Positions 1 through 44,295 of a stretch of 44,295 nucleotides of DNA are shown here, piece after piece; position 1 is the first letter of the stretch; every line of letters starts with the position of its first letter. The notes beneath the pieces were generated by a model. That model made no database searches and had not been told where the DNA came from. It saw nothing but the letters and a program-made list of their open reading frames with translations. The DNA lies in NCBI GenBank assembly GCA_030427785.1, contig JAUICR010000002.1, positions 1-44,295 on the forward strand, given 5' to 3'. This DNA is from Bacteroidia bacterium. GTDB lineage: Bacteria; Bacteroidota; Bacteroidia; Flavobacteriales; Schleiferiaceae. Position numbers and translations under genes: made by a program.

Positions 1-2517
1 ATAGGAAGTACAATAAATTCTGTAAACCTTGGGCCAGATATAACTATGTGTCAAGGGGCCATCGCACAATTGGATGCAGGTAATCCTGGAAGTACTTTTA
101 TCTGGAGTACCGGGGCTACATCCCAAGCTATCAATGTTGATTCAAGCGCTATATATTGGGTAGGAGCCAACAATGGCTGCGGATGGGTGTATGATACCCT
201 TCAAGTGATGATTCAAACCGGTCCTACCAACCCGGTGCCCGATACGGTATTTACATGTGCCGGTAGTTTTGGGGTAGCAGATGCGGGTTCCTGGGGTCCA
301 AATACAACCTATCAATGGAGTAATAGTGCTACCACCCAAATTAATACAACATTATCTGTAGGTTTAAATTGGGTGCGAGTAATGAACCCGTGTGATACAG
401 TGTTTAAAGTGTTCAGAGTAAAAACGATACCCCCTGCCACACCTAATTTAGGTAAGGACACTGCGGTATGTGCTAACAGCTTAGTTATTTTTAGCAGGGT
501 ACCGCTTAGAGGAAACACCTTTATGTGGTCTACCGGTAATACTACCCAAAACTATACAGTTTCAAAATCAGGGACTTATTGGGTTAGAGTAACGAATGCT
601 TGTGGAACCTCTTACGATACCATAAGTGTAACCCTCGTAAAAGCACCAAAAGAAATAAGCCAGGATACTATTTATAAATGCTCAGGTCAGGGGATATGGG
701 TGAAAACTACTTCGAGAGCCGCTACTACTTACTTATGGAATAATGGCTCTACTTTATATAAAACGTTTATTACCACTCCTGGAAAATATTGGTATACCGC
801 CTCTAATATTTGTGGAACAGTAACGGATACCGTGTACGTGGTAGACAACAATGTATTGCGGTTTTCTCTTGGTAAGGATACCACCTTTTGTGCACCAAAC
901 AAATTGGTAATTCCGCTCACCCATCCTGATGTTGATTCGGTGCTGTATTCTGGAGTTTTGAAAAAAAGCTATATAACTTTAAATAAGTCAGGACGCTACT
1001 GGGTAAAAGTGTATTCAAAATGTGGTGTGTATAATGATACCATTAAGATTACAGTAAATAAGCCTGCAGATAAGCTATTAAGAGATACATCGTATTGTGG
1101 ATCAGGTTCGGTATTGTTAGATGCTACTCAGCCACAGGCCCTGTCGTATTCATGGAATACAGGGGCAGTAACCTCCAGTATTTCGGTAAACTCTATAGGT
1201 TGGTATTATGTGGATATCACCACACTTTGCGGGGTGGTGCGCGATTCTACATTTATCAATCAAGTGGGTTATTTGCCTAAAATCAACTTAGGAAAGGATA
1301 CACTCTTTTGTGCAGGTCAATTAGTGCTTGACCCTGGCTATCATGTTAGTTCGCGGTACTTGTGGAATACAGGAGATACTACTCAAACCATAATAGCCGA
1401 TACTACCGGAAACTATATTGTGAAAGTAGCCAACGGTTGTGGTAGCGAGTATGACACTATTAGGGTGGATATTACAGGTCCTCCGTATATGGCTCTGGGT
1501 AATAGTGTGAAGTTTTGTGCAGGAAGCACTCTTAATCTTAACGCTCAAAATCCAGGTTGTACCTATTTGTGGAATACAGGTGATACCCTGCCTACCTTAA
1601 GTGTAACTCAGCCCGGAAAATACTGGGTGACCATGACGAACGATTGCGGAACCCTCACAGATTCTATTACTGTAATAGTGGAGAGCCCGCTAAGTATGCT
1701 CTCATTGGGTAATGATACTATTATATGTATGGGAGATTCTGTGGAGTTATCTACGGGTATTCCGGGGGTATATACTAAATGGAAAAATGGTTCTAATTTG
1801 CCAAATATGTTTGTGACGCAAACAGGCGACTATTGGGTACAAGTGTCTAATTCATGTGGTACTTGGAATGATACCGTGCATGTTGAGGTATTGGATATCC
1901 CGGGTTACTCTCTTGGAAATGATACCGCAATATGTGCAGGAGGCGGAAGTCTATTGTTGAATGGGCCTCCAAATATGGAAACCTATCAATGGCAAGACGC
2001 TAGTACCGGACCCAACTTTTTGGTTACTGCCCCGGGTAAATATTGGTTAACTGTTTTTAATGGATGCTTTAGTTATACGGATACAATTAATGTATCAGAA
2101 GACTATCCGATTGAAATCGATTTGGGACATGATACTACCCTTTGTGAAGGAGAGACCTTATTACTACACTCAGCTTTAGGCAAAGGCAATGGAAAAAACA
2201 TTGATACCTCACAAGTGTCAAGTAGCCTGGTTACAGAGTCTGGCGTTTATTGGCTAGCTGCTCGAAATAGTTGTGGAAACTTTAGTGATACTATCGTGGT
2301 AAATTTTGAAAAAATACCAGATGTATTAACAGAGGACACCTTAATATGCAGTGGCGACACGGCCATCATAGATCTTTCAGATTTGAAGAATGACTATAAA
2401 TGGTTTGATGGATCAACAGAGAGTATTAGAAAGTTTGGTGAATCAGGTGTTTACAATTTGACTGTATCTAATACATGTGGAGACTATGTAAAATCGTTTA
2501 ATGTAACGGCTGTAAAT
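1..2517 (+). repeat. About twelve tandem Ig/PKD-like protein modules
   Basis: Repeat openings are visible in the translation as LGPDITMC, PDTVFTC, LGKDTAVC, SQDTIYKC, LGKDTTFC, LRDTSYC, LGKDTLFC, LGNSVKFC, LGNDTIIC, LGNDTAIC, LGHDTTLC and TEDTLIC, spaced about 70-80 codons apart. The array continues off the left edge. The modules have diverged at DNA level, so this is an old protein-level repeat rather than a recent tandem duplication. Confidence 0.8.
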
Positions 2518-2808
2518 TGTGAGTGCCCTTTCTTTATACCCAACGCTTTTACACCTAATGGTGATGGTACCAATGATGAATTTAAAATAGGTCATAGCTG
2601 CCCTATAGCTACCTACAAAATGTTGATATACAACAGGTGGGGTCAATTGGCTTTTGAAACGGATAACCCTGATGAAGGGTGGACCGGATTTACCCATGGT
2701 AGCGAAGCAGCAGAAGGTATGTATACCTACAAGATATACTACGAATGGTATGTGTATGGCGTAGATAGGTCAAAAGAACACACGGGTACTTTAACTTTGA
2801 TGCGTTAA
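1..2808 (+). CDS. Giant repeat surface protein, 3' part, type B T9SS sorting domain
   Basis: The reading frame is open from base 1, so this is the 3' part of a longer gene; the first ATG at position 46 lies inside a repeat and is not the start. The visible part (about 935 residues) consists of about twelve Ig/PKD-like modules of 70-80 residues. Each opens with a motif like LGxDTxxC, continues with a W-N-T-G strand, then G-x-Y-W-V-x-V and N-x-C-G, and ends with DTI-x-V. The two Cys per module probably form a disulfide. The last ~85 residues (PNAFTPNGDGTNDEF, YNRWGQLAFET, EGMYTYKIYYE) form a gliding-motility/CHU_C-type domain, a type B signal for T9SS export and surface attachment. The likely role is a cell-surface adhesin; the ligand is unknown. 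The eleventh module lacks the W-N-T-G strand. The family assignment of the C-terminus is secure; the function is inferred. Confidence 0.85.
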   Translation: MGSTINSVNLGPDITMCQGAIAQLDAGNPGSTFIWSTGATSQAINVDSSAIYWVGANNGCGWVYDTLQVMIQTGPTNPVPDTVFTCAGSFGVADAGSWGPNTTYQWSNSATTQINTTLSVGLNWVRVMNPCDTVFKVFRVKTIPPATPNLGKDTAVCANSLVIFSRVPLRGNTFMWSTGNTTQNYTVSKSGTYWVRVTNACGTSYDTISVTLVKAPKEISQDTIYKCSGQGIWVKTTSRAATTYLWNNGSTLYKTFITTPGKYWYTASNICGTVTDTVYVVDNNVLRFSLGKDTTFCAPNKLVIPLTHPDVDSVLYSGVLKKSYITLNKSGRYWVKVYSKCGVYNDTIKITVNKPADKLLRDTSYCGSGSVLLDATQPQALSYSWNTGAVTSSISVNSIGWYYVDITTLCGVVRDSTFINQVGYLPKINLGKDTLFCAGQLVLDPGYHVSSRYLWNTGDTTQTIIADTTGNYIVKVANGCGSEYDTIRVDITGPPYMALGNSVKFCAGSTLNLNAQNPGCTYLWNTGDTLPTLSVTQPGKYWVTMTNDCGTLTDSITVIVESPLSMLSLGNDTIICMGDSVELSTGIPGVYTKWKNGSNLPNMFVTQTGDYWVQVSNSCGTWNDTVHVEVLDIPGYSLGNDTAICAGGGSLLLNGPPNMETYQWQDASTGPNFLVTAPGKYWLTVFNGCFSYTDTINVSEDYPIEIDLGHDTTLCEGETLLLHSALGKGNGKNIDTSQVSSSLVTESGVYWLAARNSCGNFSDTIVVNFEKIPDVLTEDTLICSGDTAIIDLSDLKNDYKWFDGSTESIRKFGESGVYNLTVSNTCGDYVKSFNVTAVNCECPFFIPNAFTPNGDGTNDEFKIGHSCPIATYKMLIYNRWGQLAFETDNPDEGWTGFTHGSEAAEGMYTYKIYYEWYVYGVDRSKEHTGTLTLMR

Positions 2809-2823
2809 GCCATAAATGCTTTG

Positions 2824-2831
2824 TAGTTTTG
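2824..2831 (+). promoter_or_regulatory. -7 box (TAGTTTTG) directly upstream of thiL
   Basis: TAGTTTTG matches the Bacteroidota -7 consensus TAnnTTTG and ends 4 nt before the thiL ATG. No -33 TTG lies at the 20-nt spacing seen in the best promoters here; a TTTG sits 24 nt upstream. If used, the transcript would be nearly leaderless. Weak single-motif evidence. Confidence 0.3.
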
Positions 2832-2835
2832 CCAA

Positions 2836-3882
2836 ATGGCAGAACAAGAAGAAAAATTCACATCCTTAGAATCGTTAGGCGAATTTGGCTTAATAGATCA
2901 TCTAACTCAAAACTTTCCATTGCGCAATGCATCGTCTATAAAAGGTATAGGCGATGATTGCGCTGTAATAGAGAATCTCTCGGGGCAAACTGTGATTAGC
3001 ACAGATGCTTTGGTAGAAGGGGTTCATTTTGATCTGACCTATGTGCCACCCCGGCATTTGGGTTACAAAGCGGTAATTGTAAATCTATCTGATGTATATG
3101 CTATGAATGCCATGCCCAAGCAAATCTTGGTAACCATGGCCGTTTCTAATCGTTTTGGTGTAGAGTTTCTCAATGAATTGTATGAGGGCATGCGATTGGC
3201 TTGCGAAGAGCATGAAGTGGACTTAATAGGTGGGGATACTACCTCATCGTACTCAGGTCTTATGCTTAGCCTTACGGTGATTGGTGAAGCCGAAGAGGCC
3301 GATATCACCTATAGGTCGGGTGCCAAAAAGAATGACCTGATTGTAGTTTCTGGAGATTTAGGCGCGGCCTATTTAGGCTTGCAATTATTAGAAAGGGAAA
3401 AGGCCGTCTTTAAGGAAGACCCCAACATGCAGCCACAGCTAAAGGGCTACGAATACCTTTTGCAGCGCCAGCTTCGACCAGAGGCCCGAAGAGATATTCC
3501 GGAGATACTGAAAGGCTTAGACGTAAAGCCAACATCTATGATTGATATATCAGACGGCCTCAGCTCTGAGATTCTACATCTGTGCAAGCACTCTAAAGTT
3601 GGTGCTAAGCTGTTTGAAGATAAAATTCCTATTGACCCTAAAGTGTACGAAGTATGTGAGGAGTTTAATTTGACCACCACTACCGTGGCGTTAAATGGAG
3701 GGGAAGACTATGAGCTGTTGTTTACAATTGATTTATCGGATCACGATAAAATAAAAGCCAACCCCAACCTTACGGTTATAGGTCATATCTCAGATGAAAG
3801 TGATGGTGCCCAGCTAGTAACGCGCGATGGTCAGTTTATGCCACTTACTGCCCAAGGGTGGAATGCTATGACGGAAGACTAA
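2836..3882 (+). CDS. thiL: Thiamine-monophosphate kinase
   Basis: ThiL phosphorylates thiamine monophosphate with ATP to thiamine pyrophosphate, the last step of cofactor synthesis in the cytoplasm. The 348-residue product shows the family signatures in order: GIGDDCAVIE near residue 40 (metal-binding Asp pair), STDALVEGVHF, an IGGDTTSS segment near 135, VSGDLGAAYLGL, the IDISDGLSSEI motif near 236 and NGGEDYELLF near 287. Length is typical. The start ATG at 2836 follows the upstream gene by 27 nt. No other thiamine gene is nearby, which is common for thiL in this phylum. Identity is confident. Confidence 0.95.
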   Translation: MAEQEEKFTSLESLGEFGLIDHLTQNFPLRNASSIKGIGDDCAVIENLSGQTVISTDALVEGVHFDLTYVPPRHLGYKAVIVNLSDVYAMNAMPKQILVTMAVSNRFGVEFLNELYEGMRLACEEHEVDLIGGDTTSSYSGLMLSLTVIGEAEEADITYRSGAKKNDLIVVSGDLGAAYLGLQLLEREKAVFKEDPNMQPQLKGYEYLLQRQLRPEARRDIPEILKGLDVKPTSMIDISDGLSSEILHLCKHSKVGAKLFEDKIPIDPKVYEVCEEFNLTTTTVALNGGEDYELLFTIDLSDHDKIKANPNLTVIGHISDESDGAQLVTRDGQFMPLTAQGWNAMTED

Positions 3883-3961
3883 GCAGTTTAATCAAATTAG
3901 GGACGGGAAAACACAGCGATTTCTTAAAGTGATTTAGGTATAAGATATGTCAGAATAAATC

Positions 3962-3969
3962 TATTTTTG
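3962..3969 (+). promoter_or_regulatory. -7 box (TATTTTTG) upstream of the acyltransferase
   Basis: TATTTTTG matches TAnnTTTG and ends 19 nt before the ATG at 3989, a sensible leader length. No TTG is visible 20 nt upstream, so this is half a promoter by the criterion used elsewhere in this window. Confidence 0.35.
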
Positions 3970-3988
3970 ACAGACCTTTTACCTAATT

Positions 3989-5110
3989 ATGTATACTAAG
4001 CCCTATTTACCTGGACTTACTTCCTTGCGTTTTTTTGCAGCTGCTGTTGTGGTACTTGATCATGGCAACTATAACCTCGACAAGTTTCACCTTTTTTCAA
4101 GTACTCTTTTATTTTTTAATAGGGGATTTGAGGCAGTTACTTTTTTCTTCGTTTTAAGTGGGTTTCTTATCACCTACCTGCTTCTTTGCGAGTTTGAGCA
4201 AACGGCTACCATTAATATTCGTAGGTTTTATGAAAAGCGTATCAGACGTATTTGGCCGCTTTATTTTCTGATTGTCATTTCTGGTCTTCTCCTGTATAAT
4301 TGGTTGTTTCCATTAGTGGGTGTAGAATACAAGGTGAATTATCAAGTAGAAAACATCGTGTGGCTGTATATCTTCTTTTTGGCAAACCTGGCCTACTCTT
4401 TTTATAATACCGGGGGTGTACTAGCTGTCACTTGGTCTATTGGTATCGAAGAACAGTTTTACCTTGTGTGGGCGCCCTTTGTAAAGCGGTATATAAAAAG
4501 CTTGTTGAAAGGCTTGTGGTTAGTCTATCTATTTTGGCTGTTGGTGCAGGTAGCCAATGATATGGGTGTTATTACAAAAGATCCACACTGGGTCAAGTTC
4601 ATAGGCACTATGCAGTTTAACTGTATGGCCCTTGGAGCTCTTGGAGCATACTATGTATATTTTTATAAAGAGCAGGTTATGAATATGCTTGTTTTTAAAA
4701 GCAGAGTTTTTCAGTGGATTACCTTTTTAGTACTACTCATAATCTTTTTGGTTTGGGATTTTTCTTTACCTCGCTTTGTGTTTATGCAGGTTTTACCTGT
4801 TTTGTTTTTATGGTTAATTCTGGATACTGCCATTAATCCAAAGCCCTTGTTGAAGTTAGAGAACAAGGTTTTGATACACTTGGGAACCATATCGTACGGT
4901 GTGTATATGTACCATTATTTAATGGTATACGCTTGCACACATCTAGGTGTAAAAGTGATGAGCTACTTTATAGACTTTCCCGTTTTGGCACCGGTGCTTT
5001 ACTTTTCTCTCGTTTTTGGCTTAACTATCTTTTTAGCCTCCATTTCATTTAAATATTACGAGACGTATTTTCTCCGAACTAAGTTTTTCAGTAAAGGAAA
5101 CAAGGACTAG
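3989..5110 (+). CDS. Acyltransferase 3 family membrane protein (OafA/YrhL-like)
   Basis: Integral inner-membrane acyltransferase, 373 residues, of the acyltransferase-3 family, whose members O-acetylate surface polysaccharides, lipopolysaccharide or peptidoglycan. The N-terminus has the LRFFAAAVVVLDH motif with the family's conserved His at about residue 25. It is followed by FFFVLSGFLITYLL, the basic cytoplasmic segment YEKRIRRIWPLYF and TWSIGIEEQFYLVW, which are standard family landmarks. About ten hydrophobic segments follow to the C-terminus. No fused SGNH domain is present. The acceptor cannot be told from the context: thiL upstream is unrelated and no polysaccharide cluster is present. 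Family sure, substrate unknown. Confidence 0.88.
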   Translation: MYTKPYLPGLTSLRFFAAAVVVLDHGNYNLDKFHLFSSTLLFFNRGFEAVTFFFVLSGFLITYLLLCEFEQTATINIRRFYEKRIRRIWPLYFLIVISGLLLYNWLFPLVGVEYKVNYQVENIVWLYIFFLANLAYSFYNTGGVLAVTWSIGIEEQFYLVWAPFVKRYIKSLLKGLWLVYLFWLLVQVANDMGVITKDPHWVKFIGTMQFNCMALGALGAYYVYFYKEQVMNMLVFKSRVFQWITFLVLLIIFLVWDFSLPRFVFMQVLPVLFLWLILDTAINPKPLLKLENKVLIHLGTISYGVYMYHYLMVYACTHLGVKVMSYFIDFPVLAPVLYFSLVFGLTIFLASISFKYYETYFLRTKFFSKGNKD

Positions 5111-5136
5111 GGATAGCAACTTGGAACAAATGTTAA

Positions 5137-5155
5137 ATTATTGGAAGCCAATAAT
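5137..5155. other. Perfect 8-bp hairpin in the intergenic region
   Basis: ATTATTGG and CCAATAAT flank a 3-nt loop (AAG) and are followed by A-rich sequence, not a T-run. It may be a weak terminator of the acyltransferase transcript or an operator for the next gene; the sequence does not decide. Confidence 0.3.
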
Positions 5156-5208
5156 AAAAAGTGGATTGCCTGAGTTATTGCCTCATTAATTTTTAACTCA
5201 CAAAAAAA

Positions 5209-6102
5209 ATGAAAACCGCTGCAGCATTATCTGTTTCGCTTTGTCTTTTGGTATATAAAGGCTCTGCACAAACATCAGGTGTAAATGTTCCCATGATAAA
5301 AGCTCATGACGTCTTCCTGATGCCCACTTGGCAAGCCTATTCTAACTCAAACACTACCCTGCAAGAATTTCAAGTATTAGCACCTGGGTCAACTTTGCTA
5401 CAACAGGATTACACAGGATTCCAATCCTCAAGCTACTATTCCAATGGCTATGGCGATGGAATGGAGCTGATGCTTGGACTACATGTGCGAGATAAGGCTG
5501 GAACCGGATACAATGAAAATGTTCAGTTTAGAGTGGGGATTGGCTACAGCTATGTGAGCAATATTTGGGAGGGTTTCTACAAAGATGATAGGTTTCCATT
5601 CGACACCTTGGTATCTAACCGAACCGGAAACGAGATATATATAGATTCAGTACTCAACAGGAATTTAAGCTTGGAGCAAAACAGCGAGTATCTGCGTTTA
5701 CATTTATCGGTTTTGTACCGAACGGATAACTCAAAAAGATGGTCATTGTATGGAGGTGTTGGGGCCTATGGAGGTGTTGGTTTTAATAGTACCTCAAGTG
5801 TAAGATATTCTGAGTATGGCTACACCGAAGGAGATGAAGCCTACTATCAGGATTTTTATGGATACCCAAATTACAACCAAATAGAAAACACAGTAGAAGA
5901 ATATAAAACTGAAAGTGGCTACTCAGTATCTGTGTACGCTCCTTTAGGTGTTGATTTTAGGATTGCCAAATCCAACGATTTTTTCAAGCGAGTTCACTTG
6001 TTTTATGAAATGAGGCCGGGGGTAGACTTTACTCATGTACCAAATTATGGAGGTATAAACAGAGTATATATGCAGTTCGGTTTCGGTATTAGGGTAAGCT
6101 AG
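5209..6102 (+). CDS. Putative outer-membrane protein, unknown family
   Basis: The 297-residue product begins with a clear signal peptide (MKTAAALSVSLCLLVYKGSA, cleavage near residue 20, before QTSG). The mature protein is rich in Tyr, Gly and Ser with alternating aromatic and polar stretches such as FRVGIGYSYVSN, LHLSVLYRT and WSLYGGVGAYGGVGF. It ends with a short beta-strand-like tail, VYMQFGFGIRVS. This pattern suggests an outer-membrane beta-barrel or periplasmic beta-rich protein; I do not recognise the family. Its stop codon overlaps the stop codon of the convergent hydrolase gene. Existence of the gene is well supported; localisation is inferred. Confidence 0.7.
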   Translation: MKTAAALSVSLCLLVYKGSAQTSGVNVPMIKAHDVFLMPTWQAYSNSNTTLQEFQVLAPGSTLLQQDYTGFQSSSYYSNGYGDGMELMLGLHVRDKAGTGYNENVQFRVGIGYSYVSNIWEGFYKDDRFPFDTLVSNRTGNEIYIDSVLNRNLSLEQNSEYLRLHLSVLYRTDNSKRWSLYGGVGAYGGVGFNSTSSVRYSEYGYTEGDEAYYQDFYGYPNYNQIENTVEEYKTESGYSVSVYAPLGVDFRIAKSNDFFKRVHLFYEMRPGVDFTHVPNYGGINRVYMQFGFGIRVS

Positions 6103-6887
6103 TTTTTGATTTGTTTAAGAAAGATTTTGAGCCCCTTTATGAGGGTCTCAAAATCTTCGATATGACTCATGTGTCCGTTTTCTGTATAGCAGGGGGTCAC
6201 GCTGCTTCCATCTATTTGTTCTTTCAATATTTCAAAAGGAAATACAGGGTCATTTTGGGCGGCTACAAAAAGAATGGGGTAGGGCCCAAAATGCAATAAA
6301 ACCTCTCGGTCAACTCTCACCTTCATGCCTTCAAGTGCAGCTATTATGCCTTGTTTGCTGGTGGTTAATGCCTGGGCTTTCACTTTGTTTATTTCCTCTT
6401 TTAAGTTGCGTCTATTTTTGGGGCGAAACAACATAGGTATAGCCGTGCGTATAAATGCCTTGTGATTGGTTTTGCAAATAGCAATAGCTCTATCTCGATC
6501 TTTTTGTTTAGTCGGGCTATCTGCTCTTGTGGTAGAGTTCATGAGCACAAGAGCTTTCACCAAGTCTGGATATTTTTCGGCAAAAGCCAAAGCCACATAG
6601 CCGCCCATGGAGTGACCTACCAAAATTACTTTCCGTAGTTTTTTATGGTCTACCAAAGCCTTTACTACCTCGGCCATTTCTTCCATAGTATGGATGTAGC
6701 CAATGTTATCGGATTTTCCATGGCCTGGCAAATCCAAACAGATTTTGCGATAAGCGCGTGGAAGTGCCTCTATCACGCCTTTCCACATGTCATTATTTTC
6801 TAAAAAACCATGAAGGAAAATAATAGCCGGACCTTGATGGCTAACCTCGTAATGAAAGCTGACGCCTTTGTGGGTAAAAGTGCTCAC
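6099..6887 (-). CDS. Alpha/beta hydrolase
   Basis: A 262-residue alpha/beta-hydrolase fold enzyme. Visible landmarks are the oxyanion-hole strand FLHGF at residues 24-28, the nucleophile elbow GHSMGG with Ser93, the acid AQNDPVF with Asp213, and the catalytic His in ENGHMSHIEDF near residue 239. There is no signal peptide, so it is probably cytoplasmic. Substrate cannot be assigned; the fold covers esterases, haloperoxidase-like enzymes and C-C hydrolases. The start codon is GTG (an in-frame stop lies just upstream and no ATG is available), uncommon in this window. Convergent with the preceding gene and overlapping its stop by 3-4 bp. Confidence 0.85.
   Translation of the reverse strand: MSTFTHKGVSFHYEVSHQGPAIIFLHGFLENNDMWKGVIEALPRAYRKICLDLPGHGKSDNIGYIHTMEEMAEVVKALVDHKKLRKVILVGHSMGGYVALAFAEKYPDLVKALVLMNSTTRADSPTKQKDRDRAIAICKTNHKAFIRTAIPMLFRPKNRRNLKEEINKVKAQALTTSKQGIIAALEGMKVRVDREVLLHFGPYPILFVAAQNDPVFPFEILKEQIDGSSVTPCYTENGHMSHIEDFETLIKGLKIFLKQIKN
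6121..6157. terminator. Long hairpin within the 3' end of the hydrolase gene
   Basis: AAGATTTTGAG at 6121-6131 pairs perfectly with CTCAAAATCTT at 6147-6157; an inner CCC/GGG stem extends it with a one-base bulge. It begins 18 nt after the plus-strand stop codon at 6102, so it could end or stabilise the plus-strand transcript although it is coding sequence on the minus strand. No T-run of six or more follows on either strand, so classical termination is uncertain. Confidence 0.4.
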
Positions 6888-6912
6888 AGAAATATTTGAT
6901 TAAAGAAGGGAG

Positions 6913-6920
6913 CAAAGCTA
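6913..6920 (-). promoter_or_regulatory. -7 box (TAGCTTTG) upstream of the hydrolase
   Basis: On the minus strand TAGCTTTG fits TAnnTTTG and ends 25 nt before the GTG start. No TTG is found at 20-nt spacing upstream. Plausible but single-motif. Confidence 0.3.
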
Positions 6921-7071
6921 AAGAATAGCACTTGGAGGTGGAGTAGGAAAAAAGGGTTGAAAGAGTAGTTTTTAAAGCATTTGCTAGATTTAAGCGGCCT
7001 ATAGAGCTAATCTTTGCACGGTTTGCGATTGTTTTTGCAAATTCTCTAGCTTTTAATGTTGATTTACAAAA

Positions 7072-7094
7072 GGCACTAGTTGCAAATTAGCGCC
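7072..7094 (-). terminator. Hairpin downstream of the 775-residue gene
   Basis: On the minus strand GGCGCTA pairs with TAGTGCC (one G-U wobble) around a 9-nt loop and is followed by TTTTG. It starts 16 nt after the stop codon. The T-run is short, so moderate confidence. Confidence 0.4.
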
Positions 7095-7109
7095 AGCTTG
7101 GTCTGCTCT

Positions 7110-9437
7110 TTACTGTGGTGTGATGTTGTTATCATCATAGTAAAAGTTAACACTGATGTTTTGCGTTGGCGTTCCTGACGATGCAGGTGTTGTTCCTTTA
7201 AACATTTCATGTTCAAAGTGATATTTAAGAATGAAATTTGCAAAGTCCCATGTTGTTGGGTGTATTGTTGTTGCACTTCCGTTAGTTATGCTGATTCTTT
7301 GATTTGAAGGGACTCCTGCAAATGCGAAGTATTGATAAAATATTTCTTTCCACGTTCCAGATGTTGCTGCTGAGATTTGTACGTCTGCCGTTACATATTC
7401 AGTAGTTTCTCCTTTGATGTTTGAAACTTTTTGTTGTATGTTTGTGATGTTGTTTGATCCGTTTGAGATATTTATTCCGTGGTTTGTTCCATTATAGTTT
7501 GTTCCTGTATAGGTTGGATTTGGAAGGGGTGTTGTGGATGTTGCGATATAGATTGGGAAAATTGTATTTGCTGAATCGATAACGTTTTGTATATTTGTTA
7601 GGTTACCTGAACTGAAGTTTGTTGGGTTGATATATCTATAAATGGTATCGTTTTGCATTGCAATAGTTGGCTTTTGATGCATTTGTTTGAGTTCTGCCGA
7701 AGTGATTCCTTCAGTAACGCCAAGTGCAGAAACGTTTACGCTGTCTGGTAAGAAATTATATTTTAATTCTGTGATGGTGTCTGGGTTTGCAAATGTTGCA
7801 CCTGCAATATCTATTTCAACACCTTTAATCATTTTTAGGTGTTCACCGTTTGTTCCAACGCCACCAACGTAGCCGCTTCCTACGAATACTTTGTCACCGT
7901 CATTTGCCCATGGTCCTTTCCCTTCACCGTTTACATCAAGTGTTATGGTGTCTGTTGTGTTTTGTGTTTGATTATAAAATACTACTAAGGCATTGTCTGC
8001 TGCTGTTCGGTTAAAACCTTTATCAAACTGTCCTGCAGAAATTTTAATGCGTTGCTTGCCGTGCCACTGTGGAACTTGTAAAAGGTTTACAGTAATAGTT
8101 TTATTTCCATTATTTCCTGGAGTTAAATTGAGTGTTGTATCTCCTGCTGTAATTCCCATGTACTGTAAATTCGGATTAAGTGAATCGACACTTGTTGTAT
8201 TTATAAGTTGTGGCCAACTTACTTCTACTTGAGCTGTAGTTGAAGCGGTTGCTCCAGTTGTATCAACAGAAACTGGATGATTTGCATACGGGAATCCTCC
8301 TGCAACCCCTGTGTTAAAGTTTGCAGAGTGAGGTACCATAACTTGATCCATTTGTAACGTGGTCATAGTTAGTGGCAAATTGTTTGGAGAATTGTTGTTT
8401 GAATCTCGAACTAAGAATCCTCCGTTTGCATAAGCAGTATCCCAAGGGTTCATAACAATATTATTCGCACCTGATTGTAAGTTCACACTGTACGGGGCAT
8501 TTACAAAGCCTTCTTTTTTAACCCAAACATTGTACAGCGCTAGGGGGTTGGCTTGGGGCATGCCGTTGGTATCTATACTTACAATAAAATGGGCGCTGTC
8601 TGTTAAGCCATTGCTTAGGCTATCTATAAAAACCGTTTGTGGTGTAATGTGGTTAAGCTGCTGGGGTGTAGAGGTAAGGCGGGCATTGTTTATGGGTTTG
8701 CCGTTGTAACTTACATTAAAATAGGCCCACACAAAAGACGTATCGTTGGGGCGCTGGTGCAAATAAAGGGGCACAGTGCCATTGAATCCATCTTGCAAGG
8801 TGGCAGTTAAGGTATCTTCAAAATACCCTAGGGGTGCATTGTAGGTAAATTGGTAAGTAGCCCCATTGCCGCTGGTTTTTTTATTGCCTTGGGTTTGTGG
8901 TATGTTTTGTTGCCCTAGGGCAGGGGCATCGGTTTTCACAAATTTGCAAAACGCTAGTGGGGCGTTCTGGCCTATTCGCACATGTGCTATATAAGTAGCG
9001 TAGGGTACATGCGCCAAGTTTGCATACAAATGGGTGCATCCGTGGCAGCTTTGCTGGGCCACGGTTTTTCCTGTAAAATCAAGCAGTGTAAGTTCATAAT
9101 TATCTGCGTTGGGTAAAACTACATTTAAGTCGCTACCCGGGTTGGGGTAAAACAGCGTGTTGGTTTGCAAGCCGTTTTCATCTAGCCCTATGGTAATTTT
9201 AAAATAGGTGGGTAGGTTAAAGGGTATTTCGCCCTGCGCATTGGTAGTCGAGGTGTAACTAGTGCCAAAAATGGTGTCTTGTATGGCAATGGCCTTATAG
9301 GTAAGCAAAAGGTTGCTTAAGGGCTTTTGCGTAGCGCTATCTAGCAGCACAAAAGTACCTGTGCCAAGGGTGGTGTCAAATTGAGCAAAACTTGCTACCG
9401 TTATGCACAAACCAATTATAAGGGCTTTGGTTTTCAT
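7110..9437 (-). CDS. Secreted mosaic protein with internal sorting-domain-like segment
   Basis: A 775-residue product with a signal peptide (residues 1-18, cleavage near ASFAQ). Residues 20-90 look like a carboxypeptidase-regulatory-like beta domain. Residues 95-168 (FYPNPGSDLNVV, ELTLLDFTGKTV, VPYATYIAHVRIG, FCKFVK) match the layout of a T9SS type A C-terminal sorting domain but lie near the N-terminus. Residues 230-330 again resemble small beta domains (NGKPINNARL, NVWVKKEGF). The rest is Asn/Thr-rich and unrecognised, and the extreme C-terminus has no sorting domain. Base composition changes near 8500: single 60-base lines count about 48-55% G+C in the 5' third but 30-43% in the 3' part. 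Function unknown; export to the envelope is likely. Confidence 0.7.
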   Translation of the reverse strand: MKTKALIIGLCITVASFAQFDTTLGTGTFVLLDSATQKPLSNLLLTYKAIAIQDTIFGTSYTSTTNAQGEIPFNLPTYFKITIGLDENGLQTNTLFYPNPGSDLNVVLPNADNYELTLLDFTGKTVAQQSCHGCTHLYANLAHVPYATYIAHVRIGQNAPLAFCKFVKTDAPALGQQNIPQTQGNKKTSGNGATYQFTYNAPLGYFEDTLTATLQDGFNGTVPLYLHQRPNDTSFVWAYFNVSYNGKPINNARLTSTPQQLNHITPQTVFIDSLSNGLTDSAHFIVSIDTNGMPQANPLALYNVWVKKEGFVNAPYSVNLQSGANNIVMNPWDTAYANGGFLVRDSNNNSPNNLPLTMTTLQMDQVMVPHSANFNTGVAGGFPYANHPVSVDTTGATASTTAQVEVSWPQLINTTSVDSLNPNLQYMGITAGDTTLNLTPGNNGNKTITVNLLQVPQWHGKQRIKISAGQFDKGFNRTAADNALVVFYNQTQNTTDTITLDVNGEGKGPWANDGDKVFVGSGYVGGVGTNGEHLKMIKGVEIDIAGATFANPDTITELKYNFLPDSVNVSALGVTEGITSAELKQMHQKPTIAMQNDTIYRYINPTNFSSGNLTNIQNVIDSANTIFPIYIATSTTPLPNPTYTGTNYNGTNHGINISNGSNNITNIQQKVSNIKGETTEYVTADVQISAATSGTWKEIFYQYFAFAGVPSNQRISITNGSATTIHPTTWDFANFILKYHFEHEMFKGTTPASSGTPTQNISVNFYYDDNNITPQ

Positions 9438-9442
9438 GTTGC

Positions 9443-9474
9443 TAAATGTACAAACGCGCTATGGAGAATTCAAA
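9443..9474 (-). promoter_or_regulatory. Candidate -33/-7 promoter for the 775-residue gene
   Basis: Minus-strand TTTG (9471-9474), then 20 nt, then TACATTTA (9443-9450), one mismatch from TAnnTTTG. The box ends 5 nt from the ATG, implying a very short leader. Confidence 0.4.
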
Positions 9475-9612
9475 CTTTTTGGGATGGTATGGATTAGCGT
9501 AGGTTTTATAAAAATTTAACTCCTTTGCTGGCGCAATTTTATAATCTCTGCTTTCTTAGAAAGAATAATCGCGACAACAATTCCCTCATTACCACATTAT
9601 TTCATTGTCTAA

Positions 9613-10902
9613 TTACCCCGCCATCGCAGCTTCTACATCCTCAATCTCAATAGGAATTTCTTTCGTCAAGTTGATCAAACCATTTTCAGTAATTACTAGG
9701 TCATCTTCTAAGCGGATGCCTAGGTTTTCTTCAGGGATATAAATTCCTGGTTCGCAGGTAAAGGCCATTCCTACTTCCATAGGAGCGGTCCATAGTCCTG
9801 AGTCATGCGTATCCAAACCTAGATAATGGCTGGTGCCGTGCATAAAATACTTTTTGTAGGCGGGCCAGTTGGGGTCTTCGTTATCCACTTCCTCTTGGGT
9901 GATAAGTTTCAAATCCAACAATTCTTTTTCCATCAATTTACCAACGGCTTTGTGGTAATCTACCAAGTTGTTGCCAGGAACTAGTAGTTTTTCAGCGCCT
10001 TTTTTTACACGTAATACAGCGCTGTACACTTCTTTTTGGCGCTCTGTAAATTTTCCGTTTACCGGAAAACAACGAGTAACATCGCAAGAGTAATTGGCAT
10101 ATTCAGCGCCTACATCAAAAAGCACTAAGTCACCATCATTTAGCTGATCATTGTTTTCTATGTAATGAAGCACACATGCATTGTAGCCACCACCAATAAT
10201 AGGAGTGTAGGCAAAACCACGGCTACGGTTTGTCAAAAACTCGTGCATAAACTCGGCTTCCAATTCATACTCCCATTTGCCGGGAGCCATAAATTTTAAC
10301 ACCCGATTGTAACCTTTGGTAGTAATATCAGCAGCTACCTGCATAGCTGCTATTTCATCTTTGGTTTTTATGGCGCGAACCTGGTGCATAATAGGGGCAC
10401 TACGCTGGTATGTGTGGGCCGGATACTTATTCTGACACCATTTTACAAACCGCGCTTCGCGGGTTTCCACCTCAGTATTGGCACGTAAGTGCTCGTTGGT
10501 GTTTAGATAAACATTTTCGGCATGGCTCATCACTTCATTAAAGATGCGCTCGAAATCTGTTAACCAGAAAACATTTTTGATTCCGCTCAAATCATACGCT
10601 TGTTGCTTAGAAAGTTTTGCTCCTTCCCATACCGCAATAGGGGCGTTGGTTTCTTTTAAAAACAACATTTCGCGATGCTCTTCTTTATAAGCATCCGGAA
10701 AAATCACCAGAATACTTTCTTCCTGATCTACACCGCTTAGCGCTAAAATATCGCCATGCTGGCGAAAGGGAAGTGTGCTATCAGCACCCGTTGGAAAAAT
10801 ATCATTGCTGTTAAAAACCGCTAAAGATTTAGGTTTTAGATGCTGGGTGAATTTCTCACGATTTTGGATATATACTTTCTGGGGTAATTGCTGATAACGC
10901 AT
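9613..10902 (-). CDS. pepP: Xaa-Pro aminopeptidase (aminopeptidase P)
   Basis: Cytoplasmic metallopeptidase that removes an N-terminal residue preceding proline. About 430 residues in two parts: an N-terminal creatinase-like domain and a C-terminal pita-bread catalytic domain. The dinuclear metal ligands are visible as two Asp in LFDVGAEYANYSCDVTR, His in HGTSHYLGLDTHD, Glu in CEPGIYIPEE and Glu in IRLEDDLV. I place the start at the ATG at 10900-10902 (MRYQQLPQKVYIQNRE); the frame can be extended 13 codons to a TTG at 10941, but that overlaps the -7 element of the likely promoter and does not resemble the family N-terminus. Family certain; the pepP symbol follows E. coli usage. Confidence 0.92.
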   Translation of the reverse strand: MRYQQLPQKVYIQNREKFTQHLKPKSLAVFNSNDIFPTGADSTLPFRQHGDILALSGVDQEESILVIFPDAYKEEHREMLFLKETNAPIAVWEGAKLSKQQAYDLSGIKNVFWLTDFERIFNEVMSHAENVYLNTNEHLRANTEVETREARFVKWCQNKYPAHTYQRSAPIMHQVRAIKTKDEIAAMQVAADITTKGYNRVLKFMAPGKWEYELEAEFMHEFLTNRSRGFAYTPIIGGGYNACVLHYIENNDQLNDGDLVLFDVGAEYANYSCDVTRCFPVNGKFTERQKEVYSAVLRVKKGAEKLLVPGNNLVDYHKAVGKLMEKELLDLKLITQEEVDNEDPNWPAYKKYFMHGTSHYLGLDTHDSGLWTAPMEVGMAFTCEPGIYIPEENLGIRLEDDLVITENGLINLTKEIPIEIEDVEAAMAG

Positions 10903-10938
10903 GGTACTGTTTTTTCGGTTCTGAATATTTTCGGATAA

Positions 10939-10970
10939 CAAAAGAACTCCGTTTTTTCTCGGTAGCCAAA
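10939..10970 (-). promoter_or_regulatory. Candidate promoter of aminopeptidase P
   Basis: On the minus strand TTTG (10967-10970), a 20-nt spacer and TTCTTTTG (10939-10946), one mismatch from TAnnTTTG. Leader to the ATG at 10902 is about 30 nt. The spacer equals that of the sdh promoter on the other side of the same intergenic region. Confidence 0.4.
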
Positions 10971-11053
10971 GAATTATCCTCTATAAATGGATGCTTGAAT
11001 TGTATGCCTTTAAAAAATATTCATTCTATAATCAGTCTAAATAGCGGGGAAGG

Positions 11054-11084
11054 TTGAAGTGTTTCGCTCCGAATCTTACTTTTG
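11054..11084 (+). promoter_or_regulatory. sdhCAB promoter, TTG-N20-TACTTTTG
   Basis: TTG at 11054-11056, exactly 20 nt, then TACTTTTG at 11077-11084, a full match to the Bacteroidota -33/-7 promoter. It lies 29 nt upstream of the sdhC ATG at 11114 and explains why the upstream in-frame TTG at 11054 is not the start codon: it is the -33 element. Confidence 0.6.
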
Positions 11085-11113
11085 CCCTTCTAGAAAAACT
11101 ATTAGTTTACCCA

Positions 11114-11791
11114 ATGAGTACAAATTCAGGGCTTCTGTCATCGTCAATTGCTCGTAAAGTCGCGATGGCTTTATCAGCACTTTTCTTAATTGTGTTTTTG
11201 CTACAGCACTTTATCATCAATCTCATGTCGGTTATTAGCGAAGATGCTTTTAACTCTACCTCCCACTTTATGGGCACCAATGGCTTAATTCAATTTGTGA
11301 TGCAGCCAATATTGATGTTTGGTATTTTGTTTCACTTTATTATGGGGTTCATTTTAGAGTCAAAGAATAGAAGTGCCCGTCCAGAGAAATACGCTATGTA
11401 CAAAGGTTCGGCCAACTCAAGCTGGATGTCTCGCAACATGATTTGGAGCGGACTTTTCATTCTCGGTTTCCTGGCTTTTCACCTTTGGGATTTTTGGTTA
11501 CCTGAAATGAATTACAAGTACATTGAGGGAAACCCTGCAGATCCTAAACGTTACTTTGGAGAAGTACAGCACATGTTTGCAAATCCTATTCGTGTAATTG
11601 TATACTGTCTATCATTTGTGTTTTTGGCTTTGCACTTGTTGCACGGTTTTCAGTCGGCTTTTCAGTCTATTGGAGCCCGTCACCCAAAATACACTCCGGC
11701 AATCAAAGCATTTGGAAAATGGTATGCCATCCTTATTCCGGCTGGATTCATTTTCATTGCTGTTTTTCATTTCTTAAACGGCAACCACTAA
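11114..11791 (+). CDS. sdhC: Succinate dehydrogenase cytochrome b subunit
   Basis: Membrane anchor and diheme cytochrome b of succinate:quinone oxidoreductase, passing electrons between the flavoprotein/iron-sulfur arm and menaquinone. About 225 residues from the ATG at 11114 ([20 protein letters not shown]). Five hydrophobic segments are visible, with heme-ligand candidate His in [24 protein letters not shown] and [10 protein letters not shown] single large subunit with five helices is characteristic of type B enzymes (Bacteroidota, epsilonproteobacteria), in contrast to separate sdhC and sdhD. First gene of the operon; sdhA follows after 10 nt. Confidence 0.93.
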
Positions 11792-11801
11792 GATCATTAC
11801 T

Positions 11802-13802
11802 ATGAGTTTAGACGCAAAAATTCCTGAAGGTCCAATTGACAAAAAATGGATCAATCATAAAAACAATATTAGACTTGTAAACCCGGCTAACAAACGTAGC
11901 ATTGACATTATCGTTGTGGGTACAGGCCTGGCAGGTGGCTCTGCTGCTGCTTCGCTAGCAGAAATGGGATACAATGTGAAGGCCTTTTGCTTTCAGGATA
12001 GCCCACGTAGAGCACACTCTATTGCTGCCCAAGGGGGTATCAATGCTGCCAAAAATTATCAAAATGATGGTGACTCAACTTACCGTCTATTTTATGACAC
12101 TGTAAAAGGTGGTGATTATCGTTCGCGTGAAGCGAATGTGTACCGTCTTGCTGAGGTGTCTGCCAATATCATCGACCAATGTGTGGCTCAAGGTGTTCCT
12201 TTTGCTCGCGAGTATGGTGGTATGTTGGACAACCGTTCCTTTGGTGGTGTGCAGGTAAGTCGTACTTTTTATGCCAAGGGACAAACTGGTCAGCAGTTGC
12301 TGCTTGGTGCTTATAGCGCCATGAGTCGCCAGATTGGTAAGGGTAAAATAAAGATGTACAACCGTCACGAGATGCTAGATCTTGTAATGGTAGGTGGAAA
12401 GGCGCGTGGTATTATTGCCCGTAACCTTGAAACCGGAGAAATAGAAAGACATTCTGCTCACGCAGTTGTGATAGCATCTGGTGGTTATGGAAACGTATTT
12501 TTCCTTTCTACCAATGCAATGGGAAGTAACGTAACCGCTTCATGGAAAATCCACAAAAAGGGAGCTTACTTTGCAAATCCTTGCTACACGCAGATTCACC
12601 CAACCTGTATTCCTGTGTCAGGTGATCACCAATCTAAGCTAACGCTGATGAGTGAGTCACTTCGTAATGATGGACGTATTTGGGTGCCAAAAAAGAAAGA
12701 AGACGCTGAAGCTATTAGAGCTGGAAAATTAAAGCCAACTCAATTAGCGGAAGAGGATAGAGATTATTATCTGGAAAGAAGATACCCTGCATTTGGAAAC
12801 TTGGTGCCTCGTGATGTAGCATCTCGTGCTGCCAAAGAAAGATGTGATGCTGGATTTGGTGTGAATGCTACGGGAGAAGCTGTATATCTTGATTTTGCTG
12901 CGGCCATTCAACGTTATGGAAAAGAAGCAGCTTTGGTACATGGTCATGATGCCAATGATAAAGAGCTTGTTACCAAATTGGGTAAAGAAGCAATCAAAGC
13001 CAAGTATGGTAACCTTTTCCAGATGTATGAAAAGATTGTAGCTCAAAACCCATACGAAACCCCAATGATGATTTACCCAGCGGTGCACTATACCATGGGG
13101 GGTATTTGGGTAGATTATAACTTGATGACTACTATTCCTGGTTGCTACGCAGCAGGAGAGGCCAACTTCTCTGATCACGGTGCAAACCGTCTAGGAGCCT
13201 CTGCTTTGATGCAGGGACTGGCTGATGGATACTTTGTATTGCCATACACTATTGGTGATTATTTGGCGGATGATATCCGTACTGGAGAAATCTCAACAGA
13301 TTTGCCGGAATTTGCAGAAGCAGAAAAAGAAGTGAAAGATCGTTTGAGCTTCTTCATTAATAATAAAGGAACACATTCGGTTGACCATTTCCACAAGCGT
13401 CTTGGTAAAGTAATGTGGGACAAAGTAGGAATGGCACGTAATGCTCAAGGACTTACGGAAGCTATCGCTGAGATTCGTCAGATTAGAGATGAATTTTGGA
13501 AGGACGTTCGCGTTCCTGGTGAACTAAATGAGTTTAATCAGGAGTTGGAAAAAGCTGGCCGTGTGGCTGACTTCCTGGAGCTTGCTGAGCTTTTCGCTAA
13601 AGATGCATTGCAAAGAGAAGAAAGTTGTGGTGGTCACTTCCGTGAGGAAAGCCAAACCGAAGAGGGTGAAGCTAAGCGTGATGATGAGAACTTTACTTAT
13701 GTAGCAGCATGGGAATACACTGGTGATCCTGGTGAAGCTAAGTTGCACAAGGAAGAATTGAATTACGAGAATATAGAATTGAAGCAGCGTTCGTATAAAT
13801 AG
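11802..13802 (+). CDS. sdhA: Succinate dehydrogenase/fumarate reductase flavoprotein subunit
   Basis: Catalytic FAD subunit that interconverts succinate and fumarate. The 666-residue protein has the Rossmann FAD motif [19 protein letters not shown] near residue 38 and the covalent-FAD His in [14 protein letters not shown]. Substrate-site segments include IHPTCIP, the catalytic-type Arg in [21 protein letters not shown] and [13 protein letters not shown]. Length matches the long type B flavoproteins of Bacteroidota. The gene ends at a TAG (13800-13802) that forms the first three bases of a heptamer repeat; sdhB is separated from it by an inserted four-helix-bundle gene. No change in reading frame or truncation is seen. 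Confidence 0.96.
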
Positions 13803-13834
13803 CCAATAGCCAGTAGAGAAAAGCCAGTAGAATG
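13800..13834 (+). repeat. Left heptamer array (TAGCCAR-type) at the sdhA/IVP junction
   Basis: Reading in sevens from the sdhA stop codon gives TAGCCAA, TAGCCAG, TAGAGAA, AAGCCAG, TAGAATG; the last contains the ATG of the following gene. AGCCAATAGCCAGTAG (13801-13816) matches the reverse complement of 14213-14228 at 13 of 16 positions. Left end of a candidate inserted module. Confidence 0.7.
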
Positions 13835-14212
13835 AGTAACGTAAATAGTTATAAAGACTTGTTGGTTTGGCAGAAGGCATTGGTAATTGTAGACGAAGTC
13901 TATAGGCTGGCAAAGGATTTTCCTAGAGAGGAAATGTACGCTTTAGCCGATCAGGTTAGAAGGTCATCGGTGTCAATACCTTCAAATATAGCCGAGGGCT
14001 GGGGAAGAGATTCTAGCCAAAGTTATAAGCACTTTTTGCGAATAGCTAGAGGCTCGTTGTTTGAGTTAGAAACACAAGTTGAGATTGCTTTTAGGCAAGG
14101 TTTCATTAAAGCGGAAACAGTCGAAAAAGTAAACGGATTAATAACGGAAGAAAGCAAAATGCTAACTGCCTTTATCAATTCGATAAATGATAGAAACAAA
14201 GATGGTAAGTAG
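13832..14212 (+). CDS. Four-helix bundle protein (IVP / S23 ribosomal-protein-like family)
   Basis: A 126-residue protein carrying the family signature: DLLVWQKALVIVDEVYRL in helix 1, the central SSVSIPSNIAEGWGR, then FLRIARGSLFELETQVEIA. The family was first noticed inside 23S rRNA intervening sequences and includes Avd, the accessory protein of diversity-generating retroelements; it forms small basic helical bundles of unclear biochemical role. Here it sits between sdhA and sdhB, same strand, 29 nt after sdhA and 39 nt before sdhB, bracketed by inverted heptamer repeats. No reverse transcriptase lies in the window. Family membership is sure; its presence within an otherwise standard sdh operon suggests a late insertion, which is an inference. 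Confidence 0.9.
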   Translation: MSNVNSYKDLLVWQKALVIVDEVYRLAKDFPREEMYALADQVRRSSVSIPSNIAEGWGRDSSQSYKHFLRIARGSLFELETQVEIAFRQGFIKAETVEKVNGLITEESKMLTAFINSINDRNKDGK

Positions 14213-14233
14213 CTGTTGGCTACTGGCTAGTTT
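14213..14233 (-). repeat. Right heptamer array, inverted copy
   Basis: Directly after the IVP stop codon, CTGTTGG CTACTGG CTAGTTT runs in sevens. Its reverse complement AGCCAGTAGCCAACAG matches the left array at 13 of 16 positions. Together they bracket 13800-14233 as one unit, with the IVP gene filling nearly all of it. Confidence 0.65.
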
Positions 14234-14251
14234 ACTAATAACTTAAAAGTT

Positions 14252-15001
14252 ATGGACTTAACATTAAAAATTTGGCGTCAAAAAAACGCACAGGCAAAAG
14301 GGAAAATGGAAACTTATCCGGTAAAGGATATTTCTGAAGACATGTCCTTTTTGGAAATGCTTGACGTATTGAACGAACAGTTGATTAACGATGGCAAAGA
14401 GCCAGTAGCATTTGATCACGATTGCCGCGAAGGTATTTGTGGAATGTGCTCACTGTACATCAATGGCCAGGCCCATGGCCCCGATCGTGAGATTACCACT
14501 TGCCAGCTTCATATGCGTTCGTTTAAAAATGGCGACACTATTGTAATAGAACCATGGAGAGCAGCCGCCTTTCCGGTGATAAAGGATTTGGTAACAGACC
14601 GTTCTGCATTTGATAGAATTATGAATGCCGGAGGTTTTGTTTCGGTAAACACTTCGGGTAACACGATTGATGCTAACTCTATTCCGATACCTAAGCATGA
14701 TGCTGATAAGGCATTTGATGCTGCTACCTGCATTGGTTGTGGTGCTTGTGTAGCGAGCTGTAAAAACGCTTCAGCTATGTTGTTTACATCGGCTAAAGTA
14801 TCTCAGCTAGCACTTTTGCCGCAAGGTAAAGTGGAAGCGCATGAGCGAGTAATGAATATGGTACACCAAATGGATGAAGAAGGATTTGGTAACTGTACCA
14901 ATACAGGGGCTTGTGAAGTAGAGTGTCCAAAAGGGATTTCTCTTGAAAACATCGCACGTATGAACCGTGAATATCTTTCAGCTTCTTTGGTAAGCGAATA
15001 A
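14252..15001 (+). CDS. sdhB: Succinate dehydrogenase iron-sulfur subunit
   Basis: Electron-transfer subunit linking FAD to the heme anchor, 249 residues. The N-terminal plant-type [2Fe-2S] ligands appear as [16 protein letters not shown] with a further Cys in ITTCQLHM. The C-terminal domain holds [13 protein letters not shown] and the second set [16 protein letters not shown] for the [4Fe-4S] and [3Fe-4S] clusters. Length is typical. It must share the sdhC promoter by reading through the IVP module, unless that module carries its own. A strong terminator follows 23 nt after the stop. Confidence 0.95.
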
Positions 15002-15024
15002 TTTATTCTAAGAAATTTTTTAAG

Positions 15025-15060
15025 AATCCCGTTTAGGAATCAGCCTAGGCGGGATTTTTT
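15025..15060 (+). terminator. Rho-independent terminator of the sdh operon
   Basis: AATCCCGTTTAGG pairs with CCTAGGCGGGATT over 13 bp (two G-U wobbles) around a 6-nt loop, followed by six T. It lies 23 nt after sdhB. Confidence 0.85.
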
Positions 15061-15440
15061 GGTTTTAGTTGAATATTGTTTTTCACCAATGTTACATGAG
15101 TTATATTCTATACATCATATGATTATGTCTGTGGTCTTGAGGTTATTTACTTTTGAATCAGATTTTTCAAAATCAACCAAATTAACCAAACCAACCTTAA
15201 TCTATGTTACTCCTACGCTATAGCTGTAATTCCGGTACTTCTTTTTGCTCTTCGTATTACAATTTGTTGTTTCCAACTATTAGAAAGGTGCTTTGCCACA
15301 TTTAACAAGAGAAAACCAAAAGTTTGGCTAATTCCTGTCTTTCTTGAGTCAAGCTGTTACCTATTACCTAACCACCAAGTATATACCAGAAGGAGTCCCC
15401 TTCTAAATTTCATATAATAACCAAAAATCCAAACTTAATT
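15061..15440. other. Intergenic stretch between sdhB and the HYR/lectin gene
   Basis: No gene-like frame was found here. It holds a -7-like box TACTTTTG at 15148-15155 without a matching -33, and a small hairpin AGAAGG-AGTCC-CCTTCT at 15388-15404, 36 nt before the next start. The long leader is probably the untranslated region and promoter area of the 1016-residue gene. Nothing else is seen. Confidence 0.4.
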
Positions 15441-18400
15441 ATGAAAACCAAAAATTACCCTGGCTTAAGAGCTTATACAACCAAAATCGCTATGAAAGCC
15501 TTGTTGGCCATTGTAGCCTTATGTGCAATTCCCATAGCGTTACAGGCGCAGTGCGGACCGCCTACTATTAGCTGTCCGACCAATGTAAGTCAAGCGGCTG
15601 AAGCCACAAAGTGCGTGGCTATAATAAACTACCCCTTGCCAACTTTTACGGCACCTTGCGGGCTTCCACCTGATTCCATATTGGGTTTTACAACTCTGGG
15701 CAGTTTTCAGGGTAAAACCTACTACATAAGCAATAGCGGTATGACAGCTCCTGCCGCCTATGCCGATGCCCAAGGGCATGGCGGGTTTGTGGTTACCATC
15801 AACAATGCCGCTGAAAACGAGTTTGTACGCAAAGCCATGTCACAGGAGGCTACCACCGCATGGATTGGTTACAGCGATGCAGCTACAGAGGGTACCTTTG
15901 TATGGCAGGATGGGGATACCTCTACCTACAACAATTGGAACTTGGGTGAGCCCAACAACCAAAACGGTGAGGATTATACCCAAATGTATAACAACGGGAC
16001 CTGGAATGACCTGGATACATTGCAGATATACCGTTATATACTGGAGCTCTCCGGTGGGTTTGAGCAAACCTCTGGTCAGGCTAGTGGTAGTGTTTTTGGC
16101 ATAGGAACAATCACCAACACCTTTGAGGTAACCGATATTATGGGCAACAGCGCGAGCTGCTCTTTTACAGTAACTCTTATGGACACCACCGCACCTGTAA
16201 TCGTTTGCCCTGCCAATGTAACGGCAATAGCAGATAGTAATAGCTGCACTGCCTATGTGCCCCTGAGGCTCGACAGCGTCTTTGAACAATGCAGTTACAT
16301 TTCTACCCAAAGCCCAATCTCCACCTATGTTTTCGATGGAAGCGGTGGTACACAGGATATAGTGTTGCAAATACCTCTGCCTCAGCTGCCAGCCAGTGCT
16401 GGAACCCTTACCATCCTTCACAGGGGGGATATCAATAATTCAGGATCCGAGCAATTTGAAATAAGGGCCGAGGACAATAGCTTGCTTGGACTTACTACTA
16501 ACGGCAACCAATGCGATAATTTCTATACGCATACTACTATACATGTTACCACGAGCCAGCTTTTGGCTTGGGCCACCAATGATACCGTTACCATTACTTT
16601 GGCACAGGGAACTGCCGTAAATGCTACCCTTTGTTCTAGTAATGACGCCTTTGCCTCCCTTTCATACTCCACTGCTAATATTACCAACTCCTTCACATCA
16701 GGCGGTGCCGATGCCAGCGGGAGCTATCCTCTAGGTAATACTCAGGTTGTGTTTACTGCTACAGACCAAAGTGGCAATATTGATAGCTGTACGGTTACCG
16801 TTACGGTAAAGGATACAACAGCTCCTGTTATAACATGTCCTAGCGATATTATAGTTAGCAACGATGCAGGGGTTTGTGGTGCTAAAGTTTGTTATACTAT
16901 GCCATATTCTAGCGACTTGTGTGAGCCAAGTGTACCAGCAGGTTTGAATTTGGTAAAACAAATGGGTAATATCAGGTACTATAAATCCAACGCTTTTATA
17001 AGTTATAGTGCGGCTAAATCTCTAGCCAATTCCATTGGAGGGAATCTGGCAAAAATTACGTCTGATGCATTGAATGATACCCTGTTTAACGCAACTGGCG
17101 GTTTGGTGTGGATAGCTGGGACGGATGAGGAAACTGAAGGAGTTTGGAAATATGACAATTGTGAGCCACTTACCTATCAAAACTTTCATGCTGGTGAACC
17201 AAACGACTTCGGTAGCGGAGAGGATTATCTTGAACTTTCTACCACAGGTGATTGGTACGATTATGGGCCTTCGGCATCAAGATTTGCCTTAATTGAAGTG
17301 GAAGGTGCTGGCGTTGTCCAAATAGCCGGTTTGCCCAGAGGCTCGGTTTTTCCAATTGGCATTACTACCAATACGTTTGTAACCACTGATGCTAGTGGTA
17401 ACTCAGACACTTGTTCGTTTACTGTAACGGTAAATGATACCACCTCTCCAACATTCTTTACTGATAGTATATGCTTAGGTGACAGCCTTTATGTAGGTGG
17501 TGGGTGGCAAACGGTTCCTGGTGTTTACATCGATACTGCAACAACTGCAAGCGGATGTGACAGCCTTTTAATTACAACTTTATATTACAGGTCAAATTCT
17601 ATTTGCAATCCGGATACTACCGAGAGGATGCTGTATATCGTTTCAGACTCAGCATGGACACTTAGTAATGTCGTAAGTACTGCGACTTCTAACAGCTACC
17701 CTTGGCCGGGCGCAGCTAATATGCTGCCTCATGATTCCACTTTTGTATTAGCTGCAGAAGTAGGTCAGCCCTACCCTTGGAATCACCTTTACACTGTAAT
17801 GGGTAGCCAAGTGATAAAAGCCTATAGTGGTGTAATGTATTATCGCTACGAGTTTGAGCTTACCAATCATCAGGCGCTAAATGCACGATTTAGAATGTTT
17901 GTAGATGATAACATGCAAATCTTTGTTAACCGCCATGAAATTGCTTTGGAAGAAGATATGGGTAAGGAGAACTGGCGTACCGCAAACCACGATATCCTGT
18001 TTAATGACAACGGTACCATTGATAACGGTTATTTAGGTGGAGATACTTTTGATACCTATACAGCTGTAAGTCCTGATAACATTTTTGTAACAGGAAATAA
18101 TGATATCATACTGGCTATACGAAATCGTACTTCTAAGCCCGATAAAGGTGGATTCTCTTTCCGTATGGATTTAGATAAAGCTGGTCAGGCAGTAATTGTT
18201 AAGAAGGACGCAAGTTTTGAAGCTGGTCTTTCAATTAATCCAAGTTTCGAATTGTATCCAAATCCAGTGGTTGATCAGCTTAGTTTGGTAATGAAAACTG
18301 CTATAAGTGATGTGGACTATACAGTAACTATAACTGATATATCAGGAAGAGTGTTAAGTGTTATTTCACAAAGCGGAAGTGAGCTACAGGAAACTTCAAC

Positions 18401-18491
18401 TATTAATGTTTCCAGTTATGCCCCTGGAGTTTACTTTGTTAAAGTGAACTCGGGTACACAATCAGTAGTTAAGAGATTTGTGAAACGCTAA
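15441..18491 (+). CDS. T9SS secreted protein with HYR domains hosting C-type-lectin guests
   Basis: 1016 residues. A signal peptide ends near residue 37 (IALQAQ); M18 at 15492 is an alternative start giving a more standard leader. Three HYR domains follow, each split in the same loop by a guest. Guest 1 (about 80-205) and guest 3 (about 500-622) are C-type-lectin-like, with WIGYSD or WIAGTDE, the EPN motif (GEPNNQNGEDY, GEPNDFGSGEDY) and WND/WYD, suggesting Ca-dependent sugar binding. Guest 2 (about 286-408) is a different beta-rich domain. HYR halves resume with ASGSVF, ASGSYPLGN and GLPRGSVFPIG. Residues 730-925 match both repeats of the protein at 32.9 kb. Residues 937-1016 (YPNPVVDQLSLV, DISGRVLS, GVYFVKV) are a type A T9SS sorting domain. 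A surface carbohydrate-binding role is inferred. Confidence 0.88.
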   Translation: MKTKNYPGLRAYTTKIAMKALLAIVALCAIPIALQAQCGPPTISCPTNVSQAAEATKCVAIINYPLPTFTAPCGLPPDSILGFTTLGSFQGKTYYISNSGMTAPAAYADAQGHGGFVVTINNAAENEFVRKAMSQEATTAWIGYSDAATEGTFVWQDGDTSTYNNWNLGEPNNQNGEDYTQMYNNGTWNDLDTLQIYRYILELSGGFEQTSGQASGSVFGIGTITNTFEVTDIMGNSASCSFTVTLMDTTAPVIVCPANVTAIADSNSCTAYVPLRLDSVFEQCSYISTQSPISTYVFDGSGGTQDIVLQIPLPQLPASAGTLTILHRGDINNSGSEQFEIRAEDNSLLGLTTNGNQCDNFYTHTTIHVTTSQLLAWATNDTVTITLAQGTAVNATLCSSNDAFASLSYSTANITNSFTSGGADASGSYPLGNTQVVFTATDQSGNIDSCTVTVTVKDTTAPVITCPSDIIVSNDAGVCGAKVCYTMPYSSDLCEPSVPAGLNLVKQMGNIRYYKSNAFISYSAAKSLANSIGGNLAKITSDALNDTLFNATGGLVWIAGTDEETEGVWKYDNCEPLTYQNFHAGEPNDFGSGEDYLELSTTGDWYDYGPSASRFALIEVEGAGVVQIAGLPRGSVFPIGITTNTFVTTDASGNSDTCSFTVTVNDTTSPTFFTDSICLGDSLYVGGGWQTVPGVYIDTATTASGCDSLLITTLYYRSNSICNPDTTERMLYIVSDSAWTLSNVVSTATSNSYPWPGAANMLPHDSTFVLAAEVGQPYPWNHLYTVMGSQVIKAYSGVMYYRYEFELTNHQALNARFRMFVDDNMQIFVNRHEIALEEDMGKENWRTANHDILFNDNGTIDNGYLGGDTFDTYTAVSPDNIFVTGNNDIILAIRNRTSKPDKGGFSFRMDLDKAGQAVIVKKDASFEAGLSINPSFELYPNPVVDQLSLVMKTAISDVDYTVTITDISGRVLSVISQSGSELQETSTINVSSYAPGVYFVKVNSGTQSVVKRFVKR
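17628..18215 (+). repeat. Copy of a ~180-residue domain shared with the 32.9 kb gene
   Basis: Codons 730-925 share with the gene at 32.9 kb a series of blocks: LPHDSTF, GQPYP, YRYEFELT, RFRMFVDD, NW then HDI, NGYLGGDTFD, IFVTGNND, KGGFSFRMD and VIVKK. The order and spacing are the same, so the domains are homologous. Confidence 0.75.
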
Positions 18492-18536
18492 AACTTGGCG
18501 CTTATAATTACCAGACGAATAGTTTAAAATAGTTTT

Positions 18537-18567
18537 GAAGCCCCGAAGAAAATTTCTTTGGGGCTTC
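18537..18567 (+). terminator. Terminator after the HYR/lectin gene
   Basis: GAAGCCCCGAAGAAA and TTTCTTTGGGGCTTC form a near-perfect stem (one G-U wobble; the innermost pairs must open), 45 nt after the stop. It is followed by CTTATTTAT rather than a pure T-run. Confidence 0.75.
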
Positions 18568-18648
18568 CTTATTTATAGCCGTATCACTTGTAGAAAAAAC
18601 CTTTTACGTTTTATCAACTTCGTGTAAATATGGAAATTATAGTTATCT

Positions 18649-18667
18649 TCTCCTAAAAATTAGGAGA
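18649..18667 (+). promoter_or_regulatory. Hairpin over the AGGAG of the CBS gene
   Basis: TCTCCTAA-AAA-TTAGGAGA is a perfect 8-bp inverted repeat ending one base before the first ATG. Its right arm contains AGGAG (18662-18666), 8 nt ahead of the second in-frame ATG at 18675, so as RNA it would mask a Shine-Dalgarno-like site. As DNA it could be a repressor operator. Confidence 0.5.
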
Positions 18668-18668
18668 T

Positions 18669-19124
18669 ATGGTAATGAGCTATCAAGGGCCACGGCAAGA
18701 CCCGCCCAAAGAAACACAGGACATTCAGGTAAAAGACTACATGACAAAAAAGCTAGTTACTTTTAATCCTGAGCAAAATATGGATGAAGTAATTGATTCT
18801 CTTTTGAAAATGAATATTTCGGGAGGACCAGTAGTAGATAACGAAAATAATTTGGTTGGAATTATTTCTGAGGGTGATTGCCTCAAGCAGGCCGTTCGTG
18901 GTAAGTACAACAATACTTTTCATGACTCGGGTAAGGTGAAAGATAGAATGACTACTGACGTGAAAACCATAAACCCGAATATGGATATTTTTTCTGCTGC
19001 ACAAATGTTCTTAGATCTTAAGTTAAGACGATTTCCGGTGCTTCAAGAAGGTAAACTGGTGGGGCAAATAAGTCAAAGAGATATTATGAGGGCTCTACAA
19101 ACGGTGAAAAAACAAACTTGGTAA
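18669..19124 (+). CDS. CBS-domain pair protein
   Basis: A 151-residue soluble protein made of two CBS domains (about residues 18-75 and 85-145), a module that binds adenine nucleotides and acts as a sensor or regulator. Visible motifs are VKDYMTKKLVTFNPEQ, NISGGPVVDNENNLVGIISEGDCLK, VKDRMTTDVKTINPN and LRRFPVLQEGKLVGQISQRDIMRAL. No catalytic domain is attached, so it is a free-standing regulator whose partner is unknown. The start is uncertain: ATG 18669 gives the longest frame, but ATG 18675 has AGGAG at ideal spacing. Single-gene unit with terminators on both sides. Confidence 0.9.
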   Translation: MVMSYQGPRQDPPKETQDIQVKDYMTKKLVTFNPEQNMDEVIDSLLKMNISGGPVVDNENNLVGIISEGDCLKQAVRGKYNNTFHDSGKVKDRMTTDVKTINPNMDIFSAAQMFLDLKLRRFPVLQEGKLVGQISQRDIMRALQTVKKQTW

Positions 19125-19185
19125 AACAATATCGGAGTAGTGGAAACTTAAATTCTGATCCCCTTTTTATCTGAGTCTAAAAACA

Positions 19186-19215
19186 AAAACGCCCCGAATT
19201 GCTTCGGGGCGTTTT
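19186..19215 (+). terminator. Terminator after the CBS gene
   Basis: AAAACGCCCCGAA and TTCGGGGCGTTTT form a perfect 13-bp stem with a TTGC loop, then AATTT. The A-rich left flank means it could work in both directions. Confidence 0.88.
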
Positions 19216-19472
19216 AATTTCTTAACATGGTTTGTCTTTGTAGATTACTAACCCTATTTCCCTATAAATGAAGAACCCTGTTAAGGACTTCTAAGATAGC
19301 TAAAAAAGTAGAACGTCCAAATCATTTTAAGAATTTGCTTCCCAAAACAAGAAAGTTACTAGGCGCTATTAGGTGGTTTTATTAAAGCTTTCCCTTAGCG
19401 TAACTCAATTCTTGTAGCTTTGAATATTGGAATAATTAGACAGTGAAATAGTTTTAAAACTGACTTTAAACG
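19216..19472. other. Intergenic stretch with a -7-like box
   Basis: No coding frame was found. TAGCTTTG at 19415-19422 matches TAnnTTTG, 50 nt before the ATG of the nitrilase gene, but has no TTG at 20-nt spacing. The remaining sequence is AT-rich with no clear hairpin. Confidence 0.4.
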
Positions 19473-20252
19473 ATGAATGAAATCGCGGTAACTTTGGTTC
19501 AGACAACCTTGAATTGGCAAGTGAAGGCAAAAAATTTTGAGCATTTTGACAACTTACTATCAAAAGCAAGAGAGATAGGCCATCTTATTTTGCTTCCTGA
19601 AATGTTTACTACAGGTTTTAGCATGTCTCCTCAAAATCTGTGGGACGAACCGGAGGGTAGAACTCTTGAATGGATGCGTGCCCAAGCCAACAAACACCAT
19701 GCAGCCATTAGTGGAAGTGTCATTATTAAGGAGAACGAAGGATTTTATAATCGCTTATACTTTGTTTACCCCAATGGGGAGTATAAAGTTTATGATAAGC
19801 GCCATCTATTCACCTTGGCCGGTGAAGAAAAAGTGTATCGGGCTGGCCGAAAGCAGCTGATAGTGGAATATGAAGGTTGGCGAATTATGCCTTTGATATG
19901 CTATGATTTGCGATTTCCGGTATGGAGCAGAAATACGATGGATGTAGACTTTATGTACTACGTAGCGAATTGGCCAGAGAGAAGAAGTGATGCCTGGACA
20001 ACCTTGCTAAAGGCCAGGGCTATAGAGAATATGTGTTATGTAGCTGGCGTAAACCGCATTGGTGATGATGGCAATGCTATTTACCACAGTGGAGATTCTG
20101 TTCTACGTGATCCTTTGGGAAACCCGGTGTGGAAAGCGCCTGCCGGACAAGAGGTGGTGCAAACTGTTACTTTGAACAAATCAACTATGCTAGCGGCTAG
20201 GGATAGGTTTCAATTTTTGACAGACCGCGATGGTTTTGCCTTAGATTTTTGA
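19473..20252 (+). CDS. Carbon-nitrogen hydrolase, omega-amidase type (YafV/NIT2-like)
   Basis: A 259-residue nitrilase-superfamily amidase. The catalytic triad is visible: Glu43 in LLPEMFTTGFSM, Lys109 in YDKRHLFTLAGEE and Cys143 in PLICYDLRFPVW. The FTLAGEE and CYDLRFPVW contexts resemble omega-amidases, which hydrolyse alpha-ketoglutaramate or alpha-ketosuccinamate formed by transaminases. No signal peptide; cytoplasmic. The 3' end overlaps the convergent lipoprotein gene by 43 bp, so its final 14 codons are coding on both strands. Family sure, substrate class likely. Confidence 0.9.
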   Translation: MNEIAVTLVQTTLNWQVKAKNFEHFDNLLSKAREIGHLILLPEMFTTGFSMSPQNLWDEPEGRTLEWMRAQANKHHAAISGSVIIKENEGFYNRLYFVYPNGEYKVYDKRHLFTLAGEEKVYRAGRKQLIVEYEGWRIMPLICYDLRFPVWSRNTMDVDFMYYVANWPERRSDAWTTLLKARAIENMCYVAGVNRIGDDGNAIYHSGDSVLRDPLGNPVWKAPAGQEVVQTVTLNKSTMLAARDRFQFLTDRDGFALDF

Positions 20253-21871
20253 GGCTTTGTAAAGTCGGGTTGCCATTCCAACTCTAAATCCCAGTTGGCT
20301 CTGATTTCCATTTCATCCTCAAATGTGACAATTTTTTCAGGTTGACGCCCTTCCAGATAATTCCCTGTACTCCATTTGCCATCACCATTTTCATCTACAA
20401 TTATTTGAACCTCATACACTCCTACCAGCATGTTTTTGAATCGCAGTTTAAGGCTGTTATAAAACGTGGAATCAATGATTAATTCGCCTAAGGGATTTCT
20501 AACTTGAACTACCAAAGGAAACTCGCTTTCAGCATCTATTTTAAAAACTAAGTTTCCGAGGTCTACTGGCGATAGGGTGGTGATGGCCACTATCATTGTG
20601 TCGTTTGTTTGGTTGAAAACACTCTTAATAGCGTCCTTATTAATTTTCACAGTGTACTTTTTTAATTGCTTGGTAGGCAATATTGTAAACTCCAATGGAT
20701 TGCTTGGATTGGTTTCTACAGCAGCAGATACTGTATCGGTCTCGGTGTAAATTGTAAAAAGACTGTCGTAAATGTTTTTAATAGGAGCATTGACTTTAAA
20801 TGTAGAAGGCTCATCAAATTTTACATTTCTTCCTTTTTGCCAGATTTCAAATGGCTGTGCATCGTATTCGTTTAGGGTAACCAAAACAGTATCAACGTGG
20901 ATACTATCGTATTCTACTACTAGTTTTATAGAATCTTTTAGCACTTCATCAAACCAAAAGGTAGCAGTGTCTTGGTCTTTTTGATAATCAAAAAAGTGAA
21001 ACGAAGAAGCAACGGCTGTATCAATCGGAGTAACTTTAAGGTTCTTAGGCGTATAACTAAAAGCAACTTCAATTTTACCTTTATTTACATGGCGTGCTCC
21101 ATAAAACCGATTTGGACTTTGTGGACGAAAGGCTGTTAAGTAAAGTCTCTCATTCAATAAACCCGTATGAATAGTATCTTTCAAAAAGGCCATTTTTTCG
21201 TAGCCAGAGTTCATTTTAAAACTGCCACGGCTATCTTCAAAAGCAACCACATAAAAAGAACCATATTTCATATTGGTAATGGAAAATACGCCTTGCTCAT
21301 TGGTGTAAGCATAGTAAGTAGGGAGGTTTTTGAAGGGAATAGAATCCTCTGATTTTAGATTTTCCACATCGTAAAGGCCTACGAATAGATGATCTACAGG
21401 TTCGCCATTTTCTACATCTATAATAGAACCCGTAAGGTGTAAGCTATCAATGTAATCACCTGTAGAAAAAACGTATTTTATTTTTTGGTTGATGTTTCCT
21501 TCCGTAAAATCTGTAATGCTTGAGCCGAAGGAGATAATGTAGGTGGTGTTTTCAAGTAATGTGTCGTTTTCCCAATTGATGGTTACCGTTTTTCCCTTGG
21601 AGGTAATTTTAGGCGGATTTTTCAGCAAAGGTGAAACGCTTATTTGCTGATTGGCAGATTTTAAGGTAATGTATTCATCAAACACTAGAGTCACTTCTTT
21701 AGCCTCAAACCGCAAGGTTTGATTTGCGGGGTAGCTCGTGTCTAAAATGGGGGCAATGGTATCGCGAGGTCCTCCTGTAGGAGCTGATCGGCTTGCGCAA
21801 GAGCTTGTAGATATTTGCAAGAAAAATACTAGACTTAAGCAAGTGATAATGAACAATGTAAGATTTCTCAT
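20210..21871 (-). CDS. Ig-like-domain lipoprotein
   Basis: A 553-residue protein with a hydrophobic leader ending in TSSCASRSAPTGGPRDTIAP, where Cys25 is the likely lipidation site. PTGGPxD after the Cys is a hallmark of a widespread Bacteroidota lipoprotein family with an N-terminal bacterial Ig-like (SbsA-type) domain. That domain spans about residues 40-135 (VTLVFDEYITLKSANQQI, NTTYIISFGSSITD). A second beta domain at about 145-205 resembles carboxypeptidase-regulatory modules (GSIIDVENGEPVDHLFVGLY). The C-terminal region ends with VDENGDGKWSTGNYLEGRQPE. The role is unknown; envelope attachment is likely. Its 3' end overlaps the convergent amidase gene. Confidence 0.82.
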   Translation of the reverse strand: MRNLTLFIITCLSLVFFLQISTSSCASRSAPTGGPRDTIAPILDTSYPANQTLRFEAKEVTLVFDEYITLKSANQQISVSPLLKNPPKITSKGKTVTINWENDTLLENTTYIISFGSSITDFTEGNINQKIKYVFSTGDYIDSLHLTGSIIDVENGEPVDHLFVGLYDVENLKSEDSIPFKNLPTYYAYTNEQGVFSITNMKYGSFYVVAFEDSRGSFKMNSGYEKMAFLKDTIHTGLLNERLYLTAFRPQSPNRFYGARHVNKGKIEVAFSYTPKNLKVTPIDTAVASSFHFFDYQKDQDTATFWFDEVLKDSIKLVVEYDSIHVDTVLVTLNEYDAQPFEIWQKGRNVKFDEPSTFKVNAPIKNIYDSLFTIYTETDTVSAAVETNPSNPLEFTILPTKQLKKYTVKINKDAIKSVFNQTNDTMIVAITTLSPVDLGNLVFKIDAESEFPLVVQVRNPLGELIIDSTFYNSLKLRFKNMLVGVYEVQIIVDENGDGKWSTGNYLEGRQPEKIVTFEDEMEIRANWDLELEWQPDFTKPQKSKAKPSRSVKN

Positions 21872-21942
21872 CTAATAATTACAAGGAGTGTAAAAAATGA
21901 AGGTTTTTTATATATTTCAAAACCGAAAGTGTTGAAGAAGCA

Positions 21943-21961
21943 AACATAAAACCTAAATTCG
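21943..21961 (+). promoter_or_regulatory. Weak candidate promoter for the 1893-residue gene
   Basis: TTG at 21932-21934, 19 nt, then TAAATTCG at 21954-21961, one mismatch from TAnnTTTG, about 40 nt before the ATG. The spacer is one shorter than in the best promoters here; weak. Confidence 0.25.
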
Positions 21962-22002
21962 TAACACTTTTTGAAAAAATTACATAACCCAAAAATTTCC
22001 TT

Positions 22003-25000
22003 ATGAAGAAAATCTTACTTTTTCTAAGCATTATTTCGTCCGTTTTTACTATGAGCGGTCAAATCACCGCCCCTTTTACGGAGAGCTTTAACTCTGGTTT
22101 ACCAACAGGTTGGGCAAATAATTCTATTGACCCATGGAAGTTTGGAGGAACTATGGGTTATGACGCTAGTTCTGTTACAGATCATACTGGGACCTTAGGA
22201 AGTGTGTATGCCTGGATTGACGGATCTGGCGGAACAAACGCTTCAGCACCCTTAACTACAGACTCAATTAATATGGGAACTCTTACCACACCTGAGCTTT
22301 CATTTTATTTGAGTAGTTATAATACAACCAATGCCTCAACGGGTTTCAACACTTTTACTGTTGATTTTTACGATGGATCCGCGTGGCATGATTCTGTTTT
22401 TGTGCACCAAGGAGACTTAGGGCCAATGTGGACGTATGTTGTGGTTGATTTAAGTATCTATACTATCACTGGTAAGTGTTTGATTCGTTTTGATGTAAAC
22501 ACTACAACGGCCGGAACTGCATTTTACAATGATATAGCCATTGATGATATTAAGGTAGACAATGCCCCGCCTTGTCCTCTTGCCACTGGGTTAAAGGTAA
22601 ATGCGATAACCGCTTTTACGGCCGAATTAGACTGGAACCCAGTAAATGGCGCTACCGGTTATGAGGTAATTTATGATACTGTAGGATTTGATCCTGCCGT
22701 AAATGGTACCAGTGTATTAGTTACTCCTGATTCGTTAAACTTAACAGGATTAATGGGTGCTACCACCTATCAGTTTTATGTTATTTCTGATTGTGGAATA
22801 AACGGTATTGGTGATACAGCAGGGCCTGTTACATTCAAAACTTCGTGCGTGCCGCTAACAGGTACTACTTACTCAAACAATTTTGCCAACGATGCAACAG
22901 GTAACCCACCTAGCTGCTGGACTACCTATACGGCAGGGCCAAATGCCAACTTTATCAACGCCAATGTGGTGAATCACACTGGGCCCTATAGTACACCCAA
23001 TCATTTAGCTATTTATAGCTATGCTCTAGGAAACGACTCTGTAATAAGCATTACTCCGCAGTTTACCACCTTGCCAGCCAAAGACAAGCAAATTTCTTTT
23101 TACGCAAAGTCACCTAGTTCAGGTAATGGAATTATTGTAGGGACCTTAAGTTCTCCTACTAATATTGCGAGCTTTTCGCCTGTTGATACCATTATGGTTA
23201 CCTCCGGTTATGTAGAGTATATTTTATACTTTGATAGTCTATCTGCGTACAATGGGGTAGATGAGTATATTGGGTTAATGCATAATAGTGGTGCTACTTT
23301 CTCTACTATTTATGTAGATGACTTTAATTTTGCACCAATTCCTGCATGTCCTAAGCCAACCTCTTTGAGCCTGGTTTCTAAAACTGACACTACAGCCACA
23401 ATAAGTTATGTAGGCACAGGGGGAGCACATGACATTTTTTGGGGCCCAACAGGTTTTCTTCAAGGGAGCCCCGGCTTAGGTTTGGTAACTAGTAGTAGCA
23501 ACCCTCATACAATAGATTCACTACTGTATCCAGGCGGTTGTTTTGATGTATATGTTCGAAAAAATTGTGGAGTAAATGGATTATCGGTTTGGGCTGGTCC
23601 TTTGACGTTTTGTACCAATTGCGCTACTCAACAAATGCCCTTTTATGAGAGTTTTACTAATTGGCCACTCAATTGCTGGGATACCGTAGGAGGTTCTCGC
23701 TATTGGGCTGAGTACACTACATTTGGTGGGCCACCTACTGGTATTGCCGAAGCTAATTTTTGGGGATGGCCAAACCCCAATGATGCCATGCTTACCACAG
23801 CGCCAGTAAATATATCAGCGCAAGCTCAAATTAGGTTTCAATGGGCACACCTGTACAACAGTAGCTATCCTGATGACGCGTTAGCAGTAATGGTAGAGAA
23901 AAACGGAAGTGGAATATGGGATACTGTTAGATACCTTACAGGACCTACGTTTACTTCGCCAGGTGCTCAAAGTACGGCACCTCCTGTTAGTCAGCCCTTT
24001 ATCGAAGAAATTATTGTTCTTGATTCTGCAAAGTACACAGGTCATAATGTAAGTGTGAGGTTGTGGGCTATTTCAGATTATGGTCCAGATTTATTTATCG
24101 ATAATTTTTATGTAGAACAGGTACCATCTTGTATTCCTCCTAGTGCATCGGGTATGGGTGTGGGCTTTGTAAGTTCTAATAGTGCTAATGTGTTTTGGTC
24201 TGGTGGTTTAGGAGTTTCTTCTAATATTCAATGGGGAACTGTAGGGTTCACTCCAGGAGCAGGAAATCCGCAAGGGTCCGTACCAGGAAATGATTCTACT
24301 TATACTATTACAGGACTAACGGCCAATACAAATTATGAGTTTTATGTACAAGATAGCTGTACAGGTAGTGCAGGTTTAAGTTCGTGGGTTGGTCCATTTG
24401 CTTTCCGCACGGCATGTTCACCCTTTACGGCTCCATACACCCAAAGCTTTGACGGCCCATTTTGGGTAGCTGGAAGTAATACTGGAAATAATGATTCTAT
24501 CGATCCTTGCTGGACGAGAAATCCTGATGGAAGCTCCTTTAGCTATGATTGGTCAGTACTAAATGGTCCTAGTATTTTTGGTACTACTACAGGTCCTGCA
24601 ACAGATAATAGCGGTACAGGTAATTTCCTTTACACCGAAGTAATATATGGTAGTGCTAATGACATAGCGTACATGATTTCTCCAATTATTGACGTAAGTG
24701 GATTGACAGTTCCTTATGTAGAGTTTTATTCGCATAGATGGGGATCTAACCTTGGGAATATGGAGGTACAAGTAAATGATGGTTCAGGATGGACTACCAT
24801 GATTACTTTAACAGGCCAGGAGCAATCTGGTGCTGCTGATCCGTGGAAAGAAAAAGGTTTTGATATTTCTAGTTTTGGCGATACCATTCAGGTTCGTTTT
24901 AAAGCCATCAGCAGTGGTTGCTGTTCAGGTGCGATGGCTATTGATGATTTTGCAGTAAAAGAGGCACCATCATGTCCTACTCTGGCTGGGCAGATGGTAG

Positions 25001-27684
25001 GGGGAGTTACTGATTCTTCAGCATCATTTACTTGGTTTGCAAGCTCTAGCGCTACTTCGTACGAAATGTGGATTGGTCCTATCGGATTTTATCAAGGTAC
25101 AGCTACCACCGCTGGGTTTAAGTCTATTCATATGTCCGACAGTGTTTATACGGATACTTTATCAGCAAATACATGTTATGAATATTTGGTTAGAGCTATT
25201 TGTGGCCCTGGAGATACAAGCCAATGGTCAGGGCCAATTTCTTGGTGTACACCATGCGTGTCCTTCAATGCACCTTATATTCAAACCTATGATAACTGGC
25301 CACTTAGCTGCTGGCAAGTAGATGCCGGTTCTTTTGATTGGGTAAGTTTTACGGGTGGTTATGCTGAGGCTAGTTTCTGGAGTAACTCTACAGGTGAGGC
25401 TATTATGATATCTCCAGTGATTAATCTGAATGCCAATGTTGCTCAAGTAGAGTTTGATTGGTCGCACTTGTACAGCTCGAGCTATCCTGATGATCGTTTG
25501 GTTGTTATTGTAAATAAGGTAGGTACCACTCTTATGGATACTATTGTAGATATTTCAGGACCTACTACATTCAATGATCCAACAGCTGGAAATTTAACCC
25601 CTGGAAATTTCATTAATAGAATTGAGATATTAGATTCAGCTACTTATGCTAATTCGTCTATTCAAGTGCATATGATCGGTATAACAGATTATGGTCCTGA
25701 TTTATTTATTAATGACTTTAAAGTAAAATACCCGGTAAGCGATGACCTTGCCTTGCTTAGCGGTAAGTTTAGTAAAAAGAGTAAGTGTTTAAGTGCAAGC
25801 GATACCGCAATATTTGAGGTTAAGAATGTGCTTGGAAGTACTGTGAATTTTGCCACTAACCCACTTACTATTAATTATAGTGTAATGGGTCCTGTAAATA
25901 CCACAAGCAGTGTAACTGTAAATACGGGTTCATTATTGGTAGGCGATACCGTTTCGGTTTTAGCTACAAATATTGACTTAAGCACTCCTGGCGTTTATAC
26001 CATGAATGCATGGTTGTCACCCAATAGTGTGAATTTAGATGCTCTTAATGATACATTGTTATCCAATGTGAATATCACCGTTTATGATGTGTTTGAAGTA
26101 AATCCTGATTCTGTGGTAACTATTACTAATACAACAGATACGGTAGTTATGGAAGCGAAGTCACCTTTCTTGAGTGGCGGAACCTTCTTCTTCAGTGAGA
26201 TCTGTCATTACTATAATTTCGGATCAAATCCAGGAACGATACCTCCGTATTTAACGGCAGATGATTATGTTGAAATTACAGGTGTACCTGGGTCTGATCT
26301 TGGTGGAATTACATTTGAGCAATGGAGCACTACGGCTCTTATGAGTTCATACACTTTCCCTCCAGGAACCCTTATTGGTCCAAATGGAACAGCCATTATT
26401 ATGACTGGCCAAGGTGGTGGAGCATCACAGCCGGCTAACTTTATGTATGATGGTCGTGGTACTTTTACCGGTACTTTCAGCTCAGGAGGGTCTAATGGTC
26501 GTATCCTTAAATCAGGAAGCACCATAATAGATGCAGTAGGTTATAACACTACTTATTCTTTCCCTGCTGCTTCAGGAGTCACTGCGGCTGATTGGTCAGG
26601 CTTTACAGGATCTACAAGTGGTACAGCAGGTATCAGACTGAATGGTGCAGATAATAATACTGCTTCCAACTGGTCTGTAGTTACTGCAACTAACCCACAG
26701 AATGCTCAGGTAATAAATGCGGGTGTAAGCGTTCCTGCCGGAGGTGCCACTACTGGTTTCTCATGGATGCTCAATGGTATGATGTATGACACACTTCCCA
26801 AAACGGTAGGTGGTCCTTATTCGCAATCAGGTATTTACAATTATATAGTTACCCTTCCTAGCCCATGCGGTACGTTTACAGATACGGTTACGGTAATTGT
26901 AAACTTAGGAGGACTGTGCTTGCCACCTACCACTGTTACTCCTACAGTAGAAGCTTGTGATAGTGTAGTTATTGACTGGACTGGCGCAGCTGATTCAGCC
27001 ATTGTGAGCTGGGTAGCTACCGGAGGAACACCAACCGGAGGTACGCTTGTAATGGGCGATAGTACTTATACCATTACCGGTACCAGTGCCAATACTACTT
27101 ACGATGTGTATGTAGCCAATATTTGTAATGGCGACACTGCAGTAGGTGGACCTTATACCTTTAGCACCGGTAATGTAGGCGCACCTGTTGCAGCCTTTAC
27201 ATGGATGTCGCCAGGGTGGAATTTGAGTGTAGACTTTGACGCTAGTACAAGCACAGGAAACGGTAATACCTATACCTGGAAGTTTGGCGATGGAAACACC
27301 GGAACTGGTGAAACTCCAACGCATGTGTATGGTACAGGAGGTACTATGACAGTTACCTTAATTGTGAGCAACAGCTGTGGTGTGGATAGCGTTACTACCG
27401 TTCTGAATGGTATTAGCCTGCAAGAAGTAGCTCTGGGAGCTTCAGTAGCTATCTTCCCTAATCCTGCTAAGGATGTTGTAAATCTTGAGTTAGAGTTTGA
27501 ATCAGATGAGGATGTGGTGATTAGTGTGCTTAGTGTAAGCGGAAAACTAATCTTCTCCAAATCTTATGAAACAGGTAGTACGGTTAAAGACCAACTGGAT
27601 GTATCAAACTTAGCAGATGGAGTGTATATGATTAAAATTGAAACCAGTCGTGGTTCAGTAAATCATAGACTTATCAAAGAGTAA
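22003..27684 (+). CDS. Large modular T9SS protein (MAM-like, Fn3, lamin-tail, PKD)
   Basis: 1893 residues with a signal peptide (1-20). Five jelly-roll modules of the MAM/choice-of-anchor type (each ending near AIDDIKV, VDDFNF, IDNFYV, IDDFAV or INDFKV) alternate with fibronectin-III-like domains (TYQFYVISDCG, NYEFYVQDSC, CYEYLVRAICG) up to about residue 1245. A CARDB-like domain spans about 1246-1370. A lamin-tail-like domain spans about 1390-1555 (DDYVEITGVPGSDLGG, NGTAIIMTG, IIDAVGYN). One more Fn3, a PKD domain (about 1727-1800, TYTWKFGDGNTGTGETPTHVY) and a type A sorting domain (about 1813-1893, FPNPAKDVVNLE, GVYMIKIE) complete it. No catalytic domain was recognised. Likely cell-surface or secreted adhesin or scaffold. 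Confidence 0.88.
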   Translation: MKKILLFLSIISSVFTMSGQITAPFTESFNSGLPTGWANNSIDPWKFGGTMGYDASSVTDHTGTLGSVYAWIDGSGGTNASAPLTTDSINMGTLTTPELSFYLSSYNTTNASTGFNTFTVDFYDGSAWHDSVFVHQGDLGPMWTYVVVDLSIYTITGKCLIRFDVNTTTAGTAFYNDIAIDDIKVDNAPPCPLATGLKVNAITAFTAELDWNPVNGATGYEVIYDTVGFDPAVNGTSVLVTPDSLNLTGLMGATTYQFYVISDCGINGIGDTAGPVTFKTSCVPLTGTTYSNNFANDATGNPPSCWTTYTAGPNANFINANVVNHTGPYSTPNHLAIYSYALGNDSVISITPQFTTLPAKDKQISFYAKSPSSGNGIIVGTLSSPTNIASFSPVDTIMVTSGYVEYILYFDSLSAYNGVDEYIGLMHNSGATFSTIYVDDFNFAPIPACPKPTSLSLVSKTDTTATISYVGTGGAHDIFWGPTGFLQGSPGLGLVTSSSNPHTIDSLLYPGGCFDVYVRKNCGVNGLSVWAGPLTFCTNCATQQMPFYESFTNWPLNCWDTVGGSRYWAEYTTFGGPPTGIAEANFWGWPNPNDAMLTTAPVNISAQAQIRFQWAHLYNSSYPDDALAVMVEKNGSGIWDTVRYLTGPTFTSPGAQSTAPPVSQPFIEEIIVLDSAKYTGHNVSVRLWAISDYGPDLFIDNFYVEQVPSCIPPSASGMGVGFVSSNSANVFWSGGLGVSSNIQWGTVGFTPGAGNPQGSVPGNDSTYTITGLTANTNYEFYVQDSCTGSAGLSSWVGPFAFRTACSPFTAPYTQSFDGPFWVAGSNTGNNDSIDPCWTRNPDGSSFSYDWSVLNGPSIFGTTTGPATDNSGTGNFLYTEVIYGSANDIAYMISPIIDVSGLTVPYVEFYSHRWGSNLGNMEVQVNDGSGWTTMITLTGQEQSGAADPWKEKGFDISSFGDTIQVRFKAISSGCCSGAMAIDDFAVKEAPSCPTLAGQMVGGVTDSSASFTWFASSSATSYEMWIGPIGFYQGTATTAGFKSIHMSDSVYTDTLSANTCYEYLVRAICGPGDTSQWSGPISWCTPCVSFNAPYIQTYDNWPLSCWQVDAGSFDWVSFTGGYAEASFWSNSTGEAIMISPVINLNANVAQVEFDWSHLYSSSYPDDRLVVIVNKVGTTLMDTIVDISGPTTFNDPTAGNLTPGNFINRIEILDSATYANSSIQVHMIGITDYGPDLFINDFKVKYPVSDDLALLSGKFSKKSKCLSASDTAIFEVKNVLGSTVNFATNPLTINYSVMGPVNTTSSVTVNTGSLLVGDTVSVLATNIDLSTPGVYTMNAWLSPNSVNLDALNDTLLSNVNITVYDVFEVNPDSVVTITNTTDTVVMEAKSPFLSGGTFFFSEICHYYNFGSNPGTIPPYLTADDYVEITGVPGSDLGGITFEQWSTTALMSSYTFPPGTLIGPNGTAIIMTGQGGGASQPANFMYDGRGTFTGTFSSGGSNGRILKSGSTIIDAVGYNTTYSFPAASGVTAADWSGFTGSTSGTAGIRLNGADNNTASNWSVVTATNPQNAQVINAGVSVPAGGATTGFSWMLNGMMYDTLPKTVGGPYSQSGIYNYIVTLPSPCGTFTDTVTVIVNLGGLCLPPTTVTPTVEACDSVVIDWTGAADSAIVSWVATGGTPTGGTLVMGDSTYTITGTSANTTYDVYVANICNGDTAVGGPYTFSTGNVGAPVAAFTWMSPGWNLSVDFDASTSTGNGNTYTWKFGDGNTGTGETPTHVYGTGGTMTVTLIVSNSCGVDSVTTVLNGISLQEVALGASVAIFPNPAKDVVNLELEFESDEDVVISVLSVSGKLIFSKSYETGSTVKDQLDVSNLADGVYMIKIETSRGSVNHRLIKE

Positions 27685-27706
27685 GATTAAATTTTAGAAA
27701 TCTAAT

Positions 27707-27741
27707 AAAGCCTCCAGTTATTTTGACTGGAGGCTTTTTTT
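27707..27741. terminator. Shared terminator between convergent genes
   Basis: AAAGCCTCCAGT and ACTGGAGGCTTT form a perfect 12-bp stem with a 7-nt loop and a plus-strand T-run. It begins 22 nt after the large T9SS gene and directly abuts the stop codon of comF on the other strand. Confidence 0.85.
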
Positions 27742-28435
27742 ATTTGGCTACACCAAGTGTAAAGAGAGAAACTTTGATGTGAGGGAGTGACTGTAATTTG
27801 GTAACACATGCCTCTACCGTGGCTCCAGTAGTTATTACATCATCTATAAGTAAGACATGTTTGTTGTACAATAGCTGGGGTTCTTTTAGCTCAAAAACGG
27901 ATTCTACATTCAACCATCTTGCAAATCGCGCCTTTTTGGTTTGACTATCGGTATGGGTAGTTCTTATAAGATTATCATCAGAAACGGGAATATTAGAAAC
28001 AGCGCCCATGCTGCTGGCTATCAACTGGCTTTGATTAAAGCCACGTAAGGCTAGTTTTTTTGGGTGAAGAGGTATTGGGGCTAAAATATCTATATCATCA
28101 AAAAAACCGTCTTTAAGTAGCTTTTGGGCCGCCAATGAACCCAGGAGTTCGGCTACTTCTTTTCGTCCTTTGTACTTAAGTGCGTGCATCATGGATTGTA
28201 CAATACCACCTTTAGAAAAATACAAGAAACTCGTAGCTTTTTGCAAATGACATCGGCCAATAAAAACTTGTTCTACCGCATTGTTTTTTAGTAAATGAAA
28301 TTGCGTTTGGGGAAGTTCATTAAGGCACTGCAAGCAAAGGGTGCTTTCGTTGGATACCAAAGGTGCCTGGCAGCCTAAACACGAATCGGGATAGAAAAGA
28401 TCTATAAAATCGTTGAACCAGTACGGAGTATTCAT
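27740..28435 (-). CDS. comF: ComF family phosphoribosyltransferase-like protein
   Basis: A 231-residue ComF-type protein: an N-terminal zinc-ribbon-like pair CLGC and CLQC (residues about 18-38), then a phosphoribosyltransferase fold with ALKYKGRKE, IPLHPKKLALRGFNQSQLIA and the PRPP loop HVLLIDDVITTGAT. Relatives are needed for DNA uptake in naturally competent bacteria; biochemical activity is poorly defined. It follows the large barrel-like gene after 51 nt on the same strand and probably shares its transcript. Confidence 0.92.
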   Translation of the reverse strand: MNTPYWFNDFIDLFYPDSCLGCQAPLVSNESTLCLQCLNELPQTQFHLLKNNAVEQVFIGRCHLQKATSFLYFSKGGIVQSMMHALKYKGRKEVAELLGSLAAQKLLKDGFFDDIDILAPIPLHPKKLALRGFNQSQLIASSMGAVSNIPVSDDNLIRTTHTDSQTKKARFARWLNVESVFELKEPQLLYNKHVLLIDDVITTGATVEACVTKLQSLPHIKVSLFTLGVAK

Positions 28436-28486
28436 CTAGCAAAGGTTTGGTAAGCTCAATATACAATTTTGCCAAAGGGAATGAAA

Positions 28487-31400
28487 CTAGAAAAACGCCT
28501 TGATTTCTATATTGCCAGTATGAATTGGTTTGATGGTGCTACTTACTCTTCCATTATAATTAAAGCTAAGTAGTATGTTTTTCTTTATCGTTTTTTGAAG
28601 TGTGAATGTCCAAGTGCCATTTTTACCCGGTTGCAATGCCTGGAGCATTTCGTACCCACTAGGGCTATTTTGCACACCCGTAAAGTCATTTACTATGTAA
28701 TTCAATACTATTTGTGCTGAAAGTTTTTCGGCTCGGTTTATACCTATATCAAGCCCTACGGTTTTGGCCTTAAGTTTATTATCCGTGTCTCCATTGCTAA
28801 GTTCATTTTTCCACTCATAGCGCCCTGTTATCACCAAGCTGCTTTTTGGCTGATAACTTAAGGAGTATACGTTTTCTAGTTTATCAATTAAGAAATTTCG
28901 GCTGGTAAAGTTGCTAGAGGAGTTTTGCTTTTCGGCCAATAGTCCTTTTATTTTAAAAAGTAAAGGCTCTACGGGATTTAACCTAAGGTTTAAGGTGTTT
29001 TCTTTAACAGCTAGTTGCTCCACACCAAAACTCAGTAAGTTTCTGTTGTCAGTTTGGCGGTAGGTGTAATCAGCGCCAAATACAGATAAGGATCGGTTAA
29101 AAAATAAGGTTCCTCTAAAGTTGTTGTTCAGGCCAACTATCAGGCTGTCGTATTCTACTTTTTCAAAAGGATTAATCCGGTTGCCATTGCCTGTCAAAAG
29201 TGTTTTTCGGTCCATTTGAAAGTTGAGCAACATGGAAAAGCGATGCAGGATGGCCCTTATGTCTTTTTGAGACTTCCAGGATGAGGGGGCATTTATACTA
29301 AGGTTTTGCCCTAGTTTCAATAGGTTGGTTCGTATGTACTCGTTGCTCTGCTGATACACGCGAATATAAGTGGCTAAATCGGGTGTGGGAGCAATTTCGA
29401 ACTCATCCAGTTCCTTTATGCCATTGCCATTATAATCGGTATAGGTGTAGAGTCCTGTGCCTGCAGGAACTTCTAAATAAAAGTAAGATCGCTTTGGTTC
29501 GTTGCCCGATCCCGTTTCGTAAAACGTACTGCTGATAATGCTGTTTTTAGCCAAGCGCTGTATATAGCTCAATCGGGTGTTAATGGTGCGTTCGGTTGGC
29601 TCTTCGGTAGGGATGTTTCTTTTTAACATGCGGTAATTTACGTGTACCCCAAGTGTGCTGTTGATGGTAGTTTTATATTGAGATTTTAGTCCGTACACCA
29701 TCGCTTTTGAGTAGTTGGTAAACTTACCCATCAAGGCAGTGTCGTCCCATCGTTCCAAAAAGCTTAATTCGGTAAAGTTGGCCGTGCTATCACCAAATCC
29801 CACAAAACCTTGGTACTGCAAGAAATTATAACTACCGTCTTCAATACTATCATTTGCTAAAAAGTCGCGCTTGTTCCATTCTCCCTCAGAGCGAACTCCC
29901 ACCCACAATTTTGGCTGAATAAAATGGGTATAAGAAACCTTTTCTCTAAAGAAAACAGATTGACTCAAACTGTCCTTTGTGTTGAGCAAACTCAAGTTGA
30001 TTTTGGCAAAATCCTTATCAGTTTTTACCATACCGGATATCCTGTTTTTAAAACCCTGGTAGTCTTTAAGCTGTAGCATTTGTGAGGCGTATCCAAAAGC
30101 AGACTTCTTTCTGCCGAGACTTAAATCCAGGCCTGCAAGATGAACCTCTTTTTGGTAGAAAGGTGATATGTTCCAATCTCTGCCAAACTCTACATTTCGT
30201 AGCCTTTCTACTGATCTATAATTGTCATCATTATAATCATAGGACAGTTCGGTTTTAAGGTCTCCTTGTTTGGTTTTCTTTTTCCAATCATAAGCCAGGG
30301 TAAAAGCGGCACCATAATCGTTTTGGTCATCGATATCCGAAAGTGTGTTTATATCATTCTGACTCACAGCAGCCACAGCCTTTATTCCGTGGTTTTCGTT
30401 AATCTGCCCTCCCGTTTGTACACTTATCACTTGTAGTTTGGCGGGTGCTTGTAGTTGCTTTATGGGAGCATAGTTTCCTTGAGGTACACCTGCTATTGGG
30501 GCCCGCCATTCAAATACCCGCCCGTTGGCAATATTTGACGACTGTACATAATCTCCATTTCCATCGCCTACATAGGCAAAAGAAGCAATATACAATTGCT
30601 CTGAGCTATCATTTGAGTACACCAAAATAGAATCTATCCCAAGGCTGTCTTTTAGTTCGTACATCACCAAGCTACTGTTGAAAGCTAAAGGTTGGATAGA
30701 AGAAACCTGTGCTTTGGTAGGGTCATCTCCGGCATTTGCAATTTGCTGTTTTTCTTCATCTGTATAGTCTTGTACCAGCGATTGATTTTTACTGTCCTGT
30801 TCATTAAAGAATTGTACGGTAGTTTTAAAATTGTTGTTTTGAAAACCACTTTCAGCATACACTACTGTTCGCAAATAGTTTTGTTCTGCGTATTGAAACT
30901 CTACTATAATTCGCCTTTCCTTGGTAATGGGTTGCAAAGCGGTAAACGTGATTTCGCCAGCATTATAGTCAATAACGTAATCATTAGTTTGTCCACGTTT
31001 CATCAGCACACCATCTATATACACACGTTCAGATCCCGAAATGATAATAATAAATTGTTCGTTGTTATTGCCTTTAAGTTTGTAGGGACCTTGATTTCCT
31101 TCAATTCCCATAAATTGATTTCTACTAAATTTTCCTCTCGAAATTCCGGCTTGTAGCTCAATCGGAATTTCACCAGACTGCACTGGTATTTTGCTAAAAA
31201 TCCCAGCTCCACTTATTCTTTTATCAAATCGTAAAAAAGGATTTTGCGTTTGAGTAATGTTATAGTCGCCAGCTCGCAGCATCCCAAAATCCGGGTTTTC
31301 AAGTTCTATGTATACTTTATCAAATTCTTGTAAAGTTTGGGTGTAGCCGTCTGCTTGTATGGGCAAATTATTATCAGTAATGCTGGCTCGTATTTGAGTT

Positions 31401-31918
31401 CCTTGCCCAAGGTCGCCACTCAACTGTAAGTTAAGGTTACTATTTAGAACCGCGTCTTGGTTATTCCCTACCAAAACACCTCGGCTTATGGAGCCACTAG
31501 AGTTTAATCCCGAAAATAATTCGATGGCATTAGGCGAAGAGGAAGCCTCGTAGTTGGGTTTGGTAAGATTGGTTATTTCAGGAATGATGAGTGAAGTGTC
31601 CTTGTTGTAATAACTTTTGTTGACGGGCAAATCAAGCACTCTAAAATCAACTAATACCGGAGCAGTAAGTACAGTATCAAGCAAAATGAATGAAACAGGA
31701 ACGGTATGCAGCTGATACTTTAATGTTATCGGTTCTCCCTGCATATTGGTAAAGTGAACTTGAGAACTAAGTACCGGAAGAGAATCTAAAAAAAGGGAGT
31801 CTGTACCAGCCGGCAGACTTAGGGTTTTATCGGGTCCCCATATTTGAGTTTGAGCCACCAGCGAAACCTCTACACAAAGTAGAATCAGAAAAAAGCTAAT
31901 AGATTTCTTTAAACTCAA
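28487..31918 (-). CDS. Large outer-membrane barrel-like protein, unknown function
   Basis: 1143 residues with a signal peptide ending near VSLVAQ (residue 22). Residues 130-215 read as beta strands (GSISRGVLVGNNQDAVLN, LNLQLSGDLGQGTQIRASI, DFGMLRAGDYNI). Residues 275-345 hold a distinct domain (GPYKLKG, SGSERVYIDGVLMKRG, DYVIDYNAGEITFT). From about 540 onward alternating strands suggest a large barrel, ending in the terminal Phe (IEIKAFF) expected for outer-membrane insertion. A segment DYNGNGIKELDEFE resembles an EF-hand or dockerin calcium loop. The start codon is TTG (31916-31918), since an in-frame TGA lies just upstream and no ATG precedes the signal peptide. I recall similar strand motifs in SprA-like T9SS proteins, but would not assign that function. 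Confidence 0.72.
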   Translation of the reverse strand: MSLKKSISFFLILLCVEVSLVAQTQIWGPDKTLSLPAGTDSLFLDSLPVLSSQVHFTNMQGEPITLKYQLHTVPVSFILLDTVLTAPVLVDFRVLDLPVNKSYYNKDTSLIIPEITNLTKPNYEASSSPNAIELFSGLNSSGSISRGVLVGNNQDAVLNSNLNLQLSGDLGQGTQIRASITDNNLPIQADGYTQTLQEFDKVYIELENPDFGMLRAGDYNITQTQNPFLRFDKRISGAGIFSKIPVQSGEIPIELQAGISRGKFSRNQFMGIEGNQGPYKLKGNNNEQFIIIISGSERVYIDGVLMKRGQTNDYVIDYNAGEITFTALQPITKERRIIVEFQYAEQNYLRTVVYAESGFQNNNFKTTVQFFNEQDSKNQSLVQDYTDEEKQQIANAGDDPTKAQVSSIQPLAFNSSLVMYELKDSLGIDSILVYSNDSSEQLYIASFAYVGDGNGDYVQSSNIANGRVFEWRAPIAGVPQGNYAPIKQLQAPAKLQVISVQTGGQINENHGIKAVAAVSQNDINTLSDIDDQNDYGAAFTLAYDWKKKTKQGDLKTELSYDYNDDNYRSVERLRNVEFGRDWNISPFYQKEVHLAGLDLSLGRKKSAFGYASQMLQLKDYQGFKNRISGMVKTDKDFAKINLSLLNTKDSLSQSVFFREKVSYTHFIQPKLWVGVRSEGEWNKRDFLANDSIEDGSYNFLQYQGFVGFGDSTANFTELSFLERWDDTALMGKFTNYSKAMVYGLKSQYKTTINSTLGVHVNYRMLKRNIPTEEPTERTINTRLSYIQRLAKNSIISSTFYETGSGNEPKRSYFYLEVPAGTGLYTYTDYNGNGIKELDEFEIAPTPDLATYIRVYQQSNEYIRTNLLKLGQNLSINAPSSWKSQKDIRAILHRFSMLLNFQMDRKTLLTGNGNRINPFEKVEYDSLIVGLNNNFRGTLFFNRSLSVFGADYTYRQTDNRNLLSFGVEQLAVKENTLNLRLNPVEPLLFKIKGLLAEKQNSSSNFTSRNFLIDKLENVYSLSYQPKSSLVITGRYEWKNELSNGDTDNKLKAKTVGLDIGINRAEKLSAQIVLNYIVNDFTGVQNSPSGYEMLQALQPGKNGTWTFTLQKTIKKNILLSFNYNGRVSSTIKPIHTGNIEIKAFF

Positions 31919-31932
31919 ATTTGATTTTCAAT

Positions 31933-31946
31933 ATTAGCGGGCTAAT
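31933..31946. promoter_or_regulatory. Palindrome between divergent genes
   Basis: ATTAGC-GG-GCTAAT is a perfect inverted repeat in the 68-bp gap between the barrel-like gene and exonuclease III. It is a candidate operator for one or both; no regulator is encoded nearby. Confidence 0.3.
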
Positions 31947-31986
31947 TTCCACATTTGTTAGCTCACTTGTTAAAACGATATTTCTG

Positions 31987-32748
31987 ATGAAAATTATTTC
32001 TTATAACGTAAATGGTATTCGGGCCGCGTTTAAAAAAGGTTTAATGGATTGGCTTAGCGCTGCATCGCCCGATGTACTTTGCATACAAGAAACTAAGGCC
32101 CAGCCCGAACAGATAGATCACGAAGAAATAAAACAAGCTGGATATATAGGCTATTATCACAGTGCACAAAAAAAAGGCTATAGCGGTGTGGCAATACTTT
32201 GTAAAAAGGAGCCAGATCATGTGGAAATAGGCTGTGGGATAGATTATATAGACAATGAAGGACGTGTGCTGCGTATAGATTATGGTGACCTGTCTATCTT
32301 AAGTGTATATGTGCCATCGGGTACCAACCCCGAAAGACAGGGTTTTAAGATGCAGTTTTTGGCCGACTTTCAGGAGTATGTAAACGAATTGAAAAAATCT
32401 CGCCCCAATTTGATTATCAGCGGAGACTACAATATTTGTCATAAAGAAATAGATATTCACAATCCAAAGCAAAATGCAAATTCTTCAGGATTTTTACCTG
32501 AAGAGCGCGAGTGGGTTACTCAATTTTTGGCCAGTGGATTTACTGATTCTTTTCGTCATCTCAATAAGCAACCACATCACTACAGCTGGTGGAGCTACCG
32601 AGCCAATGCCAGAGCTAATAATAAAGGATGGAGGATAGATTACTTAATGACCTCACACAATCTTGAAGAAAAAATAGATAGAGTAGCCATATTGCCCGAG
32701 GCCAAACACTCAGATCATTGTCCTGTTTTTCTTGAATTGGCCGTTTGA
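31987..32748 (+). CDS. xth: Exodeoxyribonuclease III (AP endonuclease)
   Basis: Mg-dependent AP endonuclease and 3'-5' exonuclease of base-excision repair. About 253 residues from the ATG at 31987 (MKIISYNVNGIRAAFKKG). Motifs: NVNGIRA, the metal Glu in LCIQETKAQ, GYSGVAIL, the catalytic Asp/Asn in SGDYNICHKEIDI, GWRIDYLM and the terminal SDHCPVFLEL. The frame runs 22 codons further upstream to 31921, but those residues are unlike the family N-terminus and cross the palindrome. Single-gene unit. Confidence 0.95.
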   Translation: MKIISYNVNGIRAAFKKGLMDWLSAASPDVLCIQETKAQPEQIDHEEIKQAGYIGYYHSAQKKGYSGVAILCKKEPDHVEIGCGIDYIDNEGRVLRIDYGDLSILSVYVPSGTNPERQGFKMQFLADFQEYVNELKKSRPNLIISGDYNICHKEIDIHNPKQNANSSGFLPEEREWVTQFLASGFTDSFRHLNKQPHHYSWWSYRANARANNKGWRIDYLMTSHNLEEKIDRVAILPEAKHSDHCPVFLELAV

Positions 32749-32793
32749 TAGGTTTCCAGAAAATTAGGAAGGCTTAGAATTTTATGAAGTAGC

Positions 32794-32853
32794 TTATTTT
32801 CTACAAAGGATATACTAATAATATTACTTTCAGTTGGTTATAGTAGAAAATAA
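32794..32853. repeat. Perfect 11-bp inverted repeat, 38-nt spacer
   Basis: TTATTTTCTAC at 32794-32804 and GTAGAAAATAA at 32843-32853 are exact inverse complements. They lie 71-130 nt upstream of the next start. Could be a binding site pair or a transcript stem; too AT-rich and wide-looped to be a normal terminator. Confidence 0.4.
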
Positions 32854-32923
32854 ATTGGATAAAACGTAAGGTTTTTTCGTTTTTCTGTTGTTTCTTTAGT
32901 ACATCAATTAAATATTAAGCCTT

Positions 32924-34432
32924 ATGAAAAAAATTACTACGCTGAGTATGAACCTGTGGTTTGTATTCGTTTCACTTTTGGCAACATCTCACGGAGCTTT
33001 TGCTCAGTTGGATTCAGCCTATTGTGTTTCAGATTCAACTTGGAACATTAGTACGACAACTACCACTTCTACCGTATTGGGATACTGGAGTGGAGTACAC
33101 GGAGTTTTACCAGACACTTCAACCTTTACTTCCATGGCAATGATTGGTCAGCCATATCCATTTCACACCATAGACTCTGTGGAAGGTGCCTATGTTATCA
33201 AAGCAGCGAATAACATTTCCTATTATCACAAAAAACTTATTCTTGACACCCTTTCTGATTTGTCAATACGATTGCGATTGACGGTAGATGATCATGCTGA
33301 GGTGTATATCAATGGTGTGCGCTTAGTGGGTATTTACGATACTATTGAGAGTTCCAATTGGCATAACCCTTCTTTTGATGTGATGATAGCAGAGGATGGT
33401 ACTGTTACCAATGGCTATATGGGTGGTGAAGCCTATGATTCGGTTACTACCGTAGATATGGATAGCCTGTTTAATATTGGTAGCAACGACATTATAGTGG
33501 TATGTAGAAATATGGCTACTGCCACCGACAAGGGAGGGTTTTCTTTTAGATTGGATGTTAAAGGAACTTCAGGAGTAGTTACTGTTGGAGAGTTTGTGTC
33601 AAAACCAGGGGTGCATAAGAGCACGGTAATTACGCCAACTAACTATAGTGGACACTGGAGTGGTGTGGCTGGAGTATTGCCTCACGATAGTACATTTACA
33701 ATACCTGCCGTACAAGGGCAGCCTTATTCCTTCCATTCTTTAGATTCAGTGCCAGATGCATGTGTAATCAAAACTGGAAATATGATTACTTATTTCCGTT
33801 ATGAATTTGACCTTACGTCTAATGATTCTCTAAATGTTCGATTTAGAATGAATGTGGACGATGCAATGGAAATTTATGTGAATGATCACTTTATAGCTCG
33901 TGAGGGTACTAATTCTAAGTTAAACTGGAGAGGCCCTAACCATGATATTAAGTTTTCTATGAGTGGAGCAGTGTCAAATGGATTTATGGGTGGTGATGCC
34001 TTTGATGCCTATACTAGTGATACTATGAGCAATATTTTTGTGACCGGAACCAACGAAATTATTGTGGTGGTACGCAATCAGAAAAAGTCGGGTGACAAAG
34101 GTGGATTCTCTATTAGAATGGACATTGACTCTGACGGTAAGAGTGTAATTGTGAAAAAGAAATCAGCACCAGCCAGCATACTACCGTCTGATAGCAACCC
34201 GCTTACTGCTGATTTATACCCTAATCCAACACATGGTACTGTAAACATCCTGATAGATGAGGACACGAACTATGACGTGTATGTATATGATATGAGTGGT
34301 AGAGTGGTTAAAACAATGACAGATCAGTACCGTCATGCAGAGTTTGATATTACCGAGTTTGCACAAGGTGTATACTTTGTAAAGGTGATATCCGGTACAA
34401 GAACCTATGCCACTAAGGTGATGAAGCAATAA
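32924..34432 (+). CDS. T9SS secreted protein with two copies of a beta-rich domain
   Basis: 502 residues: signal peptide 1-28 (SHGAFAQ), domain copy 1 at about 34-215, copy 2 at about 228-405, and a type A sorting domain at 429-502 (LYPNPTHGTVNI, DMSGRVVKTM, GVYFVKVISG). Each copy carries WSGVxGVLPxDSTF, GQPYxFHxxDSV, a central strand set ending FRMNVDDAMEIYVN or LRLTVDDHAEVYIN, NW, NGxMGGxAxD, and KGGFSxRxD. The RFRM-VDD-x-E-x-YVN pattern resembles PA14 or galactose-binding jelly rolls. The same domain occurs once in the protein at 15.4 kb. Secreted; ligand unknown. Confidence 0.85.
   Translation: MKKITTLSMNLWFVFVSLLATSHGAFAQLDSAYCVSDSTWNISTTTTTSTVLGYWSGVHGVLPDTSTFTSMAMIGQPYPFHTIDSVEGAYVIKAANNISYYHKKLILDTLSDLSIRLRLTVDDHAEVYINGVRLVGIYDTIESSNWHNPSFDVMIAEDGTVTNGYMGGEAYDSVTTVDMDSLFNIGSNDIIVVCRNMATATDKGGFSFRLDVKGTSGVVTVGEFVSKPGVHKSTVITPTNYSGHWSGVAGVLPHDSTFTIPAVQGQPYSFHSLDSVPDACVIKTGNMITYFRYEFDLTSNDSLNVRFRMNVDDAMEIYVNDHFIAREGTNSKLNWRGPNHDIKFSMSGAVSNGFMGGDAFDAYTSDTMSNIFVTGTNEIIVVVRNQKKSGDKGGFSIRMDIDSDGKSVIVKKKSAPASILPSDSNPLTADLYPNPTHGTVNILIDEDTNYDVYVYDMSGRVVKTMTDQYRHAEFDITEFAQGVYFVKVISGTRTYATKVMKQ
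33023..33568 (+). repeat. Domain copy 1 (of two in this gene)
   Basis: Codons 34-215. It aligns with copy 2 over the whole length: GVLPDTSTF/GVLPHDSTF, GQPYPFH/GQPYSFH, RLTVDDHAEVYIN/RMNVDDAMEIYVN and KGGFSFRLD/KGGFSIRMD. Copy 1 is the more diverged of the three copies in the window. Confidence 0.8.
33605..34138 (+). repeat. Domain copy 2
   Basis: Codons 228-405. It is closer to the copy in the 15.4 kb gene than to copy 1 in several blocks (LPHDSTF, YRYEF/FRYEF, GGDxFDxYT, IFVTGxN, VIVKK), which suggests exchange between the two genes or retention of ancestral sequence. Confidence 0.8.
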
Positions 34433-34453
34433 GCTTTAGTAAATAATTACTTG

Positions 34454-34485
34454 AAGTCCTCCCGTGCAAATGGGGGGACTTTTTT
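34454..34485 (+). terminator. Terminator after the two-domain T9SS gene
   Basis: AAGTCCTCCC pairs with GGGGGGACTT (one G-U wobble), loop of 8 nt, then TTTT. It lies 21 nt after the stop. Confidence 0.85.
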
Positions 34486-34520
34486 GTTTGAATGAAACCC
34501 GAAACAGGTTAAATGTTTTC

Positions 34521-34534
34521 AATACCTCGGTATT
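34521..34534. promoter_or_regulatory. Small palindrome upstream of the OmpA-type gene
   Basis: AATACC-TC-GGTATT is a perfect 6-bp inverted repeat 74 nt upstream of the ATG at 34608. A nearby ATAAATTTTG (34536-34545) is close to a -7 box. Possible operator; weak. Confidence 0.25.
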
Positions 34535-34607
34535 CATAAATTTTGAGAACATGATAGAACAGGACGAAATTGCCCATTACTTTAGTCGAGATAAAAAACC
34601 CTTTGAA

Positions 34608-35588
34608 ATGAAGAAAGTCGCTTTAGCCCTATTTGCCTCCTTGATGCTTAGTAGCTGTGTAACCTCTAAAATTCACAACGAACTACAATCAAAATACAAT
34701 GAAATAGAAAAGGAAAATTCAGATCTGAAAAGCCAAAATGAAACGCTTAAGTCTGATTTGGAAATTGCTCAAGCCGATTTAAAACGTGCCAAAGAGCAAT
34801 TGAACAAGCTTACTAGAGACAGTGCTAGTAGAGGACAAGCCTATAGAAGTTTGCAAGAAAAATATAGAGAGCTAAATAAGAATTACGAATTTCTACTTGA
34901 AAATAATAGTGCTCTACTAGCAAGCAATCAGGCTGAGAATAAGAAGCTTATTGCCAAGTTGGATTTACTTCAAAAAGCGCTGCACGCCAAAGAAGACTCA
35001 CTGGCTCAAGAGCAACTAAACCTAGATTATTTGAGTAGAGAAATGCAAAAGCGCGAGGCAAGAGTCAACGAGTTAGAATCTTTAATAGCCCAGCGCGATG
35101 CTCAGGTAAATGCCGTTAGACAGAAATTGCAAGAGGCACTTTTCAACTTTGAAGGTAAGGGGCTTACGGTAGAAATGCGTGACGGTAAAGTATATGTGTC
35201 GCTAGAAAATAGTTTGCTATTTGCCAGCGGAAGCTGGACAATAGATGGAGAAGGAAAGAAAGCTTTGCAGGAATTGGCCAAAGTACTGGCCGAAAATAAA
35301 GACCTGAACGTGATGGTAGAAGGACACACGGATAGTGATAAGTTTAATGGAAAAACTGCTGTAAAAGACAATTGGGATTTATCCGTAATGCGAGCCACAG
35401 CCATTGTAAAAATCATTACCGAGAATGATGGAGTAGATCCGGCTAAGATAACGGCAGCCGGAAAGAGTGAGTACATTCCGGTATCTGATAACGAAACGGC
35501 CGAAGGCAAGGCCAAAAACCGTAGAACAGAGATTATCATCACACCCGACCTTGATAAAATTGTGAAAGTACTAGGGGAGGTGAAGTAA
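34608..35588 (+). CDS. OmpA-family peptidoglycan-binding lipoprotein with coiled coil
   Basis: 326 residues from the ATG at 34608, where MKKVALALFASLMLSSC gives a textbook lipoprotein signal (lipidated Cys17). The frame extends 48 codons upstream to 34464, but that stretch crosses a terminator and is not a signal peptide. After the Cys, a coiled coil of about 170 residues (Glu/Lys/Leu/Asn-rich, ELQSKYNEIEKENSDLK) is followed by the OmpA C-terminal domain: VSLENSLLFASGSWTI, VEGHTDSD, NWDLSVMRA and KNRRTEIII, where the Asp and Arg bind diaminopimelate of peptidoglycan. Likely an outer-membrane-to-wall tether. The small membrane-protein gene follows after 16 nt. Confidence 0.9.
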   Translation: MKKVALALFASLMLSSCVTSKIHNELQSKYNEIEKENSDLKSQNETLKSDLEIAQADLKRAKEQLNKLTRDSASRGQAYRSLQEKYRELNKNYEFLLENNSALLASNQAENKKLIAKLDLLQKALHAKEDSLAQEQLNLDYLSREMQKREARVNELESLIAQRDAQVNAVRQKLQEALFNFEGKGLTVEMRDGKVYVSLENSLLFASGSWTIDGEGKKALQELAKVLAENKDLNVMVEGHTDSDKFNGKTAVKDNWDLSVMRATAIVKIITENDGVDPAKITAAGKSEYIPVSDNETAEGKAKNRRTEIIITPDLDKIVKVLGEVK

Positions 35589-35604
35589 CTATTGCAGAGC
35601 AAGA

Positions 35605-35967
35605 ATGAGCGAATACCGGAGAGCCGAAACTATTGATGAGTTTGTAGAAAAAATTCACAAGGGAATTGTCGGTTTTTCCACCCTAAGGCAATCATTGGCT
35701 GAAAGAGGGATAGAGAATGATGAAATCAATATCATAGTAAAGCAGGTAGACTCTGAGGTTCAGAACTTGATGATAAAAGACGCGGTGCGGAACCGAGGGA
35801 AGAATATGTTTATTGGAGGCGTTCTGATTCTAACAGTTGGTTTGATTATCACAATAGGAACATGGATTGGCCTAATAGGAAATGGGCGAGTGTGGGTTTT
35901 GGCCTATGGACCCATTTTAGTTGGTTTGCTTTTTACCCTGAAAGGCAGAGCCGATATGAAAAGATAG
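35605..35967 (+). CDS. Small membrane protein, unknown function
   Basis: 120 residues. The first ~65 are soluble and charged (ETIDEFVEKIHKGIVGFSTL, LAERGIENDEINIIVKQVD); two hydrophobic segments follow at about 68-91 (FIGGVLILTVGLIITIGTWI) and 97-113 (VWVLAYGPILVGLLFTL). It ends in a basic tail, RADMKR. No family recognised. It probably belongs to the OmpA transcription unit (16-nt gap). Confidence 0.7.
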   Translation: MSEYRRAETIDEFVEKIHKGIVGFSTLRQSLAERGIENDEINIIVKQVDSEVQNLMIKDAVRNRGKNMFIGGVLILTVGLIITIGTWIGLIGNGRVWVLAYGPILVGLLFTLKGRADMKR

Positions 35968-36042
35968 ACTGATAACATGAGATTGTTAATCCAATTAAAG
36001 TAGCATTTACATACCAAATTCCGAGTTTTTGCGATATAAGAA

Positions 36043-36852
36043 ATGGCAAAAACTATAGACTATTTCTCTCCTAAAAAACTAAGTGCCTGGCGAAAAGTAT
36101 CGCTGGCATCGTGGAAACCTACAGGCGATTCATCCTGTTATTGTCTTGAAGATATAACAGTTGACGAATTGCTACATTACTGCAAGGCAACAGGTATTAG
36201 CTTTTACAGCTTTTTAATCAAGGCTTTGTCCAGCACCATACAAAAGCATCCTAAAATAAACAGCACTGTAAGGTGGCATCGTATTTATCCACGTAAAAAT
36301 ATTTCAATATTCTTTCACACCATACAGAGCGCAGAGGCTGATGACCTAAGCGGAATTGTAATAAAAGATGCCGAAAAAAGGGATCTGCAAGAATTGAATA
36401 CAGAGTTCTCTCAAAAGCTTGAATTGGCCAAGCAAGGCATTAACGAATATGTAAATTCAAAAAAAATTATTGGTGCCTTACCAGCATTTTTAACAAAGGC
36501 CGTAACTAAGTTTTATGGCTTTTTGGCTTATACTTTTAATTGGAATGCAGGTTTTTTTAAGGCCGAACCAGATGCCTATGGTAGTGTGATGTTAACCTCA
36601 GTAGGGGCTATGGGCATCAGCAAGGCTCTTTGTCCGATATCGCCTTATACTCGTGTGCCTATGGTGGTATCGGTGGGTAAAATTGAAGCGCGACCTATTG
36701 TAATAGACGAACAAATTGTGATTCGGAAGATGATCACTTTCGGTTTCACGTTTGATCATAGAATTATGGATGGGATTCATTTTGCAGAGTTTTTTGATTG
36801 TCTAAAAAATTATGTGCTTAACCCTAATACACTAGTTGGCTATGCGAACTAA
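36043..36852 (+). CDS. Free-standing E2-type (2-oxoacid dehydrogenase) acyltransferase domain
   Basis: 269 residues corresponding only to the CoA-dependent acyltransferase catalytic domain of 2-oxoacid dehydrogenase E2 subunits, a fold shared with chloramphenicol acetyltransferase. The active-site motif is FDHRIMDG near residue 240 (catalytic His, Asp), preceded by GFT; a second landmark is SVMLTSVGAMGI. There is no lipoyl domain and no E1-binding domain, and no E1 or E3 gene nearby, so it is unlikely to work in a dehydrogenase complex. The following hydroxylase-family gene overlaps its end, suggesting a shared pathway, perhaps lipid modification; this is inference. Confidence 0.78.
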   Translation: MAKTIDYFSPKKLSAWRKVSLASWKPTGDSSCYCLEDITVDELLHYCKATGISFYSFLIKALSSTIQKHPKINSTVRWHRIYPRKNISIFFHTIQSAEADDLSGIVIKDAEKRDLQELNTEFSQKLELAKQGINEYVNSKKIIGALPAFLTKAVTKFYGFLAYTFNWNAGFFKAEPDAYGSVMLTSVGAMGISKALCPISPYTRVPMVVSVGKIEARPIVIDEQIVIRKMITFGFTFDHRIMDGIHFAEFFDCLKNYVLNPNTLVGYAN

Positions 36853-37513
36853 CATGCACAACATGGCCACTACGCATCCTCATTTGCTTAGGTGGTTTGC
36901 TTCTCCAAACCCCAGAATGGTTTTACTGAAGCTACTTCCTTTGATTGCGCTATATGGGTATTTTTTAATAAAGCCTAATTTTCCATTTTGGTCCATTCCT
37001 GTATACTTTGGGTTAGGAATCATTACATGGAGTTTTTTTGAATACGCTACCCACCGGTGGGTGTATCACATACACTTCAAGAACAAAAAGCTAAAATGGC
37101 TGCTTGAGGCTTTTCATCTGTATCATCATCATAATCTCAAAGATTATCGAGTGCTCAATGCAGGGTTTCTACTTATTTACCCTATTGCCATCTCTTTTTG
37201 GTTAGTAGTTTTTCTTTTCACAGGACAGGCGTATACAGCTTCACTTTTTGGGTTGGGCACCTTAACATATTATTTTTTTTACGAAAATGTCCATTACTAC
37301 ATTCATTACAAGAAGTATGATAAAGGATACATGCACATGATTCAGAAATATCATTTGTACCACCATTACAAAAAATGGAATGTCAATTACGGAAATACTG
37401 TCACGGTGTGGGACAGGCTGCTAGGAACGTATGACAATGGGTACAAGGATTTGACACTAAGCGCAAATGAAAGCAAAGACTTTATCAGGTATAAACAAAG
37501 CAGCAAACTTTAA
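36842..37513 (+). CDS. Fatty acid hydroxylase / sterol desaturase family protein
   Basis: About 223 residues, integral membrane, with the di-iron His clusters of the family: HRWVYHIH, FHLYHHHNLKDYRVLNAG and YHLYHHYKK, plus HYYIHYKKYDKGYMHMI. Hydrophobic segments lie at about 28-70 and 115-150. Family members hydroxylate or desaturate fatty acyl chains, sterols or carotenoids with O2. The longest frame begins at a TTG (36836); I prefer ATG 36842 (11-bp overlap with the acyltransferase gene) or ATG 36854 (1 nt after its stop). The 3' end overlaps radA by 4 bp on the other strand. The substrate is not determinable. Confidence 0.85.
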   Translation: MRTNMHNMATTHPHLLRWFASPNPRMVLLKLLPLIALYGYFLIKPNFPFWSIPVYFGLGIITWSFFEYATHRWVYHIHFKNKKLKWLLEAFHLYHHHNLKDYRVLNAGFLLIYPIAISFWLVVFLFTGQAYTASLFGLGTLTYYFFYENVHYYIHYKKYDKGYMHMIQKYHLYHHYKKWNVNYGNTVTVWDRLLGTYDNGYKDLTLSANESKDFIRYKQSSKL

Positions 37514-38886
37514 GCAAACAGGCGCTGGTATATTTCTTCAATCTTACTGCAAGCAATTACTTTGATAGCGTGCTTTCCAGTGTTTAGTTTATTGTGTGAG
37601 CTTACAAATATTTGGTCAAAGCCCATTTTTTCTGCTTCGCTTATGCGCTGCTCTACGCGAGGTACCGGGCGTATCTCACCGCTCAGGCCAATCTCTGCAG
37701 CAAATACAATTTTGGGTGGTATAGCCACATCTTCATTAGAAGAAAGAATAGCAGCCACCACTGCCAGGTCTATAGCTGGGTCATCTACACGAATACCTCC
37801 TGTAATATTTAAAAATACGTCCTTGCTGCCTAGGTGAAAACCACATCTTTTTTCGAGCACGGCAAGCAGCATATTTAGTCTGCGGGCGTCAAACCCTGTG
37901 GTACTGCGCTGTGGTGTACCATACACAGCACTACTTACCAAGGCTTGTATTTCTATCAACATAGGGCGAACACCTTCTAAAGTTGCTGCTACCGCGCTTC
38001 CGCTTAAATCATCATCTTTTCGAGAAAGTAATAATTCACTCGGGTTACTTACTTCCCGTAAGCCCTCCGAAACCATTTCATAGATTCCTAATTCGGCCGT
38101 AGAGCCAAATCTATTTTTTTGAGCTCTAAGCAAACGATACACATGGTGTCTATCTCCTTCAAATTGAAGAACAGTGTCTACCATATGTTCCAAAATTTTT
38201 GGTCCTGCTATATTCCCGTCTTTGGTAATATGGCCGATTAAAAAAACGGGAGTGTTGGTCTCTTTGGCAAATTGAATAAACTCCGCAGCACATTGCCTTA
38301 TTTGCGAAACTGAGCCGGGTGAAGATTCAATTAATGCAGAATGTAACGTTTGGATTGAATCCACAACCACCATTTCGGGCTCGGTAGCTTCTATTTGCTT
38401 AAAAATATCTTGTGTAGAAGTAGCAGTAAGGATAAAGCAGTTTTCGTTTCTTATGCCAATGCGCTGCGCGCGAAGTTGCACCTGCTGCTCACTTTCTTCA
38501 CCAGAAATATACAAGCACTTGCGTGTAATGCGAAGAGCTACTTGTAGCATCAAAGTGCTTTTTCCAATACCTGGTTCGCCACCCATTAGGGTAACAGAGC
38601 CCTCTATCATTCCACCGCCTAGTACACGGTCAAGCTCTTTGCTTCCTGATTTTATTCTTACTCCTGCTTCTGCCTGAACCGCTCCAATTGGACGGACCCT
38701 ACTTTTGGTAATACCAGTAGTGTTTGTGTTCTTCCAAGCTACTGCAGTGGATAGATTTTTTTCTACTACCTCTTCTACAATGGTGTTCCATTCATTGCAA
38801 TGGCTACACTGGCCTAGCCACTTGCTGTGCTGGCTTCCGCAGTTTTGGCAAATAAAAGTTGTCTTTGGTTTTTTGGGAGTAGCCAT
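37510..38886 (-). CDS. radA: DNA repair protein RadA
   Basis: A RecA-like helicase acting on branched recombination intermediates. 458 residues, standard length: zinc finger CQNC...CSHC (Cys13, 16, 27, 30), Walker A GGEPGIGKST (102-111), Walker B VVVDSIQTL, the RadA-specific KNRFGST motif near 255, and a C-terminal Lon-protease-like domain (FLNITGGIRVDDPAIDLAVV). Last gene of the panC-panD-flippase-radA unit, 1 nt after the preceding gene. Nothing unusual in the sequence itself. Confidence 0.96.
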   Translation of the reverse strand: MATPKKPKTTFICQNCGSQHSKWLGQCSHCNEWNTIVEEVVEKNLSTAVAWKNTNTTGITKSRVRPIGAVQAEAGVRIKSGSKELDRVLGGGMIEGSVTLMGGEPGIGKSTLMLQVALRITRKCLYISGEESEQQVQLRAQRIGIRNENCFILTATSTQDIFKQIEATEPEMVVVDSIQTLHSALIESSPGSVSQIRQCAAEFIQFAKETNTPVFLIGHITKDGNIAGPKILEHMVDTVLQFEGDRHHVYRLLRAQKNRFGSTAELGIYEMVSEGLREVSNPSELLLSRKDDDLSGSAVAATLEGVRPMLIEIQALVSSAVYGTPQRSTTGFDARRLNMLLAVLEKRCGFHLGSKDVFLNITGGIRVDDPAIDLAVVAAILSSNEDVAIPPKIVFAAEIGLSGEIRPVPRVEQRISEAEKMGFDQIFVSSHNKLNTGKHAIKVIACSKIEEIYQRLFA

Positions 38887-38887
38887 A

Positions 38888-39898
38888 TTACGCTGGTTTA
38901 TTTAGCGCGGCTTTTTTTTCTACTCTTATTCGGTGGCGAGCCATAGCAGCAAAAGCAATGGCACCGGCCAGTACAGTCATAATAAGCTGCCCCTCATGCA
39001 CTAGGGTCGCAAAACTAAGGCCCACTGTAGCCGATATGCCTAAGGCTACCAAGGCCATTTTTACCAAAATGTGATAGCTACCTGCGCCTCCTGGTGTTGG
39101 TATTACCATGCCCAATCCTGCCACAATCATTACAAACAAACCACTACTGGGGTCTATATTTTCAGTTTCGGGAAGAGCAAATACACAGATATACACCATC
39201 AGGTAATACATAAGCCAAATAAACAAGGTGTGTAGAATAAAAGGCCACTTGCTTTTTAACTTTCCAATAGATTTCAAACCATCTTTAATACCACTCCAAA
39301 AATCCTTGATTTTGGCATAAAGAGGTAAATGCATAAAACGATGACGAAGAAAGTACACTGCAAGAATTCCTGAAATTATTATTAAGCCGCCCACTATTTT
39401 AAAAGTATGATCGCTTTCGGTTGAATTATTTGCAGTGGCTTCAATATACAGTTCTTGCAATCGATCAAATTCGAGAACGAACGTTAGCAGAATCAACAAA
39501 ATAAGAACTATAAAATCTACTACTCGCTCAAGTATTACGGTGCCAAAAAGTTTGTTAACGGGAATTTTATCCGATTGGTACAGAGCCGTGCATCGCGCCA
39601 ATTCACCAGCCCTAGGAACAAACATGTTTAGAAAATAGCCTATTACTACTGCGTGTATGGCTCTCCATGTATTAGGTTTTTCGCCAATGGGCTCTAGTAA
39701 AAGTACCCATCGCATGCCACGGCTTACAAATGCTAGGTAGCCCATAGCCATGCTCAGAAAAATAAACTCGTAACGTGCTTTTTTGAGGTCATTTACAAAG
39801 CCTTCAATATCAATATCTTTAAAGGCAAAGTAAAAAGACACAACCGCAATACCTACAAAAAGGCTGTACTTAAGTACGTTTTTTAGGGATTTACTCAA
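38888..39898 (-). CDS. Lysylphosphatidylglycerol-synthase-TM / flippase-like membrane protein (UPF0104)
   Basis: 336 residues with about eight hydrophobic segments and no soluble domain. The patterns MRWVLLLEPIGEKPNTWRA, NMFVPRAGELARCTALY, GTVILERVVDFIVL and VIPTPGGAGSYHILV are characteristic of the family of MprF-type transmembrane flippase domains (COG0392). Members move lipids or lipid-linked molecules across membranes; the cargo here is unknown. Lies 2 nt after panD and 1 nt before radA, so it is translationally linked to both. Confidence 0.85.
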   Translation of the reverse strand: MSKSLKNVLKYSLFVGIAVVSFYFAFKDIDIEGFVNDLKKARYEFIFLSMAMGYLAFVSRGMRWVLLLEPIGEKPNTWRAIHAVVIGYFLNMFVPRAGELARCTALYQSDKIPVNKLFGTVILERVVDFIVLILLILLTFVLEFDRLQELYIEATANNSTESDHTFKIVGGLIIISGILAVYFLRHRFMHLPLYAKIKDFWSGIKDGLKSIGKLKSKWPFILHTLFIWLMYYLMVYICVFALPETENIDPSSGLFVMIVAGLGMVIPTPGGAGSYHILVKMALVALGISATVGLSFATLVHEGQLIMTVLAGAIAFAAMARHRIRVEKKAALNKPA

Positions 39899-39900
39899 AA

Positions 39901-40251
39901 CTAATTGAGGCTATTAGAAATCTCGTTTGGAAAAATAATGGTGGGACGGAATGCCTTGGCTTCCGAAAACTCCATACGAGCATACGAAATGATAATAACT
40001 ATATCGCCCTTTTGGACTTTACGAGCCGCAGGCCCATTCATAGTTATTTCGCCACTACCTCTTTCGCCAGTTATTACATAGGTGTCTAGTCGTTCACCAT
40101 TATTGACGTTAACAATAGAAACCTTTTCGCCTTCAATGATGTTGGCAGCTTCCATTAAATCTTCATCTACAGTAATACTTCCGATATAATTTAGGTCAGC
40201 ACCGGTTATACTTACGCGGTGAATCTTTGACTTTAAAACCTCTATTTGCAT
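39901..40251 (-). CDS. panD: Aspartate 1-decarboxylase
   Basis: Pyruvoyl enzyme converting L-aspartate to beta-alanine for pantothenate synthesis. 116 residues, usual length. The self-processing site is visible as NYIGSITVD with Gly24-Ser25, where Ser25 becomes the pyruvoyl group; [19 protein letters not shown] and [10 protein letters not shown] follow. Lies 14 nt after panC on the same strand, so the two genes that make and use beta-alanine are coexpressed. panB is not in the window. Confidence 0.96.
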
Positions 40252-40265
40252 GGGGCAAAATTAAT

Positions 40266-41108
40266 CTAAAATAATGATACATTATCGATAAGACGTACAC
40301 CTGATATGTGGGCGGCAATAAAGATACGGGCGCTTTTTACATCTTCCCAAGAATCTATTTTTTGCAATGTGTCTTCGTTTACAATTTGGACATATTCAAT
40401 TTCAAGAGCCGAGCCTTCAAAGTTTTGAATGATACTATGTGAAATAGTATCCGGACTGAGTTTTGGCACTTGTAGTTTTGCCCAATTCAAATTTTGAAAA
40501 ATTAACAAGGCCTTTTTTTGGTCTTCTTGTGATAATAATTGATTGCGACTGCTCAGCGCCAATCCATCTCGATTTCGTTCAACAGGGTGTCCTATTATCT
40601 GAATGCCTGGAAATTGATTTTTGCTAATCAGGCGAATTATCTGCAATTGCTGAAAATCTTTTTCTCCAAAGTAGGCTCTTGTAGGTTGCACTATTTCAAA
40701 GAATTTTGAAACTACAGTTGCTACGCCATCAAAATGACCTGGTCTGAATTCACCTTCCATCACTTTATCCAAGCCATTGAGGTCAATCAGTTTTGAGCGT
40801 ACTTCTTTTGGATATAGGTCAGATACCGCAGGCAAAAACAAAATTACGTCCTGTAATTCCTCTAGTTTTTTAATATCCGCATCTACATCTCTTGGGTATT
40901 TCTTTAAATCTTCAGGATTGTTAAACTGTGTTGGATTTACAAAAATGCTGATGACTACATGATTGTTTTCCAAAGCAGCATGCTTTACCAATGCTAAATG
41001 ACCACTATGCAAGGCCCCCATAGTAGGAACAAATCCAACACTTTCGCCATCAGATTTAATCGCATTAAGCTGTTCTGACAGGGCACTACGTGATCGTACT
41101 ATACGCAT
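40266..41108 (-). CDS. panC: Pantothenate synthetase
   Basis: ATP-dependent ligase joining pantoate and beta-alanine. About 280 residues from the ATG at 41108 (MRIVRSRSALSEQLN); a 28-codon upstream extension to 41192 has no family likeness and would include the candidate -7 box. Motifs: PTMGALHSGHLALV (HIGH nucleotide-binding motif), IFVNPTQFN then YPR, YFGEKDFQQLQII, and GLALSSRNQLL (KMSKS-like position). First gene of the operon with panD, a flippase-like gene and radA. Confidence 0.95.
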   Translation of the reverse strand: MRIVRSRSALSEQLNAIKSDGESVGFVPTMGALHSGHLALVKHAALENNHVVISIFVNPTQFNNPEDLKKYPRDVDADIKKLEELQDVILFLPAVSDLYPKEVRSKLIDLNGLDKVMEGEFRPGHFDGVATVVSKFFEIVQPTRAYFGEKDFQQLQIIRLISKNQFPGIQIIGHPVERNRDGLALSSRNQLLSQEDQKKALLIFQNLNWAKLQVPKLSPDTISHSIIQNFEGSALEIEYVQIVNEDTLQKIDSWEDVKSARIFIAAHISGVRLIDNVSLF

Positions 41109-41128
41109 TAAAGGCAGGTTAAAACGCG

Positions 41129-41136
41129 CAAAGCTA
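41129..41136 (-). promoter_or_regulatory. -7 box (TAGCTTTG) upstream of panC
   Basis: On the minus strand TAGCTTTG fits TAnnTTTG and ends 20 nt before the panC ATG. No TTG is found at 20 nt spacing. It lies 10 nt from the -33 of the divergent promoter on the other strand, so the two may compete. Confidence 0.35.
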
Positions 41137-41146
41137 TTACTATATG

Positions 41147-41177
41147 TTGAATTAGTGCTAGAATAGTGGTACTTTTG
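41147..41177 (+). promoter_or_regulatory. Promoter of the half-glycogen-synthase operon, TTG-N20-TACTTTTG
   Basis: TTG (41147-41149), 20 nt, then TACTTTTG (41170-41177): same elements, -7 sequence and spacing as the sdh promoter. The ATG at 41209 is 31 nt downstream of the box. It should drive the three-gene unit through glmS. Confidence 0.6.
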
Positions 41178-41208
41178 CAAATATTTACCCAAAGAAAAAT
41201 ACCCCTGT

Positions 41209-42027
41209 ATGGACAGTAAAAGGATTCTGTATGTAAGTCAAGAAATTCATCCCTATCTACCTGAAAACGAAATCTCTAAACCCTCTCTAGAACTTCCAAA
41301 GAAGATGAACGAAAAGGGACATCAAGTGAGAGTTTTTATGCCCCGATACGGATTGATAAATGAAAGAAGGCACCAGTTACACGAGGTGATTCGATTGAGT
41401 GGTATCAATATTATTGTAAATGACATGGATCAGCCTTTAATTATTAAGGTTGCATCTGTTCCTCAGGCTAGAATGCAGGTTTACTTTATTGATAATGAGG
41501 AGTTCTTTAAACGCAAAGCCACTTTCTTTGATGAAGAAGGAAATTACTTTGCTGACAATGACTCAAGAGCTATTTTCTTTTGCAGAGGTGTAATAGAAAC
41601 AGTAAAGAAACTTGGCTGGGCTCCAGATATCATTCACTGTCATGGATGGTTGGCTAGTTTTATGCCTATGTACCTAAAAATGTTCCATTACGATGATCCG
41701 CTTTTTGCTGATAGCAAAGTGGTAATGTCTGTGTACGACTCTAAGCCTCATACTATGGCGCCCTCGTTAATAGAAAATTTACAGTTTGACGGTATTAATG
41801 GAGAGGATATTAAAAAATATGAGAACGCTACTATAGACGATTTATACGCAGCAGCAGCGAGTTTTTGCGATGCAGCAGTTATAGGTTCAGAAAATGTTGA
41901 GCAGAAATTAAAAGATTTAGTGTCTGCTAACGTTAATACCGTTGTCGATTACGCTGGAGAGGGAGATTATGTAGCAAAAGTACATAGCTTATACGAAAGC
42001 CTAGTTGAGGAGGAATCAGTAGCCTAG
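41209..42027 (+). CDS. Half-length glycogen/starch-synthase-like protein (GT5 N-terminal domain only)
   Basis: 272 residues matching only the N-terminal half of GT5 glycogen synthases (RILYVSQEIHPYLPE, HQVRVFMPRYG, VYFIDNEEFFKR, WAPDIIHCHGWLAS). The ADP-glucose-binding KxGGL motif expected near the N-terminus is replaced by PENEISKPSLELPKK, and the whole C-terminal Rossmann domain with its catalytic Glu is absent. It therefore should not make glycogen. Similar half-proteins are conserved in flavobacteria next to panC, from memory. Starts an operon with a DUF4270 lipoprotein (9-nt gap) and glmS. The role may be structural or regulatory; unknown. Confidence 0.85.
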   Translation: MDSKRILYVSQEIHPYLPENEISKPSLELPKKMNEKGHQVRVFMPRYGLINERRHQLHEVIRLSGINIIVNDMDQPLIIKVASVPQARMQVYFIDNEEFFKRKATFFDEEGNYFADNDSRAIFFCRGVIETVKKLGWAPDIIHCHGWLASFMPMYLKMFHYDDPLFADSKVVMSVYDSKPHTMAPSLIENLQFDGINGEDIKKYENATIDDLYAAAASFCDAAVIGSENVEQKLKDLVSANVNTVVDYAGEGDYVAKVHSLYESLVEEESVA

Positions 42028-42036
42028 AAGAAGAAA

Positions 42037-43425
42037 ATGACAAAACTTAGTCGAAGATATATAAATCGAGCCATTCTTGTAATGGCTCCTTTTATTTTTG
42101 TAGCATGTGAAAAACCCACAGGAGCCTTGGGTTATAGTCAGGTTATAAAATCAGCCGCAGATGTGGAGGTGATGGTTTTCGATAGTATTATAAATTATAC
42201 ACAAGCCCTAGATAGCCTATTGGTAGGAGCGTACGAAACCCAAGCTAGTCTTGGAGGGTACACCGGAAATAAGCTTGTAGGATCAATGACGGATGGACAC
42301 TTTGGCCGCAATCAGGCCTCCTTTGTATCACAAATGAGCTTAAGCGATATTGATGCTGATTTTGGTAGCAATGCGATAATCGACTCGGTAAGTTTGTATC
42401 TAAGTTATACAGGTTCCTATGGTGATACCGCACAACAAATTTCTTTGGAAGTATATGAGCTAGGAGCAGCCCTAAGGCCCAATGGCGTGATAAAAGATGC
42501 AGATGGAGTAATAGCGGACAGTGCATTTTATTCTAATTATGTGGCGGTAAGTGGTGAGTTATTGGGTACAAGTCAGTTTATTCCAAGGCCCAACACCCCG
42601 ATAAGAGTAGAGAATGTGCATACAGATCCTGCTTTAAAAATTGCCCTAGATACGGCCTATTTTCAAAGAAATTTTGCGAATGTAGGTGATGGTAATTTCC
42701 CATCTTTTTCTACCAATGAGGAGTTTAGAAAATACTTTAATGGGATTCAGGTAAAAGCTACCAATGTTTCAGGAGCCATATTGTACTTCAATCTCAACTC
42801 TGTAAACACTAAATTGGTAATGTACTTTCATAATGATGAGGATAGTACTGCCCAATCTGTAACATTAAATTGTAGGCAAACCAGCAGTGATTTGCCCATT
42901 GGTTTTAACATTTTTGAGAATGACTACTCAGGGGGTTATTCAGTAGATTTTGACATCAATAATATTGACGTAATAAATGGAGAGGCACTCACTTATATTC
43001 AGGCCATGGGAGGCTTAGTATCAGTGTTCGAAATTCCAAATATTAAGTACCTGGCCGATTCTGCTATTTTGATAAACAAGGCAGAGCTCGTGCTAGCCAA
43101 AGAAAGAGGAACTGGTTTGGGAAGTGCTCCGCCACCTGTAATGGAAATAAGAGAATATACAGATGCCGGACCTACTTCGCTTATTGCAGATTTTACTCCA
43201 GGAAAACGACTCTCCGGTAATGGTTCGTTCAGAGGATCGGAAGTGAGAGATGGAGAGTACGTGTTTAATATTACGCGTTACATTTTTCAGATAGTAAATG
43301 GAGATGTGCCACAAAAATTGGCAATAGTACCTGTGGCAAAAAGTACGGCCGCCAACAGAGTTATTTTACAAGGAGGGGCAGGAAACTCTCCGATTAGTCT
43401 TAAAATATATTACACAAAACCGTAG
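42037..43425 (+). CDS. DUF4270 family lipoprotein
   Basis: 462 residues. The N-terminus MAPFIFVACEKPTGALG has a lipobox with Cys24 as the lipidation site. The body matches the DUF4270 pattern: DSLLVGAYETQASLGGYTGNKLVG, IIDSVSLYLSY and a repeated lipocalin-like set of strands ending with NGDVPQKLAIVP and AANRVILQGGAGN. Function unknown; restricted to Bacteroidota in my knowledge. 9 nt after the half glycogen synthase and 5 nt before glmS, so transcription and probably translation are coupled with both. Confidence 0.88.
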   Translation: MTKLSRRYINRAILVMAPFIFVACEKPTGALGYSQVIKSAADVEVMVFDSIINYTQALDSLLVGAYETQASLGGYTGNKLVGSMTDGHFGRNQASFVSQMSLSDIDADFGSNAIIDSVSLYLSYTGSYGDTAQQISLEVYELGAALRPNGVIKDADGVIADSAFYSNYVAVSGELLGTSQFIPRPNTPIRVENVHTDPALKIALDTAYFQRNFANVGDGNFPSFSTNEEFRKYFNGIQVKATNVSGAILYFNLNSVNTKLVMYFHNDEDSTAQSVTLNCRQTSSDLPIGFNIFENDYSGGYSVDFDINNIDVINGEALTYIQAMGGLVSVFEIPNIKYLADSAILINKAELVLAKERGTGLGSAPPPVMEIREYTDAGPTSLIADFTPGKRLSGNGSFRGSEVRDGEYVFNITRYIFQIVNGDVPQKLAIVPVAKSTAANRVILQGGAGNSPISLKIYYTKP

Positions 43426-43430
43426 AAATT

Positions 43431-44295
43431 ATGTGTGGAATAGTAGGTTACCTAGGAAATAGAAATGCTGTGCCCATTATTATTAATGGGTTAAAGCGCC
43501 TAGAATATAGAGGATATGATAGTGCAGGAATTGCTGTATGGAATCCAGAAAATAGTCTTCAATTAATAAAGTGTCAAGGAAAAGTTTCGGACCTGGAAAC
43601 CAAGATGGGGACTTCGGTTGCAGAAAGTAGTATAGGAATAGGACATACCAGATGGGCTACCCATGGTGTGCCAAATGATGTAAATGCACATCCTCATTCT
43701 TCTAACTCTGGTAACCTTGTGTTGATACACAACGGAATTATAGAAAATTATGCTTCTATTAAAGAAGCTTTAACCGATAGAGGTGTTACGTTTGAGAGTG
43801 ACACAGATACCGAGGTGCTGGTCAATCTAATTGAGGATATCCAGAATGCTGAAGAAATATCGCTACAAAAAGCCGTTCGTTTGGCGCTAAACCAAGTTGT
43901 GGGTGCCTATGCTATTTGCGTATTTGACAAAAATCACCCCGATAAAATAGTAGTTGCTAAAAAAGGAAGCCCCCTTGTGGTGGGAATTGGAGAAGGTGAG
44001 TTTTTTATTGCGAGTGATGCTACTCCATTTTTAGATTATACCAAAACTGCAGTATACCTTGAGGATGATGAGATGGCAGTGGTAGAGTTGGGCAAAACCC
44101 TGGAGGTGCGTGCCATTAAAAGCAACAAAGCTATCGACCCCTATATACATCAATTAAAAATGGATATTGAGGCGATTGAGAAAGGTGGTTACGATCATTT
44201 TATGCTTAAAGAAATATACGAGCAGCCAAAATCTATTAGAGATACTTTGCGTGGGCGATTATTACCAGAGCAGGGTCTTATCAGAATGGGCGGTC
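43431..44295 (+). CDS. glmS: Glutamine-fructose-6-phosphate aminotransferase, 5' part
   Basis: First committed step of hexosamine synthesis (glucosamine-6-phosphate for peptidoglycan and lipid A). The window holds the first 288 codons and the gene runs off the right edge. The N-terminus MCGIVGYLGNR provides the Ntn nucleophile Cys2 after Met removal; further glutaminase landmarks are RLEYRGYDSAGIAV, GHTRWATHG, LIHNGIIENY and SDTDTEVLV. The C-terminal sugar isomerase domain begins near the edge (KEIYEQPKSIRDTL). ATG start is certain because Met-Cys-Gly is invariant. Confidence 0.96.
   Translation, partial: MCGIVGYLGNRNAVPIIINGLKRLEYRGYDSAGIAVWNPENSLQLIKCQGKVSDLETKMGTSVAESSIGIGHTRWATHGVPNDVNAHPHSSNSGNLVLIHNGIIENYASIKEALTDRGVTFESDTDTEVLVNLIEDIQNAEEISLQKAVRLALNQVVGAYAICVFDKNHPDKIVVAKKGSPLVVGIGEGEFFIASDATPFLDYTKTAVYLEDDEMAVVELGKTLEVRAIKSNKAIDPYIHQLKMDIEAIEKGGYDHFMLKEIYEQPKSIRDTLRGRLLPEQGLIRMGG

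Follow-up and report, generated by a model that had tools for sequence, protein, structure and literature searches.

HYR domains split by nested guest domains in a predicted type IX-secreted surface protein of a Schleiferiaceae bacterium

Introduction

The RTX adhesins of Proteobacteria, which are type I secreted, contain split Ig-like domains that turn ligand-binding modules off the adhesin axis, as in FrhA/UKD, AhLap, and MpIBP (PMC10865825, PMC12077191). The AhLap paper mentions neither C-type lectins nor hyalin nor HYR (PMC10865825/PMC12077191). HYR modules form repeats of ~75 aa in HycP of Clostridium cellulolyticum, which has a CBM3 at its C-terminus, and some bacterial HYR arrays have no assigned function (PMC3723904). 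A 2026 survey of domain insertions, the main text of which mentions neither HYR nor lectins, reported inserts mostly smaller than their hosts (median 115 versus 199 aa; PMC13114784). In the literature that we searched, coverage of which was incomplete, we found no description of HYR domains that host guests.

Here we analyze an open reading frame from a Bacteroidia bacterium of the family Schleiferiaceae (GCA_030427785.1). The window is the whole stretch of DNA analyzed, namely positions 1 to 44,295 (44,295 nucleotides) of contig JAUICR010000002.1. A first-pass annotation made from the sequence alone had proposed that three HYR domains of the encoded protein each host a guest domain in the same loop.

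Results

Gene and protein layout

The open reading frame (Table 1) lies between a succinate dehydrogenase iron-sulfur gene on one side and a CBS-domain gene on the other. Given the terminator-like hairpins before and after it, the gene is probably transcribed alone, as a monocistronic unit; the pattern scan counted no more such hairpins than were found in shuffled sequences. The encoded chain runs from a probable signal peptide through N1-guest 1-C1, N2-guest 2-C2, and N3-guest 3-C3 to a linker, a C-terminal domain, and a sorting tail, the last being the C-terminal sorting domain characteristic of type A cargo of the type IX secretion system (T9SS), in keeping with a Bacteroidota genome. The linker ("SICLGDS...") is conserved in the sister genome G002, where it directly follows the nested unit. 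The C-terminal domain (aa ~731-918) matched no Pfam family and has many paralogues within the genus, mostly immediately N-terminal to a T9SS tail. Paralogues in its own genome lie on contigs C99, C38, C20, C48, C263, and C53, and a further copy occurs in the window at 33263-34426, within the open reading frame at 32924-34432. The window also encodes a second large T9SS cargo at 22003-27684, a protein of 1893 aa with fn3, MAM, and PKD domains.

Table 1. Coordinates of the gene, its flanking hairpins, and the segments of the encoded protein.
Feature	Position	Strand	Residues	Details
Terminator-like hairpin 5' of gene	15022-15059			pattern scan
ORF	15441-18491	+	1016 aa	
Signal peptide, probable	15441..15548	+	1-36	MKTKNYPGLRAYTTKIAMKALLAIVALCAIPIALQA; hydrophobic N-terminus, judged by eye
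HYR unit 1 N-half	15561..15659	+	41-73	Cys45, Cys58, Cys73; N-half HMM E 4.7e-5
Guest 1, C-type lectin domain	15660..16055	+	74-205	Lectin_C match
HYR unit 1 C-half	16056..16187	+	206-249	Cys240; C-half HMM E 2.9e-12
HYR unit 2 N-half	16191..16292	+	251-284	Cys256, Cys269, Cys284; pairwise z only
Guest 2, beta-sandwich	16293..16691	+	285-417	AF2 pLDDT 82-92 in core
HYR unit 2 C-half	16692..16814	+	418-458	Cys450; C-half HMM E 1.1e-11
HYR unit 3 N-half	16824..16922	+	462-494	Cys466, Cys479, Cys494; HMM E 6.3e-11
Guest 3, C-type lectin domain	16923..17312	+	495-624	Lectin_C 1.4e-5
HYR unit 3 C-half	17313..17441	+	625-667	Cys658; C-half HMM E 2.1e-14
Linker module	17442..17630	+	668-730	SICLGDSLYVGG...GCDSLLITTLYY
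C-terminal domain, lineage-specific	17631..18194	+	731-918	
Type IX secretion sorting domain, type A	18252..18488	+	938-1016	PF18962 1.9e-15, TIGR04183 3e-14
Terminator-like hairpin 3' of gene	18537..18567	+		pattern scan

Three interrupted HYR domains and their guests

Against the whole protein, the HYR family PF02494 scored 94.6 bits (curated cut-off 21.7; E 4.6e-27) over partial stretches, and the C-halves of all three units exceeded the cut-off. Models of half HYR domains detected two N-halves (aa 41-71 and 462-494) and three C-halves (aa 214-248, 425-458, and 634-666). The N-half of unit 2 stayed under the threshold in the half-HMM scan and was recognized by its likeness to those of units 1 and 3 (z 7.1 and 5.6, respectively); across the three units the shells were alike, with z of 5.6-7.1 for N-halves and 9.3-12.8 for C-halves. 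All four conserved HYR cysteines are present in each unit. Rather than forming uninterrupted HYR domains of ~80 aa, the halves of units 1-3 lie ~139-142 aa apart, and the units are thus an interrupted variant of the HYR domain, broken at the third HYR cysteine (C73, C284, C494). The genome has four PF02494 matches, each covering a C-half only: three are those in the 1016-aa protein, and the fourth is encoded on contig 48, in a protein of 2587 aa that has a jelly-roll-like guest at the same place.

Both guest 1 and guest 3 belong to the C-type lectin domains (PF00059); the assignment is strongly supported for each, and for guest 3 from its sequence only. The two resemble each other (z 11.4), and the model of guest 1 gave a VIA Z of 22.1 to collectin-11, with 120 residues (51-170 of the model) aligned at an rmsd of 1.0. 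Guest 1 carries the full Ca2+/sugar set (EPN at 170-172, E177, and WND at 188-190), and these residues align with those of Endo180 lectin domain 2 (EPNN...ED...WND). In guest 3 (EPN at 586-588, E594, and WYD at 605-607) one Ca2+ ligand position is altered and the set is incomplete. Animal C-type lectin domains typically are disulfide-bonded, and most have cysteines. The two conserved cysteine pairs of canonical C-type lectins are absent here, guest 1 having no cysteine at all and guest 3 only C574. Guest 2 is a beta-sandwich unrelated to guests 1 and 3 (z 0.0 and -1.9). It matched no Pfam family and is CBM-like only weakly, its matches among solved structures being weak, jelly-roll/CBM35-like (CBM35/CBM6-like), with Z of 7-8 and low identity.

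The first-pass reading of three HYR units, each with a guest in one loop, is thus borne out by half-HMMs, pairwise z scores, and an AF2 model of unit 1, as is its view that guests 1 and 3 are C-type-lectin-like with EPN motifs and that guest 2 has a different fold. It had ended the first half near the second cysteine, which has to be moved to the third, and its guest of ~120 residues is indeed present between the halves but is larger, at about 130-142 aa, the exact size varying with the assignment of the re-entry strand.

Evidence for nesting

Given that MAFFT placed every homologue on unit 1 in a joint three-unit alignment, units were modeled apart with AF2, each with the neighboring half as a competitor. 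The construct of aa 36-290 therefore contained N1, guest 1, C1, and the competing N2. Its model had a mean pLDDT of 85.7; the shell strands of N1 and C1 and the lectin were mostly at or above 90, while the competing N2 half was mostly below 50 and disordered. Structure prediction, which had been proposed with the first-pass annotation, thus agrees with nesting for unit 1. The model of unit 2 (aa 207-500) had a confident guest 2 core and as a whole was only moderate (pLDDT 69.5).

Cysteine co-occurrence provided evidence independent of AF2. In 301 distinct plain HYRs, Cys1 (of "CP") and Cys4 (of "TCSF") were both present in 273 and both absent in 28, and neither was ever found alone (p 4e-40), which points to a probable disulfide between the first and second half. 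In nested units these two cysteines flank the guest on opposite sides. Among 33 such units, 30 had both, three had neither, and none had one alone (p = 0.0002, kinship ignored); this set combines 30 units (28 with both, two with neither) and three more (two with both, one with neither). The three losses of the pair, in Labilibaculum, G672, and G050, occurred in different families and with two kinds of guest. Such co-occurrence suggests a link between the two halves that spans the guest.

A search with the half models in HYR-rich Bacteroidota loci showed that a C-half follows 340 of 342 N-halves. The gaps between them were bimodal, with 316 plain-HYR pairs at 0-39 aa, in which the halves are adjacent in the order N then C, and 22 distinct gaps at 138-287 aa; the loci were picked for HYR content and nested matches, and these counts do not estimate frequency. 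The long gaps had numbered 24 before one masked stretch and one duplicate locus were removed: the 75-aa gap in L170 was dropped as a masked stretch, and the pair with a 170-aa gap in L045 and L144 is a single locus, counted once. The separated HYR halves that the first-pass annotation had suggested seeking in other Bacteroidota therefore do occur. Taken together, the AF2 model, the cysteine co-occurrence across the guest, and the bimodal gap, which are largely independent lines, strongly support a predicted arrangement in which each HYR domain is cut open at the same loop with its guest nested inside.

The slot in other Bacteroidota

Nested units were found in 22 genomes, which represent at least nine families, and held at least seven kinds of guest: the lectin, guest 2, the contig-48 guest, P_proprotein, ALK_LTK_GRD, Reelin_subrepeat-B, and unnamed beta folds. 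Lectin-in-HYR units covering most or all of the profile occurred in the sister genome, in Labilibaculum, and in G439, G626, G730, G731, G711, and G672. Full-length lectin units were present in three other families and Labilibaculum; within the order of the window, among the sampled genomes, they were confined to this genus. Guest 2 sat in HYR units of G131 (twice), G710, G157, and G250. This domain also stands free directly behind signal peptides in other Bacteroidota, for example in L183, L184, and L187 (matches near position 1501), and the domain has the clear motif GD...E...G..LG......C.......W...G. At the same slot, P_proprotein (P-domain) guests were found in G340 and G377, a Reelin_subrepeat-B guest in G338, and unnamed beta-fold guests of at least two kinds in G340, G377, G019, and G050. 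An ALK_LTK_GRD guest was detected in G403 at 1.6e-26, under the cut-off in G472, and by resemblance in G488 and G705. ALK/LTK glycine-rich domains are known from animal receptor kinases. In L218 and L220 (from G403 and G705), L162, and L165, the glycine-rich guest (PF12810, 1.6e-26 in L218) occupies the first HYR, behind the signal peptide.

Most nested units share the re-entry strand xTQxAGLxSG, some guest-2 units using a different sequence, and the position of the slot is therefore constant within a few residues. That one loop docks unrelated guests, as first supposed from this gene, is consequently strongly supported by sequence comparison across unrelated Bacteroidota. The glycine-rich and reelin-like guests have no known sugar ligand, which indicates that a guest need not be a lectin. 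Shells of different guests were intermixed with plain HYRs in the shell tree, which was poorly resolved, the shells being too short (four of 97 inner branches strongly supported); the tree hence does not distinguish independent gain from guest swapping. No nested unit was found in a viral scan or a plasmid search, and a PHROGs search gave no match.

Discussion

Of the systems compared, the split domains of RTX adhesins come closest. In both, an Ig-like sandwich is interrupted by a larger domain that the chain enters and leaves at adjacent points, differing guests occur within one protein, and the host is completed after the guest, as predicted here from models and sequence. The RTX adhesins are also large surface adhesins. 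Unlike them, the protein described here uses HYR (PF02494) as host, with the conserved Cys1-Cys4 pair, and belongs to the phylum Bacteroidota, with a T9SS tail in place of type I secretion and RTX repeats. The break in HYR comes after ~33 aa containing three cysteines, whereas in FrhA it comes after a single 12-aa strand, and the HYR guests (C-type lectin, P-domain, ALK/LTK glycine-rich, reelin-like) differ from RTX guests. By analogy, then, the protein is a T9SS/HYR counterpart of the RTX split-domain presenter, one that would work like the RTX units and is not a member of the RTX family.

The other comparisons are more distant. Intimin and invasin are linear proteins of Ig-like and C-type lectin domains in which the lectin is the terminal bead. 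Phage tentaclins similarly combine Ig-like domains with a terminal C-type lectin fold (PMC10743442). Ig-like domains and a lectin are thus common to all of these, but only here is the lectin inserted in the Ig-like domain. Plain tandem HYR arrays, as in hyalin and HycP, are of the same domain family, and the CBM3 of HycP lies outside its HYR modules (PMC3723904). The guests here, at 130-290 aa, exceed their host of ~78 aa, the reverse of the size relation in the surveyed insertions (PMC13114784).

We consider it likely that the protein is a split-holder T9SS surface protein whose nested guests make it a multivalent adhesin. It would be exported by the T9SS to the cell surface. The chain would form the first HYR strands, exit past the third cysteine, fold a whole guest domain, and return as the xTQxAGLxSG strand to finish the HYR sandwich, the two halves of which a Cys1-Cys4 disulfide would staple together. 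Each guest would sit sideways on the HYR stalk, the chain entering and leaving it at one place, and would expose its far face. Given its complete EPN...E...WND set, guest 1 is expected to bind mannose/fucose/GlcNAc-type glycans with Ca2+, while guest 3, with WYD, would be an altered lectin or a weaker one. Guest 2 may be another module that binds carbohydrate or protein, as may the C-terminal domain, and the complete protein would adhere to polysaccharide particles or other cells. Display, in the sense of ligand presentation by the nested HYR, is proposed from the likeness to RTX adhesins; stiffness or protease resistance is another role that the pattern could have.

A linear string of beads, in which separate, complete Ig-like domains flank the lectins and guest 2 and the apparent halves arise by chance or as a C-half permuted with the next N-half, would fit the partial HYR stretches that Pfam reports in the 1016-aa protein. 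We regard it as scarcely tenable, given that AF2 models C1 together with N1 at high confidence and leaves the offered N2 disordered, that the presence of Cys1 tracks that of Cys4 on the other side of the guest, and that the halves of plain HYRs are adjacent, N then C, in 316 pairs. It is also very improbable that a single ancestral HYR gained one lectin and was then copied, with no general slot. The restriction of full lectin-in-HYR units to this genus among the sampled genomes of the window's order agrees with such an accident, but full-length lectin units in three other families and Labilibaculum, the occupation of the slot by at least seven kinds of guest, and the mingling of shells of differing guests with plain HYRs in the poorly resolved tree all speak against it.

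Nesting without adhesion deserves more weight, although we still judge it unlikely: the guests would be structural decoration for spacing, protease resistance, or protein contacts and have no glycan ligand. The altered Ca2+ ligand position of guest 3, the lack of cysteines in guest 1, unlike most animal lectin domains, and the high diversity of guest kinds are in keeping with this, as is the existence of bacterial HYR arrays with no assigned function (PMC3723904). On the other hand, guest 1 retains the full EPN/E/WND set, guest 2 is weakly CBM-like, and the split domains of RTX adhesins hold ligand-binding modules (PMC12077191). We therefore favor the multivalent adhesin with nested guests.

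Beyond this protein, nesting would account for the "half" HYR matches that profile searches return in many giant proteins of Bacteroidota, and it offers a rule for finding hidden ligand-binding modules, namely to search between the third HYR cysteine and the ASGS strand. It would also extend split-domain presentation beyond RTX adhesins to another phylum, secretion system, and host domain. A slot that accepts guests of 130-290 aa could be a natural docking site for protein engineering. More tentatively, and with some doubt on our part, the HYR loop may be an exchange socket of Bacteroidota surface proteins, in which recombination swaps unrelated binding modules as cassettes; if so, a cell could re-tool its adhesins with the stalk design unchanged. 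The targets of diversity-generating retroelements use the lectin fold. Finally, L141 (G781) and L142 (G765) each carry a C-type lectin at the matching loop of an HYR-like domain with neither the CP nor the ASGS motif, and the slot may thus exist in related Ig-like domains as well.
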